From positions 1 to 64,000 of the forward strand of contig JAUZSN010000002.1 in NCBI GenBank assembly GCA_030949405.1: a stretch of 64,000 nt of DNA, written 5' to 3'. Position numbers and translations under genes: made by a program. This document shows positions 1-64,000 of the stretch, one piece after another; positions within the stretch are counted from its first letter, which is position 1, and each line of letters starts with the position of its first letter. A model generated the notes under the pieces. The model saw nothing but the letters and a program-made list of their open reading frames with translations, was not told where the DNA came from and searched no databases. The stretch comes from Methylococcales bacterium. GTDB lineage: Bacteria; Pseudomonadota; Gammaproteobacteria; Methylococcales; Methylomonadaceae.

Positions 1-139
1 TTAGGGTAACCTTTTGTTCATTTATTGTAGCGTGGATAGGCAATAAGCTCATCTGCCAAAGCATTGTTATTATACAATATTTATTATTTCTATAAATGCT
101 TATTCCGTATAAGACCCTTTAGTTTTTTGATCTACTCTG

Positions 140-364
140 TTACCGCGCTTCGAGTCGTTCTGCTAACCATATTTTTATGATAGATTGCCGTGTTATACCT
201 ATTCGGTTTGCTTCTTTATCTAGAGAATCAATTATCCAAATAGGAAAATCTACATTCACTCTTTTTTGTTGTTGATTTGGACGTTTTAGTGTGGATAAAT
301 CAAGATCACTAATTATATTTTCATTATTATCATCAAATTTCTTATCAAAAATTTCAGCTTTCAT
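140..364 (-). CDS. brnA: BrnA-like antitoxin
   Basis: 74 aa. The C-terminal half (about residues 38-74) looks like a ribbon-helix-helix/CopG-type DNA-binding segment: VNVDFPIWIIDSLDKEANR followed by GITRQSIIKIWLAERL. The N-terminus is acidic and flexible, as expected for the toxin-binding part. The gene overlaps the 3' end of the upstream brnT by 11 bp, which is the usual toxin-first order of type II BrnTA modules. In that family BrnA neutralises BrnT and autorepresses the operon. Family assignment rests on the residue pattern and gene order, not on a database search. Confidence 0.75.
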   Translation of the reverse strand: MKAEIFDKKFDDNNENIISDLDLSTLKRPNQQQKRVNVDFPIWIIDSLDKEANRIGITRQSIIKIWLAERLEAR

Positions 365-617
365 ATAGTTTTATCTCCGATTGTCGTGATCGTCGAACAG
401 AAATTATTCTGATATTACTTTCACGATAAGTTATAACTGCCGACCAATGTTTGTTAGCAATACAACCAATTATTAAAAATCGAGGTTCACCATCAGATGT
501 GGCTTGAACTTCAACAAGATCAGGGTCATTCCAAAGTGCTTGAGAAGACACAAAATCAATTTTGTGCTTATTTAAATTTGAAGCACTTTTATTATCATCA
601 AATTCAAATTTATACAT
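354..617 (-). CDS. brnT: BrnT-family toxin (ribonuclease)
   Basis: 87 aa, the normal BrnT size. Family hallmarks are the opening FEFDDNKSASNLNKHKIDF, a central GEPRFLIIGCI strand, and the closing RIISVRRSRQSEIKLYE (the usual IISAR/RRA..E motif). BrnT is a small RelE-like-fold ribonuclease that arrests translation until bound by BrnA. It is first in a two-gene operon and overlaps brnA. The pair stands beside IS and mercury-transporter debris, which suggests an accessory patch. An AT-rich leader upstream (about 618-660) is the likely autoregulated promoter, but no operator was resolved. Confidence 0.8.
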   Translation of the reverse strand: MYKFEFDDNKSASNLNKHKIDFVSSQALWNDPDLVEVQATSDGEPRFLIIGCIANKHWSAVITYRESNIRIISVRRSRQSEIKLYES

Positions 618-736
618 AGTATAAAATATATACCATAATCACATATTTTTCAAATTTATAAATGAGGGGGGAAGGGAAAGAAAGGGGTTTTGCACAATGC
701 AAGACCTTGTATCTTCGGGTTTTATTAAATCCTTAG

Positions 737-842
737 TCCTTATTGTTATTGTCTTTAGGGATTGGTGGCGCGTGGATGAGTACATTAACCTCAATGACAG
801 CAATTAGACCCTTTTTATTTGCACTAACTTTATTTCCTTTAT
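737..842 (+). pseudogene. MerT-like mercuric transporter remnant
   Basis: A short open stretch with no start reads SLLLLSLGIGGAWMSTLTS and then a strand containing IRPFLFALTL. This resembles the membrane segment of MerT proteins (GVGGAW..NLTALEPYRP). It is cut at about 842, where IS66-derived sequence begins, and a TAG closes the frame upstream at 734-736. It is probably a relic of a mer gene broken by IS insertion and deletion. The assignment rests on one motif and is tentative. Confidence 0.4.
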
Positions 843-1232
843 TTGCGATTTGATGAATTGTTTGCAACCACAAGCGATTATGAAGACCTCAATGACCGCA
901 TCGCCAAAACACTGGCGAAAAAGACCGAATTATTGCGAGTTTTGGAACTTCCGAAATTACCATTACATAATAATGCAGCCGAACTCGGCGCAAGAAGACA
1001 AGCGCGTGCGCGAGACATAAGCTTCCAGACTCGAAATGAGAAAGGCACGAAAATCAAAGACAGTTTTATGAGTCTTGCTGAAACGGCTAAAAAACTAGCC
1101 GTGAGTTTTTATGATTATGTTTATGACCGAGTTAGTGGTGAATTCAAAATGCCGTCTATGGCGAATCTTATCGCTCAAAAAGCGCAAAGTTTGCAGGTCT
1201 GATATTTGTTTTACCCTGAAATTTAAAGTAGA
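843..1232 (+). mobile_element. IS66-type element, 3' end fragment
   Basis: The last 119 codons of the IS66-type transposase (stop at about 1200-1202) plus the terminal inverted repeat ending GTAGATAC at 1232. The sequence is nearly identical to the transposase 3' ends of the elements at 13044-14623 and 32886-34718, in opposite orientation. The transposase N-terminus and the other inverted repeat are missing, so this is a dead fragment. Its inverted repeat abuts a truncated ISAs1 transposase, so the IS66 element probably inserted into that gene and later lost its 5' part with the neighbouring DNA. Confidence 0.85.
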
Positions 1233-1592
1233 TACAATAATGGCTTGTTTTTCACCTGACTTAAGCGTGCCACGCATGACTTTGCCATCAATAGCAACCC
1301 ATTCATTGGCAATAATATGAGCTGTTTTTTCATCAAAAAAGGCATTAATTAACTGATTTAAGTCCTGCCAATCCAAATTTTCCAACATTCGTGGAAAATG
1401 CGCGCGAGAAACTAGAGGGGCATCTTTAATCCCAGTTACTTCACGCAGCCAGACAATTTTATGAGTCATATAACGATGAATACTGGATACTTTTGAGCGT
1501 CCAACCAGCATGGCAAAAACAACAGTGACGATAAAAAAGGTCAGTGAATGCTGCTTGCCGCGATTATCACGATAATCGGGGAGTCCTTTCAA
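1233..1592 (-). pseudogene. ISAs1-family transposase, 5' fragment
   Basis: About 120 residues of an ISAs1/H-repeat-type transposase N-terminus: GLPDYRDNRGKQHSLTF, a hydrophobic stretch, then WVAIDGKVMRGTLKSGEKQA with the first catalytic Asp in AIDGK. The frame runs into the IS66 inverted repeat at 1232 and the rest of the DDE domain is gone. The frame is also open upstream of 1592 to about 1660 (reading NNEPEITIEINERKFIDALK), so the true start may lie there, but no good ATG is visible. Confidence 0.8.
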
Positions 1593-1681
1593 AGCATCAA
1601 TGAATTTTCTTTCATTTATTTCTATTGTGATTTCAGGTTCATTATTATTTGAGGTTGTAATTGGTATGTTGTGGTAAATAA

Positions 1682-1834
1682 TTGTATTTTACCAAATATG
1701 TCAATGTTATTTTTTATGAGAAAGCCGTGGGTGAAACAGGGGCTGGAGCCGTCGGCTTTGAACACCCTGATTGCGGTCATACTGAAAAAACAGTCAATGC
1801 CTCACTCGCGGCAACACAAACGGTTGTTAAATAA
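1682..1834 (+). pseudogene. Unidentified ORF 3' remnant
   Basis: An open frame without a convincing start ends at TAA 1832-1834 and includes GETGAGAVGFEHPDCGH followed by a Thr/Ala-rich tail. It looks like the tail of a gene whose 5' part was lost when the adjacent ISAs1 element arrived. No function is recognised. It sits just before a strong palindromic terminator. The stretch between the ISAs1 fragment and the acyltransferase gene at 2013 holds nothing else that I can see. Confidence 0.3.
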
Positions 1835-1854
1835 GCCCTCAAAAAAATAGCGAT

Positions 1855-1896
1855 AACAAAACCTCTGAGAAACGTTAACGTCTCAGAGGTTTTGTT
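1855..1896. terminator. Perfect 16-bp palindromic terminator
   Basis: AACAAAACCTCTGAGA (1855-1870) pairs perfectly with TCTCAGAGGTTTTGTT (1881-1896) around a 10-nt loop. The A/T ends give a U-tract in both directions. It separates the degraded patch from the acyltransferase gene pair. Confidence 0.75.
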
Positions 1897-2012
1897 AGGC
1901 TAAAAACAGGGATAGACTTAATTGCTTACCCCCCTTTTTGTCATAATTTAAAGTATGTTAAAATAAAAGTTGAACTGACACCCCTTACAAAAATAAAGGA
2001 AAGGATCGCACT

Positions 2013-3440
2013 TTGTCTTTTATCTCATTAATATTTCTACTTTTTTTTCTCATTGTCTTTCTACTTTATAGTCTTATTGAGGATCGTTTTAAATATATTT
2101 TATTGTTAATAGCCAGCTATATTTTTTATAGTTACTGGGATTGGCGATATTTTCCTTTATTATTAGGTTCCAGTTTTATAGATTATTATTGCGCCCAAAA
2201 AATGGGTAAACTTGAAACAAAAAAACAGCGGCGGCCTTGGTTATGGGTTTCATTAATCATTAACTTAGGCTTGTTGATTGGTTTTAAATATTGGAACTTT
2301 ATTGGCTATAACCTTAATAGCGTGCTTGGCTCCCACATTCAAGTTCATGACCTATTGCTGCCCTTGGGCTTATCCTTCTATACCTTACAAACCTTAAGTT
2401 ACAGTTTCGATATTTATTTAGGCAAAACAAAACCTGAACGACATTTTGGTTATTTTTGTTTATATGTCAGCTTTTTTCCTCAACTGGTTGCAGGCCCTAT
2501 CGAACGTAGCCGTCGCTTATTACCTCAACTTAAAACCTTAACACGGGCAACACACCACCAATTCCGCTATGGCGTACTTCTTGTTATTTGGGGCTTCTTT
2601 TTAAAAGTAGTGATTGCTGATAATTTGATTAGTTTTATTGGGTCGGTTTATTTTACAGAAACGCTGTTTCCTTTCTGGTTATATTGGTTTGTGGGGGGCT
2701 TAGTTTCCTTTAAAATTTATTGTGATTTCATGGCCTATTCAGAAATTGCTCGCGGACTGGCTTTACTCTTTGGGGTTAAATTAACCCTAAATTTCAAACG
2801 CCCTTTTTTAGCCACTAATATTCGTGGATTTTGGCAACGCTGGCATATCAGTTTAACCCGATGGATTGGGGATTATATTCATATTCCTTTATTGCAACGA
2901 TTCAAATCCTATTCAGGACGAGCATTAGTCACCGTTTTTACCCTGTGTTTAATTGGACTCTGGCATGGAGCAAGTTGGAATTTTATTTTATTTGGTTTAT
3001 TTCATGGAATCATTACTATTCTTTGGACACCCTTAGCGGATTTATTTAGATGGGCCTTTAATTTTAGATTTTCTATTCGGCAGTTTTGGGGACGTGTCAT
3101 TTTAGCGATTGTTTTATTATTAAGCGCGCCTATTTTTTATGTGATGGATACCGAAACGCTGTTTAGCATCTTAAAATCTATGTTTGATTTTAAAACGTTT
3201 TCGACTCCTCTGTCTTATGATCTTTGGAAAAATGACAGTTATCTTTTAATTGAGGCCTTATTTGGAATTGTTCTTTTAACAGGCTATAGCTTTATGGCAG
3301 AATACCGCAATACTGAAATGGTTGAGGTATTTGCAACCAGTCGATCTATTTTTCGTTGGGCTATTGCGGTTGTTTTTATATTATTAATTTTTATGTTTGG
3401 AAATTTTACCAATGAAAACTTCACCTATTTTGAATTTTAA
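2013..3440 (+). CDS. MBOAT-family O-acyltransferase (AlgI/DltB-like)
   Basis: 475 aa polytopic membrane protein. The MBOAT signature is complete: WHISLTRW (His about 278) and LWHGASWNF (catalytic His about 318), with the typical PQLVAGPIERSRRLLPQL loop near residues 156-172. It starts at a TTG preceded by AAAGGAAAGG, since no ATG lies near that site. Family members transfer acetyl or other acyl groups to exported polysaccharides or cell-envelope polymers. The downstream SGNH-like gene overlaps it by about 30-44 bp, so the two are translationally coupled and probably one acylation machine. The acceptor polymer cannot be told from sequence. Confidence 0.88.
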   Translation: MSFISLIFLLFFLIVFLLYSLIEDRFKYILLLIASYIFYSYWDWRYFPLLLGSSFIDYYCAQKMGKLETKKQRRPWLWVSLIINLGLLIGFKYWNFIGYNLNSVLGSHIQVHDLLLPLGLSFYTLQTLSYSFDIYLGKTKPERHFGYFCLYVSFFPQLVAGPIERSRRLLPQLKTLTRATHHQFRYGVLLVIWGFFLKVVIADNLISFIGSVYFTETLFPFWLYWFVGGLVSFKIYCDFMAYSEIARGLALLFGVKLTLNFKRPFLATNIRGFWQRWHISLTRWIGDYIHIPLLQRFKSYSGRALVTVFTLCLIGLWHGASWNFILFGLFHGIITILWTPLADLFRWAFNFRFSIRQFWGRVILAIVLLLSAPIFYVMDTETLFSILKSMFDFKTFSTPLSYDLWKNDSYLLIEALFGIVLLTGYSFMAEYRNTEMVEVFATSRSIFRWAIAVVFILLIFMFGNFTNENFTYFEF

Positions 3441-4473
3441 TTATTTGTCACGTGTTATTGGAATAGGGTTCGTATTAATTGGCCTATCGGTTTTTTTGCT
3501 GCATACGCTTTTTCCAACGATAGAACAAAGTCGGGAACGAAAAAAACTCATGGCCTACCAATCCGCTCAGGAATCAATGGAAGCCCTTGTTATTGGCTCA
3601 TCGCATAGCAGTAGTTTTCATTTACCCGCATTGGGTTTAAAAGGCTTTGATTTTCATGATTTAGGCGGCGATATTGAAGAGTTAACCCTGAAAACCCATA
3701 TTTTTTTAGATCGCTCGCCCAATCTTAAAACTGTTTTTATTCCTGCATCGCCAGCCACCTTTGCTTTATCACAAGTTTATCTGAGTGAAAACTATTCAAA
3801 ACGATTATTAATTGTGGCCTCAAACACGCCTTTATCATGGCCACTTTTTTTATTTGCTCCTGAAGAGACAGTGAGTCTTTTTGTGGATCAATTTGTGGGA
3901 ATTAAAAAATTCCGCAAAGCGTTCGATCATTTTTTAATTTCTTTTTTTTCAGGAAATGAAACCACGAATACAAAATGTACCTCTGCTGAAAATGCTCTTT
4001 TTATTAAACAAAATTATTCAATAGATGCTGATGATGATCTTTTTAATGACCATGATATTTGTACGATGCCCGCCCAAAATATTAAAAATCATGGAACAAT
4101 AGTCAGTGGGAATCATTTACGAAAATTTAAACTCAGTATTGAAAAAGAACCCAACATTGTTCAATCTAACTTACAGCGATTAATTAAATTAGCGGATAGA
4201 TTAGGCGAACGGCAAGGGCAGTTAATTTTAGTGATGACCCCTTACAGTGAAGATTTTTATGAGTCAACGGCGATCCAATCACTGAAAACAGCGCATTTAA
4301 GCGAACTTGCCTTGCTTGAAAAGCATCCTAACATTACAGTTTATGATTTTCATGATTATTTTTATAGTCGAGTGACAGCGGATAAAAATGATTATTTTTA
4401 TGACAGCAATCATCTATCAACCCGAGGAGCTATCGAGTTTAGTCAAGCCCTTAAAATAAAGATGGGGTTGTGA
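3397..4473 (+). CDS. SGNH-hydrolase-like partner of the MBOAT acyltransferase
   Basis: Up to 358 aa. One N-terminal membrane anchor (about residues 18-37) is followed by a periplasmic domain. The Ser motif GSSHSSS (Ser about 68) and the C-terminal DSNHLS block (Asp/His pair, about 340-345) fit the SGNH/GDSL fold of AlgJ/AlgX/DltD-type proteins that work with MBOAT transferases. The start may be ATG 3397 or ATG 3412 (MKTSPILNF); both overlap the upstream gene. It probably transfers or removes acyl groups on an extracytoplasmic polymer. Substrate is unknown. Confidence 0.72.
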   Translation: MEILPMKTSPILNFNYLSRVIGIGFVLIGLSVFLLHTLFPTIEQSRERKKLMAYQSAQESMEALVIGSSHSSSFHLPALGLKGFDFHDLGGDIEELTLKTHIFLDRSPNLKTVFIPASPATFALSQVYLSENYSKRLLIVASNTPLSWPLFLFAPEETVSLFVDQFVGIKKFRKAFDHFLISFFSGNETTNTKCTSAENALFIKQNYSIDADDDLFNDHDICTMPAQNIKNHGTIVSGNHLRKFKLSIEKEPNIVQSNLQRLIKLADRLGERQGQLILVMTPYSEDFYESTAIQSLKTAHLSELALLEKHPNITVYDFHDYFYSRVTADKNDYFYDSNHLSTRGAIEFSQALKIKMGL

Positions 4474-4475
4474 AC

Positions 4476-4508
4476 CCATGTAGACTCCAGATTAATGAGT
4501 CTACATGG
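4476..4508. terminator. 12-bp palindromic terminator between convergent genes
   Basis: CCATGTAGACTC (4476-4487) and GAGTCTACATGG (4497-4508) form a perfect stem with a 9-nt loop. It lies between the acyltransferase operon (+) and the zeta-toxin gene (-). It can stop transcription from both sides, though neither T-tract is strong. Confidence 0.65.
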
Positions 4509-4528
4509 CCTCATTCTTTAAAACAGAG

Positions 4529-6694
4529 CTAAACGAGAGAAGAACCTTGTAGCCTTATCATCCACGGTTCTTTGTTTTTAGGGTTAACATGAAAAGCCAG
4601 TGATTCATTTTTATGTCGTAACCCTGCCACACCCGAAGCATTCGGGTTTAATTGGCGTTTTTCAACAAAATCAACCAATCGTCGAGTGTTATAAATAACT
4701 AAAATCCGTGAACCATTTTTACTGCTGTAAACTTGATAGGCTACATTATTTTCGTTAAAGGCTGGATTACGCGCCATTAAGGAATCAATTTCATCCTGAT
4801 TATTGTTGGCTAAATTTTTTAAAATAGATTCCTCGCGAGTGGTTATTTGTTGTCGCAAATACGTCGCTAGCGTCCTGTCTATTTGATGCTGTTGATAGAT
4901 TTCAACTTCTTTCATACTCACATCAAAACTTTCCGCAACAAGGTAATGTTGATCTTTTTCACCATCATTGGCAAACAGCGAAATCTTATCTAAACAAGAT
5001 TCTTCTATCGCATGTAAAAACGAACGCGGGGCGCGTAAATGTTTATAAACCGTAATCACCCAAGGTAAGGCCCGCCCTGTCTCTTCATAGCGTAACTTAA
5101 CACTGTCAATTACATCCGATCGTTGTAATTCTTGTTCCCGCCCTTTCGGTTTAACAATAAAAGCATCGACGGCAATGACGTGTGATTTAAAACCGTAGCG
5201 TTTAAATTTTTCAACAATGGTGGAATAGCGCGGTATAAACGGAATCCCTGTGCCATCATATAAAAGGTTAATTCGATTTTCTTTTGCGTATTCGGCGACT
5301 AAATCACGTAAAAAATTCGCAAACGGTTCGACATAAACATAATCATCACTATGGTGATCCGCTGCGGTTAACACACAATAAAGGTCGCTTTGTTTACGAA
5401 ATTCATCTAAGGACGCAATCACAAAATTATCACCACATTGCGCTTGTGCCATTTCTTCGACCGCTGTTTTCCCCGCTCCTGCTCCGCCCATCGAAATAAA
5501 TAATTTAGGATTTTCATCAGGAACTTTGCCTTTAAAAATAGCCTGTTTGGTCGCTTCTAATTTAAGAACCATTTGCTCAATTCGAGGAATGGCAATTTCA
5601 ACCGTCCGCTGTAAACGAACATCATTTTTGGCGGCTTCCAATAAGTTATTTTTTAACGATTCATTGTGAGCAAGTAACGATAACGACGTATTTTCGCCCT
5701 CACATTCGGTTAATAGCTCACGCAGTTGCGTTTGTCCAATGGAACTCAGCCCCGTTAATATATTAATATCTAAACAAAATAATGGGACTGCACCGTTTTC
5801 ACCAATCATAATCCCGTCAATTTCTGTTTTACCCGCGACGCGTAATAATTCGGTATTCGGTAAATAACCAATAATATTATCGGGTTCACATAATGGGTAA
5901 TCGGCTAAATGTTTGCCTGCTAAAAATAATTTCTTTTTAATCGTGGCTAATGGGACTAAGCCGCCATTAACAGCCACTAAACAATTAACGCCCTCGGCGG
6001 TGGTATGTGATAAAAAAGGAAATCCCGAAATATATTTTTTATTTTCGGCCCATTTACCGTAGCCATTGGCTACATTTGCTAAATTTTTATTACGACTAGG
6101 ATCGAGGGCATGTTTAAACGCACTAATAATCGCCTCTCTCTTTTCTTTTGAGTCGTGTAAGGCAACGGCATCCACTTGAGTGATGCGTCTAAAATCAATT
6201 CCTTGTCCATACACCGCATTGAACGCGGGTAATTTTCCAAGAATCGTCATAAAAAAATCTAAGGTAATTCGATTACCATAGTTAAAAGGACGAATTGATC
6301 GCATTTTAAGATAAAATTTTGCCAGTCTTTTCGCTATATTCTTTGATTGAATAACAAAACCATTATTATCAAAAATAGCGGTTTTAGTATGCAAATCACC
6401 ATCTAAGACTAACGTTCCAATGGCTTGCCTAAATTTTTGACGTTTTTTAGCATCGGGCATTGTTCCTGGGCGATGCGATACCGTGGCTTGTTGTTGCCAG
6501 TGATGAAAAATTTCACGGTGAATTTCAGAAAAAAGGCCAATTAAGTAGCTCACACGTTTTGTTTGATCGTGTGAAACCGTTGCCGATGTTTTTTGCAATA
6601 AGGTATATAATAATTTGGTTCCTTGAGAAATAGCCAGTGCCGTCCGTAGCTTTTTAAGCTGCTCATCATCTGAAATCGTTACTTGTTTTTCCAT
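4529..6694 (-). CDS. Zeta-toxin-domain protein with a Fic-like N-terminal half
   Basis: 721 aa, far longer than a plain zeta toxin (about 250-290 aa). Residues 398-570 are the zeta-type P-loop kinase: Walker A GGAGAGKT (403-410), ASLDEFRK, and a YDGTGIPF strand. In the family these phosphorylate UDP-N-acetylglucosamine or other small molecules. Residues 120-200 resemble a Fic/Fido domain: FYLKMRSIRPFNYGNR (about 127-142) lines up with the Fic motif HPFxxGNGR but has Arg for the catalytic His and lacks one Gly. No adjacent antitoxin gene is seen. The gene stands alone. A G10 tract fills its ribosome binding site. The kinase call is firm; the Fic relation and the toxin role are inference. Confidence 0.75.
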   Translation of the reverse strand: MEKQVTISDDEQLKKLRTALAISQGTKLLYTLLQKTSATVSHDQTKRVSYLIGLFSEIHREIFHHWQQQATVSHRPGTMPDAKKRQKFRQAIGTLVLDGDLHTKTAIFDNNGFVIQSKNIAKRLAKFYLKMRSIRPFNYGNRITLDFFMTILGKLPAFNAVYGQGIDFRRITQVDAVALHDSKEKREAIISAFKHALDPSRNKNLANVANGYGKWAENKKYISGFPFLSHTTAEGVNCLVAVNGGLVPLATIKKKLFLAGKHLADYPLCEPDNIIGYLPNTELLRVAGKTEIDGIMIGENGAVPLFCLDINILTGLSSIGQTQLRELLTECEGENTSLSLLAHNESLKNNLLEAAKNDVRLQRTVEIAIPRIEQMVLKLEATKQAIFKGKVPDENPKLFISMGGAGAGKTAVEEMAQAQCGDNFVIASLDEFRKQSDLYCVLTAADHHSDDYVYVEPFANFLRDLVAEYAKENRINLLYDGTGIPFIPRYSTIVEKFKRYGFKSHVIAVDAFIVKPKGREQELQRSDVIDSVKLRYEETGRALPWVITVYKHLRAPRSFLHAIEESCLDKISLFANDGEKDQHYLVAESFDVSMKEVEIYQQHQIDRTLATYLRQQITTREESILKNLANNNQDEIDSLMARNPAFNENNVAYQVYSSKNGSRILVIYNTRRLVDFVEKRQLNPNASGVAGLRHKNESLAFHVNPKNKEPWMIRLQGSSLV

Positions 6695-6699
6695 AAATT

Positions 6700-6709
6700 C
6701 CCCCCCCCC
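6700..6709 (-). promoter_or_regulatory. G10 homopolymer in the ribosome binding site
   Basis: Ten consecutive C on the plus strand (G10 in the mRNA) lie five bases before the ATG of the zeta/Fic gene and provide its Shine-Dalgarno sequence (AAAGGGGGGGGGG). Slippage would change the spacing and so translation. The rest of the 330-bp divergent region to 7023 contains AT-rich promoter-like sequence but no gene. Confidence 0.55.
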
Positions 6710-7023
6710 TTTAAATGGGTATAAAACAGGTCGATTAATGTCATAAGAGGAAACTATACTGGGAGTATAATGCGACGCTTACTTAAATTAATGACCAAAA
6801 ATAGTTATAATTGGCGACTATTTTAGCGTGTAGTCACTCAGTTGTGAAAAAAATAGCTCGATAATTTATCGGTTATCTAAATGGTGTCTTTTATAGCGTA
6901 TAAATTTACAACTTCAAATAGAAGGATATTAAGGTTATGTATGACAAAATAGACTCATTAACGTAACCCAACCTATCCTTTCTTAACCTCAAAAAAATTA
7001 TTAAAAACATCAGGAGAAATACG

Positions 7024-9180
7024 ATGTATTTTGTCGTAAAAAAAACGTTACAATGGATACTAGGCTTTCTTTTCCGTATTGATATTCATGGACTAGAAAA
7101 TTATCACAAAGCAGGCGATAGAGTCTTAATTATTGCCAATCATACTTCTTTTTTAGACCCGTTATTACTTGGTGTTTTTTTACCCGATAAAGTAACCTTT
7201 GCGATTAACACCCATATTTCTCAACTTTGGTGGTTAAAGCCGTTCTTATGGTTATCCGATGTTTTTCCAATGGATCCCACACACCCGATTTCGCTTAAAA
7301 ACTTAATCCATCATCTTAAAACCGATACTAAAACGGTTATTTTTCCTGAAGGACGTATTACGACCACAGGCGCGATGATGAAAATTTATGATGGAACGGG
7401 CATGGTCGCTGATAAATCGGGCGCCGCTATTTTACCCATTCGGATTTCAGGGGCTGAATATACGCATTTCTCAAAACTTAAAAACATCGTCCGACTCCGT
7501 TTTTTCCCTAAAATTACCCTGCATATTTTACCGCCAACGACAATTCGTGCCGATGAAAAGTTACGGGGACGATTACGTCGTCAAAACAGCGGTCATGCGT
7601 TAGCTGATTTAATGAACCAAATGATGTTCACAACCAGCTCTTATCAACAAACGCTGTTCTCAGGTTTATTAGATGCCCGAACCATTCATGGGGGAAATTA
7701 CCCCATTGTTGAAGATTTAACCCGACAACCCTTGACTTATAACGCACTGATAACTCAAACGATTGCGCTTGCTAATGCCTTTGAGTTATTAACCCAGCCC
7801 GATGAAGCGATTGGAGTCTTTTTACCCAATTCTAGTAAAACCTTGGTGGTTATCTTAGCCTTGCAACTCAATAACCGCATTCCCGCGCTATTGAATTACA
7901 CTATGGGTTCCGTCGGTATGCTGTCTGCCTGTCATACCGCAGACGTGAACACGGTTTTAACCTCACGACGGTTTATTGAATTAGGTAAATTAGAGGCGGA
8001 AGCGGAGGCACTAAGTCAATCATTAAACTTGGTTTATTTAGAAGACATTGCCGAAAAAATAACCCCGCGTGATAAAATAAATGCATTAACACAAACATGG
8101 ACGGCCAATTATTGGTACCCTAAAAAATCACAGGATCCCGACCGTGCAGCCGTTATTTTATTTACCTCAGGTTCAGAGGGAACCCCTAAAGGCGTGGTTT
8201 TATCACACCGTAATATTTTAGCTAATATCAATCAAATTAAATCCCGAATTAGTGTTAATGCACAGGATAAGGTCTTAAATTTTTTACCGCTGTTTCATTC
8301 CTTTGGCTTTACCGCTGGGACGATATTACCGCTAATGAGTGGGATAAAAATCTTCTTTTATCCCACTCCATTGCATTACACCATTATTCCTGAACTAGCG
8401 TATGAATTAAACGCGAGCATTATGTTTGGCACCAATACTTTTTTAGCCGCTTATGCTAAAAAAGCCCATGCCTATGATTTTCATAACATGCGTTATGTGG
8501 TGGCAGGGGCTGAAAAATTACAGCAACCCACTCGTGATTTATGGATGCAAAAGTTTGGAATTCGTATTTTAGAAGGCTATGGAGCCACCGAAACCACCCC
8601 TGTTATTTCAGTTAATACCTTTATTGATTTCAAACAAGGAACCGTTGGCCGTTTTCTACCAGGAATGAGCTATAAATTAGAAAAAATAGCTGGAATCGCA
8701 ACAGGGGGGCAACTGCATGTCTCAGGATTCAATGTCATGAAAGGCTATTTATTAGCCGATAACCCCGGTAAATTAGTTCCGCCGCATTCTATTTATGGTG
8801 ACGGTTGGTATGACACGGGCGATATTATTGAAGTCGATAGCGAAGGTTACATTTTAATTAAGGGCCGTAGTAAACGATTTGCAAAAATTGCAGGTGAAAT
8901 GGTCTCATTAGCCGTTGTTGAAGAATTAGCCACCAAAACATGGCCTGATGCCCATCATGTCGCGGTTAACTTACCTGATAGTCGTAAAGGTGAAAAAATA
9001 ATTTTACTGACGACCCAGAAATCGGCCGATCCACACGCATTAAAAAAAATGGCTAAAGGACTTTCCGCTATTCATCTACCCCGTACTATTTTTACCGTTG
9101 AAAAATTTCCATTATTAGCCACGGGGAAAACGGATTACCCTAAAGCAACCGAAATGGTCCTTGAAAAACTAAACGCTTAA
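7024..9180 (+). CDS. aas: Bifunctional acyltransferase / acyl-ACP synthetase
   Basis: 718 aa fusion. Residues 1-200 are a PlsC-type acyltransferase: NHTSFLD (His40, Asp45) and FPEGRITTTG (107-116). Residues 225-715 are an AMP-forming acyl-CoA/ACP synthetase: TSGSEGTPKG (381-390), YGATETTPV and a YDTGDII block. This layout matches Aas (2-acylglycerophosphoethanolamine acyltransferase/acyl-ACP synthetase), which re-acylates lysophospholipids at the inner membrane. The start is ATG 7024 after AGGAGAAA. mltA begins 17 bp downstream, so the two are probably cotranscribed and both concern the envelope. The MFS domain (LplT) sometimes found with aas is absent. Confidence 0.85.
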   Translation: MYFVVKKTLQWILGFLFRIDIHGLENYHKAGDRVLIIANHTSFLDPLLLGVFLPDKVTFAINTHISQLWWLKPFLWLSDVFPMDPTHPISLKNLIHHLKTDTKTVIFPEGRITTTGAMMKIYDGTGMVADKSGAAILPIRISGAEYTHFSKLKNIVRLRFFPKITLHILPPTTIRADEKLRGRLRRQNSGHALADLMNQMMFTTSSYQQTLFSGLLDARTIHGGNYPIVEDLTRQPLTYNALITQTIALANAFELLTQPDEAIGVFLPNSSKTLVVILALQLNNRIPALLNYTMGSVGMLSACHTADVNTVLTSRRFIELGKLEAEAEALSQSLNLVYLEDIAEKITPRDKINALTQTWTANYWYPKKSQDPDRAAVILFTSGSEGTPKGVVLSHRNILANINQIKSRISVNAQDKVLNFLPLFHSFGFTAGTILPLMSGIKIFFYPTPLHYTIIPELAYELNASIMFGTNTFLAAYAKKAHAYDFHNMRYVVAGAEKLQQPTRDLWMQKFGIRILEGYGATETTPVISVNTFIDFKQGTVGRFLPGMSYKLEKIAGIATGGQLHVSGFNVMKGYLLADNPGKLVPPHSIYGDGWYDTGDIIEVDSEGYILIKGRSKRFAKIAGEMVSLAVVEELATKTWPDAHHVAVNLPDSRKGEKIILLTTQKSADPHALKKMAKGLSAIHLPRTIFTVEKFPLLATGKTDYPKATEMVLEKLNA

Positions 9181-9196
9181 GACTCTTAAAAAATTT

Positions 9197-10375
9197 ATGA
9201 AATTATCGTGTGTCAAATTACTCCCGCTTATACTTTTAATAACGGCGTGTAGTGAAACTGTCCCTATTATCAAGGAAAAACCCGTTGCTTTATCCATTAT
9301 CATTGACCCGAAGGTTATTGCGGAACCCCCGATTACATCGACACGCTTGTCATCACTGAAACTTTATCCCACCGATTTTCAAGCCTTATCAGGCTGGAAT
9401 AAAGACAATCATGCGAAGGCTTATCAATCGTTTAAACGCTCCTGTCGTTATTGGAACAAACAAGCCGACCATAAACGCATGAAAGGTTTATTTGATTTAG
9501 GGAAACTGGGCGATTGGAAACGTTTATGTAAAATTACCGTGGCTTCAGGTCAAGAAAAAAAGGTTTTTGAACACGAGTTTAAACCCTATGCAGTCAATGA
9601 TAAGGGAACCTTTAAAGGCTTATTTACAGGGTATTTTATCCCTCAACTCAATGGGTCTTATACTAAAACGGAGCGTTATAATATTCCCGTTTATCGTCGC
9701 CCCAAAAGTGCGCATTTACGTCGTTTAACCCGAAGCCAAATTTATAATCAAGGGCTACGTGGAAAAGGGTTGGAATTATTATGGGTTGATAATTTAATGG
9801 ATGTTTTTTTCATGGAAGTCCAAGGCTCAGGGCGAGTGAAAATGGAAAATGGTTCACTACAAGGGTTAAGTTACGGCGGAAGTAATGGCCGTTCTTATTA
9901 TGCGATTGGAAAAACCTTAGTAGATAATGATGAAATTTCGCGTAAAGATATTTCAATGCAAACCATTCGTGCATGGATAGATCAGCATCCAAAAGAAGGG
10001 TTAAAATTAATGAAGAAAAATCGCTCTTATGTGTATTTTCGTTTAACGAAGGTTAAGCCGTCAGAAGGCGCGGTCGGTGCCATGGGACAACCGTTAACGG
10101 CCCAACATAGTTTAGCGGTTGATCGTAAACATTTACCTCTAGGAATTCCTATTTGGCTCGAAGCTGAACACCCTCTTAATACTAAAAAATCCATTGAACA
10201 TTTAGTGATGGCACAAGATACAGGTGGGGCCATTAAAGGCGCGATACGGGGTGATTTATATTGGGGTGAAGGCGCAAATGCAGGAAAATTTGCAGGGGCG
10301 ATGAAATCATCAGGACGTTATTATTTATTATTACCTCGTCATTTATCGGCTAAAATTTCCTTGAGTGATGGCTAA
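9197..10375 (+). CDS. mltA: Membrane-bound lytic murein transglycosylase A
   Basis: 392 aa. Lipoprotein signal peptide with lipobox LITAC (Cys about 18). The MltA beta-barrel domain (GLFTGYFIPQLNGS to about residue 250) is followed by a C-terminal 3D domain with the conserved Asp triad (AQDTGGAIKGAIRGDLYWG). The enzyme cleaves the MurNAc-GlcNAc bond of peptidoglycan with 1,6-anhydro product formation, from the outer membrane. Length and domain order are standard. It follows aas closely in the same direction. Confidence 0.92.
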   Translation: MKLSCVKLLPLILLITACSETVPIIKEKPVALSIIIDPKVIAEPPITSTRLSSLKLYPTDFQALSGWNKDNHAKAYQSFKRSCRYWNKQADHKRMKGLFDLGKLGDWKRLCKITVASGQEKKVFEHEFKPYAVNDKGTFKGLFTGYFIPQLNGSYTKTERYNIPVYRRPKSAHLRRLTRSQIYNQGLRGKGLELLWVDNLMDVFFMEVQGSGRVKMENGSLQGLSYGGSNGRSYYAIGKTLVDNDEISRKDISMQTIRAWIDQHPKEGLKLMKKNRSYVYFRLTKVKPSEGAVGAMGQPLTAQHSLAVDRKHLPLGIPIWLEAEHPLNTKKSIEHLVMAQDTGGAIKGAIRGDLYWGEGANAGKFAGAMKSSGRYYLLLPRHLSAKISLSDG

Positions 10376-10404
10376 CCTTTATACGAAAATTTACTTAAAA
10401 TAAA

Positions 10405-10725
10405 ATGATTTGTCCTAATTGTTTGAAAAAAATAAATTACCACGAGTCCGTTAAAATTGAAACCAAGGACGGTATCGAAAGAGTCAGCAAATGTCCTAAA
10501 TGTAATGGATATTTCAAACCCTCTTGCTCAACCCCTTTTTTTTATTCCCAACTTGGATTCATCCCTTTAATTTGGTTTTCTGTTATACCCGATCAATTTG
10601 AAATAATTAAATACGGTCTTACTATTATCGGCTACCAACTTAAGACAGGACACGTTGAGGTTAAGCCTCGTTTCGTAGTGCCTATTGATAGTCTTGCAAT
10701 ACGGCGGTTAATTCAGACATATTAA
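10405..10725 (+). pseudogene. Zinc-ribbon protein, 3' end overwritten by an IS relic
   Basis: The frame encodes 106 aa. It opens with a C4 zinc ribbon (CPNC at 3-6 and CPKC near 30-33), then a hydrophobic segment around residues 48-62 and IIKYGLTII. From 10630 the sequence is a 22/23 match to the terminal inverted repeat of the 1.7 kb IS found elsewhere in the window. The last 30 or so codons are therefore not original, and the frame runs into the 3' end of the convergent kinase gene. It looks like a small CPXCG-type membrane protein truncated by an IS that has since been lost. Function unknown. Confidence 0.5.
10630..10652. mobile_element. Solo inverted-repeat relic of the 1.7 kb IS
   Basis: The block beginning GGCTACCAACTTAAGAC differs at one of 23 positions from the left end of the IS at 18300, 48175 and 23688. 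No transposase or second end follows. It is a footprint of an IS copy lost by deletion, reading into what is now the intergenic/kinase 3' region. Confidence 0.7.
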
Positions 10726-12892
10726 TAGGCTTAGTAATATAATTATCAAACACGCCTTTCGCCTCATCAAGATCTTGCTTCATTGCAGCGGCTGTCACCG
10801 CAATAACAGGGACATTGGCAAAATGAGGCAAACGTTTTAAGCGTTTGGTTAGCTCAATACCATTCATTTTAGGTAAATGTATATCCATTAAAATTAAATC
10901 AAATACTTGTTTTGAAAGCATTTCCCAGCCTATTTCAGCAGAATTTGCTAAATATAACTTCGATTCTTCACGCTTTTCAAAAAATGCTTCGATTAATTGT
11001 TGATTAATCGGGTTATCCTCAACATAAAGTACCGATTGCTTAAGTTTTTTAGTTAATTTAAAGGGTTCTTCGATGATAGGACACAATTCTATAAGTCCCG
11101 CAGTTACATTAACAGGCTCTGCTAACGGCAACTCAAACCAAAAGGTTGTCCCTTTATGTTCAACACTCTCAAAATCAATTTTTCCTTGCATCAATTCGAC
11201 TAAATTTTTAGTGACCATTAAGCCCACTCCCGTGCCTTCAATATCTGAATTTTCCCGTCCAAGTCGATTAAACGCATCAAAAACTTTGGCCTGATTTTTC
11301 AGTGGAATCCCAATCCCTGTATCACTAATACTCATTTTAATCGAATCATGATGGGTTAATGTCCACTCAATATGAACCGTGCCACCCCGTCGATTGTATT
11401 TAATCGCATTGCTTAATAAATTTAATAAAACTTGTTTTAAACGAACATAATCCGCTAAGACACAAGACGTTAATTCCTGAGTCACAATATTAAGGCTCAC
11501 CTCGTTTTGTATCGCAAGGCTGTCTACTAACGATACACTTTCATTGACAATATCGGCTAAATTCACGGCTTCAATAGAGACTTTTGTTTTCCCCGCTTCA
11601 ATCGCTGATAACGATAAAACCTCATTAATCAACGCTAATAAATGATTTCCTGCGTTAATAACGTAGCCTGTTTTTTCTTTTTGTTTAGGGGTTAACGGGG
11701 TCTTCAGGTCATTTTCTAATAATTGAGAAAATCCTAAAATAGCATTAAGCGGGGTGCGTAATTCATGGCTCATTGATGATAAAAACTCAGACTTTGCTTG
11801 ATTGGCTTTTTCCGCCGCTTCAGCCGATAGCCTTAATTGTTGCTCATTATCTTTATCATGAGTAATATCTAAATGGCTGCCAATAATTCGGGCGGGACTG
11901 TTTGTTTTATCCTTTTCTACAACCTTCGCAATAGAACGAAACCACAGCCATTTTCCCGCTTTTGTTTGTATTCGATAATCAACCGTACAAGGGCCGCCTG
12001 TTTCCAAACACGTTTGATAATGTGACAGCACAGATTTTTCATCGTCTTTATGAACACAAGACAACCACTCATCTAAAATTGAATAAAACTTTAATGATTC
12101 ATAGCCTAATAAATGATAATAACCGTCACTCACCGAAAATTCACCCGTTAAAATATTATGATCGAACCAGTTTAATTTAGAAATAGTTAACCCCAGTGAT
12201 AAGCGTTCTTCATTTTGGGCTAATTGTCGGGTGATTTTTTTAATATTATGAACCGAGGCAAGGTAAGTTAAACTGGTAATCAATAAAAATAAAATTGTGA
12301 TAACGAGGGTTTTATAAAACTCTTTATTTAATAAGGCTTCTCGATGAGAAATTGACATTTCAGCCACCGAAAAATAAAACAGACCATCGGCTGAATATAA
12401 AGGAATAAACACCTGTCGAAACGCGCCCCACTGATCGCGGTATTCAATAAACGATTTTTGTCTTTTTTTAAATAACCCATAAATGTCTGTATTGGTATTA
12501 TTATACGGGGTGAAATAGGTATTAATATTTCCCCCTAACGCCAGTGATTCTTTTGTTGCACTAGACGAGCTAAAAACCACCTTATTATTTTTCAAGATTA
12601 AGGTGTAAATAAAATTAATATCATTTTTAGCCGTATATTGAGATAATTTAATAATATTATGAATACCTTGCTCATCAGTTTGGTCCCCCGCACTCATTCC
12701 TTGATGGTGGTAATGATCCGTTAATAATAAGGGAACGGTTCGCGCAGCATCTTCAAGTTGTTGATCTAAATACTGATACAATCTCTTTTTTTCTTCATTA
12801 AAGCTAAAACAAGCGTAACCAATAACCCAAATTAGGTAGAGAATAAAGGCGGAAAGAATATATAAATTTGACTGTGATTTTTGAAAAATCAT
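10682..12892 (-). CDS. Hybrid sensor histidine kinase with C-terminal receiver
   Basis: 736 aa. TM1 at about 10-29, periplasmic sensor about 30-190, TM2 about 194-214. A PAS domain with PAC-like end (about 230-350) follows, then HisKA with SHELRTPLNAILGFSQ (phospho-acceptor His 376). The HATPase has the N box NLLSNAIKYN and GTGVGL G-box. A REC domain lies at about 615-733 with VEDN, the acceptor Asp in LILMDIHLPKMNG and a conserved Lys in ITKP. The periplasmic signal is unknown. No partner regulator or Hpt gene is adjacent, so it may pass phosphate to a distant protein or act through its own receiver. The gene is intact. Confidence 0.9.
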   Translation of the reverse strand: MIFQKSQSNLYILSAFILYLIWVIGYACFSFNEEKKRLYQYLDQQLEDAARTVPLLLTDHYHHQGMSAGDQTDEQGIHNIIKLSQYTAKNDINFIYTLILKNNKVVFSSSSATKESLALGGNINTYFTPYNNTNTDIYGLFKKRQKSFIEYRDQWGAFRQVFIPLYSADGLFYFSVAEMSISHREALLNKEFYKTLVITILFLLITSLTYLASVHNIKKITRQLAQNEERLSLGLTISKLNWFDHNILTGEFSVSDGYYHLLGYESLKFYSILDEWLSCVHKDDEKSVLSHYQTCLETGGPCTVDYRIQTKAGKWLWFRSIAKVVEKDKTNSPARIIGSHLDITHDKDNEQQLRLSAEAAEKANQAKSEFLSSMSHELRTPLNAILGFSQLLENDLKTPLTPKQKEKTGYVINAGNHLLALINEVLSLSAIEAGKTKVSIEAVNLADIVNESVSLVDSLAIQNEVSLNIVTQELTSCVLADYVRLKQVLLNLLSNAIKYNRRGGTVHIEWTLTHHDSIKMSISDTGIGIPLKNQAKVFDAFNRLGRENSDIEGTGVGLMVTKNLVELMQGKIDFESVEHKGTTFWFELPLAEPVNVTAGLIELCPIIEEPFKLTKKLKQSVLYVEDNPINQQLIEAFFEKREESKLYLANSAEIGWEMLSKQVFDLILMDIHLPKMNGIELTKRLKRLPHFANVPVIAVTAAAMKQDLDEAKGVFDNYITKPINMSELTAVLQDYQ

Positions 12893-13043
12893 AAGGATTC
12901 AACTTAAAGGTTTGACAAATTATGACTATAAAGGAAAGTTATGACAGAAATATTAATTGGAGTTTTTTTTAGATTAATGAACGAGTCCCAGCAATAAAAT
13001 ATTGCTCTATTGCAAAATAAAATCAAATAAGCTAGGGTTAAGG

Positions 13044-14623
13044 GTATCTACTTTAAATTTCAGGGTAAAACAAATATCAGACCTGCAAACTTTGCGCTTT
13101 TTGAGCGATAAGATTCGCCATAGACGGCATTTTGAATTCACCACTAACTCGGTCATAAACATAATCATAAAAACTCACGGCTAGTTTTTTAGCCGTTTCA
13201 GCAAGACTCATAAAACTGTCTTTGATTTTCGTGCCTTTCTCATTTCGAGTCTGGAAGCTTATGTCTCGCGCACGCGCTTGTCTTCTTGCGCCGAGTTCGG
13301 CTGCATTATTATGTAATGGTAATTTCGGAAGTTCCAAAACTCGCAATAATTCGGTCTTTTTCGCCAGTGTTTTGGCGATGCGATCATTGAGGTCTTCATA
13401 ATCGCTTGTGGTTGCAAACAATTCATCAAATCGCGTTAACAACCATGCCTTTTTATCGGGGCAGGGATTTTTTTGATAGTTAAGCAACTCCTTATAATAC
13501 TCCCAATAGTGCCCTCGAAAATCGGCTAATGCTTGCTGATGTATTTCCAGAATTGGACGGAGTTTTTTGTAGTGGCGAGCATCGTGAACCCAGCATAACC
13601 CCAAATGTTCCGTCAGTAATTTGAATTGCGGCGCATCGTCTGCAAGCAAGGTTTCAATAACAGGAAAATCCGTTTGTTGCTGATAATAGGCAATGGCGCA
13701 AGCTTCGGTGACATGCGTTGCCTGTCTTACGCCTAAGGTATTTAAGATCGCTAAGTGCAACTTAAATTGCGCTTCATTCATCACTGTATTGACAGGTATT
13801 TGAGCATCAACTTTTACCCGCGCTTTATCAGCTAACTTGAACTCGTCAAGCAAGGATTGAGCTTGTTGATTGTAGATATAATGGCGTGGCGCATAATCGG
13901 TCAGCACGTCCAGAACCGATAAACGGTCTTTGTTTTTAGGGGTGAAATAAGCGGTAAACAAGTCATTGCAGACCACCTGACAATAGTGGTTGTCACCGTT
14001 GACTCGCGCACTGGTATCATCAATATGACCGTATCACTGTTGAGAATACCGCTGCGATAAAGCTCGCTTTTTTCCTGAGACTTAAGCATGGGAATTAAGC
14101 TACGAAAAAGCCTTTAGATACTAAGTCGCTAGGCAAGCCAGTTTTGTCGAGTAGGCATTTTAGCGTTTGGTCGATTTTAACTCGTGGGATCTTGGGTTTA
14201 CGGCGGCGTTTTTTCTTATCCGAGTCCGTATTTTCAGTGTCGTTATTAGTTTCTTTTTGCGCGTCAACTTGTGCTTTTTTACGTTCGTCTTCGGATGAAA
14301 TATCATCACCCTTATTATTTTTATTGGGTTTGATATCAGGCTTTCCCTGCTCACCTTTCAAGCGATTAACCTCGTCACGAAGTTGCTGTAATTCAGTTTC
14401 TAAAGACAATTTATCACTGGATAAGCGTTCAATAAGATTGAATATTTTTTTGACAATATCCTGCGCTTCGCTACTTTCAATTTGAGCGATTTTTTGATAA
14501 ATGGCGTTAGTTTCAGTCTGTAGGTCGTGGATATTCAAAGTATGTAACTATTCGTTCTTTTATGATATGTTGTCAAATCTATTTTAGAAATTTTATCTTT
14601 ACCCTGAGATTTAAAGTAGATAC
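13044..14623 (-). mobile_element. IS66-type element, internally deleted
   Basis: Bounded by 26-bp inverted repeats GTATCTACTTTAAATT... / ...ATTTAAAGTAGATAC with one mismatch. It is 1580 bp against 1833 bp for the copy at 32886-34718. Two internal deletions remove 253 bp of the transposase, one joining 34203/34052-equivalent positions and one around the CHC region. The flanks (GGTTAAGG on the left, GAACTAAC on the right) are not a target duplication, unlike the full copy. A rearrangement therefore occurred at this site, which is also the left edge of the prophage region. Confidence 0.85.
13077..14538 (-). pseudogene. IS66-type transposase (TnpC-like), deleted
   Basis: The N-terminal 140 residues (coiled coil with ELQQLRDEVNRLKGEQGKP, then a basic KKKRRRKPKIP block) are in one frame (14538-14095). 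The C-terminal catalytic part is in another (13976-13077), with ADDAPQFKLL and the C-terminal NNAAELGARRQARARDIS motif containing the last catalytic Glu. The segment joining them is lost. It cannot make a functional enzyme. Confidence 0.85.
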
Positions 14624-14737
14624 GAACTAACTTTATGTTTGAATTTTAGCGATATTGTTTGTTTTTTGTTTACATCGAATTGATATAAGCTGAAAAAAAA
14701 TTAAAAAATAAGCCACTCATTAATATTTAATTACTAT

Positions 14738-14892
14738 AAATAAATAAAAGTCAAGTTATCAGTGATAATTAAAATAACTTGACTTTCTTGATTCTTCTTG
14801 TATTGCGTTCTATCAGCTATTTAAAATGCACCTTGCCATTAACATCATAAAATTAAATTTCATTGATTCCTGAGAAATAAATAAAAGTCAAG
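14738..14892. repeat. 18-bp direct repeats flanking a 13-bp hairpin
   Basis: AAATAAATAAAAGTCAAG occurs exactly at 14738-14755 and 14875-14892, 137 bp apart. The second copy covers the stop codon of the restriction nuclease gene. Between them AAAGTCAAGTTAT (14747-14759) pairs perfectly with ATAACTTGACTTT (14774-14786), a plausible terminator for the leftward nuclease operon. The rest of 14624-14887 shows no gene. Confidence 0.6.
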
Positions 14893-15808
14893 GTTTATTT
14901 ATAATGCTTCGACATCTGGGAAAATTAACACAGCCCCAAAACTCCCGCCCAATATTACTTCCTTTTTTACTTACTCTTATTGTCATTTTTACATTACATT
15001 TTGCACAGGTTGGTGTTGTATAGTTACCACTTGTCGCAACGGCTAATAATTTTACTTGGTGACTTTCTTCTAGCTTATTCATTCGATTAATAAGTTCATT
15101 GCAATCAATCAAGTATAATTTTTTATTGACACAAAAAGTTTTGGCATCTGGTGTAAATGTTGAAGTTGTAAAAAATATGCCTTTTTCTACACCCTCGCTC
15201 GCCATTACACCAAATAGTTCACGAACTAAATTAACACCAATTTGTTTTTTCCATGCTTTACATTGAGCAATACCAACTAGCTTTCCTTCTAAAGAATTGA
15301 TTGTTATGTCAATGCCACCATCCGCACCATTACCTGTTCCGTTCGCCTTCCAGTTTCTTATCCGTAAATATTCAATACACACATTTTCGTAATTTTTCCA
15401 ATCAATAGAAAGTAAAAGAGATTTTGTTAGTTTTTGCTTCGTAGGTACGATTCCACTTAAAAATGGAAAATCATGAGCATTATTCTTTTTTAAAGGGGAA
15501 TTTTTTAGCTTAGGCTCTGTTTTTGATTCAGTTCGCCTCTCGGTGTCTATTCTTTTACCACTTAAGGAGTTGTATTTTTTGTAATTATCTTCTTTTACTT
15601 TAACTTTTTTTATTTCATCGTTTATATGTCTTTTAACTGCATTATCTTTTCTTTCTTTTTCCACTCTTTTCTTTTTAATAGCTTCTGCATTAGCCCTCTC
15701 CATTTCGATTTTAAACTGACGTTTTGCATCATTTAGAAAATTGGCAATACTATCTATCAAAGTTTTTTTCTTTTTTGGTTTGAAATTTTCGTGATGATAC
15801 CTGCTCAT
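14888..15808 (-). CDS. Mrr-like restriction endonuclease with C4 zinc ribbon
   Basis: 306 aa. Residues 1-110 are highly basic and coiled (KKKR, EKERKDNAVKRH). Residues 135-240 form an Mrr_cat/PD-(D/E)XK domain: WKNYENVCIEYL, GADGGIDI with the catalytic Asp, and AQCKAW (the QxK motif). Residues 270-303 are a topoisomerase-type zinc ribbon (CAKC...FWGCVNFPRCRS). Such proteins act as modification-dependent or stand-alone nucleases. No methylase lies nearby. It is 30 bp downstream of the XRE gene in the same direction, so the two form an operon. It is probably prophage cargo, perhaps superinfection exclusion; that role is inference. Confidence 0.8.
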   Translation of the reverse strand: MSRYHHENFKPKKKKTLIDSIANFLNDAKRQFKIEMERANAEAIKKKRVEKERKDNAVKRHINDEIKKVKVKEDNYKKYNSLSGKRIDTERRTESKTEPKLKNSPLKKNNAHDFPFLSGIVPTKQKLTKSLLLSIDWKNYENVCIEYLRIRNWKANGTGNGADGGIDITINSLEGKLVGIAQCKAWKKQIGVNLVRELFGVMASEGVEKGIFFTTSTFTPDAKTFCVNKKLYLIDCNELINRMNKLEESHQVKLLAVATSGNYTTPTCAKCNVKMTIRVSKKGSNIGREFWGCVNFPRCRSIINKP

Positions 15809-15838
15809 ATTATCCCCATCTCTCTATTATTTTATTAG

Positions 15839-16135
15839 CTAATACGTACCCGTGCGTAGACTTTTAAGGTTTTGTCTTAGCAGTTCTTCTTCAATTTCTG
15901 GACTGATCTGTCCTACTTCTGGAATTACTTTACCTGTTGTTATCCAATAGGTATATTTGGGAAAAACTTTACTTATGGCTTCACAATGCCAAGCGTATGC
16001 TTTTTGCTTTCCCTGTTCTAAATTAATTATTGCATTTTTTGAGATTCCTGTTTTTTCTGCAAACTCTCCTCTACCTATATTTAAGTGATCTCTTAATTCT
16101 CGAATTCTTTTGTTTATAGCTAATTCATTAATCAT
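15839..16135 (-). CDS. XRE-family regulator, probable prophage repressor or controller
   Basis: 98 aa. Residues 8-45 are a helix-turn-helix (IRELRDHLNIGRGEFAEKTG then SKNAIINLEQGKQ). The C-terminal half holds a YTYWITTGKVIPEVGQISPE segment of a type seen in phage and plasmid Cro/CI-like proteins. It is the first gene of the leftward operon with the Mrr-like nuclease. It faces the rightward phage genes across a 200-bp control region that contains a nested palindrome directly next to its start codon. That arrangement suggests it represses both directions. Confidence 0.8.
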   Translation of the reverse strand: MINELAINKRIRELRDHLNIGRGEFAEKTGISKNAIINLEQGKQKAYAWHCEAISKVFPKYTYWITTGKVIPEVGQISPEIEEELLRQNLKSLRTGTY

Positions 16136-16141
16136 TTTTTT

Positions 16142-16200
16142 TGGGTATGGTAAAATATACTTGTGGTATAAGATACCTTATGGTATATTTTACTACGCAT
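16142..16200. promoter_or_regulatory. Nested palindromic operator in the divergent control region
   Basis: GTAAAATATAC (16150-16160) pairs perfectly with GTATATTTTAC (16183-16193). Inside it GGTATAAGATACC (16165-16177) is a second dyad with nearly the same centre (about 16171). The motif GGTAT recurs three times. It begins 7-15 bp upstream of the XRE start codon, so it is a natural autoregulatory operator also placed to control the rightward phage genes. Confidence 0.6.
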
Positions 16201-16338
16201 TAGAAAATTTCTCTGTCTTATTGTGACGCAATGAAACAGGCTGAGAGTTAATTATGGAACAACTATCTATTAGTATCAATTTTTATAGGTGTTTTTCCAT
16301 AGATTAGCTATTTTTTTATTATTTATTCCGGGCAGGCA

Positions 16339-16760
16339 ATGAATACTTATACTTATAAATTAAAAACTGAACTTTATCGTGAATATAAAGTTAGTTGTGA
16401 ACAGGCAGTTCTTAAACAAATACATGATGATGATGATTATTTGACTCTTCAGAATTCTGATGGTTATCTTATTGTTTTAAATCAGGATTTACCGTTTAGA
16501 GGAAGTTATAAAGTTGATTCTGATTTTTTTTAATTTTTAGAAATCTCTCAAAGTGTTTTTCATGACCTACCTGATGATGAGCTTTCTTGTTTTTATTTTG
16601 CAGATGATTTAGATTTTTTATTTGATGCTCTAAAAATATTTAAACAAAAGAAGAAGCAGTGCCTGCCCAGTCCTCCTCCCTTAACTGCTTTGAGTCCTAT
16701 CGAGGAGGGCTATTCTATTGATGGTCTATTGAATGGATTTGTGGAACTTAATCATGATTG
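16339..16760 (+). CDS. Small phage ORF, with in-frame TAA
   Basis: ATG 16339 gives 64 aa (to TAA 16531-16533) beginning MNTYTYKLKTELYREYK. The same frame continues past the stop for 75 more codons (FLEISQSVFHDLPDDELSC...) to TGA 16758-16760, which overlaps the rep ATG at 16754. Either this is one gene of about 140 aa broken by the TAA, or two short ORFs of which the second lacks a start. Acidic content is high (DDDDY, DDELS). Function unknown. It is the first rightward gene of the prophage. Confidence 0.5.
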
Positions 16761-18099
16761 AATATACACCTAAACGCTCAGAATTTTCTAAAGTCATTGA
16801 TCAAGGTCGCGTTTTTTTTGATTTTTCTCGCAATGCAGAGCAGTCTACCCCCATTACTAAAATAGGGGGGTAAAGTCTAAAAAAACCACACCCAACACGT
16901 TAGCATCTGATCTCTTAAATTGGGAAACTCCAGTTTTAGACAGATTAAATCCTTTATTACAATACACATTAGCTAATATTGATTCTAATCAAACCGCGCT
17001 CGAAAATTTAAATATCGTTTCGATCGGTTCAGGTGATAAAGCAAAAATAACCAGAATCCCCAAGCCTAATTGCACGGTTAACCCTGATTATTCATTTTTT
17101 GATTGGGTTAATTTCACTTTTAAAAAATATGATTATTTTAGTAAATTTGACCATGATGATGATTTAGTTCAAAACTTATCTACCTATCTTTTTGATATTT
17201 TCGGTTACGGAGTATCAACTAAACGTTCTGGTGGGTTAAATATGTATACTGAAAGTTGGAACATGGGGAAGGTGGGTTGGGGCTTTGTTTGCATCGGTGG
17301 GCAGAATGATAGCGTCATGGTTTCAATTAAAGCGCAAGGTCTGTACGCAGCACGATCGGGGTGGGAAAGGCGTTTATATAAATTTATCAATTCAATAGAT
17401 AGTGCCAAATTAACCCGTGTTGATCTAGCTCATGACGCTTTTGATTCTCAACTTTCAATCAATGATTATTTTCATTTATATAGACAAGACAAATTTACTA
17501 GTCGTGGTAGAAGGCCATCAGTTGAGTTATTAGGCGACTGGGTTAATGAAAACATTAAAGGCAGAACGCTCAATATTGGTAACCGAAAATCAGGCAAGCT
17601 GTTAAGGATTTATGAAAAGGGAAGACAACTAGGTCGGGGGTTTTCAGATCAATACCCTAATTGGATTAGAGTTGAGTTAGAAATAAGAGCATCGCAACGT
17701 GAATTGCCTACTGAAATGCTTTTAAAACCTGCCCAGTACTTAGCTGGGGCCTATCCTGCACTAGCATTTATTTGTGAAAATCAAGAGGTTATTAAGACTA
17801 TAAAAAAGTCCACAAAAATGACCGTTTCTAGTTCTATAGAAGTAACGCGTCATCAGTTTGGAAAACACATTAAATTTCATGCTGAACTTTTTGGTGCAGC
17901 AGAAACGATTCAAATTTTAACCGAGGGAGTTACTGAATTACCTGAACGATTAGATATACAAGATTATTCCACATTTGATTTTAAATCTTATTGTAAATCT
18001 GAAAATCTTGAACTCCTTTACATTCATCAATTGTTGAATGATTTCACTCCGACTGACCTTGAACGGTTAGATTATCAAACATTTATAAATAACAATTAA
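16754..18099 (+). pseudogene. Filamentous-phage replication initiation protein, frameshifted
   Basis: ATG 16754 opens a frame (MIEYTPKRSEFSKVIDQGRV) that stops at 16871-16873 just after a G6 run (16865-16870). One more G would join it to the long frame that continues to 18099. The reconstructed protein is about 448 aa and matches the Rep_trans/replication initiation factor pattern: FFDWVNFTF, GGLNMYTESWNMGKVGWGF, GGQNDSVMVSIKAQG and the metal/catalytic-region LTRVDLAHDAFD. It would nick the phage origin for rolling-circle replication. The internal ATG 17242 gives 285 aa that lacks the N-terminus. Slippage in the G run is the likely lesion. Confidence 0.75.
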
Positions 18100-18108
18100 G
18101 GTTTTATT

Positions 18109-18299
18109 ATGATATTGAAAATTTACGGTCTTACAAAATCAAAGGGAACTTTAGAGGATGGTACTAAATACGATTCTGCTAAGGTTTATTCTATGGCTCG
18201 CTTAAAATCTGCTGATAATCATAATGGATTTGCAGGTATTCAATTAAGAGGTACTCCAGAAATTTATGAAAAATGGCTTGATTTTCCTTATACCAAAGA
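18109..18299 (+). pseudogene. Gene V-like small phage protein, truncated by IS
   Basis: Begins MILKIYGLTKSKGTLEDG 9 bp after rep and keeps 63-64 native codons (to FPYTKE) before the inverted repeat of the 1.7 kb IS at 18300. The frame then reads 11 codons into the IS. Position right after rep and the beta-strand-rich look (SKGTLEDGTKYDSAKVY, GFAGIQLRGTPEIY) fit an inovirus single-stranded DNA-binding protein. The identification is positional and tentative. Confidence 0.5.
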
Positions 18300-20003
18300 G
18301 GCTACCAACTTAAGACGGGACAAAATAAAGAACTAACTGCGATATTCTTGTATCATAGGTTAATGACTAAAAAAACAGAACAACACAGAAAATACGCGCA
18401 GCTAGTCACGCAATTATCGCTGAAATTACAACAACAGGCAAGCAAACTGTTCGTAACTTAGCTTCAATTGTTGGTCGCTCAAAAAGCAGTGTGCATCGTC
18501 ATCGTCAAGCGCAAACAAAGCGAAATCGACATCCTGAATCATCATTATGGGAAACCGAGGCAGGTAGTTCTTGGCAAAGATTAATGGTGTTTTCCGCCTT
18601 GTATGTCTTTGGATTAAAGGCAGGCGTAGGTGCAGAGACTTTATCGCTGTTTTTTAAAATGATACGGATTGACACCCATGTGGGCGTATCACCCGACGCA
18701 CTGCGGACTCAAATCAATAAAATGGAAGTCTTATTGCCGCAGTTTCAGCAAGAATGCGAAAAAAGTGTGAAAAAACAAACACGTAAAGTTGTTGCTGGGC
18801 TGGATGAGACTTTTTTCGGCAACTTTATGATTTTAGTTTTAATGGACTTACGTTCTGGCTATCTTTTGTTGGAAGATATTAGCGATGATAGGTGCTACGA
18901 TACTTGGTATAAAAAGGTTTCGCCACGATTAGAATCATTAGGCATTGAGGTTAATCATGCGATTAGTGATCGCGCTAAGGCGTTGATAAAAATGGCAGTG
19001 ACGGGGTTTAAGTGCGAATCGGGGGCAGATATTTTTCATGCTCAACAAGATATGAGTCGCTGGTTAGGCGCGAAAATCGGCAGGCGTGCAGCAAGGGCTG
19101 AAAAACAGCGGCAAGCAGCGCAAACCGCAGAGTCTACTGTTTCTAAAACGGCAACGATGCAGAAAATTATTGGACTTAAAACAACACGGATAACGGCTGA
19201 AAAAGAGCTTGAAGAAGCCAAAAAAATACAAACAGATTATCACGAAAACTTACAAGGGATTGCGGATGAAGTTCATCCTTTTTCACTCAATGATAGTCGT
19301 AGAAACGATGCGGAACAGGTTGAGAAGTTGCTAGAGTTAAGAGCGCGAGCCTTTGAAAAAATAGCGGAAAAACAAGGGATTAACGATCATAAAGGCGTGA
19401 TGAAAAAGTTTCGTAATCAAATAAAACCGTTAGCGGTATCCATCAGTTTTTGGTGGCTTTGGGTACGCGAAACCTTGCAAAATTTGGGGCTTGATGCGGA
19501 TACCGAATATTGGTTGACCACAACATTATTACCCGTTGTTTATTGGCATCAGAAAATGGAACAAACTAAAAGCCGCAGGTCAAAGGAAAACTATCGAAAA
19601 GCTTGGGAAACCGCGTCTGATAAGCTCAAATCAGACCCATTTAGTGCAAAGTTATCAATCAGTGAAATGCAGCGATGGCTAACATTGGCGGAGCATATGG
19701 CAAGGCAGTTTCAACGCAGTTCATCTGCGGTGGAAGGGCGAAATGGCTGTTTATCGCAAATGTATCGCAATGGGCGAGGTTTGAATAAAAAGCGATTAAA
19801 CGCGTTGACGGTCATTCATAACTACGGAATCAAACGTGAGGATGGCACAACCGCCGCCATGCGTTTATTTGATACCGAGTTTCCAGACTTGTTTTCATGG
19901 CTACTGAATGAAATGGGCGAGTTACCGCTTCCTAGAAATAGTCGAAAGCGTGTGTTTTCTAACCCTTTGAAATTGCTGGATGTCCCGTCTTAAATTGGTA
20001 GCC
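18300..20003 (+). mobile_element. 1.7 kb IS, copy A (open transposase)
   Basis: 1704 bp with inverted repeats GGCTACCAACTTAAGACGGG / rc of its right end (one C/T difference). Two further copies lie at 21986-23688 and 48175-49886. Those two have perfect 8-bp target duplications, but copy A does not: ACCAAAGA on the left and GACTTTCT on the right. It cuts both the gene V-like ORF and the secretin, so DNA between them was probably deleted through this IS. The family was not assigned; the DDE-type transposase and 8-bp duplications are what can be seen. Confidence 0.88.
18363..19993 (+). CDS. DDE transposase of the 1.7 kb IS (copy A)
   Basis: The 500-codon frame from GTG 18491 is uninterrupted. 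Upstream, the same frame is open to 18371 and encodes a helix-turn-helix (TGKQTVRNLASIVGRSKSSV) with no ATG. A short ATG frame (18363, MTKKTEQHRK) runs in frame 0 through an A7 run and could feed it by a -1 shift. Putative catalytic residues are Asp in AGLDETFFGN, Asp in AISDRAKALIK and Glu in SSAVEGRNGCLS. A coiled, Ala/Glu/Lys-rich region lies between. This is the only one of the three copies with an intact long frame. Confidence 0.8.
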
Positions 20004-21010
20004 GACTTTCTAATTTATCTGCGAAACAAATTTTATTGGTTTTTATTGAAATGTATGATTTACATATCATACAAAAACAAAATGTTTTAATGATTATGAA
20101 GCGGGTTGATTATGAAAAACGTCATCAATCAAAACAATCGTTAATTATTCCTATTAAATATTTAAATGTTAAAGATTTGAAAGATTCATTATCTATTCGT
20201 AAAGCTAAATCAAAAAACTCTACGGGTAAATCAAATTTTATTAATTTTAATTCGGAAACTAATAGTTTAATTTTACAAGGCACAGCTTCTTTTATTGATA
20301 GAAATAAAAAATTAATTATTAAATTAGATGTTAAGCCAGTTCAGATTAAATTACATGCTAAGTTAGTTATTGCTTCACAATCTGATATAGAAAATTTGGG
20401 TTTAAAATTAAATGCCTCTGCTTCTATTGTTGCAGATAATGCTTTATCTTCGTTAGTTGACTTGGGGGTTGCTTCAACATCTTCATTCGGTTTTTTAGTT
20501 GCTAAGGCAGGTAAGTTTTTACTTGAATTAGAGTTGCAAGATTTGAAAGAGAATGGTCTTGTTGAGGTCGTCTCTTCTCCCTCACTTTTTACGTCTAATA
20601 ATAAATTAGCTTCGATTCAAGAAGGTTCACAAATACCTTACCAAGTTCAAGATCGGGATGGTGCATTTCATACTGAGTTTAAAGATGCGGTTTTAAAAAT
20701 GGAATTTTTGCCAAGATTCACAGGTGATGAAATTATTTTAGATATTTTATTGGTTAAGGATAATCAAGGTGAGTTAACTGAATCGGGTCTAGTCATTGAA
20801 AAAAGACAAATTAAAACAACGGTTACACTTCGTGATGGGGAAACTGTTGTGTTAGGTGGAATTACAGATATTAGTCATACAGAACAAAATAATAGTGTGC
20901 CTTTTCTTTCTGAAATTCCTTATATCGGTGAGCTTTTTAAATCTAACTCTAATCGTTTTAGTGATAAAAAGCTTATTGTTTTTATTACACCAGAGATTAT
21001 AAAGGGTTAA
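20004..21010 (+). pseudogene. Filamentous-phage secretin (pIV-like), 5' truncated
   Basis: The frame is open from the IS boundary (LSNLSAKQILLVFIEMYDLH) to TAA 21008-21010, so the gene once began further left; TTG 20036 is only the first start-like codon left. The C-terminal 180 residues are a textbook secretin pore: VEVVSSPSLFTSNNKLASI, EGSQIPYQV, the TVTLRDGETVVLGGI motif and FLSEIPYIGELFKS. It would form the outer-membrane exit channel. The signal peptide and part of the N domains are missing, so it cannot be exported as it stands. Confidence 0.82.
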
Positions 21011-21015
21011 TTGTT

Positions 21016-21237
21016 ATGACTTCAATAGATATTATAAGAGATATTCAAATAGGTTCTTTAAAAGATAATTATGATTTTCATGATGATGCTTATTTTAATA
21101 TAGAAAATTTTTCAGGTGAAATTTCAGTGGATTTTGAATCTGTACCTGATGGTACTTTTGGTGGTAATTTTGAGCTTCATGAATTTATTGAATATATAGC
21201 TAATAATTATTCTAAAAATGAAAACATTAAATCTTAA
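21016..21237 (+). CDS. Small acidic prophage protein, unknown
   Basis: 73 aa, beginning MTSIDIIRDIQIGSLKDNY, strongly acidic with Phe/Asp/Glu repeats (YDFHDDAYFNIENF, DFESVPDG). It starts 6 bp after the secretin stop and overlaps the excisionase-like gene by 20 bp, so it is part of the rightward operon. No family recognised. Confidence 0.55.
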   Translation: MTSIDIIRDIQIGSLKDNYDFHDDAYFNIENFSGEISVDFESVPDGTFGGNFELHEFIEYIANNYSKNENIKS

Positions 21238-21499
21238 TCAAGCCGCAGCGTTTTTAAATTGTCATCCTGAAACTTTAAGAAGACAAGCAAAAAAAGGATT
21301 AATACCAGGTCGTAAAACTGGAAAGTCTTGGTTATTTATAGAGGAACATCTTGCTGATTGGGTAAGTGGTCGTTTTGAAACTAAAACAATAGAGAAAATA
21401 CAATGCCCATCTATCAACGTGGCAAAAATAAAACGTGGTGGATTGATTTTACCGACTCAAACGGCGAATGAATACGCAAAAGTTCTAGGACTAAAGTAA
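21218..21499 (+). CDS. Excisionase-like helix-turn-helix protein
   Basis: 93 aa. Residues 1-50 are a MerR/excisionase-type winged helix: LNLNQAAAFLNCHPETLRRQ, KKGLIPGRKTGKSWLFIEEH, LADW. The C-terminal 35 codons overlap the integrase start (ATG 21403) in another frame. Directly preceding an integrase, it probably acts as a recombination directionality factor and/or regulator. Confidence 0.7.
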   Translation: MKTLNLNQAAAFLNCHPETLRRQAKKGLIPGRKTGKSWLFIEEHLADWVSGRFETKTIEKIQCPSINVAKIKRGGLILPTQTANEYAKVLGLK

Positions 21500-21985
21500 A
21501 GCAGGAGGCTCAGCAGTTACATGATAAGTTAAAGGCTGAAAGTTGGCGTGTTGGTACATTAGGAGCTAAACCAGTTTATACTTGGCAGCAAGCTGTTTTA
21601 AAATATTTACTTGAACGTGAAAATCAAAAAAGTATTAGAACCACTAAACAGGTTTTACGTTACTTAGATTTGCATTTAGGTAATAAAAATCTTAATGAAA
21701 TTAATAAATCAGTCATTGAACAAATTAGGCAACATAAAAAATCTACAGGCGTTACGGTTGGAACGGTTAATAAGACCTTAACAATACTACGTGCTGTATT
21801 AAATGCAGCCAAGGAATGGGAGTGGTTAGATAATAGTCCCGCTATTAAATTAATGCCTGATAATGCTATTCGAGTGCGTTGGTTAACTCAAGATCAAGTT
21901 AAGACATTACTTAATGAGTTACCTGAACATCTTGAAGTAATGGTTAGATTTTCGTTAGCTACAGGTTTACGAGAGTCAAATGTAA

Positions 21986-23688
21986 GGCTACCAATTTAAG
22001 ACGGGACATCCAGCAATTTCAAAGGGTTAGAAAACACACGCTTTCGACTATTTCTAGGAAGCGGTAACTCGCCCATTTCATTCAGTAGCCATGAAAACAA
22101 GTCTGGAAACTCGGTATCAAATAAACGCATGGCGGCGGTTGTGCCATCCTCACGTTTGATTCCGTAGTTATGAATGACCGTCAACGCGTTTAATCGCTTT
22201 TTATTCAAACCTCGCCCATTGCGATACATTTGCGATAAACAGCCATTTCGCCCTTCCACCGCAGATGAACTGCGTTGAAACTGCCTTGCCATATGCTCCG
22301 CCAATGTTAGCCATCGCTGCATTTCACTGATTGATAACTTTGCACTAAATGGGTCTGATTTGAGCTTATCAGACGCGGTTTCCCAAGCTTTTCGATAGTT
22401 TTCCTTTGACCTGCGGCTTTTAGTTTGTTCCATTTTCTGATGCCAATAAACAACGGGTAATAATGTTGTGGTCAACCAATATTCGGTATCCGCATCAAGC
22501 CCCAAATTTTGCAAGGTTTCGCGTACCCAAAGCCACCAAAAACTGATGGATACCGCTAACGGTTTTATTTGATTACGAAACTTTTTCATCACGCCTTTAT
22601 GATCGTTAATCCCTTGTTTTTCCGCTATTTTTTCAAAGGCTCGCGCTCTTAACTCTAGCAACTTCTCAACCTGTTCCGCATCGTTTCTACGACTATCATT
22701 GAGTGAAAAAGGATGAACTTCATCCGCAATCCCTTGTAAGTTTTCGTGATAATCTGTTTGTATTTTTTTGGCTTCTTCAAGCTCTTTTTCAGCCGTTATC
22801 CGTGTTGTTTTAAGTCCAATAATTTTCTGCATCGTTGCCGTTTTAGAAACAGTAGACTCTGCGGTTTGCGCTGCTTGCCGCTGTTTTTCAGCCCTTGCTG
22901 CACGCCTGCCGATTTTCGCGCCTAACCAGCGACTCATATCTTGTTGAGCATGAAAAATATCTGCCCCCGATTCGCACTTAAACCCCGTCACTGCCATTTT
23001 TATCAACGCCTTAGCGCGATCACTAATCGCATGATTAACCTCAATGCCTAATGATTCTAATCGTGGCGAAACCTTTTTATACCAAGTATCGTAGCACCTA
23101 TCATCGCTAATATCTTCCAACAAAAGATAGCCAGAACGTAAGTCCATTAAAACTAAAATCATAAAGTTGCCGAAAAAGTCTCATCCAGCCCAGCAACAAC
23201 TTTACGTGTTTGTTTTTTCACACTTTTTTCGCATTCTTGCTGAAACTGCGGCAATAAGACTTCCATTTTATTGATTTGAGTCCGCAGTGCGTCGGGTGAT
23301 ACGCCCACATGGGTGTCAATCCGTATCATTTTAAAAAACAGCGATAAAGTCTCTGCACCTACGCCTGCCTTTAATCCAAAGACATACAAGGCGGAAAACA
23401 CCATTAATCTTTGCCAAGAACTACCTGCCTCGGTTTCCCATAATGATGATTCAGGATGTCGATTTCGCTTTGTTTGCGCTTGACGATGACGATGCACACT
23501 GCTTTTTGAGCGACCAACAATTGAAGCTAAGTTACGAACAGTTTGCTTGCCTGTTGTTGTAATTTCAGCGATAATTGCGTGACTAGCTGCGCGTATTTTC
23601 TGTGTTGTTCTGTTTTTTTAGTCATTAACCTATGATACAAGAATATCGCAGTTAGTTCTTTATTTTGTCCCGTCTTAAGTTGGTAGCC
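21986..23688 (-). mobile_element. 1.7 kb IS, copy B
   Basis: 1703 bp, reverse orientation, with an exact 8-bp target duplication AAATGTAA (21978-21985 and 23689-23696) inside the integrase gene. The transposase frame is split in two (23497-23159 and 23162-21996) because the run after GAGAC is five T rather than the six of copy A. It is a clean, recent-looking insertion. Confidence 0.92.
21996..23497 (-). pseudogene. DDE transposase of copy B, frameshifted
   Basis: N-terminal 112 codons end LDETFSATL where the T5 run shifts the frame. The remaining 388 codons (MILVLMDLRSGYLLLED onwards) are identical in amino acids to copy A. A +1 nt difference at one homopolymer is the only lesion seen, so recoding is possible. 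Confidence 0.8.
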
Positions 23689-24160
23689 AAATGTAACAGG
23701 TTTACAATGGTCTCAAATTGACATAGATAGAGCGTGTGCATGGATTCATGCTGACCAAGCCAAGTCTAAAAAATCTATAGCAGTTCCATTAAATGATGAT
23801 GCTTTAAAAGTTATTCTTGAACAAAAAGGAAAACATTTAACTAATGTTTTTACTTATAAAAACAATCCTGTTAAAACAGCAAATTCAAGTGCATGGCGTA
23901 AAGCTTTAAAACGGGCAGGAATTAAAAATTTTAGGTATCATGATTTAAGGCATACGTGGGCAAGTTGGCATATTCAAAATGGTACACCGTTAAACGTGTT
24001 AAAGGAATTGGGCGGTTGGGCTGATTTAACAATGGTGATGCGTTATGCTCATTTAAGTAGTGACCACTTAAAAAACTATGCTAAAAATTCAAATCATGGC
24101 ACAGATTAGACACAACACTTAAAGATAATATTATTAAAATAGCTTAACCTGTTGATTTAA

Positions 24161-24237
24161 TGGTGTCCCCGACAGGAATCGAACCTGTAACCTGCTCCTT
24201 AGGAGGGAGCCGCGCTATCCTATTGTGCCACGGAGAC
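24161..24237 (-). tRNA. tRNA-Arg (anticodon CCU)
   Basis: 77 nt with encoded CCA. The acceptor stem is GTCTCCG/CGGGGAC (one G-U pair). The anticodon stem GCTCC/GGAGC encloses loop CTCCTAA, giving anticodon CCT. The T arm contains GGTTCGATTCC. The prophage integrase ends next to its 3' end, so this is the likely attB. The gene itself is intact. Confidence 0.93.
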
Positions 24238-24279
24238 ATTTTGATTCACCATTATACTCAACTGATTTTAATTTTTCAG

Positions 24280-24822
24280 TTATTCTTTAACAGGGCGTTT
24301 ATCTAACTTTCTTTGTAAGGTACGGCGGTGCATATTTAACGCTCTGGCCGCGGCGGATATATTCCCGTGATGTTGCATTAATACCGTTTGTAAATGCTCC
24401 CACTCCAATCGTTTAACCGATAAGGGTTTTTCTTTAATTTCAACCGAAGAATCCCCTTGGTTTTTATGCAGAGCATTCACAATCTCATCCGCGTTCGCAG
24501 GCTTAGTTAAATAATGAACCGCTCCTAACTTAATCGCTTCTACGGCGGTGGCAATACTCGCAAATCCTGTCAGCATAATAATGCGCGTATTATCATCCAA
24601 TGAAATTAACTTTTTAACCATCTCTAAGCCTGAATCATGCCCAATTCGTAAATCAATCACCGCATATTCAGGTTCGGTTTCCTCGGCTAAAATGATGCCA
24701 TGTTTTATATCATTCGCAATACTGACATGGTAGCCTCTTTTTTGTAAGGCCGACTTGAGAACATGACAAAATGTCTCATCATCATCAACTAAAAGTAACT
24801 GTGGGTTATCATTTTCGGTCAT
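24280..24822 (-). CDS. regA: RegA/PrrA/ActR-type response regulator
   Basis: 180 aa. Receiver domain at 1-120 with acidic pocket LVDDDE, acceptor Asp 57 (AVIDLRIG) and LTKPA Lys. A short linker leads to a Fis-type helix-turn-helix (GNISAAARALNMHRRTLQRKL, about 155-175). Both size and the NISAAARALNMHRRTLQRKL signature are typical of the RegA family, global redox regulators of respiration, carbon and nitrogen metabolism. It lies 10 bp downstream of its kinase gene. Confidence 0.92.
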   Translation of the reverse strand: MTENDNPQLLLVDDDETFCHVLKSALQKRGYHVSIANDIKHGIILAEETEPEYAVIDLRIGHDSGLEMVKKLISLDDNTRIIMLTGFASIATAVEAIKLGAVHYLTKPANADEIVNALHKNQGDSSVEIKEKPLSVKRLEWEHLQTVLMQHHGNISAAARALNMHRRTLQRKLDKRPVKE

Positions 24823-24832
24823 TAAATTTCTC

Positions 24833-26170
24833 TTAATTAATTAAAGGCAATTTGATTTTTACACAACCGCCTCCTGTTGCGGGGTGGTTGTAAAATTCAA
24901 TACTACCGTTGATTTGTTTAAGGGTGGTACAGGCTAAAAATAAACCGACACCCAATCCTTGTTTTTTACTTCCCATCGGTTCTAATCCTTTATAACCTAA
25001 AAGCTTAGAAGGCAGGCCTTTTCCAAAATCACGTATTTCTAAAGTGAGTTTTTCATTATTCCAATTGGTATGTAACTCGATACCTTTATCTTTTTGTGTC
25101 GCTTCTGCTGCATTATTTAAGATATTAATAATTGAATGTGTCAGTGTTTTTTCAGCAATAATCTGTGAGGGAAGATAAACACTGGGTTTGACGATTAATG
25201 ATAACTTTGCATTCGGCTTTTGCGTTCGCCATTGCAATAAAACTTCATCAATATAATCGACTAGGTTCATCACTTCACCCGATTCAGCACGCATTTCTCC
25301 CCCTGATGCGGACATAAGCGATAACGCGGATTTACAACGAACGATTTGTTGTTCTAAAATTTTCATTCTTTCGTGTAAATCAGGGTAACGGTGTTCAGGG
25401 AAATCTTGAAGCACCTCATGGGTAACAATGGCCATTGTTCCTAATGGAGTCCCCATATCATGGGCGGCACTCGCAGCAAGAGTTGCTAAGGAGACCACAC
25501 GCTCATTACGCAGTGCATTTTCACGGGCTTCGGCTAAAGTTCGCTCTCTATCACGTAACGTTTTAGATAATTCAACGACAAAATAAGCCACTAATCCAGC
25601 ACTAAAAACAAATCCAAACCACATCCCAAAAATATGTAGATTAAAGTATTTTTTATCACTCATAATATGCAGGTGATGCTGCATTTCTACACTCATGATT
25701 TTAGGGGACGTTAAATGGGGTTCAATTGCAGGTAATGGGATGTTGTAAGCAATTAAAATAGTATAGGCGGATGAGGTTAAAATAACCATGTACCACGCAT
25801 ACGACTGCGGTAGCATGATACCTGTAATAATCAAGGGTAATAAAAATACCCATATAATCGGGTTAGATGCTCCGCCCGTTAGATATAACATAATGGCGAT
25901 TCCACAAACATCAATAATAAGCTGTGAAAATATTTCCAGTTCAGTCACATCCTCTTCGGTTTTTAAACGCATCCATGTATAAAAATTAATACTCACAATG
26001 GATAAGATAACGAGGCAAAGTTCTTGTTGAGGAAGTTCAATCCCTAAGCCAAAAATAGCTAAAAATACGATCCCTGACTCGCTGAAAATCATTAAGTTTC
26101 TAAGAATAAATAACCATTTTAGGTTTTCTCTAATAGATAACGGGGTGTTAGGAAGAATTTGTGCTTGCAT
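24833..26170 (-). CDS. regB: RegB/PrrB/ActS-type redox sensor kinase
   Basis: 445 aa with about six N-terminal membrane helices. GGASNP at 99-104 corresponds to the RegB quinone-binding GGxxNP loop. The H box is AASAAHDMGTPLG (His 237). The linker Cys 279 (QIVRCKSAL) matches the redox-active Cys of the family. HATPase with GLGVGLFL follows. It senses the respiratory redox state (quinone/Cys) and phosphorylates RegA. The operon regB-regA is compact. Confidence 0.9.
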   Translation of the reverse strand: MQAQILPNTPLSIRENLKWLFILRNLMIFSESGIVFLAIFGLGIELPQQELCLVILSIVSINFYTWMRLKTEEDVTELEIFSQLIIDVCGIAIMLYLTGGASNPIIWVFLLPLIITGIMLPQSYAWYMVILTSSAYTILIAYNIPLPAIEPHLTSPKIMSVEMQHHLHIMSDKKYFNLHIFGMWFGFVFSAGLVAYFVVELSKTLRDRERTLAEARENALRNERVVSLATLAASAAHDMGTPLGTMAIVTHEVLQDFPEHRYPDLHERMKILEQQIVRCKSALSLMSASGGEMRAESGEVMNLVDYIDEVLLQWRTQKPNAKLSLIVKPSVYLPSQIIAEKTLTHSIINILNNAAEATQKDKGIELHTNWNNEKLTLEIRDFGKGLPSKLLGYKGLEPMGSKKQGLGVGLFLACTTLKQINGSIEFYNHPATGGGCVKIKLPLIN

Positions 26171-26385
26171 GACGTGTAATTTTAGGTTGTTTTATAACGT
26201 ATCGTTGTATTTCATTTACAAGTGAGGATTACTTTTTAGGGTAATCGTTCATTGATGGGTTTTTTAATCTGAGTAAATAACGGTCACATTTTTTTAGAGC
26301 GGAAGCCCTCGTTGTTTTTTGTGGGGCTATTAATCTTCATTTACATAGGTTTTACACGTTATATAATAATAAATTTATTTTATTT

Positions 26386-27207
26386 ATGTCGTTTTATTTC
26401 CCTGTTTCAGATTGCCATGCGCGTCATCATCGTAGAGATTATAGCCTTGTCTTGTTTTCCCTTGTTTATATTACGTGTGCGGTAAATTATGATGGGAGTG
26501 GTTCATTAGCCGCTCAAAAAGTATTAGCTATCATGACATGGAGTGCTTTAATTGTCATGCTCTGGGATGAAAATAAAGAGACACGAATGCAAGTTATTCT
26601 GACGTTGACTTTTGCAACCCTAGCCGAACATTTTGCCTCTATTTATATGGGGTGTTATCGCTATCGTTTTAACAATGTCCCCCTTTATGTTCCCCCAGGT
26701 CATGGCGTTATTTATTTAGCGATCATTGCACTGGCTCGATCAGGTTTTTTTTTACATTATGCGAGAAAAATAACCCTAGTTGTACTGGTTGCGGGAGGAA
26801 GTTGGGTGTTATGGGGCGTGTTTTTTGCGGCTCGTGAAGATTTAACAGGGGCGGTGTTATTTATTTTATTTTTAATTTATGTATTTAAAGGGCGCGCACC
26901 AATGATTTATCTCGCGGCCTTTTTTGTAAGTACGTGGCTGGAAATAGTGGGTACGTTTTCAGGGACTTGGGCATGGGCTGAAATTGATCCTATTTTTGGG
27001 TTAACCCAAGCTAATCCACCGAGTGGGGTTGCCGCCTGCTACTGTTTTGTTGATTCGTTAGCCATTATAAATACGAAACTAGGGTTAAAGGCATGGAATT
27101 TTATGTTGAAAAAAATAGAGATGATTAAAATACCCTTAACCTCTAGGCAAACGCAATGGGTCAGTAAATGTCGTTGTTTTGTCAAAAAAATGCGAAATAA
27201 CGTGTAA
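26386..27207 (+). CDS. Uncharacterised polytopic membrane protein
   Basis: 273 aa with about seven hydrophobic segments. Conserved-looking loops are YVPPGHGVIYLA, GTWAWAEIDP and QANPPSGVAACYCFVD. I have the impression that similar PPGHG / NPPSG pairs occur in uncharacterised actinobacterial and proteobacterial membrane proteins, but no function is known to me. It faces regB divergently and converges with the glycosyltransferase. Start ATG 26386 was taken as given; the N-terminus (CHARHHRRD) is unusually basic for a first segment. Confidence 0.65.
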   Translation: MSFYFPVSDCHARHHRRDYSLVLFSLVYITCAVNYDGSGSLAAQKVLAIMTWSALIVMLWDENKETRMQVILTLTFATLAEHFASIYMGCYRYRFNNVPLYVPPGHGVIYLAIIALARSGFFLHYARKITLVVLVAGGSWVLWGVFFAAREDLTGAVLFILFLIYVFKGRAPMIYLAAFFVSTWLEIVGTFSGTWAWAEIDPIFGLTQANPPSGVAACYCFVDSLAIINTKLGLKAWNFMLKKIEMIKIPLTSRQTQWVSKCRCFVKKMRNNV

Positions 27208-27230
27208 TCGGGGCCATGAAGACGGCCTTA

Positions 27231-27254
27231 TGAGACGTGATGCTTCGCGTCTCA
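27231..27254. terminator. Hairpin between convergent genes
   Basis: TGAGACG (27231-27237) pairs with CGTCTCA (27248-27254) around a 10-nt loop, in the gap between the membrane protein and the leftward glycosyltransferase. The stem is short and lacks a clear T tract, so it may be weak. Confidence 0.45.
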
Positions 27255-27330
27255 GGATTGTCGAACATAGATTTAATGGGGTTAATAAATACCCACGATT
27301 CAACACATCGTATTCCTGCAAGGATTAAAT

Positions 27331-28482
27331 TTACGATTTATTTTTTAGTAAAGCAAGCGAGTAAAACGTATCACGCCAATAAACGCCCCCTTGTTTTAAG
27401 GTTAAAAAAGCGGATCGCCAGAGTGCCCATAAGGTGACGGTTGCTGAAAATAAAATAGTTAAACTAATATGCCACCCTACGTTTGCTTTGACCCCGATAT
27501 AAGCGACGAGACTATGCAGCACGATTAAGGCAACTGCATAGCCGAGGGCGGCTTGAGTGGGGAGTATGAAAATGGCTAGGTAAGGGAAGAAGAAAATAAG
27601 TTTGAAAATTATTGTTACGACTAATAATTTAACGACGGAGTAATCAAGCGCGGCAAAACTATTTTTTTCAACTCCCCGTATTAAACCTGATAAATTTTGT
27701 TGCCAGCGTATTTCTAGTAGCTGTTCGGCGGCTAATAATTGACTCCGAAACCCATGATGCTTAATTTCTCGCCCTAAACCCATGTCATCAATCATTTCTA
27801 AGCGTAATTTTTCAAATCCTCCAATCTGTTGATAACACGAGTGGCGAATTAAATTAAATGCTCCAATACCTACAAAGCGGCGACTTTTAGGATTGGAAAT
27901 TAGGAAAGGATAAAGGCTTATTAAAAAGACCATTCCCATAAATTGTGCAACACTATTTTCAGCGTAACGACCAGGTATCAAACGGGGCATTAAAGCGAGA
28001 TGATCCCATTGTTGAGCGTTAACCACTTGCATTGCTTTTTTTAAGGTTTCTTTTGAAAAAATAACATCGCCATCGGTAAATAATAAATAATCCCCTGTGG
28101 CATGTTGTGCTGCTGAGTGCATGGCATGATTTTTCCCCAGCCAACGTTCAGGTAATTCTTTGATGTGAATAACGTTTAAGCGTGATGATTGCGTTTGCAG
28201 CTTATCCATAATCGCCCCCGTTTGGTCGGTGGAACGATCATTAACCGCTAAAATTTCAAAATTGGGGTAATCCTGAGCTAATAATGAAGATAAGGCGCTA
28301 TGAATTTTTTGTTCTTCATCGCGTGCTGGGACGATAATAGATATTTTAGGGTAATGAGTCAGCGGGGGCAGTGTTTTGATGACTTTGTGTAATTGTAGAT
28401 AATATAAAAAATGGAGTATAACACCGCTATGCCATAACCAAAATAAGGCGGTAAGCCAGCCAAAAAGCGTAATAATAGACAT
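27331..28482 (-). CDS. Family 2 glycosyltransferase, membrane-anchored
   Basis: 383 aa. TM segment at about 5-28, then a GT-A domain: ISIIVPARDEEQKI, VNDRSTDQTG, and the metal-binding TDGDVIF motif. ELPERWLGKNHAM and a GFEKLRLEMIDDMGLGREIK acceptor region follow. Three C-terminal TM helices complete the fold. The ERWLGKNHA pattern is shared with carotenoid/hopanoid-linked glycosyltransferases (CrtQ/HpnB type), so a lipid or isoprenoid acceptor is plausible but not shown. No crt or hpn gene is adjacent. Confidence 0.8.
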   Translation of the reverse strand: MSIITLFGWLTALFWLWHSGVILHFLYYLQLHKVIKTLPPLTHYPKISIIVPARDEEQKIHSALSSLLAQDYPNFEILAVNDRSTDQTGAIMDKLQTQSSRLNVIHIKELPERWLGKNHAMHSAAQHATGDYLLFTDGDVIFSKETLKKAMQVVNAQQWDHLALMPRLIPGRYAENSVAQFMGMVFLISLYPFLISNPKSRRFVGIGAFNLIRHSCYQQIGGFEKLRLEMIDDMGLGREIKHHGFRSQLLAAEQLLEIRWQQNLSGLIRGVEKNSFAALDYSVVKLLVVTIIFKLIFFFPYLAIFILPTQAALGYAVALIVLHSLVAYIGVKANVGWHISLTILFSATVTLWALWRSAFLTLKQGGVYWRDTFYSLALLKNKS

Positions 28483-28657
28483 AGTGATTACTCAAAATAC
28501 CCCATGTTACGCGTTGTCAGCGTATTTTTAAATATCAAGTGGCGCATTTTTTAATCTAATTTTATGGGTGGCTTAATTTTTGATAAATTATTTTAAAATT
28601 CTAACGTTAATGATTCTGTCGTTTAATGTCTAATGAGGGTTGATTTAGAGCCTTGGT

Positions 28658-28891
28658 TTGACCAAAATAGTTTTTGGGGGACTAGGCGGTTTTATTTTGC
28701 CGATTTGTTTCGGGTTGATGAATGACATCATCGGCGTTTGGACCAGCTGTTTTATGCTTTTATTAGTCATTGTCGGTATTTCATTAGTGTGGATGCATGT
28801 TTCAATTGTCTTATCCAATCGGAAATTATGTCCTGAAATGAAATGTTTAACCGCTTTACCCGAAGTTTTAGATCATCAAGCAAGGGGATAA
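28658..28891 (+). pseudogene. NarK-type nitrate/nitrite transporter 3' remnant
   Basis: 77 codons. VFGGLGGFILPICFGLMND, WTSCFMLL and a terminal ISLVWMHVSI helix match the last two membrane helices of NarK-family MFS transporters. Only the C-terminal end remains, with no proper start (TTG at 28658 is just the first candidate). The main body of the gene was lost. The tail LSNRKLCPEMK may be its real C-terminus. Confidence 0.6.
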
Positions 28892-28909
28892 TAAATAAAT
28901 TATAGAGGT

Positions 28910-28935
28910 AGAGAGGTGAAAAATATCACCTCTCT
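28910..28935. terminator. 10-bp hairpin downstream of greA
   Basis: AGAGAGGTGA (28910-28919) and TCACCTCTCT (28926-28935) pair perfectly around six bases. It lies just past the greA stop and after the NarK remnant, so it can serve both directions. Confidence 0.6.
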
Positions 28936-28947
28936 CTATTTAAAAGG

Positions 28948-29424
28948 TTAGATATATTGGATGGATAAAATCTCATACTCTATGTCCCCTCCAGGGGTTT
29001 TTACTAACACGACATCTTCAGCTCTTTTACCGATTAAAGTACGCGCAATAGGTGAACCTACTGAAATGCGATGTTCTTTTATATCGGCTTCATCGACGCC
29101 TACAATTTGATAAGTAACCACTTTTTCAGTTTCAATATTTTCTATTTCAACGGTTGCTCCAAAAATAACGCGCCCATCCGCATCTATTTGGGTGACATCA
29201 ATAATTTCAGCATTAGAAAGTTTCCCATCAATATCTTTAATACGTCCTTCGGCAAAACTTTGTTGATCCCGAGCAGCATGATATTCCGCATTTTCTTTTA
29301 AATCACCATGCTCACGGGCCGTGGCAATATCAGCAATAATGCGTGGACGGACGACTGATTTTAATTCTTCTAATTCAGCACGTAACTTATTGGCACCGAC
29401 AACGGTTAAAGGGACTTTGTTCAT
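28948..29424 (-). CDS. greA: Transcription elongation factor GreA
   Basis: 158 aa, standard length. N-terminal coiled coil ([20 protein letters not shown]) with the [12 protein letters not shown] tip carrying the acidic residues that stimulate RNA polymerase transcript cleavage. The C-terminal FKBP-like domain ([23 protein letters not shown]) is complete. It follows carB by 88 bp in the usual carA-carB-greA order of gammaproteobacteria. RBS AGGAGT precedes ATG 29424. Confidence 0.96.
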
Positions 29425-29512
29425 AGTTTACTCCTAATTTTAATCTAAAAAAAACCTGAGAGTTTTGTAAAAAAACACACAGGTTTCAATGGTTTTTAAT
29501 GATGAAAAATAA

Positions 29513-32500
29513 TTAATTTAAACGGGCATGTAAGTCTTGCAGAGAATTAACATCCCCTACGCCTAATTCACCGAGCGCATAACAAGCCGCTTTTGCTCCT
29601 GCTAAGGTGGTGTAATACGCGACATGATGTTGCAGAGCTTCACGGCGCATGGTAAATGAATCCGCAATTGCCTTGGTACTCACCGCGGTATTGATGATGA
29701 GTTGAATTTGATCATTTTTAATCATATCCACGGTATTAGGTCGTCCTGCATTGACTTTATAGACTTCATCACAGGGAATGCCTGCATTTTTTAATACCCG
29801 AGCTGTTCCGCGTGTCGCAACAATTTCATAGTCTTTGGCCACGAGCATTTTAGCTACATCAATTATTTTAACTTTATCTTCATCTCGAATACTAATTAAA
29901 ACTTTGCCTGTATGACTTAAATCAACGCCCGCTGCCCGTTGTGACTTAGCAAAAGCCTCACCAAAGGTTTTACCTACGCCCATGACTTCCCCTGTTGATT
30001 TCATTTCAGGGCCTAATAATGAATCGACCCCTGGAAATTTCACAAACGGAAACACCGCCTCTTTGACTGAGAAATAATCAGGAATACATTCTTTGGTATA
30101 GCCTTGTTCGATTAAGCTTTTACCTGCCATACAACGCGCTGCAATTTTAGCTAAAGGATAGCCTGTGGCTTTAGAGACAAAGGGTGCGGTTCGAGAGGCG
30201 CGTGGATTGACTTCCAAGACATAGACTTCTTCCCCTTGTACTGCAAATTGGGTATTCATTAAACCACGTACTCCCAAGGCTTTTGCCATTTGCCCTACTT
30301 GATCACGGAGTTTATCTTGAATTTCTGGGGCTAATTCATAAGGTGGAATGGAACACGCTGAATCGCCTGAATGCACGCCAGCTTGCTCAATATGTTCCAT
30401 TAGGCCGCCAATTAAAACGGTTTCTCCATCATAAATAGCATCAACATCCATTTCAACGGCATCATTTAAGAATCGGTCTAACAAGACAGGTGAATCATTA
30501 GAAACACTGACCGCTTCTTGCATATAGCGACGTAAACCTTGCTCATTAAAAACAATTTCCATTGCCCGTCCGCCTAAAACATAAGACGGTCTAACCACCA
30601 AAGGATATCCCAATTCTTTAGCTGAATTAACCGCTTGTTCTGTTGAACGCGCGGTGGCATTGGGCGGTTGTTTAAGGTTTAAACGTTCTAATAATTTTTG
30701 AAAGCGTTCCCGATCTTCAGCTAAATCAATCGAATCGGGGGATGTTCCAATAATTGGTGCGCCAGCGGCTTCCAAAGCACGGGCTAATTTTAATGGGGTT
30801 TGTCCCCCATATTGCACAATCACACCTTTAGGTTGTTCTAAATCAATAATTTCTAAAACATCTTCTAAGGTTAACGGTTCAAAATACAAACGATCCGAGG
30901 TGTCAAAATCGGTAGAAACGGTTTCAGGATTACAATTAATCATAATGGTTTCATAGCCATCTTCGCGTAATGCTAAGGCCGCATGAACACAGCAATAATC
31001 AAACTCAATGCCTTGTCCAATTCGATTCGGTCCTCCGCCTAAAATAATAATTTTTTCTTTATCGGTTGGACGGGCTTCACACTCACGCTCATAAGTGGAA
31101 TATAAATAAGCGGTATCGGAATCAAATTCAGCCGCACACGAATCTATACGTTTATAAACGGGACGAATATTAAATTTATGGCGTACATTACGCACTTCAG
31201 ATTCAACCGTTTCTAATAATTTAGCTAAACGAACATCTGAAAAGCCTTTGCGTTTTAATGAAAATAAATCTTTTTCATCCAAAGCGGTGAGGGTTTTCGT
31301 CATTAAAACTTTTTCATTGAGGACTAAATCCTCAATTTGAGCTAAAAACCAGCGGTCAATTTTAGAGGCTTCAAAAACGTCTTCCAACGACATGCCATTA
31401 CGAAAACCATCCGCGACATACCAAATTCTATCAGGACCCGGGTGACGTAATTCACGTTCAATTTTATCTTGAGTGTCTTCAGTGCCATCCAATTCGATGA
31501 CTTCATCCAAACCAGAAACGCCAATTTCTAAACCACGTAAGGCTTTTTGTAACGACTCTTGAAAAGTGCGTCCAATCGCCATCACTTCGCCGACGGATTT
31601 CATTTGTGTGGTTAAACGATCATCGGCTTGAGGAAATTTCTCAAAGGTAAACCGAGGGACTTTAGTGACCACATAATCAATGGTTGGCTCAAAGGAGGCA
31701 GGAGTTGCGCCGCCTGTAATCTCATTTTTTAATTCATCTAACGTATAACCAACCGCTAATTTTGCCGCGACTTTGGCAATCGGGAATCCTGTGGCTTTTG
31801 AGGCTAAGGCAGAAGAACGGGAGACGCGTGGATTCATCTCAATGACCACCATTCGCCCATCTTCGGGATTAATCGCCACTTGAACATTTGATCCGCCCGT
31901 ATCCACGCCAATTTCACGCAAAACGGCTAGAGAGACATTTCGTAGGATTTGATATTCTTTGTCGGTTAAGGTTTGTGCAGGCGCAACGGTAATCGAATCG
32001 CCTGTGTGTACACCCATCGGGTCAAAGTTTTCGATGGAACAGATAATAATACAATTATCGTTGGTATCGCGGACGACTTCCATTTCGTACTCTTTCCAAC
32101 CAAGTACCGACTCTTCAACTAAGAGTTCATTGGTCGGCGATAAATACAAACCGCGTTCGCAAATTTCAACAAATTCTTCTTTATTGTAAGCGATACCGCC
32201 GCCGCTTCCGCCCATCGTAAACGAAGGCCGAATCACGGTGGGATAACCAACTTCTTTTTGAGCTGAAAACGCCTCTTCCATCGTATGCGCGGTTTTAGAT
32301 TTAGCGACATCGAAACCTAATCGCCCCATCGCTTGGTTAAACAGCTCGCGATCTTCGGCCATATTGATGGCTTCTTTAGTCGCGCCAATCATTTCCACGT
32401 TGTGTTTTGCCAACACGCCGTGTTTATCTAGATCTAAGGCACAATTTAACGCGGTTTGTCCGCCCATCGTCGGTAAAACGGCATCGGGTTTTTCTTTCTC

Positions 32501-32734
32501 GATGATTTTTTCAACGGTTTGCCAGTCAATGGGTTCAATATAAATGGCATCGGCCATCTCGGGGTCGGTCATGATAGTCGCAGGATTTGAGTTGACTAAG
32601 ATGACGCGATAGCCTTCTTCTCGTAACGCTTTACATGCTTGCGTTCCAGAATAATCAAACTCGCAAGCTTGACCAATGACAATAGGCCCTGCGCCTAGTA
32701 ATAAAATGGATTTTAAATCGGTTCTTTTTGGCAT
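29513..32734 (-). CDS. carB: Carbamoyl-phosphate synthase large subunit
   Basis: 1073 aa. Two homologous ATP-grasp halves (about 1-400 and 550-935), each with [17 protein letters not shown] or [19 protein letters not shown]-type starts, [21 protein letters not shown] loops and [36 protein letters not shown] motifs. The C-terminal MGS-like allosteric domain is at about 940-1073. It makes carbamoyl phosphate from ammonia passed by CarA, bicarbonate and two ATP, for pyrimidine and arginine synthesis. RBS GGAG lies about 10 bp before ATG 32734. The gap to carA is unusually large because of mobile DNA. Confidence 0.98.
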
Positions 32735-32789
32735 ATTGTTATGTGTTAGGAGGTAATTATTTTTTAATCATTTGTTTTATTGACATCCT

Positions 32790-32809
32790 CCCCTCCCTAA
32801 AGGAAGGGG
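32790..32809. other. IS200/IS605-type right-end hairpin
   Basis: CCCCTCCCTAAAGGAAGGGG, an imperfect hairpin that overlaps the stop codon of the tnpB remnant. This is the usual right-end structure of IS200/IS605/IS1341 elements and the 3' end of the TnpB guide (omega) RNA. It sits about 55 bp upstream of carB, within its leader. Confidence 0.6.
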
Positions 32810-32885
32810 ATTCCTCCGGCGAGCGTTTGATGTCCCAAACGGAGAATGTTCTTTACGGCATTCATATCTCTATTATGCTTTGTAC

Positions 32886-34718
32886 GTATCTACTTTAAAT
32901 TTCAGGGTAAAACAAATATCAGACCTGCAAACTTTGCGCTTTTTGAGCGATAAGATTCGCCATAGACGGCATTTTGAATTCACCACTAACTCGGTCATAA
33001 ACATAATCATAAAAACTCACGGCTAGTTTTTTAGCCGTTTCAGCAAGACTCATAAAACTGTCTTTGATTTTCGTGCCTTTCTCATTTCGAGTCTGGAAGC
33101 TTATGTCTCGCGCACGCGCTTGTCTTCTTGCGCCAAGTTCGGCTGCATTGTTATGGAGTGGTAATTGTGGAAGCTCCAAAACTCGCAATAATTCAGTCTT
33201 TTTCGCCAGTGTTTTGGCGATGCGATCATTGAGGTCTTCATAATCGCTTGTGGTTGCAAACAATTCATTAAATCGCGTTAACAACCATGCCTTTTTATCG
33301 GGGCAGGGATTTTTTTGATAGTTAAGCAACTCCTTATAATACTCCCAATAGTGCCCTCGAAAATCGGCTAATGCTTGCTGATGTATTTCCAGAATTGGAC
33401 GGAGTTTTTTGTAGTGGCGAGCATCGTGAACCCAGCATAACCCCAAATGTTCCGTCAGTAATTTGAATTGCGGCGCATCGTCTGCAAGCAAGGTTTCAAT
33501 AACAGGAAAATCCGTTTGTTGCTGATAATAGGCAATGGCACAAGCTTCGGTGACATGCGCTACCTGTCTCACGCCTAAGGTATTTAAGATCGCTAAGTGC
33601 AACTTAAATTGCGCTTCATTCATCACTGTATTGACAGGTATTTGAGCATCAACTTTTGCCCGTGCTTTATCAGCTAACTTGAACTCGTCAAGCAAGGATT
33701 GAGCCTGTTGATTGTAGATATAATGGCGTGGCGCATAATCGGTCAGCACGTCCAGAACCGATAAACGGTTTTTGTGTTTGGTGGTGAAATAAGCGGTAAA
33801 CAAGTCGTTGCAGACCACCTGACGATAGTGGTTATCACCGTTGACTCGCGCACTGGTATCATCAATCTGCCCGTAATCACTGTTGAGAATACCGCTGCGA
33901 TAAAGTTCGCTTTTTTCCTGATGCGCCCAGTCATAACCGCCTGTCCATTGCTGAGAAACATAAGTCGGCGACACCACAATGCCAATATTTTCAAAAAACC
34001 GACCATGGGTTTTTCGGTCACGCCCATCATCTTAAGCATGGGAATCAAGCTACGAATTCCAATACCAAATTCGCCCTGACCTCGAACGCCTTCAGGCAAT
34101 TGGGCGCGGTAATACTTATTTTCAGAAGGTGAATAAAAAATCTCACGGAGATACTTAATATTATTGGTTTTGATGACAATGTCTTGAATCACCACTTCCG
34201 CAAAGCCTTTAGATACTAAGTCGCTAGGCAAGCCAGTTTTGTCGAGTAGGCATTTTAGCGTTTGGTCGATTTTAACTCGTGGGATCTTGGGTTTACGGCG
34301 GCGTTTTTTCTTATCCGAGTCCGTATTTTCAGTGTCGTTATTAGTTTCTTTTTGCGCGTCAACTTGTGCTTTTTTACGTTCGTCTTCGGATGAAATATCA
34401 TCACCCTTATTATTTTTATTGGGTTTGATATCAGGCTTTCCCTGCTCACCTTTCAAGCGATTAACCTCGTCACGAAGTTGCTGTAATTCAGTTTCTAAAG
34501 ACAATTTATCACTGGCTAAGCGTTCAATAAGATTGAATATTTTTTTGACAATATCCTGCGCTTCGCTACTTTCCATTTGAGCGATTTCTTGATAAATGGC
34601 GTTAGTTTCAGCCTGTAGGTCGTGGATATTCAAAGTATGTAAATGTTCGTTCTTTTATGATATGTTGTCAAATCTATTTTAGAAATTTTATCTTTACCCT
34701 GAGATTTAAAGTAGATAC
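32886..34718 (-). mobile_element. IS66-type element, full length (1833 bp)
   Basis: Inverted repeats GTATCTACTTTAAATTTCAG... with one mismatch over 26 bp. Flanked by an exact 8-bp target duplication CTTTGTAC (32878-32885 and 34719-34726), the IS66 hallmark. It has no tnpA/tnpB accessory genes, only a tnpC-like gene, like the ISBst12 subgroup. It is nested in the tnpB remnant between carA and carB. Confidence 0.92.
32919..34633 (-). pseudogene. IS66-type transposase, two overlapping frames
   Basis: Frame 1 from ATG 34633 encodes a coiled-coil N-terminus, a basic linker and RSLIPMLKMMGVTEKPMVGF. Frame 2 (open from about 33977 to 32919) continues NIGIVVSPTYVSQQWTGGYD, YGQIDDTSARV with a catalytic Asp, LLADDAPQFKLL and NNAAELGARRQARA. 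The shift occurs at GGTTTTTTG, which reads T-TTT-TTG in frame 0, a -1 slippery form. So it is either a programmed frameshift or a one-base deletion. Combined length is about 571 aa. Confidence 0.75.
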
Positions 34719-34961
34719 CTTTGTACTACACTCAGTACAAGACCATGCTCTTATTCCAAGTCCTGTTCTACCTTTCGGACTATTGCGGCTGATAAGGTCA
34801 CAACATGAACAAGTTTGGGAAGTGTAAGCTTCGTTGACTTTGATAAACACGGATTGCATCCCTTCGGATTTATAATCAAGCTGTGTTTTAAGCAGAAACC
34901 AGCGTCCTCCAACAATCATTCTAATATTAGGATAAAAAACCAGCCTCAGAGTATTTGTGTT

Positions 34962-36083
34962 TTATTTTTCCATCATTTCAACAAACTTATCAAATAAGCC
35001 TTCAACGTCTTGAGGCCCTGGACTTGCTTCTGGATGCCCTTGAAAACTAAAGGCGGGGCAATCGGTACGTTCTATCCCTTGTAAACTGCCATCAAACAAA
35101 GAATGATGCGTTGCTTTGACATTATCGGGTAGTGAGGTTTCATCCACCGCAAAGCCATGATTTTGACTGCTAATCATGACTTTATTCGTCGCTTTATCTT
35201 GAACAGGATGATTGGCTCCATGATGTCCAAATTTCATTTTAACCGTTTTTGCACCGCTGGCTAAGGCTAATAATTGATGCCCTAAACAAATACCAAAGAC
35301 GGGGATTTTGGTGTCTAAAATAGTTTTAATCGCTTCAATCGCATAAGTACACGGTTCAGGGTCACCTGGACCATTGGATAAAAAGATACCGTCAGGATTC
35401 ATGGCTAAAACCTCAGAAGCAGTCGTGGTTGCAGGAACAACGGTTACTCGACAACCTCGGTTAGCCAGTAATCTTAAAATATTACGCTTAACCCCAAAAT
35501 CATACGCCACTACATGCGTTGTCAAATTATCAGCTTCTTGGTGACCTTGTGCTAAAGTCCACGTATTTTCACGCCATTCATAGGGTTTAGAGGTGGTAAC
35601 TTCTTTTGCTAAATCTAAACCTTTTAAGCCTGAAAATTTTGTAATTTCTTGCTTGGCTTGTTCAAGATTAGCGTCATCACCTGTAACAATACACCCTCGT
35701 TGCGCCCCTTTATCACGTAATAATCGGGTTAACTGACGGGTATCAATTTCAGCAATGGCAACGACCTTATTGTCTTGCAAATAATCGGCTAATGATTTTT
35801 CATTACGCCAGTTACTCGCCAATAAAGGTAAATCACGAACCACTAAACCACTGGCAAAAACATGGGTTGATTCATTGTCTTCCTCAGTCGTCCCTACATT
35901 ACCAATATGAGGATAGGTTAAGGTTACAATTTGTCGCGCATAAGAGGGATCACTTAAAATTTCTTGATACCCTGTTAATGCGGTATTAAAAACCACTTCA
36001 CCGATAGAACAGCCCTCTATACCTATAGATACCCCTTCAAATATCGTTCCATCTTCCAATACCAACCACGCGGACTTACTCAA
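34962..36083 (-). CDS. carA: Carbamoyl-phosphate synthase small subunit
   Basis: 373 aa. N-terminal CPSase small-chain domain ([22 protein letters not shown]), then a class I glutamine amidotransferase with [14 protein letters not shown] (nucleophile Cys) and the [11 protein letters not shown] His/Glu pair. It hydrolyses glutamine and channels ammonia to CarB. It is first of the carA-carB-greA operon, but 2.2 kb of TnpB/IS66 sequence separates it from carB, which may now need its own promoter. The 260 bp upstream (36084-36342) is AT-rich and holds the promoter region; no hairpin stood out. Confidence 0.97.
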
Positions 36084-36342
36084 AATTAATCACCTTAATC
36101 ATTAGATAAACAGGATAAGCTTATATTAACCCATTCCTTTGTTAAAAATAAAAATTGAGGTGATTTTACGAAATTATGCGGCGGAGGTCATTAATAATTT
36201 CTAAATTATAGTTAAGTTAGCTTTTCACTTTACTTTTATGCCCCTTAAAATAAAAAGAAATTTTGACGGTTACAAGGGGTAGGTGATAGGTTTTTTTACT
36301 ATGAGGAACTTGTTTGGGTACTTTATGGGTTGCCGATACGAT

Positions 36343-36861
36343 TTAGTTTTTATTAAATAACGGTTCAATAACATCCAAAATTTGAGCTTGAGTAATTTCG
36401 CCCATTTGTCGGTGAATAATTTGACCGTGTTGATTTAAGATAACCGTAAAAGGAACGGCATTAATGGTATTTCCCCATGAACGTGCAAGCTGCGCCCCTG
36501 CGTATTCGCCTATTAAAATAGGGTAGTTAATTGAAACGGCTGCCGCGTATTCAGCAACGGTCTGTTGTTCTTCAAGGGCAATTCCAATAAATTGTATATT
36601 TTGATCGGCATAGTCATTTTGCATTGTTATAAAGTCAGGAATTTCTTTTAAACAAGGGGGACACCAAGTTGCCCAAAAATTGATGATTAAAAATTTATCC
36701 TGCCAGTTTGATAAGGGTTGCTGTTGACCCTTTAAATCAGGAAGTGTTATATCGGCTAACGAAATGGTTTGGATTTCAGCGGGCTTATTAAAAATGTGTA
36801 TTGCAAGGCCACTGGTTAAGGCGAGTAGGGCAACGAATACGATAACAAATGTTTGTTTCAT
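36343..36861 (-). CDS. TlpA/ResA-like thioredoxin-family protein
   Basis: About 172 aa from ATG 36861 (MKQTFVIVFVALLALTSG), which I prefer over 36918 since it gives a clean signal anchor and begins one base after the dsbD stop. Redoxin domain with FWATWCPPCLKE active site. Periplasmic TlpA/ResA proteins reduce apocytochrome or other substrate disulfides. Coupling to dsbD, which supplies electrons across the membrane, strongly supports a reductive role. Confidence 0.85.
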   Translation of the reverse strand: MKQTFVIVFVALLALTSGLAIHIFNKPAEIQTISLADITLPDLKGQQQPLSNWQDKFLIINFWATWCPPCLKEIPDFITMQNDYADQNIQFIGIALEEQQTVAEYAAAVSINYPILIGEYAGAQLARSWGNTINAVPFTVILNQHGQIIHRQMGEITQAQILDVIEPLFNKN

Positions 36862-36862
36862 T

Positions 36863-39082
36863 TTAATGTCCAATGGATTGAATGCCTGCAAGAAAGATTT
36901 CACGGGTTTGATAACCAATGACGCGGTGATTTAATTGTTCTTTTTTATCCGTTCCAAAAAATAAAATAGCAGGGGGACCAATTAAATTAAAATGGGTTAA
37001 TAATACCTTGTCATCGTCTGAATTTTTGGTGACATCAACTTGCAATACTATAAAGTGAGTCAATGCCTGTTTTACTTTTGGGTCTGTAAAGGTATACGCT
37101 TCCATTTCTTTACAGGAAATACACCAATCTGCATAAAAATCTAACATCACGGGTTGATTATTGGCACTCGCGAGTTCTAATTGACTTGTTAGTTCGGCTA
37201 ATGAGGTAATTTGTTTAAATTCAATTCCCTGATGGGTCGTTTTAGTTGAAGAGCTTGCCAAACCTTGCAACGGTTTTAAAGGATTCGTATTTCCCGCGCT
37301 CATTCCCACCAGTAATAAAATACCGTAAATGAGCATAACTACGCCAAGACCTTTCCCTAGTTTAAACCAGCCACTGCATTCAGCGGGTAACGCTTCGAGT
37401 GCGTGTAAATAAACCGAAGATATAATAAATAAGACTGCCCACAAGAATAAAGTGACACTTGCTGGTAAAATACGTTCTAGCATCCATAAGGCGGTGGCTA
37501 ACATAATAACCCCAAAGACGGCTTTGGTTGAATTTAACCAATGACCCGCTTGAGGTAATAGTTTACCCGCAGAGGCACCGAGAATGAGTAATGGAAAGCC
37601 CATGCCTAATCCCATCATAAATAAAGCAGAACCGCCTAAGATAGCATCGCCTGTTTGTCCGATATAAATTAATGCCCCTGCTAAAGGCGCGGCAACGCAA
37701 GGTCCGACTATTAATGAGGATAAGGCTCCCATAATCGCGACCCCTAAATAAGAGCCATCACGGTGACTGTCACTGGAGTTATGTAGTTTGGCTTGTAAGA
37801 ATTTAGGAAGCTCTAAACTATAAAAACCAAACATGGATAAGGATAATAAAATAAATACGCCACTAAAAAGCGCGATAATCCATGTTTGTTGAAAGAGAAC
37901 TTGTAAATTACTGCCAAATAACGCGGCTAATACACCAAAAATGGTATAGGTTAAAGCCGAGGCGACCACGTAGGATAATGATAAAAGAAACGCTTTTGTG
38001 GTGGTTATTTTGTTACCTTGTCCAATAATGAGTCCTGATAAAATGGGAATCATCGGAAAAATACAGGGCGTAAAGGAAAGTAATAATCCAAATCCTAAAA
38101 AACTTAAAAGCGTAAGCCATAAGTTGTCCTGTTGTAATGCCTTTGCAATTTGATTTTGTTCTGATAAATTATTAGGCGAGGGCGCGGTTACTTTTTGGGT
38201 TACTGTTGATAATTGGGTGGCAATCGGAAGTGTTAATGAATGTTCTTGAGTCATCGGCGGGTAACAAACCCCTCGATCAGCACAGCCTTGAAAATCTGCT
38301 TTTAAAATAAGTGTTTCTGAGGCGTTGGCTGTACGCAATAAAGGGAGGTCAAATTTTAATTGCTGATGAAAAATTTCAACTTGACCAAAGGCTTCATCAT
38401 GCTTAGGTTCACCGCGAGGAATGTTATAGGTACCTAAGCTGACATGATTACTATTTAATAACTGTAATTTAATTTTATCGCGGTATAAATAATAGCCATC
38501 CGCAATGATCCAATTGAGACGTAAGGTTTTTTCATCTTTAATTTCAACAAAAAACTGAAAGGCTTTATCCGCAGGTAGGAGAACATCTTGAAATAAATTA
38601 GAGGTGATACTTTTAAACCCCGTCACTAATTGTTTAAGCGGGTCTACTACAGGCACAGTTAATTCAAGCGAGATTGTTTTTTTCTGTGGAGGATAGCAAA
38701 CCCCTATATCCGCACATCCTTGATAGTGAATGTCGATTATTAACTGAGATTTGTTCGTGGGGTTTTGAATTGAAATAGGCAATAGGAGCTGTTGGCGATG
38801 AATAATGACCTCACCAAAAGCGGCATCCTGTTTATGTTGACCTTGTGGAAAAACAATTTGCCCCAATGTTACCGTTGCCGTTTGTGATTTTACAGAAAAA
38901 CGGTGTTGATAAAGATAATAGCCTTCGGCTATTTGAAGTGATAACTCAAGATGGTTATTAATAAAATCAGCAGAAACCTTGAATGCCTCATCAGGTGGCA
39001 ATAAGTTAGGCGTGTTAGCACGACTTACTAAGGGGGAAAGTAAGAGCAAAAGATAAAAAAAACTTATTCGGACAAAGGTCAT
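36863..39082 (-). CDS. dsbD: Thiol:disulfide interchange protein DsbD with duplicated alpha domain
   Basis: 739 aa, longer than the usual 560-600. Two tandem N-terminal DsbD-alpha domains each carry the YYLY, AFGEV/AFGQV and CADxGVCYPP motifs (about 25-150 and 160-285). The eight-helix DsbD-beta domain has FTPCIFPMIPILSG and VGPCVAAPL. The C-terminal thioredoxin-like gamma domain has DWCISCKE. It carries electrons from cytoplasmic thioredoxin to the periplasm. Signal peptide at 1-22. The extra alpha domain may serve another client, perhaps the adjacent TlpA-like protein. Confidence 0.93.
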   Translation of the reverse strand: MTFVRISFFYLLLLLSPLVSRANTPNLLPPDEAFKVSADFINNHLELSLQIAEGYYLYQHRFSVKSQTATVTLGQIVFPQGQHKQDAAFGEVIIHRQQLLLPISIQNPTNKSQLIIDIHYQGCADIGVCYPPQKKTISLELTVPVVDPLKQLVTGFKSITSNLFQDVLLPADKAFQFFVEIKDEKTLRLNWIIADGYYLYRDKIKLQLLNSNHVSLGTYNIPRGEPKHDEAFGQVEIFHQQLKFDLPLLRTANASETLILKADFQGCADRGVCYPPMTQEHSLTLPIATQLSTVTQKVTAPSPNNLSEQNQIAKALQQDNLWLTLLSFLGFGLLLSFTPCIFPMIPILSGLIIGQGNKITTTKAFLLSLSYVVASALTYTIFGVLAALFGSNLQVLFQQTWIIALFSGVFILLSLSMFGFYSLELPKFLQAKLHNSSDSHRDGSYLGVAIMGALSSLIVGPCVAAPLAGALIYIGQTGDAILGGSALFMMGLGMGFPLLILGASAGKLLPQAGHWLNSTKAVFGVIMLATALWMLERILPASVTLFLWAVLFIISSVYLHALEALPAECSGWFKLGKGLGVVMLIYGILLLVGMSAGNTNPLKPLQGLASSSTKTTHQGIEFKQITSLAELTSQLELASANNQPVMLDFYADWCISCKEMEAYTFTDPKVKQALTHFIVLQVDVTKNSDDDKVLLTHFNLIGPPAILFFGTDKKEQLNHRVIGYQTREIFLAGIQSIGH

Positions 39083-39265
39083 GAGTTAATCCAGTTAAGG
39101 GGAATTTGATAGCGGTGAGTCATTAAGGACTGCAACTATTTTAGGAAGTTCATAAGTCGATAAGCAAATGATACTTTTGAAGAATGATGGGCTATTATCC
39201 TAGAGAATCCCTTATTTTACGTTTAAAAAATTATTTTTTTTAAAGCTATGTTCTAAATATATGGC

Positions 39266-39293
39266 TTGACGAAAAACCACATCAACCTATAAT
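39266..39293 (+). promoter_or_regulatory. Sigma70-type promoter for arsR operon
   Basis: TTGACG (39266-39271), 16-bp spacer, TATAAT (39288-39293) with AATGCGAG downstream. It is 47 bp before the arsR-like start, and is the best promoter match seen in the window. Confidence 0.75.
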
Positions 39294-39339
39294 GCGAGAG
39301 TTAAACTTCAACGATTGTCGTATTTAGAGCTTATGAGTT

Positions 39340-39654
39340 ATGGAAAATAACGAAAAAAAAATCCCTTACGATGATGCTGATATTATTCGTGCAGCCCGTT
39401 GTTTAAAGGCAATGTCTCATCCTTTACGTTTAAAAATATTGTGTGTTTTGGGGAGTGACTTAATTAGCGTACAAGAAATTGTTGAGCAAGTGGGTACAAG
39501 CCAAAGTAACATTTCCCAGCATTTAGCGATTTTAAGAGAAAAAGATTTATTAGGCTTTAAAAAAGAAGCCAATCGTGTTTATTATTTTATTGATGATGAA
39601 CGAATGCTTAAATTAATCAGTATGATGCGTGAGATTTTTTGTAGCCGTCATTAA
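39340..39654 (+). CDS. ArsR-family transcriptional regulator
   Basis: 104 aa winged helix. SHPLRLKILCVLGSDLISV, EIVEQVGTSQSNISQHLAIL (recognition helix) and a VYYFIDDERMLKL wing. The usual ELCVC metal motif of ArsR helix 3 is absent. Cys occurs only at LCVLG, and near the end (FCSRH), with ARC near residue 20. It is followed by a rhodanese, as in sulfur- or persulfide-responsive BigR/SqrR-like pairs, so it may sense thiol state rather than metal. That is inference. Confidence 0.85.
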   Translation: MENNEKKIPYDDADIIRAARCLKAMSHPLRLKILCVLGSDLISVQEIVEQVGTSQSNISQHLAILREKDLLGFKKEANRVYYFIDDERMLKLISMMREIFCSRH

Positions 39655-39689
39655 TTACTTTACTCTTTAAATAATAACAAAAATACCTC

Positions 39690-40124
39690 ATGGATCAATA
39701 TTTAGAATTTATTACGAATCATTATTTACTGTCTTTTGCATTTGTTGTTGTTGCATTTTTACTTATTCAAGATTTACTTGAAAATACCTTTAGCAAAGTC
39801 GAAAGTTTGTCGCCTTTACTTGCGGTAACGAAAATGAATAGCAGTGATGTTTTTACGATGGATGTAAGAGACTCTCACGATTTTCTTAAAGGTCATATAG
39901 AAGGGGCTGAAAATACTCCCTTAGATAAGATTGAAGAAAACTTAGAGGCACTTAGTGCCTATAAAACAACCGAAGTACTTCTTGTTTGTCAAACAGGGAC
40001 ACGGATAACAGCAGCAAGTAAAATTTTAGCAGCGGCAGGGTTTGAAAAAATATTAAGCCTTAAAGGCGGAATGCAATCATGGGAAGATGCTAAGTTGCCT
40101 GTTAAAATGAGCAGTAAAAAATAA
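39690..40124 (+). CDS. Membrane-anchored rhodanese-like sulfurtransferase
   Basis: 144 aa. One TM helix at about 12-28 (LSFAFVVVAFLLIQDLL). A rhodanese domain follows with DVRDSHDFLKGHIEGAENTP and active-site loop CQTGTR (Cys about 109). Thiosulfate or persulfide sulfur transfer is the family reaction. It is the second gene of the arsR-led operon and lies just before secB, a common gammaproteobacterial neighbourhood (rhodanese-secB-gpsA). Confidence 0.88.
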   Translation: MDQYLEFITNHYLLSFAFVVVAFLLIQDLLENTFSKVESLSPLLAVTKMNSSDVFTMDVRDSHDFLKGHIEGAENTPLDKIEENLEALSAYKTTEVLLVCQTGTRITAASKILAAAGFEKILSLKGGMQSWEDAKLPVKMSSKK

Positions 40125-40182
40125 ATAACGGATGTTTTTTAATTATCTTTCATTAACTTTTAATACTTAAAATTATTATATT

Positions 40183-40674
40183 ATGGCCGAAAAAATCGAA
40201 ACAAAAGAAGACGGAACGACAGAAGCTAAAAATTTTTCAATTCAAAAAATTTATACGAAAGATATTTCCTTTGAAACGCCTAATTCCCCTCAAATTTTTA
40301 TTGATAAATGGGAGCCTCAAGTTGATTTTAATTTAGGCACTAACGTAACGCCTTTAGAAGATAATTTATACGAGGTGGTTTTATCGGTCACGGTTACAGT
40401 CAAATGTGGTGAAAAAACAGCGTATTTAGTGGAAGTGGCTCAAGCAGGCGTTTTTACTTTAACAGGGTTTAGTGAAGATGAAATGGGGCCTATGATGGGA
40501 AGTTTTTGCCCTAATATTTTATTTCCTTATGCCAGAGAAGTTATTTCTGATTTAGTCAGCAAAGGGGGGTTTCCACAATTATTATTAGCCCCTGTTAATT
40601 TTGAAGCCCTCTATACCCAACATTTACAGCAGGTTGAAGCGGAACAACTTCCAGGTTCTGATAGCATTAATTAA
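40183..40674 (+). CDS. secB: Protein-export chaperone SecB
   Basis: 163 aa, usual length. Core SecB motifs are IYTKDISFETPNSPQIF, YEVVLSVTVT, VEVAQAGVFTLTGF and FCPNILFPYAREVISD. The tetrameric chaperone holds preproteins unfolded for SecA. It lies between rhodanese and gpsA as in many gammaproteobacteria. No RBS-like GGAGG is seen; the leader is very AT-rich. Confidence 0.96.
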   Translation: MAEKIETKEDGTTEAKNFSIQKIYTKDISFETPNSPQIFIDKWEPQVDFNLGTNVTPLEDNLYEVVLSVTVTVKCGEKTAYLVEVAQAGVFTLTGFSEDEMGPMMGSFCPNILFPYAREVISDLVSKGGFPQLLLAPVNFEALYTQHLQQVEAEQLPGSDSIN

Positions 40675-40679
40675 AGTCA

Positions 40680-41678
40680 ATGACCGCTAAAATTAGTGTC
40701 TTAGGGGCAGGTTCTTGGGGAACAGCTTTAGCGATACTGGCAGCTAGAAATGGCTGCCAGACTTTGTTATGGGGGCATGACGCTCGACATATTGCAACGC
40801 TTAAAAAAGATAATGAAAATAAACATTATCTGCCTGAATTACCGTTTCCTCAGGGCTTAAAGGTCACCGATCAATTACAAGAGGCTGCCGAGTTTAGCGA
40901 CTTATTGTTAATTTCAGTCCCCAGTCATGCGTTTAAAGCCACGCTGCTGAAATTAAAACCCTTTATTACAGTCGATACTCAAGTGGCTTGGGCAACTAAG
41001 GGATTTTGTGCTGAAACGGGTGGGTTACTTGATTCTGTTGTGAGTGAAAACTTATTTTCTCAAACCGCCACCGCCGTTTTATCAGGGCCTACGTTTGCCA
41101 ATGAAGTGGCCAAAGATTTACCCACAGCGATTACCATTGCCTCGAAAGATAGAGCCCTTGCAAATAGACTCGCGGCTTTATTGCATAATCCACGTTTTCG
41201 TGCGTATACCAGTACTGATATTATTGGTGTTCAAGTAGGCGGGGCGATTAAAAATGTTTTAGCGATCGCCGCAGGAATTGCCGATGGCTTGGGCTTTGGA
41301 GCGAATACACGCGCCGCATTGATTACGCGGGGTTTGACAGAAAGCATTCGTTTAGGGTCTAAATTAGGCGGGCAACAAGAAACCTTAATGGGCTTGGCAG
41401 GGTTAGGGGATTTAGTTCTCACGTGTACCGACGATCAATCGCGAAACCGTCGTTTTGGTTTAGCTCTAGGTCGAGGTGGAAACCAAGCGGACATCATTAA
41501 AGAAATCGCTCAAGAGGTTGAAGGTGTTTTTGCCGCCAAAGAAGCGTATTTATTATCAAAAAAATATCAGATTGAAATGCCTATTATTGAGCAAACCTAT
41601 AAAGTGCTTTATGAAAATTTAGACCCGCTGTTAGCCGTACAAAATTTATTAGCGCGTGAACAAAAATCAGAAAGTTAG
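40680..41678 (+). CDS. gpsA: Glycerol-3-phosphate dehydrogenase [NAD(P)+]
   Basis: 332 aa. N-terminal Rossmann motif GAGSWGTALA (residues 8-17). The C-terminal domain has GGAIKNVLAIAAGI, holding the catalytic Lys, and GLGDLVLTC. It makes sn-glycerol 3-phosphate for phospholipids. ATG is 5 bp after the secB stop, so translation is probably coupled. Confidence 0.96.
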   Translation: MTAKISVLGAGSWGTALAILAARNGCQTLLWGHDARHIATLKKDNENKHYLPELPFPQGLKVTDQLQEAAEFSDLLLISVPSHAFKATLLKLKPFITVDTQVAWATKGFCAETGGLLDSVVSENLFSQTATAVLSGPTFANEVAKDLPTAITIASKDRALANRLAALLHNPRFRAYTSTDIIGVQVGGAIKNVLAIAAGIADGLGFGANTRAALITRGLTESIRLGSKLGGQQETLMGLAGLGDLVLTCTDDQSRNRRFGLALGRGGNQADIIKEIAQEVEGVFAAKEAYLLSKKYQIEMPIIEQTYKVLYENLDPLLAVQNLLAREQKSES

Positions 41679-41802
41679 CCCCATTTTACTTGAGACTCAC
41701 CCACTCAATAAACATTTTAGCGAGTAGTATTAGATTTCGTCTGACTGGATATTGAAGATAGGATGCCAATATAGAGTCGTTTTCATAAAAAACTTAGACA
41801 TC

Positions 41803-43083
41803 ATGGACCATTTCCACGCCTATCAGGCTATTCTATCCCGTTTCAATGAAGAGTTATCAATCAAGCTCGGCTATCCAGGTTCATTATTGTCAACCCTTCA
41901 TGGCGTATTAAACCCCGAACAAATTGAGATTACTGCGTCGGGTCAAAAAATTATTAATAACGAAGTGATTGGCATAATGCCGAATAGCCTTGCTGAGATA
42001 CATATTAATAATATAGGAAGTCCTTGGAAAAATTCAGAAAGTTACACGATTGAAATTAAAGACATCGAAATAGAAGCCATTGAAATTTTAGGACATTATT
42101 TTGGCTTACCCAAAGAAGTCGCACGAGGTTATATTACGACAGGGGGGACAGAAGCAAATTTAGCCTGTCTATGGTGGTCTAAATTATGGTTAGCCCGCCA
42201 ACAAAAAAAACAATCATCCCCTCCGTTTCCAAAAGTATTTTGTAGTCAGGATACGCATTATTCCATTCATAAAATAAGTCATTTAATGGGGTTTGAGTTA
42301 GGTTTGATTGAGAGTGATCTCACGGGTGAGATTAATTTGATCGACTTAGAGTGCAAACTTACGCATCATATCGAAAATAATCCAAAACAAAGTATCATTA
42401 TGGTCGCTAATATAGGGACAACGGTGACAGGGGCTATGGATGATGTTTTGGGGATCAAACATATTTTTGAAACAATAACCTTATCAGGAAAACGCTTACC
42501 GTACACTATTCATGCCGATGCGGCCTGTTATGGGATGATTATTCCCGTGACAAAACCGTTTCATCAGGTCACTAACTATTTTACGGATTTAGGGGTTAAT
42601 ACAATGACCCTTTCAGGCCATAAATTTTTAGGGACGAATATTCTCGGTATTCCTTTGACCACGGAACCTTTTTTACGCGAAGCATTTGAAAAAAATACCC
42701 GTATCATTAGTTACTGTGGCAATATTGATGATATTACTATTTCGGGATCGAGATCGGGGATAAATATTTTGTGGTTACACAATACTTTAAAGCAGTTGCG
42801 TATGGATCACTCTTTTGAACTCATCGAAAAGATGGTTGCTCATAACTTAGAGAATGCCCAATTTTTATACAATCAATTAGTCGCCCTAGTCGGTGATGAA
42901 CATGTTATTTGGATTAAAGGGCAATTTAATGTTGTATTTCCGAGACCGTCGGTGGGTTTAATTAAAAAATTTAAACTGATGCCCGCAAATGATAATAAGG
43001 CCGTCATTTGCACGCATATTAATGTATCGCGTGACTTGCTTGACGAATTTATTAATGAGTATCGTCAAGAACGCGCGGAATAA
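41803..43083 (+). CDS. Group II PLP-dependent decarboxylase (histidine decarboxylase-like)
   Basis: About 426 aa from ATG 41803 (MDHFHAYQAIL), preferred over TTG 41752 because homologues begin near the LSRFNEELSIKLGYP block. YITTGGTEANLACLW binds the cofactor phosphate; HADAACYG holds the pyridine-ring Asp; TLSGHKFLGTN has the Schiff-base Lys. The fold and spacing fit histidine decarboxylases of the PLP type and related glutamate/aspartate decarboxylases. The substrate cannot be fixed from sequence. The gene stands alone between gpsA and an aminotransferase. Confidence 0.78.
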   Translation: MDHFHAYQAILSRFNEELSIKLGYPGSLLSTLHGVLNPEQIEITASGQKIINNEVIGIMPNSLAEIHINNIGSPWKNSESYTIEIKDIEIEAIEILGHYFGLPKEVARGYITTGGTEANLACLWWSKLWLARQQKKQSSPPFPKVFCSQDTHYSIHKISHLMGFELGLIESDLTGEINLIDLECKLTHHIENNPKQSIIMVANIGTTVTGAMDDVLGIKHIFETITLSGKRLPYTIHADAACYGMIIPVTKPFHQVTNYFTDLGVNTMTLSGHKFLGTNILGIPLTTEPFLREAFEKNTRIISYCGNIDDITISGSRSGINILWLHNTLKQLRMDHSFELIEKMVAHNLENAQFLYNQLVALVGDEHVIWIKGQFNVVFPRPSVGLIKKFKLMPANDNKAVICTHINVSRDLLDEFINEYRQERAE

Positions 43084-43138
43084 CATCTGCAACCCCTACT
43101 TTATTATCGAACACTTTAAAAAACACAAGGTGCTATAA

Positions 43139-44233
43139 ATGATTCCAATGGTAAACCTCAAAGCAAACTATGCTGATATTAAAGATGAAATTGAACAGGG
43201 TTTCGCGGAAACACTGACCAACTGTTCATTCATTTTAGGTCCTAATGTACAGGCTTTTGAAAAAGAAGCCGCCGACTATTTAGGGATCAAGCATACCATA
43301 GCGGTTGCCTCAGGGACCGATGCTTTGCATCTCGCGTTATTGGCCGCAGGAATTAAAGCGGGGGATGAAGTCATTACAACAGCCTTTACGTTTATTGCAA
43401 CCGCCGAAGCCATTAAATATGTAGGAGCCACCCCTGTTTTTGTGGATATAGATCCAAAGACATTTAATATAGATCCCTGCGCGATTGAAAAAGCGATTAC
43501 GCCCAAAACAACAGCGATTATGCCTGTTCATTTATTTGGACAGCCCGCAGATATTAAGGCGATTAAACAGCTCAGTGAGGCGCATGATTTAAAGTTAATA
43601 GAAGATTGTGCACAATCATTTGGTGCGACTGTTGAGGGCAAACAAACAGGGTCTGTGGGAGATGTCGCGGGTTATAGTTTTTTTCCCAGTAAAAACTTAG
43701 GCGCGTTTGGTGATGGCGGATTGGTGGCTACAAATTCTGATGAAATCGCCGCGAAAATAAAACAATTGCGTAATCATGGCTCAAGCGAGCGTTATTATCA
43801 TGAAGTGATTGGTTTTAATAGTCGTTTAGATGAATTGCAAGCGGTCGTTTTACGCGTTAAATTAAAACGAATTAATCAATACAATCAAGCTCGTCGTCAT
43901 AGTGCGCATTTATACTCTCGATTAATGGAAAAATTACCCCTGATAACGCCTTTTGAAGATACGATTGGCAACCATGTCTACCATCAATACACCGTGTTAT
44001 CCGAACGTCGAGATGAGCTATTAACCGCGTTACAAAATGAAAAAATAGGTTGTGCTATTTATTACCCCGTTCCTTTGCATCAACAAACTGTTTTTAAAGA
44101 GGCGTATCAAGGGGTCTCTTTGCCTGTGACCGAACAGGTTTCAGCCCATTGTCTCTCACTGCCTATTTGTGCCAATTTAAAGGATAATGAGGTTATTAAA
44201 ATAACCGAAATTATTAAAAATTTGTGGCATTAA
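43139..44233 (+). CDS. DegT/DnrJ/EryC1/StrS-family sugar aminotransferase
   Basis: 364 aa. GTDALHLAL binds PLP phosphate, VHLFGQPADIKAI and IEDCAQSFGAT contain the ring-binding Asp, and GYSFFPSKNLGAFGDGG holds the catalytic Lys. Such enzymes aminate nucleotide-linked keto-sugars (WbpE-type) for O-antigen or glycan synthesis. No other nucleotide-sugar gene is adjacent, so the pathway is unknown. Confidence 0.85.
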   Translation: MIPMVNLKANYADIKDEIEQGFAETLTNCSFILGPNVQAFEKEAADYLGIKHTIAVASGTDALHLALLAAGIKAGDEVITTAFTFIATAEAIKYVGATPVFVDIDPKTFNIDPCAIEKAITPKTTAIMPVHLFGQPADIKAIKQLSEAHDLKLIEDCAQSFGATVEGKQTGSVGDVAGYSFFPSKNLGAFGDGGLVATNSDEIAAKIKQLRNHGSSERYYHEVIGFNSRLDELQAVVLRVKLKRINQYNQARRHSAHLYSRLMEKLPLITPFEDTIGNHVYHQYTVLSERRDELLTALQNEKIGCAIYYPVPLHQQTVFKEAYQGVSLPVTEQVSAHCLSLPICANLKDNEVIKITEIIKNLWH

Positions 44234-44283
44234 TTGTTTAACAAGCGTATTTGAGATTAAAATTTTAATTAAGGAATAAGCGA

Positions 44284-44332
44284 TTAATAACCGCTGTCAT
44301 CCCGCTTACAATCGGATTTTGACGGTTATTAA
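44284..44332. repeat. 10-bp inverted repeat, long loop
   Basis: TTAATAACCG (44284-44293) and CGGTTATTAA (44323-44332) flank 29 bp in the gap before rhlE. It could be a weak terminator or a small repeat element. No other feature stands out in 44234-44427. Confidence 0.4.
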
Positions 44333-44427
44333 AAGATGCGTCCTAAGAAACACGGTTTCTGTCTAGGGATTCAAAATAATGAATGTCTGGTCCTAACAAC
44401 CTAATTTAACAAAATGAGATAGTTTAT

Positions 44428-45711
44428 ATGAGTTTTACCGCTTTAGATTTATCCCCCGAAATTTTAAAAGCCATTGCAGAGCAAGGGTATGAAACCCCAA
44501 CGCCCATACAGCAACAAGCCATTCCCGCGATATTAACAGGGCGAGATGTCATGGCTGCAGCACAAACAGGAACAGGAAAAACTGCAGGTTTTACGCTGCC
44601 GTTATTAGAACAACTTTCAAAAGGTAAACCCGCTCATGCTAATCAAGTTAGGGCATTAGTGTTAACCCCGACGCGTGAACTTGCCGCTCAAGTTGAAGAA
44701 AGTATTCGCCTTTATGGTAAATATTTACCCTTACGTTCAGCTGTTGTTTTTGGTGGCGTGAAGATAAATCCTCAAATGATGCGGTTACGTCAAGGGGTGG
44801 ATATATTAGTGGCAACACCAGGGCGTTTACTTGATTTGTATAATCAAAATGCGATGAAATTTAAAGAATTAGACGTATTGATTTTAGATGAAGCGGATCG
44901 AATGCTTGATATGGGTTTTATCCATGATATTCGTAAAATATTGGCTTTATTGCCTAAGCAACGTCAAAATTTATTATTTTCAGCCACCTTCTCGGATGAA
45001 ATTCGTCGTTTAGCGAAAGGGTTTGTACATAATCCCGTTGAAATTGCGGTTAACCCGCAAGAAACCACGGTTAATACAGTTAAGCAATGGATTTATCCTG
45101 TTGATAAAAAGCAAAAAATCGCATTACTGATTCATTTGGTTAAAGTCAATAAATGGGAGCAGGTTTTAGTTTTTAGTCGAACTAAACATGGGGCAAATAA
45201 ACTAACCCGAGTTTTAGAAACGGCGGGAATTAAAGCGGCGGCGATTCATGGCAATAAAAGCCAAGGGGCGCGGACAAAAGCATTAGCCAGTTTTAAACGA
45301 GGCGATATTAAAGTGTTGGTGGCAACGGATATTGCCGCCCGTGGATTAGATATTGATCAACTTCCTAACGTGGTGAATTTTGATTTACCGAATGTCCCCG
45401 AGGATTATGTTCATCGTATAGGACGTACAGGACGGGCAGGGTCAGAAGGCCAAGCTATTTCACTGGTCAGTGCCGATGAATTTAAACAGCTCTCAGATAT
45501 TGAGCGTCTCATAAAATCATTATTAACCCGTGAAATAATGGATGGTTTTGAACCTACTCATACGGTGCCTGAATCTCGGTTAGATGTGCGGTCTCATCAG
45601 CCTAAAAAGCCTAAAAAACCCAGAGTAGATCATCGGGACGGGCAGCGTTCAGGAGCTAAGGCTAATACAAATCAATCCCGTGGCCGAGGACGTAACTCAA
45701 CAAATCGTTAG
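44428..45711 (+). CDS. rhlE: DEAD-box RNA helicase RhlE
   Basis: 427 aa. Q motif ([16 protein letters not shown]), motif [10 protein letters not shown], motif Ia PTREL, DEAD, SAT, and [10 protein letters not shown] (motif VI). The C-terminal 60 residues are basic and rich in Lys/Arg/Gly, as usual for RhlE/DeaD-like helicases in ribosome or RNA turnover. Complete and typical length. Confidence 0.92.
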
Positions 45712-45792
45712 GGTGTGAAATAAATGATTCTAAGAGGGTTAATCGGGGTTGTTGATTAGGCGGTCTGCTTTTTATTTGCAATTTAAATTGGA

Positions 45793-45820
45793 ACCCAGTC
45801 GGGTTTACTATGGACTGGGT
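45793..45820 (+). other. Short hairpin before the sorbosone dehydrogenase-like gene
   Basis: ACCCAGTC (45793-45800) pairs with GACTGGGT (45813-45820). It lies 24 bp before the ATG and lacks a T tract, so it is either the rhlE terminator or a leader structure. Confidence 0.4.
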
Positions 45821-45843
45821 CTTAACACAGCGAAGGTTTTAGT

Positions 45844-46956
45844 ATGATGAAAATTTCAAAATTAGGATTGATTGGTTTATGGCTCATTAACCCTGTTTTA
45901 GCGGATGATTCGCAGCAATCAGTATTAAAGCAATTGAGCGTTCCCGATGGGTTTACGCTGTCTATTTTTGCTCAAAATGTCCCTAATGCCCGAACGTTGG
46001 CTTTAGGTGATAATGGGGTCGTTTATGTAGGTACGCGTCAACAAGGCAGTGTTTACGCGCTCCAAGATAGTAATAATGATGGCGTTGCGGATAAAAAGTA
46101 TACGTTGGCAACCGATTTATATATGCCGAATGGCGTGGCTTATAAAAATGGCACGTTATATGTTGCCCAACCGCATCGCATTATTCAATTTAAAAATATA
46201 GGTAAGCAGTTAGCTCATCCCCCGAAACCGAGTATTGTTTATGAGGACTTACCTGCGGATAAACGACATGGGTGGAAATATTTACGCATCGGTGACGATA
46301 ATAAATTATATTCAGCCGTGGGTGCGCCGTGCAATAGCTGTGAATCGGAGAAAGCAATTTACGGAACGTTATTTCGAGTCAATACCGATGGCAGTGAGTT
46401 TGAGATCATTGCATCAGGCGTTCGTAATTCAGTGGGATTTGATTGGCATCCCACCACAAAATCACTTTTTTTCACTGAAAATGGACGGGATAATTTAGGG
46501 GATGATACGCCGCCTGATGAATTAAATTTATGGACTGAAAAAGGACAAAATTTTGGCTTTCCTTATTGCTATGGGGATGCCATTTTAGACCCTAAATTAG
46601 GCGGTGAAAAAGACTGTGCAAGGTTTCAACCGCCTGCGTGGAAATTTAAAGCTCATAATGCCCCTTTAGGAATGCGTTTTTATCGAGGCAATCAATTTCC
46701 TAAACCCTATCAACATCAACTCTTTGTTGCTCAACATGGTTCATGGAATCGCTCAATACCTGATGGCTATCGTATTGCCTTAGTTACCTTTAAAAATGGA
46801 CAGCCTATTTCAGAAAAGACATTTATTTCAGGTTGGTTAACCGATGATAAAAAGGTCTTAGGTCGTCCAACTGATATTTTAGAAATGGACGATGGGAGCC
46901 TATTAATTACGGATGATAAGCAAGGTTTAATTTATAAGGTAACGTACTCAAAATGA
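45844..46956 (+). CDS. PQQ-type sorbosone dehydrogenase-like beta-propeller protein
   Basis: 370 aa with signal peptide (LGLIGLWLINPVLA, cleaved about residue 20). Beta-propeller blades follow with FTLSIFAQNVPNARTLALG, YMPNGVAYKNGTLYVA, RNSVGFDWHP, FTENGRDNLG and FVAQHGSWNRS. These are typical of periplasmic soluble glucose/sorbosone dehydrogenases. Whether PQQ is bound and which substrate is used cannot be told. Its stop overlaps the nudF start by 4 bp. Confidence 0.85.
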   Translation: MMKISKLGLIGLWLINPVLADDSQQSVLKQLSVPDGFTLSIFAQNVPNARTLALGDNGVVYVGTRQQGSVYALQDSNNDGVADKKYTLATDLYMPNGVAYKNGTLYVAQPHRIIQFKNIGKQLAHPPKPSIVYEDLPADKRHGWKYLRIGDDNKLYSAVGAPCNSCESEKAIYGTLFRVNTDGSEFEIIASGVRNSVGFDWHPTTKSLFFTENGRDNLGDDTPPDELNLWTEKGQNFGFPYCYGDAILDPKLGGEKDCARFQPPAWKFKAHNAPLGMRFYRGNQFPKPYQHQLFVAQHGSWNRSIPDGYRIALVTFKNGQPISEKTFISGWLTDDKKVLGRPTDILEMDDGSLLITDDKQGLIYKVTYSK

Positions 46957-47549
46957 CCCCCGATTATAAAATACTGTCCCAAGAAACGGTCTATGATGGT
47001 TTCTTTAAACTTGAACGTTATCACTTAAAGCATACGTTGTTTAATGGGGGCTGGAGTCAACCCTTACAACGAGAACTATTTCGTCGAAGTGATTGTGTGG
47101 GTGTTTTACTTTATGACCCGAAACGAGATGAAGTCGTTTTATTAGAGCAATTTCGCGTGGGGCCAATGGTTCACATGTCACGCCCTTGGTTACTGGAAAT
47201 TGTGGCAGGCGGTATTGAAGCGGGAGAAACCAAAGAAGAGGTTGCCCATCGTGAAGCTTATGAAGAAGCGGGCTGTAAAATTGAAGCCTTAATGCTTATT
47301 AATGAATTTTATACCTCACCTGGCGGCTCCTCTGAATTACTAAGCTTATATTGTGGTAAAGTTGATAGTTCAGGGATTGGCGGGATTCATGGGTTAGAAG
47401 AAGAATCGGAAGATATATCAGTAACCACCGTTAGTTTCGATGAGGTTTATCAATTATTAGAGCGAGGCGAAATTAAGTCAGGTATTCCGATTATCGCTAT
47501 TCAGTGGCTGGCCTTAAATCGCGATAAACTAAGAGCGCAATGGTTATAA
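46953..47549 (+). CDS. nudF: ADP-ribose pyrophosphatase (Nudix)
   Basis: 198 aa. Nudix box GGIEAGETKEEVAHREAYEEAG-like (about 90-111) is complete with the metal-binding REAYEEAG; FYTSPGGSSELLSLYCGKV is the ADP-sugar diphosphatase signature after it. Hydrolyses ADP-ribose to AMP and ribose 5-phosphate. It overlaps the previous gene (ATGA) so the two are cotranscribed. Confidence 0.9.
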   Translation: MTPDYKILSQETVYDGFFKLERYHLKHTLFNGGWSQPLQRELFRRSDCVGVLLYDPKRDEVVLLEQFRVGPMVHMSRPWLLEIVAGGIEAGETKEEVAHREAYEEAGCKIEALMLINEFYTSPGGSSELLSLYCGKVDSSGIGGIHGLEEESEDISVTTVSFDEVYQLLERGEIKSGIPIIAIQWLALNRDKLRAQWL

Positions 47550-47983
47550 ATTAATAAAATAACTTGAGCCCTGTATAAAAATAAGGACTAAGATTGGACG
47601 GTTTTTTAATGCGTTAGCCCCAAATTAACGTGGAAAAGGCGATCATTTTTTTGGAAGAAACATGGAAAAGTTGACATTAAAATATCAAAAAAATCATTGT
47701 TAGTTTGATTTTGGCGTATAAAGTAATTGATGCCACATAGAGGGTAAGCTATGTGAATAGGAAGGTATTCGTATTGTACGCGAACGTAAGTATTAATAAT
47801 GAACCCTAGTTATGTCATGAAAATAGGCGGTTATTAAGCCCCCTTTACTTAGACTTAAGTCATCAATAAAATGCTAATTTTTTTAATTATTTTTTGTAAT
47901 ATAGTCTCTATTTTTCATCAATAATATGCGCAAAATAGAGGCTATATGCGTGTCAGGCAGTGAATGGCTATTTTTGTTTGAAA
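47550..47983. other. Intergenic stretch without genes
   Basis: About 430 bp, AT-rich, stop codons in all frames. Only a 7-bp hairpin (CACATAG 47734-47740 / CTATGTG 47749-47755) was noticed. No ORF, tRNA or repeat is supported. Confidence 0.6.
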
Positions 47984-48014
47984 ATTAGGTGAGGCTAATA
48001 ATGCCTCACCTAAT
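47984..48014. terminator. 12-bp palindromic terminator
   Basis: ATTAGGTGAGGC (47984-47995) pairs perfectly with GCCTCACCTAAT (48003-48014), loop of seven. It lies 34 bp beyond the stop of the split leftward gene and probably ends its transcript. Confidence 0.7.
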
Positions 48015-48174
48015 AAATTACATGATAATATTTTTTACAAAGAATAATTACACTAATGACGGCATATCAATTATTAGAAAACTAATAACGAATATTGAAA
48101 ATGTTAAGGGTATTATAAAAGACGTATCAATTATAATCTTATCATAATCTTCAATAATATTTTCTGTATGGATA

Positions 48175-49886
48175 GGCTACCAACTTAAGACGGGACAAAA
48201 TAAAGAACTAACTGCGATATTCTTGTATCATAGGTTAATGACTAAAAAAACAGAACAACACAGAAAATACGCGCAGCTAGTCACGCAATTATCGCTGAAA
48301 TTACAACAACAGGCAAGCAAACTGTTCGTAACTTAGCTTCAATTGTTGGTCGCTCAAAAAGCAGTGTGCATCGTCATCGTCAAGCGCAAACAAAGCGAAA
48401 TCGACATCCTGAATCATCATTATGGGAAACCGAGGCAGGTAGTTCTTGGCAAAGATTAATGGTGTTTTCCGCCTTGTATGTCTTTGGATTAAAGGCAGGC
48501 GTAGGTGCAGAGACTTTATCGCTGTTTTTTAAAATGATACGGATTGACACCCATGTGGGCGTATCACCCGACGCACTGCGGACTCAAATCAATAAAATGG
48601 AAGTCTTATTGCCGCAGTTTCAGCAAGAATGCGAAAAAGTGTGAAAAAACAAACACGTAAAGTTGTTGCTGGGCTGGATGAGACTTTTTCGGCAACTTTA
48701 TGATTTTAGTTTTAATGGACTTACGTTCTGGCTATCTTTTGTTGGAAGATATTAGCGATGATAGGTGCTACGATACTTGGTATAAAAAGGTTTCGCCACG
48801 ATTAGAATCATTAGGCATTGAGGTTAATCATGCGATTAGTGATCGCGCTAAGGCGTTGATAAAAATGGCAGTGACGGGGTTTAAGTGCGAATCGGGGGCA
48901 GATATTTTTCATGCTCAACAAGATATGAGTCGCTGGTTAGGCGCGAAAATCGGCAGGCGTGCAGCAAGGGCTGAAAAACAGCGGCAAGCAGCGCAAACCG
49001 CAGAGTCTACTGTTTCTAAAACGGCAACGATGCAGAAAATTATTGGACTTAAAACAACACGGATAACGGCTGAAAAAGAGCTTGAAGAAGCCAAAAAATA
49101 CAAACAGATTATCACGAAAACTTACAAGGGATTGCGGATGAAGTTCATCCTTTTTCACTCAATGATAGTCGTAGAAACGATGCGGAACAGGTTGAGAAGT
49201 TGCTAGAGTTAAGAGCGCGAGCCTTTGAAAAAATAGCGGAAAAACAAGGGATTAACGATCATAAAGGCGTGATGAAAAAGTTTCGTAATCAAATAAAACC
49301 GTTAGCGGTATCCATCAGTTTTTGGTGGCTTTGGGTACGCGAAACCTTGCAAAATTTGGGGCTTGATGCGGATACCGAATATTGGTTGACCACAACATTA
49401 TTACCCGTTGTTTATTGGCATCAGAAAATGGAACAAACTAAAAGCCGCAGGTCAAAGGAAAACTATCGAAAAGCTTGGGAAACCGCGTCTGATAAGCTCA
49501 AATCAGACCCATTTAGTGCAAAGTTATCAATCAGTGAAATGCAGCGATGGCTAACATTGGCGGAGCATATGGCAAGGCAGTTTCAACGCAGTTCATCTGC
49601 GGTGGAAGGGCGAAATGGCTGTTTATCGCAAATGTATCGCAAATGTATCGCAATGGGCGAGGTTTGAATAAAAAGCGATTAAACGCGTTGACGGTCATTC
49701 ATAACTACGGAATCAAACGTGAGGATGGCACAACCGCCGCCATGCGTTTATTTGATACCGAGTTTCCAGACTTGTTTTCATGGCTACTGAATGAAATGGG
49801 CGAGTTACCGCTTCCTAGAAATAGTCGAAAGCGTGTGTTTTCTAACCCTTTGAAATTGCTGGATGTCCCGTCTTAAATTGGTAGCC
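48175..49886 (+). mobile_element. 1.7 kb IS, copy C
   Basis: 1712 bp with an exact 8-bp target duplication TATGGATA (48167-48174 and 49887-49894). Differs from copy A by one-base losses in an A6 run, a T6 run and an A7 run, and by an 11-bp tandem duplication (AATGTATCGCA) near 49630. Insertion split a small leftward gene. Confidence 0.93.
48238..49876 (+). pseudogene. DDE transposase of copy C, multiply frameshifted
   Basis: The protein is broken into four frames (48366-48644, 48700-49206, 49200-49667, 49547-49876) by the three homopolymer losses and the 11-bp duplication. Each piece matches copy A. It cannot make a whole transposase. Confidence 0.88.
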
Positions 49887-50217
49887 TATGGATATGATGC
49901 CTAACAATACCAAGAAAACCTTTGTAAATAATAACATGATCATGATCTTCAAAATCATTAATATCACCTGAAAAAGTTCTCCCATTAAATGTTTTAACAA
50001 CACGGCTTCTTTTTAATGGATACATACTTCTCCCAATAAAATAAAATTATGCCGTTTCTATTATCCTTATAAAAAAATATTTATCAATACTTTAATCGTT
50101 AGATAATTTAAAAAATAGGCATAATCTTATTGCTTTATAGTTTATAAAGGCGATTAAATTAGTATGCTAGATTTTATACTAGGTCATGATGACCTTAAAC
50201 CTAAAACATTATTTATT

Positions 50218-51336
50218 AGACTTGTTCTTCTAAATAAAATATATTAAAATCAATTGCTTATATATACTTGATAACATTCACAATCAGTTGATACAGCCTA
50301 ATAAATAAACTTTAAATTAAATTATTAAAAATAATAAATAAGCTTTATAATAAATTTCTATAAAAAATAAAAATCAAAGTATAACATGAAAATAAAAGAA
50401 ATTTTACCAAGAATTTATGATGATAGACAGTTAAGAGCTTTAACAGGATTAAAAACAGAACATTTTATTTTACTATTATCTCTATTTGAAAAGACCCTTA
50501 TTGAAGATCAAAAAGAAAAACATGAAAATAAAGAAAGAAAATACGGTAGTGGTTTAGATAGCACATTAAAAACACCCGCAGACAAATTATTATTTATATT
50601 AAATTATATGAAGTGCTATTCTACTTTCGATCACTTAGGGTTTTCTTTTAATATGAATAAATCATGCGCCCATACTCATGTATACAAATTATTTCCAATT
50701 TTAATAAAGACGTTAGATATATTTAATGTTTTACCTGCAACAAGTTTTTCAACCCCTGAAGAAATGCAGCAGGCTTTTGGCGGAGTTCAAACATTGATAA
50801 TAGATACTACAGAGCTTGCTGTACAACGCCCTAGTGACTATGAAGAACAAAATGAATTTTACAGTGGTAAAAAAAACAGCATACAATTAAAAATACCACT
50901 ATAGCTTCTTTAGGTCATTTAATTTTATATATTGGGGTTAGTTTTCCAGGTAAAAATCATGATTATGGAATGTTTAAAAAAGAATTTAATCCAGAATTAA
51001 ATTGGTTTAGTAATTTTAATATATTTATTGATTTAGGTTATTTGGGGTTTAATAATGAATATAAAACTAATTCGGTAAATATTCCTCATAAAAAACCAAA
51101 TAAATCTAAGCATAATCCAAACCCAACATTAACTGAAAAACAAAAAAAAGAAAACAAAGAGATGAGTCGTGAAAGAGTCATTGTTGAGCATGTAATCGGT
51201 GGAATGAAAAGATATAGATGCCTAGTTGACAAGTTTAGAAATAAAAAAGAAGGTGTAAAAGATTTATTTTCTTTTTTAGCGGCTATCCTATGGAATTTTA
51301 ACATGATATATTAACTTCTTCTTAAAGAACAAGTCT
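50218..51336 (+). mobile_element. IS5-family element, copy 1
   Basis: 1119 bp. Inverted repeats AGACTTGTTCTT / AAGAACAAGTCT. Flanked by ATT on both sides, a 3-bp duplication as in several IS5 subgroups. First of three copies in a tandem array. Between the small leftward gene and the IS (50026-50217) there is only AT-rich sequence. Confidence 0.85.
50386..51314 (+). CDS. IS5-family transposase, copy 1 (needs -1 frameshift)
   Basis: First frame 172 aa (50386-50904): N-terminal HTH region, then IIDTTELAVQRP with the first catalytic Asp and FYSGKK. At the A8 run (about 50869-50876) a -1 shift gives KKKQHTIKNTTIASLGHL and joins a second frame that ends at 51314 with FIDLGYLG (second Asp) and VEHVIGGMKRYR (Glu). 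This is the DDE_Tnp_4 pattern. A-run recoding is well known for IS transposases, so copy 1 may be functional. Confidence 0.75.
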
Positions 51337-51417
51337 ATTGAGTTTAAATAGAAAATTAACCTATAAAAAAACTCTGTTTTTGTTAGTGTTGTTAACGCGT
51401 CTCTATAAAATTTAATA

Positions 51418-51446
51418 TTGACAGAAAGTAAGCAAGCTGATAATTT
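51418..51446 (+). promoter_or_regulatory. Old hrcA-operon promoter (duplicated)
   Basis: Consensus -35 TTGACA (51418-51423), 17-bp spacer and TAATTT (51441-51446), just upstream of the CIRCE half-site. The same promoter recurs in the second unit at 52893-52921. It would drive transcription into the IS copies and on towards grpE-dnaK. Confidence 0.65.
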
Positions 51447-51452
51447 TGAAGG

Positions 51453-51478
51453 ATGGCAGTCTTTTGTTTGAGTGCTAA
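51453..51478 (+). promoter_or_regulatory. Degenerate CIRCE operator
   Basis: GAGTGCTAA (51470-51478) is the exact right arm of the HrcA-binding CIRCE element. The left arm position reads ATGGCAGTC, 6 of 9 matches to TTAGCACTC with an 8-bp instead of 9-bp spacer. Repeated at 52928-52953. Decay of the left arm is consistent with loss of HrcA. Confidence 0.6.
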
Positions 51479-51498
51479 TTTATAATCAAAGGATTAAT

Positions 51499-51533
51499 GT
51501 GACGAAGACGTCCCATTTAAATGACCGTTCATC
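51499..51533 (+). pseudogene. hrcA: hrcA 5' fragment, unit 1
   Basis: GTG after AAAGGA reads VTKTSHLNDRSS, the usual HrcA start (…LNERSQ…), then runs into the MITE-like element. After that element, GCTTTGATAAACAAACTAAT reads ALINKLI, matching the next HrcA residues, before IS copy 2. An identical piece lies at 52974-53008. The middle of hrcA is absent. Confidence 0.6.
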
Positions 51534-51668
51534 AATACTTCGGACAGTTTTTGTAACCCATTGATTTTAAAAATAATTTAGCAACACATCTCGTAAATGT
51601 AAAACCCTTTAAAATCAATACCTTATAGAATTAAGACCGCTACCTTTTTTAAAACTGTCCGAAGTATT
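51534..51668. mobile_element. MITE-like element in hrcA (135 bp)
   Basis: Ends AATACTTCGGACAGTTTT and AAAACTGTCCGAAGTATT are an 18-bp perfect inverted repeat. No coding capacity. It interrupts the first codons of hrcA. The second copy is at 53009-53143 as part of the tandem duplication. No parent transposase for these ends is seen in the window. Confidence 0.7.
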
Positions 51669-51691
51669 GCTTTGATAAACAAACTAATAAT

Positions 51692-52811
51692 AGACTTGTT
51701 CTTCTAAATAAAATATATTAAAATCAATTGCTTATATATACTTGATAACACTCACAATCAGTTGATACAGCCTAATAAATAAACTTTAAATTAAATTATT
51801 AAAAATAATAAATAAGCTTTATAATAAATTTCTATAAAAAATAAAAATCAAAGTATAACATGAAAATAAAAGAAATTTTACCAAGAATTTATGATGATAG
51901 ACAGTTAAGAGCTTTAACAGGATTAAAAACAGAACATTTTATTTTACTATTATCTCTATTTGAAAAGACCCTTATTGAAGATCAAAAAGAAAAACATGAA
52001 AATAAAGAAAGAAAATACGGTAGTGGTTTAGATAGCACATTAAAAACACCCGCAGACAAATTATTATTTATATTAAATTATATGAAGTGCTATTCTACTT
52101 TCGATCACTTAGGGTTTTCTTTTAATATGAATAAATCATGCGCTCATACTCATGTATACAAATTATTTCCAATTTTAATAAAGACGTTAGATATATTTAA
52201 TGTTTTACCTGCAACAAGTTTTTCAACCCCTGAAGAAATGCAGCAGGCTTTTGGCGGAGTTCAAACATTGATAATAGATACTACAGAGCTTGCTGTACAA
52301 CGCCCTAGTGACTATGAAGAACAAAATGAATTTTACAGTGGTAAAAAAAACAGCATACAATTAAAAATACCACTATAGCTTCTTTAGGTCATTTAATTTT
52401 ATATATTGGGGTTAGTTTTCCAGGTAAAAATCATGATTATGGAATGTTTAAAAAAGAATTTAATCCAGAATTAAATTGGTTTAGTAATTTTAATATATTT
52501 ATTGATTTAGGTTATTTGGGGTTTAATAATGAATATAAAACTAATTCGGTAAATATTCCTCATAAAAAACCAAATAAATCTAAGCATAATCCAAACCCAA
52601 CATTAACTGAAAAACAAAAAAAAGAAAACAAAGAGATGAGTCGTGAAAGAGTCATTGTTGAGCATGTAATCGGTGGAATGAAAAGATATAGATGTCTAGT
52701 TGACAAGTTTAGAAATAAAAAAGAAGGTGTAAAAGATTTATTTTCTTTTTTTAGCGGCTATCCTATGGAATTTTAACATGATATATTAACTTCTTCTTAA
52801 AGAACAAGTCT
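51692..52811 (+). mobile_element. IS5-family element, copy 2
   Basis: 1120 bp, one T longer than copy 1 (T7 before AGCGGC near 52751). Left flank AAT, right flank ATT, so no simple target duplication; this fits a position created by recombination or tandem duplication rather than a fresh insertion. Confidence 0.85.
51860..52776 (+). pseudogene. IS5-family transposase, copy 2, C-terminal frameshift
   Basis: Same two-frame plan as copy 1 with the A8 slip site. The extra T near 52751 changes the last residues to SFFSGYPMEF, losing LAAILWNFNMIY. The catalytic Glu region (VEHVIGG) is before the shift, so activity is uncertain. Confidence 0.75.
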
Positions 52812-53166
52812 ATTGAGTTTAAATAGAAAATTAACCTATAAAAAAACTCTGTTTTTGTTAGTGTTGTTAACGCGTCTCTATAAAATTTAATATTGACAGA
52901 AAGTAAGCAAGCTGATAATTTTGAAGGATGGCAGTCTTTTGTTTGAGTGCTAATTTATAATCAAAGGATTAATGTGACGAAGACGTCCCATTTAAATGAC
53001 CGTTCATCAATACTTCGGACAGTTTTTGTAACCCATTGATTTTAAAAATAATTTAGCAACACATCTCGTAAATGTAAAACCCTTTAAAATCAATACCTTA
53101 TAGAATTAAGACCGCTACCTTTTTTAAAACTGTCCGAAGTATTGCTTTGATAAACAAACTAATAAT
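52812..53166 (+). repeat. hrcA: Duplicated spacer (hrcA control region), unit 2
   Basis: Same as 51337-51691, offset 1475 bp: promoter TTGACA at 52893, GAGTGCTAA at 52945-52953, GTG start at 52974 and MITE 53009-53143. It directly precedes IS copy 3. Confidence 0.85.
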
Positions 53167-54283
53167 AGACTTGTTCTTCTAAATAAAATATATTAAAATC
53201 AATTGCTTATATATACTTGATAACACTCACAATCAGTTGATACAGCCTAATAAATAAACTTTAAATTAAATTATTAAAAATAATAAATAAGCTTTATAAT
53301 AAATTTCTATAAAAAATAAAAATCAAAGTATAACATGAAAATAAAAGAAATTTTACCAAGAATTTATGATGATAGACAGTTAAGAGCTTTAACAGGATTA
53401 AAAACAGAACATTTTATTTTACTATTATCTCTATTTGAAAAGACCCTTATTGAAGATCAAAAATAAAAACATGAAAATAAAGAAAGAAAATACGGTAGTG
53501 GTTTAGATAGCACATTAAAAACACCCGCAGACAAATTATTATTTATATTAAATTATATGAAGTGCTATTCTACTTTCGATCACTTAGGGTTTTCTTTTAA
53601 TATGAATAAATCATGCGCTCATACTCATGTATACAAATTATTTCCAATTTTAATAAAGACGTTAGATATATTTAATGTTTTACCTGCAACAAGTTTTTCA
53701 ACCCCTGAAGAAATGCAGCAGGCTTTTGGCGGAGTTCAAACATTGATAATAGATACTACAGAGCTTGCTGTACAACGCCCTAGTGACTATGAAGAACAAA
53801 ATGAATTTTACAGTGGTAAAAAAACAGCATACAATTAAAAATACCACTATAGCTTCTTTAGGTCATTTAATTTTATATATTGGGGTTAGTTTTCCGGTAA
53901 AAATCATGATTATGGAATGTTTAAAAAAGAATTTAATCCAGAATTAAATTGGTTTAGTAATTTTAATATATTTATTGATTTAGGTTATTTGGGGTTTAAT
54001 AATGAATATAAAACTAATTCGGTAAATATTCCTCATAAAAAACCAAATAAATCTAAGCATAATCCAAACCCAACATTAACTGAAAAACAAAAAAAAGAAA
54101 ACAAAGAGATGAGTCGTGAAAGAGTCATTGTTGAGCATGTAATCGGTGGAATGAAAAGATATAGATGTCTAGTTGACAAGTTTAGAAATAAAAAAGAAGG
54201 TGTAAAAGATTTATTTTCTTTTTTAGCGGCTATCCTATGGAATTTTAACATGATATATTAACTTCTTCTTAAAGAACAAGTCT
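53167..54283 (+). mobile_element. IS5-family element, copy 3
   Basis: 1117 bp, AAT on both sides. It is the junction copy: hrcA 5' remnant on the left, hrcA 3' remnant on the right. The transposase is decayed (see the pseudogene entry). Confidence 0.85.
53335..54261 (+). pseudogene. IS5-family transposase, copy 3, decayed
   Basis: A GAA to TAA change at 53464 stops the first frame after EDQK. The slip run is A7 rather than A8, and a one-base loss lies in TTTTCC-GGTAAAAATC near 53895. Remaining frames match copies 1 and 2. Confidence 0.88.
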
Positions 54284-54628
54284 AATGATTATGTACTCAG
54301 CGGTGAAACTAATTTAATGGAATTTTCCGACTTATCGGATATGGATCATCTTAAGCAATTGTTTGATGCCTTTGGACAAAAGCGTAGCGTGATTCACTTA
54401 CTGGATCAATGCCTTGAAGCGGATGGCGTACAGATTTTTATTGGTGAAGAATCAGGCTATGAGGCTTTTCAACAATGCAGTTTAGTTACGGCTCCTTATT
54501 CAGTTAATGATGAAGTTGTTGGCGTTTTAGGGGTTATTGGCCCGACTCGAATGGCTTATGAAAAAATTATTCCCTATGTGGATGTGACCGCAAAATTATT
54601 AGGGGCAGCCTTGAATTCCAAATCATAG
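54284..54628 (+). pseudogene. hrcA: Heat-inducible repressor HrcA, 3' fragment
   Basis: The frame is open from the IS boundary: NDYVLSGETNLMEFSDLSDM, then LLDQCLEADGVQIFIGEESGYE, VTAPYSVNDEVVGVLGVIGP and MAYEKIIPYVDVTAKLLGAAL, about 114 residues. This is the HrcA C-terminus. A start at ATG 54317 would give 103 aa without the DNA-binding winged helix. hrcA-grpE-dnaK is the standard order, so this is the original locus. Intact hrcA elsewhere cannot be excluded. Confidence 0.92.
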
Positions 54629-54712
54629 ACCCTCATCTCACCTTGCAAATATTTTATTAATGCATTTTGCATTTAATCTTTAGATACCTAGCTAGTTTGG
54701 AGCTTTAAAATT

Positions 54713-55315
54713 ATGAGTAATGAGCAGGAAAACCCCGATTCTCAAGAAGAAATTGACCTTGAAACCCCAGCCCCTGTTATTAATGAAGCCTTGGCGGAAG
54801 CACTTGAGGATATTGATGTTGTTGATGGAATTACAATAGAAGAATTACAAAAAAAGTTAGTCGCATCGGAACAAAAAGCGACCGAGCATTTAGATAAATC
54901 GCTGCGTATACAAGCTGAAATGGAAAATTTAAAACGCAGAACACAAAAAGATTTAGAGAATGCACATAAGTTTGCTTTAGATAAATTTTCTAAAGAATTA
55001 TTACCTGTGATTGATAGCTTAGAGCTCGGCTTACAAGCAATCATAGGGGAGAGTGATGAAACTAAAAAAATTCGTGAAGGTTATGAATTAACGCTAAAAC
55101 AATTTGAATCGGTCTTTATTAAGTTTAATATTGAAAAAATTGATCCAACAGGGGAAAGCTTTGATCCTGAGCTTCATCAGGCGATGGCGATGCAACCCTC
55201 TGAAGAAGCTGAACCGAATACTGTATTAAATGTATTTCAAAAAGGTTATAGCTTAAATGGTCGTTTAATTCGTCCTGCGATGGTTGTCGTTGCTAAGGCC
55301 GCTGAAAAAGCTTGA
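54713..55315 (+). CDS. grpE: Nucleotide exchange factor GrpE
   Basis: 200 aa. Acidic N-terminus, long coiled coil (LVASEQKATEHLDKSLRIQA and EMENLKRRTQKDLENAHKFA) and C-terminal beta domain ending FQKGYSLNGRLIRPAMVVVAK. It exchanges ADP for ATP on DnaK. Complete. It is now downstream of a mobile array instead of an intact hrcA. Confidence 0.97.
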   Translation: MSNEQENPDSQEEIDLETPAPVINEALAEALEDIDVVDGITIEELQKKLVASEQKATEHLDKSLRIQAEMENLKRRTQKDLENAHKFALDKFSKELLPVIDSLELGLQAIIGESDETKKIREGYELTLKQFESVFIKFNIEKIDPTGESFDPELHQAMAMQPSEEAEPNTVLNVFQKGYSLNGRLIRPAMVVVAKAAEKA

Positions 55316-55386
55316 AATTAAAATAGACAACCCCATATCGCAAACAACTTTAAAATTATTTATAAACAACCACTTTGGAGAAATCA

Positions 55387-57306
55387 ATGGGTAAAATGAT
55401 CGGTATTGACTTAGGAACGACTAACTCCTGTGTTGCCGTCTTGGAAAACGGAACGGCGCGTGTCATTGAAAATAGTGAAGGCGCAAGAACGACTCCCTCT
55501 ATTATTGCTTTTACTGCAGATGATGAAGTGTTAGTAGGGCAGTCGGCTAAACGTCAAGCTGTCACAAATCCTGAAAATACATTATTTGCGATTAAACGTT
55601 TAATTGGTCGTCGATTTAAAGAAAAAGTCGTCCAAAAAGACATTAAAATGGTGCCTTACAACATCATTGAAGCTGAAAATGGGGATGCTTGGGTTGAATG
55701 TCATGGTAATAAAATGGCAGCACCCGAGATTTCTTCACGGGTCTTGATGAAATTAAAAAAAGATGCTGAAGCCTTTTTAGGTGAAAGTGTTACCGAAGCG
55801 GTTATTACGGTTCCTGCGTATTTTAACGATTCGCAACGTCAAGCAACGAAAGATGCAGGGCGGATTGCAGGCTTAGACGTTAAACGTATTATTAATGAGC
55901 CAACAGCAGCGGCATTAGCCTATGGAATGGATAAGCCTAAAGGCGATACAACCATTGCTGTTTATGATTTGGGTGGCGGCACGTTTGATGTTTCCATTAT
56001 TGAAATCGCTGAAATTGAAGGGGAACATCAATTTGAAGTATTAGCCACGAATGGGGATACCTTTTTAGGCGGCGAAGATTTTGATTTGCGTATCATTGAC
56101 TTTTTAGCGGACGAGTTTAAAAAAGAGCAAGGGATTGATTTACATAATGATCCTCTAGCCTTACAGCGTTTAAAAGAAGCGGCTGAAAAAGCAAAAATTG
56201 AATTATCCTCTACGGAACAAACCGATATTAATTTACCGTATGTGACGGCGGATGCTTCAGGTCCTAAACATTTAAACGTTAAATTAACACGGGCTAAATT
56301 AGAATCCTTAGTGGGTGATTTGATTGAGCGAACTAAAAATCCGTGTCAAATGGCCTTAAAGGATGCGGGTTTGTCCGCTTCTGAGATTAATGAAGTTATT
56401 TTAGTCGGCGGTCAAACACGGATGCCTAAAGTTCAGGCGTTAGTTGAAAGTTTCTTTGGTAAAGAACCGCGTAAAGATGTGAATGCTGATGAAGCGGTTG
56501 CTTTAGGGGCTGCGATTCAAGCGGGTGTTTTAGGGGGCGATGTTACGGATGTCTTGTTATTAGACGTTACTCCCTTATCTCTAGGTATTGAGACAATGGG
56601 CGGAGTGATGACTAAGTTAATCGAAAAAAATACGACTATTCCTACGAATGCGTCACAAACTTTTTCAACAGCAGAAGATAACCAAACTGCGGTAACGGTT
56701 CATGTCTTACAAGGTGAGCGTGAAGTGGCAACGGGTAATAAATCGCTGGGTCGTTTTGATTTGCAAGATATTCCACCTGCACGTCGAGGAACGCCTCAAA
56801 TTGAAGTCGCCTTTGATATTGATGCGAATGGTATTTTAAATGTCTCTGCGAAAGATAAAGCCACAGGCAAAGAGCAATCTATCATTATTAAAGCCTCGAG
56901 TGGGTTATCGGATGAAGAAGTGGATCGTATGGTTAAAGATGCGGAGGCTCATGCTGATGAAGATCGTAAAATTACGGAATTAGTCACTGCGCGTAATAGT
57001 GCGGAAGGGATGATTAATGCCACTGAAAAATCTGTTGAAGAATTAGGCGACAAAGTGGATGCAGATGAAAAAGCCTCCATTGATTCGGCGGTTGACGCAT
57101 TGAAAGAAGCCATTAAAGGCGATGACAAGGATGACATTGAAGCTAAAACAACGGCGTTAACTGAATTGTCTGGTAAATTAGCTGAAAAAGTCTATGCAGA
57201 ACAAGCAGCCGCTGGTGGTGAAGCTCCTACTGGAGGTGAAGAGGCTTCAACTGCACCCGATGATGATGCTTTAGATGCTGAGTTTGAAGAAGTTAAGAAA
57301 GACTAA
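55387..57306 (+). CDS. dnaK: Chaperone DnaK (Hsp70)
   Basis: 639 aa from ATG 55387 ([18 protein letters not shown]), chosen because TTG 55375 is part of the TTTGGAG ribosome-binding region. ATPase domain motifs are [12 protein letters not shown] and [11 protein letters not shown]. The substrate domain has [13 protein letters not shown]; the C-terminal tail is [10 protein letters not shown] and ends EEVKKD. No dnaJ follows: a terminator and then miaA come next. Confidence 0.98.
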
Positions 57307-57328
57307 TTTAAATTAGTTTAATTGAGCA

Positions 57329-57367
57329 AACCTTCGAGGTTTTTGAAAATCTCGGAGGTTTTTTTAC
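57329..57367 (+). terminator. Rho-independent terminator after dnaK
   Basis: AACCTTCGAG (57329-57338) and CTCGGAGGTT (57351-57360), 10-bp stem with one G-U pair, followed by TTTTTT. Ends the grpE-dnaK transcript. Confidence 0.85.
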
Positions 57368-57560
57368 TTATGATTTAAAGAAATTATAAGAATGGCGTGA
57401 AAAAATAAGTTTTTTTGCGTTACACTGAAATAAATGAACCGCATCAAATAGATTTTTTTCGTCGATTAATGGATAAATGTGAACGATCACACCGTAAACG
57501 TAGGAAGAATAGAGGGGCTAAATGTACTCCCTTTCCTAAAAATTTCACAGTACGCTTATC

Positions 57561-58508
57561 ATGAAAAATAAGTTGCCGCCTGCTCTATTGATAATGGGAC
57601 CGACTGCTTCGGGGAAAAGTGCCTTAGCGATACAACTTGCCCATCATTTAAAGACTGAAATTATTAGTGTTGATTCGGCCTTGGTTTTTAAAGGGATGGA
57701 TATTGGGACTGCAAAGCCTACATGCAAAGAACGTGAAGGCATTACGCATCATCTAATTGATATTATTGATCCGAGTGAACATTTTTCAACAGGCCAGTTT
57801 AGAAAACAAGCCTTAGAGCTAATGGCAGAGATCACAGCTCGTGGGAAAATACCCCTTTTAGTGGGGGGAACGATGTTATATTTTAAAGCGTTAACGCAAG
57901 GGATGGCCGAATTACCTACTGCGAATCCTGAGATTAGAAAACAACTCGATCATGAGCTGGCTGTTTTAGGAAAACAGGCTTTACATCAGCGATTGATAGC
58001 GGTTGATCCTGAATCTGCGGCACGTATTCATCCTAATGATCCACAGCGTATACAACGTGCTTTAGAAGTTCATCAGATCAGTGGCAAACCGTTGAGTCTT
58101 TTTTTTAAAGAATCACAGTCTAATGCGTTTCCTTATCACCCTTTAAAAATAAAAGTGGCTCCAGATAATCGCCCCTTATTGCATCAGGTGATTGCACAGC
58201 GGTTTCACAGCATGTTAGAACAAGGATTGATTGCGGAGGTTGAAAAATTGTATCAACGGCCTGATTTAAATGAAACATTGCCTGCTATTCGTGCCGTAGG
58301 TTATCGGCAAGTTTGGGCGTACTTAAAAGGCGATGATGATCGTGCATTAATGACCGAAAAAGCAATTATTGCGACACGACAACTCGCAAAGCGGCAGTTT
58401 ACATGGCTAAGAAAAGAAGTGGATGCTAAATCCTTTGTTTCGGCTGATCCGTATTTATTTGAGAACGTTTCAAATGAAATTAACCTTTTTTTAAGTAATA
58501 TGAAATAA
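57561..58508 (+). CDS. miaA: tRNA dimethylallyltransferase MiaA
   Basis: 315 aa. P-loop MGPTASGKSALAIQLA, ISVDSALVFKGMDIGTAKP, and GGTMLYFKAL binding loop. The C-terminal RAVGYRQVWAYLKG and RQLAKRQFTWLR are typical. It isopentenylates A37 of tRNAs reading U-starting codons. It precedes hfq and hflX in the conserved gammaproteobacterial order. Confidence 0.96.
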   Translation: MKNKLPPALLIMGPTASGKSALAIQLAHHLKTEIISVDSALVFKGMDIGTAKPTCKEREGITHHLIDIIDPSEHFSTGQFRKQALELMAEITARGKIPLLVGGTMLYFKALTQGMAELPTANPEIRKQLDHELAVLGKQALHQRLIAVDPESAARIHPNDPQRIQRALEVHQISGKPLSLFFKESQSNAFPYHPLKIKVAPDNRPLLHQVIAQRFHSMLEQGLIAEVEKLYQRPDLNETLPAIRAVGYRQVWAYLKGDDDRALMTEKAIIATRQLAKRQFTWLRKEVDAKSFVSADPYLFENVSNEINLFLSNMK

Positions 58509-58663
58509 TCAAGGCTTAAATCATCATTGAACTTGTAAATTCTAATTTTGTCCCAATTTTCTAAAAATGATCTTTAGTCATGTCAATTAAGTAAATGACT
58601 TATAATCTATCGTTATGGTCGTTTTTAATAAATGCAAATTAAATAATAATAGGGAGAAATTGG

Positions 58664-58909
58664 ATGTCAAAAGTTCAAAATTTACAGGATACTTTTTTAA
58701 ATACGCTCAGAAAAGAGCATATTCCCGTGTCTATTTTTTTAGTCAATGGCATTAAATTACAAGGTAAAATTGATTCTTTTGATCAATACGTCATCATGTT
58801 AAAAAATACCATTAGTCAAATGGTTTATAAACATGCTATCTCAACGATCGTACCTGGAAAACCTATTAAAATAGGACGTGATAACGAAGCTGCGGATGAA
58901 AACGAGTAA
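58664..58909 (+). CDS. hfq: RNA chaperone Hfq
   Basis: 81 aa. Sm1 ([20 protein letters not shown]) and Sm2 ([11 protein letters not shown]) motifs are intact; a short acidic tail ends in ADENE. RBS AGGGAGAAA precedes ATG. Small RNA partner and mRNA regulator. Confidence 0.97.
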
Positions 58910-58936
58910 ATCTTAATTTTATAAAGGAGTCCCCGA

Positions 58937-60202
58937 TTGTTTGATCGCCCCGATACGGGTGAGCGAGCTATTCTCGTCCACCTTAAGCTACATGCAGACC
59001 AAGAAGACTTGCTGGAATTAAAAGAACTGGCAAAGTCCGCAGGGACTGATCCTGTTTATACACTAACAGGAACACGCCGCTCACCTGATCCCCGTTATTT
59101 TATGGGTTCGGGAAAATTAGAGGAACTCAAGGCTGATATAGAAAGGTATGAAGCGGATATTGTTTTGTTTAATCACGCCTTATCACCGAGTCAAGAAAGA
59201 AACCTTGAGCAAGCCCTAGAAGTTCGCGTTGTTGATAGAAACGGCTTAATTTTAGACATCTTTGCTCAAAGAGCGAAAACCTTTGAAGGAAAGCTTCAGG
59301 TCGAATTAGCGCAACTTCGACATTTATCAACACGATTAGTCCGTGGTTGGACTCACTTAGAACGTCAAAAAGGCGGCATTGGTATGCGAGGGCCAGGTGA
59401 AACGCAGCTAGAAACAGATAGACGTTTACTGAGTGCGCGCATTAAGCTCATTCAACAGCGACTAAAAAAAGTTGAAAAACAACGGCATCAAGGGCGAAGT
59501 CAGCGTAAAAAAGCGGAAGTCCCCGCCGTTTCATTAGTTGGCTATACCAATGCAGGTAAATCAACCTTGTTCAATAAATTGACAGGCGCAAATATATATA
59601 CCGCCAATCAACTGTTTGCAACCTTAGATCCCACGTTACGATTATGTGAAATCGAAAAGGGTTCATCGATTATTTTAGCCGATACGGTGGGTTTTATACG
59701 CCACTTACCGCATGAATTGGTTTCAGCTTTTCGATCAACGCTACAAGAAGCCAGTGAAGCTGAACTTTTATTGCATGTTATTGATGCGAATGCGGAAGAT
59801 AGAGATGAAACTATTTTTCAGGTTAATCAAGTTTTAAATGAAATAGACGCTGGGAAAATTAAACAGTTGCAAGTCTTTAATAAAATTGATTTATTAGAAG
59901 ATATTAGTCCGCATATTGATTATGATGATAAGGGTCAACCTATTAGAGTCTGGCTTTCAGCGCAGACAGGTGATGGCATTGCTTTACTTTACCAAGCTTT
60001 AACTGAATTATTTATCTCAAGTAAGATAAAAATCAACTGCTATTTACGCCCAACTCAAGGGGCTATTCGTGCAAAGTTATTTGATTTTGCTAAAATTATT
60101 AAAGAAGATATTGATGAAAAGGGTAGTTGGACTATAACCATTGTAATAGATAAAAAATATTTGGGATTATTAAAAACTATCGAATTTGAAGAAATAATAT
60201 AA
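58937..60202 (+). CDS. hflX: GTPase HflX
   Basis: 421 aa. N-terminal HflX domain (TGTRRSPDPRYFMGSGKLEE), a glycine-rich linker with GGIGMRGPGETQLETDRR, then the G domain with GYTNAGKST, DTVGFI and NKID. Ribosome-splitting GTPase. Start TTG 58937 follows AAAGGAG; no ATG fits. C-terminal helix complete. Confidence 0.95.
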   Translation: MFDRPDTGERAILVHLKLHADQEDLLELKELAKSAGTDPVYTLTGTRRSPDPRYFMGSGKLEELKADIERYEADIVLFNHALSPSQERNLEQALEVRVVDRNGLILDIFAQRAKTFEGKLQVELAQLRHLSTRLVRGWTHLERQKGGIGMRGPGETQLETDRRLLSARIKLIQQRLKKVEKQRHQGRSQRKKAEVPAVSLVGYTNAGKSTLFNKLTGANIYTANQLFATLDPTLRLCEIEKGSSIILADTVGFIRHLPHELVSAFRSTLQEASEAELLLHVIDANAEDRDETIFQVNQVLNEIDAGKIKQLQVFNKIDLLEDISPHIDYDDKGQPIRVWLSAQTGDGIALLYQALTELFISSKIKINCYLRPTQGAIRAKLFDFAKIIKEDIDEKGSWTITIVIDKKYLGLLKTIEFEEII

Positions 60203-60307
60203 ATTAATAATTTTCATTTAAGGTAAATATTGATGAATATTTGCGATAGAATAGTCCCTTAACTACATAGATTTAATTTTTGAAGTAACCCAATTTGGAG
60301 CATCTGT

Positions 60308-61501
60308 ATGTCCTGGAATGAACCCGGTGGTGATGATAAAGATCCTTGGAGTGGTCGTAAAGATCAACAAGGTCCACCTGATTTGGATGAAGCAATTCGT
60401 TCATTACAAAAAAAAATAGGCGGTATTTTTGGTAATGGGGGTGATAATGGCGATAATAATAATGAATCTTCAAATCTCTCTATAGGACTCGGTGTTCTTG
60501 CCGCAGGTGCCTTGGTTCTTTGGGGGCTTAGTGGGTTTTATATTGTTGATGAAGGAAATCATGGTGTTGAAACGCGTTTTGGAGAATACATTGAGCCGCC
60601 GACACAAGCGGGCTTAAATTGGCATTTTCCTTACCCAATTGAACAAGTTGAGTTAGTTAATGTAAAACAACAACGCTATATTGAAGTGGGTTATCGTTCT
60701 GCAGGTGGGCAGGGTGTGGGTTCTGTACCGAAAGAAGCCTTAATGCTGACCAAAGATGAAAACATTATTGATGTTCGTCTTGCGGTTCAATATCAAGTTA
60801 AAGATGCTAAAGAATTCTTATTTAATTTGGCCAGTCCTCAAGCAACCTTAAAGCAAGTGACCGAAGGGGCCGAACGTGGAATCATTGGTAGTAGCAGTAT
60901 GGACTATGTTTTAACGGAAGGTCGTGGTGATGTGGTCGCTAAAATTAAAACAGAAATTCAAACGGTCATGGATGCCTACAAAGCAGGTATTCAAATTACC
61001 AGTGTTAATTTACAAGATGCCCAACCACCTGAACAGGTACAAGGTGCATTTGAAGATGCGATTAAAGCTCGAGAAGATCAGCAACGTTTAATTAATGAAG
61101 CGGAAGCGTATGCGAATGATGTTATTCCAAAAGCAAGAGGCGCGGCTGCTAGAAAAATGCAAGAAGCCGAAGCGTATAAAGAACAGGTCATTGCAAAATC
61201 AATCGGGGAAGTGAGTCGATTTTCAAAACTTCTGATTGAATATAGAAAAGCCCCAGAAGTGACTCGACAACGCTTATATTTAGAGTCAATGGAATCTGTG
61301 CTATCAACGACAAAAACAGTGATGGTTGATGTGAAAGGGAGTAATAATTTATTATACTTACCGCTTGATAAACTAGCGAATTCAACAACCGATACAACAA
61401 CGAATGCACGACCTACTCAGGGTGTTAAAACGCCCATGCATAAAACAAGTCAACCTGTGCCAAGATCTTCATCACGCACGCGTACAGAAAGGGGACGATA
61501 A
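60308..61501 (+). CDS. hflK: HflK, modulator of FtsH protease
   Basis: 397 aa. Cytoplasmic N-terminus with Gly/Asp/Asn-rich start (MSWNEPGGDDKDPWSGRKDQ), one TM helix (about 57-77) and a periplasmic SPFH domain with coiled coil (QRLINEAEAYANDVIPKARG). Forms the HflKC complex around FtsH. Its stop codon shares a base with the hflC ATG. Confidence 0.96.
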   Translation: MSWNEPGGDDKDPWSGRKDQQGPPDLDEAIRSLQKKIGGIFGNGGDNGDNNNESSNLSIGLGVLAAGALVLWGLSGFYIVDEGNHGVETRFGEYIEPPTQAGLNWHFPYPIEQVELVNVKQQRYIEVGYRSAGGQGVGSVPKEALMLTKDENIIDVRLAVQYQVKDAKEFLFNLASPQATLKQVTEGAERGIIGSSSMDYVLTEGRGDVVAKIKTEIQTVMDAYKAGIQITSVNLQDAQPPEQVQGAFEDAIKAREDQQRLINEAEAYANDVIPKARGAAARKMQEAEAYKEQVIAKSIGEVSRFSKLLIEYRKAPEVTRQRLYLESMESVLSTTKTVMVDVKGSNNLLYLPLDKLANSTTDTTTNARPTQGVKTPMHKTSQPVPRSSSRTRTERGR

Positions 61502-62358
61502 TGACCGCTAATAAAATTGTAGCCATACTTTCTACCTTATTTTTTATCGGTACAGGGAGTGTTTTTACGGTATCGGAAACAGAAAAAGTTATTAAATTTA
61601 AGTTAGGGGAAATTATTAAATATGATTATACCCCTGGGCTTTATTTTAAAATGCCCTTTATCAATAATGTTAAAAAATTTGATAGTCGAATTCAAACTAT
61701 GGATTCAAAGCCTGAGCGTTTTTTAACGGCAGAAAAGAAAAACGTCATTGTTGACTCGTTTGTAAAATGGCGTATTGGTGATGTTAAAAAATTCTACACC
61801 GTTGTTTCGGGAAATATTTATCAAGCTAATTTACGGTTAGATCAAATTATTAAAGATGCTTATCGTGCTGAGTTTAGTAAACGAAATATCAAACAATTAG
61901 TTTCGACTGACCGAAGTGCTATTCGTGAGATCTTAATTAAAAGTTCAAGTAAGATTGCAGCCAACTTAGGCATGGAAATTGTCGATGTACAAGTCAAACG
62001 TATTGATTTGCCCAATGAAGTCAGTAGTTCTGTTTACAGACGTATGGAAGCCGAACGTGAACGAGTTGCTCGTGAATTTCGCTCTCAAGGAGCCGAGGCT
62101 GCTGAACGTATTCGCGCTAATGCCGATCGTCAACACACCGTTACCTTAGCGAATGCCTTTCGTGATGCTGAAAAATTACGGGGTGAAGGGGATGGAAAAT
62201 CTGCCGAAATTTATGCAAATTCGTATAGTGAAGACATTGAATTTTTTAGTTTTTATCGTAGCTTAAATGCGTATAAAAAGACCTTTTCAAATGCAGGTGA
62301 TATGATAGTCATGGAACCTGATTCAGATTTCTTCAAGTATTTTAAGAAACAAAAATAA
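61501..62358 (+). CDS. hflC: HflC, modulator of FtsH protease
   Basis: 285 aa. Signal anchor at 5-22, SPFH domain (VSETEKVIKFKLGEIIK, GLYFKMPFINNVKKFDSRIQ) and coiled coil (EAERERVAREFRSQGAEAAE). Partner of HflK; TAATG overlap couples translation. It starts at the A of TAATGA. Confidence 0.97.
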   Translation: MTANKIVAILSTLFFIGTGSVFTVSETEKVIKFKLGEIIKYDYTPGLYFKMPFINNVKKFDSRIQTMDSKPERFLTAEKKNVIVDSFVKWRIGDVKKFYTVVSGNIYQANLRLDQIIKDAYRAEFSKRNIKQLVSTDRSAIREILIKSSSKIAANLGMEIVDVQVKRIDLPNEVSSSVYRRMEAERERVAREFRSQGAEAAERIRANADRQHTVTLANAFRDAEKLRGEGDGKSAEIYANSYSEDIEFFSFYRSLNAYKKTFSNAGDMIVMEPDSDFFKYFKKQK

Positions 62359-62405
62359 ATAACTCTTTGGAACATTAATGTTCTAAGGATTCATTATCAC
62401 CACAA

Positions 62406-62428
62406 AAAACGCTCCTATGGGGCGTTTT
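62406..62428 (+). terminator. Terminator after hflC
   Basis: AAAACGCTCC (62406-62415) and GGGGCGTTTT (62419-62428) form a 10-bp stem with one G-U pair. It ends the hfl operon before hisZ. Confidence 0.7.
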
Positions 62429-62447
62429 CTGCGAATGGACACATAAC

Positions 62448-64000
<1,553 letters not shown>

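Follow-up and report, generated by a model that had tools for sequence, protein, structure and literature searches.

Earlier work has described Fic domains, including degenerate ones, and zeta homologues with several domains. In the Fic motif the Pro, the Phe, the first Gly and the Asn are structural, the His acts as the base, the Asp or Glu is the Mg ligand, the second Gly has to be small so that the triphosphate can bind, and the beta and gamma phosphates are held by two Arg (PMC8401265). The Bep8 class retains the structural residues but has other residues in the catalytic places, with a Glu at the second Gly (PMC8401265). In zeta toxins, Asp67 has been proposed as the base, Thr118 is a ligand of the UNAG phosphate (PMC3062530), and the GTxR motif binds UNAG (PMC6362051). 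AvrRxo1 and Rv0366c are zeta-fold kinases that have no GTxR motif, and AvrRxo1 phosphorylates NAD (PMC5087710). EzeT, a solitary long zeta homologue, can be silenced by its own N-terminal domain (PMC4803016, PMC4826407). We found no account in the open-access literature of a Fic-zeta fusion, of the protein family described here, or of zeta toxins in methanotrophs.

The window is a stretch of 64,000 nucleotides from a Methylococcales genome that carries a PF02461 (AMO/PmoA) gene, from which we take the host to be a methanotroph. On its minus strand (as for all parts of the gene given below), positions 4529..6694 hold a complete ORF of 721 aa counted from an ATG, with full-length orthologues at 59-83% identity, and this protein almost certainly joins a Fic-like domain to a zeta-type kinase. 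Such a fusion had been suspected in the first-pass annotation and is borne out by the Zeta_toxin profile match and by the Fic-like predicted structure of the N-terminal half. A strand-rich middle region (residues 205-304; 5783..6082) and the C-terminal part (residues 591-721; 4532..4924), the last 40 residues of which are modelled with low confidence, have no Pfam family above threshold.

The assignment of the C-terminal half to the zeta-type P-loop kinases stands. The core (residues 388-578; 4961..5533) matches Pfam Zeta_toxin (PF06414) with E 1.3e-15 and 57.8 bits against a cut-off of 22.3, the same profile is matched in 17 of 17 members, and sequence searches of the PDB returned only zeta and PezT toxins (E 2e-6 and 6e-6). 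The structural match of the full-length model to the zeta toxin 1gvn spans residues 305-682 (Z 15.6). In the alignment to 1gvn, Lys46 corresponds to K409 of the P-loop GGAGAGKT (residues 403-410; 5465..5488), Asp67 to D430 (5405..5407) and Thr118 to T482, all three being invariant across the 81 orthologues; the residue in the place of Glu100 varies (D, S, G or others). The place of the UNAG motif GTxR is taken by DGTGI (residues 480-484; 5243..5257), with the form DGT[G/S/C]I, i.e., Arg replaced by Ile, throughout the 81. With K409, D430 and T482 kept, GTxR lost, and AvrRxo1 and Rv0366c as precedents, we infer from the sequence that this half is probably an active kinase and that its substrate is probably other than UNAG.

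For the N-terminal half, structure prediction and comparison with Fido folds had been named beforehand as the test. We used two AlphaFold2 models, one of the full length from a 17-sequence alignment (pLDDT 75.5) and one of residues 1-330 from an 81-sequence alignment (pLDDT 77.4). The helices agree between them, and in both residues 3-204 (6083..6688) adopt a Fido fold. Both are of moderate confidence (pLDDT 75-77), with values below 50 in parts of the kinase lid (513-551). Among Fic structures the full-length model was closest to Bep8 (Z 13.5, residues 3-203, 164 aligned), with other Fic domains below. The best 50 Foldseek matches of the N-terminal model against the whole PDB were all Fic (probability 0.85-1.00), headed by Bep8 (E 9.5e-4, probability 1.00), and in the VIA structural alignment all 50 listed matches were again Fic (Z 9.7-13.7), with Fic-1 first (Z 13.7, rmsd 4.7, 159 aligned), then Bep8 (13.4) and EcFicT (13.0). 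No unrelated fold was seen among them. Together, AlphaFold2, Foldseek and VIA place in this half the Fic helical core with the active loop between its two central helices. Z can be inflated for helical folds; even so, a match list confined to one superfamily and obtained from two models gives strong support to the predicted Fido fold.

Sequence comparison is less one-sided, and it bears on the possibility that this half is not Fido at all, a convergent motif having misled the models. No Fic family scored above threshold in the 721-aa protein (PF02661 reached 13.1 bits, under the gathering score of 24 bits), and a Fic HMM built for the purpose gave the family no score above background. A profile-profile comparison with 17 Fic proteins of relatives likewise gave no Fic match; those proteins belong to a different class, and diversity within the family alignment is low (Neff 2). 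Helical bundles also yield middling Z values. Against this, the two models agree although the alignments behind them differ (17 and 81 sequences), every N-terminal match listed is Fic, and PF02661 matches the same residues below threshold in ca. 10 orthologues (at best 20.6 bits, E 0.0014 per genome, model positions 5-92 of 93), which are related and hence not independent tests. In a separate hmmscan the profile was found, also below threshold, in 3 of 17 members (best E 0.0039). We consider a non-Fido origin extremely unlikely. The Fic-like stretch with FYLKMRSIRPFNYGNR (residues 127-142) and GQGIDFRRI (residues 163-171), which had been read as a parallel to the Fic core, is conserved in 81 of 81 orthologues, coincides with the sub-threshold Fic matches and lies within Fic-like predicted structures; on this combined evidence the likeness is no chance resemblance. 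In the same region (6107-6349, minus strand; residues 116-196), covering the Fic motif, PADLOC gave a weak match to the candidate defence protein PDC-S04 (E 0.01).

The Fic loop itself, RPFNYGNRITLD (residues 135-146; 6257..6292), is degenerate. The motif HPFx(D/E)GNGRTxR aligns without gaps to R135-P-F-N-Y139-G-N-R142-I143-T144-L-D146, anchored by N141 on the Asn and T144 on the motif Thr, with the helix register unchanged, and the consensus in 81 orthologues is [R/K]-P-[F/Y]-x-Y-G-N-R-[I/L]-T-L-D. The loop-forming PFxxGN is kept (P in 78, F or Y at 137 in 81, G140 and N141 in 81), whereas the places of the catalytic His, the Mg acid, the second Gly and the two Arg are held by R/K (R 78, K 3), Y (80), R (78), I/L (with some V at 143) and D (80); T144 is found in 78. 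The canonical HPFx(D/E)GNGRxxR occurs in none of the 81. The first-pass annotation was thus right that the catalytic His is replaced by Arg and that the AMPylation residues are lost, but the Gly of GNGR is not missing: it is substituted by Arg, and it is the following motif Arg that has become Ile or Leu. With the structural residues kept and the catalytic set replaced, canonical AMPylation has very probably been lost. Ahead of the motif helix lies a probable flap, FDNNGFVI (residues 108-115; 6350..6373), so named for its position as in Fic flaps, in which F108, D109, N111, G112 and F113 are invariant in 81; behind it, D167, F168, R169 and R170 of GIDFRR (residues 165-170; 6185..6202) are invariant too. 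The inhibitory-helix motif (S/T)xxxE(G/N) was present in at most 4 of 81 sequences at any one place.

The gene is monocistronic and lies between divergent and convergent neighbours. Upstream, a 718-aa ORF of acyltransferase/AMP-ligase type (by eye) starts at 7024 and diverges across 329 bp; downstream, an SGNH-type ORF ending at 4473 converges on it from behind an MBOAT ORF. These last two (2013-4473, plus strand), an MBOAT acyltransferase (PF03062) overlapping the SGNH-like protein, resemble a polysaccharide O-acetylation pair. A BrnT toxin (PF04365, E 3.8e-24) and, after it, a CopG/BrnA-like antitoxin ORF form an ordinary type II pair ca. 4 kb away (140-617, minus strand). The window also contains a truncated transposase-like ORF (1095-1592, minus strand; DDE type, ISAs1-like by eye) and three near-identical consecutive insertion-sequence-like units of low GC (25-27%) at 50386-54261 (plus strand), in each of which the transposase is split into two ORFs, the third unit being shortened at its start. 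Across 81 loci no neighbour is conserved: the commonest immediate upstream neighbour, the glycyl-tRNA synthetase alpha chain (by eye), occurs 15 times in one lineage, and the commonest downstream neighbour 9 times. The upstream neighbour is on the same strand in only 32 of 79 loci, which argues against an operon partner. No small upstream ORF stands out, and the epsilon antitoxin (PF08998) was above cut-off in none of 41 relatives' genomes, so the suggestion that the protein has no partner antitoxin holds for the loci and genomes covered.

In a sample of one genome per species, drawn from Pseudomonadota only, the protein was present in single copy in 108 of 201 Methylococcales genomes, about half; two genomes with double entries have one split gene each. 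The named carriers are Methylomonas, Methylobacter, Methylovulum, Methylotuvimicrobium, Crenothrix and other Methylococcales, the rest being bins labelled Gammaproteobacteria or proteobacterium, and the genome scan counted 89 relatives beyond those listed. Outside the order, the class-wide sample gave 2 positives in 369 genomes, both of the source genome's own family, and the phylum-wide sample 1 in 398, the source genome itself. The N-terminal part alone as query retrieved the source gene and one stray match of 24 residues. Two genomes had seemed to carry Fic-only truncations, but these are contig ends. No match was obtained in phages, plasmids or viral contigs, and a mobile origin was rejected on that count. 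As far as seen, the family is confined to methanotrophs and chromosomal, being found neither elsewhere in the sampled Pseudomonadota nor in phages or plasmids. In the gene tree the sequences of Methylomonas, Methylovulum, Methylotuvimicrobium and Methylobacter largely group together, as would suit an inheritance that is mainly vertical, with losses. Mean pairwise identity is 70% in the Fic part, 76% in the kinase core and 58% in the C-terminus. Both domains are under strong purifying selection (low dN/dS, e.g., Fic 0.018/0.233, zeta 0.033/0.337), and for the Fic part dN/dS is below ca. 0.1 in less saturated pairs (0.018/0.233; 0.025/0.722; 0.002/0.286).

These patterns bear on the reading of the protein as the ordinary toxin of a toxin-antitoxin pair, with its antitoxin gene at some other locus. 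Zeta and Fic are each characteristic toxin domains, but there is neither an adjacent antitoxin nor an epsilon above cut-off in the relatives, copies on plasmids or phages are lacking, and retention is order-wide in single copy; this explanation is very unlikely. With a Fic half very unlikely to be an AMPylase, a zeta half that has no UNAG motif, and single-copy, non-mobile conservation throughout the order, a regulated housekeeping kinase fits better than a toxin pair, and the protein is probably a self-controlled kinase and not a classic toxin. The reading that we prefer, though tentatively and at somewhat less than even odds in its full form, is that of a single-chain methanotroph kinase with a dead Fic domain as cis regulator. 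The zeta-type domain would bind ATP at its P-loop (K409) and, with D430 as the Asp base, transfer phosphate to a hydroxyl group on some small metabolite of the cytosol. This substrate is probably a nucleotide, or a compound linked to one, but not UDP-GlcNAc. The catalytically dead Fic domain would serve as a built-in regulator of the kinase, a proposal made by analogy with E. coli EzeT, and control in cis might be exerted through a ligand in the remodelled Fic pocket.

The conserved charged residues of that pocket (R132, R135, R142, D146, R169 and R170) could, on the other hand, serve ligand binding or catalysis instead of plain regulation. The degenerate site might still be enzymatically active in a new way: Arg at the His and at the second Gly would bind a nucleotide, or a side chain that carries a modification, for another reaction, and the protein would be bifunctional. 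The near invariance of the replaced residues (R135 as R/K in all 81, G140 and N141 in 81, R142 in 78, D146 in 80) and the low dN/dS would suit such an enzyme; it has been proposed that Bep8-type Fic domains, in which the second Gly gives way to a bulky residue, bind AMPylated targets, and non-canonical Fic motifs can carry out phosphocholination or phosphorylation (PMC8401265). Yet nothing at the His position is evidently a general base, neither the Mg ligand nor either of the two Arg that bind phosphate is left, and conservation alone suits a binding or regulatory site, which makes this unlikely in our judgement. That the Fic-like domain recruits or targets, its flap binding a partner protein so that the kinase phosphorylates this partner or its ligand, seems unlikely too. 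The flap-like FDNNGFVI is invariant at five positions, Fic flaps bind targets, and BepC, with a non-canonical motif, acts through GEF-H1 binding with no known enzymatic activity (PMC8401265), but no partner gene is linked and the zeta kinases of the cited literature act on small molecules. A combined view, in which a Fido domain with Arg at the His and second Gly acts as a conserved sensor of a ligand, or as an enzyme with new chemistry, and so controls a zeta-fold kinase with a new substrate, as a methanotroph-specific single-protein switch made from two toxin folds, we regard as possible but doubtful.

If the dead-Fic regulator reading is true, two toxin folds have merged and been kept as a chromosomal, order-wide regulatory enzyme, one of the folds now being a conserved pseudo-enzyme. 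It would bear on the control and substrates of the solitary long zeta homologues, a known but scarcely characterised group, and since the gene is carried by culturable hosts, e.g., Methylotuvimicrobium buryatense 5G and Methylomonas, deletion and biochemistry are feasible.

The closest relatives of the N-terminal half are Bep8 and degenerate class I Fic domains (4py3; PMC8401265), with which it shares the fold, the PFxxGN loop, a bulky residue at the second Gly and the loss of the AMP-transfer residues. Bep8, however, is a Bartonella effector with Glu at that Gly, whereas the present protein is from methanotrophs, has Arg there, has no BID secretion domain and is fused to a zeta kinase. The class I Fic toxins VbhT, EcFicT and Fic-1 have the fold in common (Z 12-14), but here the catalytic motif is lost, and neither an adjacent FicA-type antitoxin nor a conserved cis (S/T)xxxE(G/N) is present. 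With zeta and PezT toxins (1gvn, 2p5t) our protein shares the kinase fold, the P-loop, the catalytic Asp and the Thr118 equivalent; it differs in having no epsilon or PezA partner and no GTxR, and in its length (721 aa against ca. 250-290). The zeta-fold NAD 3'-kinase AvrRxo1 (4z8v) matches structurally over 251 residues (306-710), keeps the P-loop and is likewise devoid of the UNAG motif; it has no Fic domain, and the likeness is one of fold (Z 13.5) at ca. 14% identity. EzeT of E. coli is likewise solitary and long, has an additional domain at its N-terminus and lacks a separate antitoxin (Rocker and Meinhart 2015; PMC4803016, PMC4826407). Its N-terminal antitoxin part is ca. 83 residues and its kinase makes UNAG-3P, whereas the methanotroph protein has a predicted Fic-fold N-terminus and has lost the UNAG motif.
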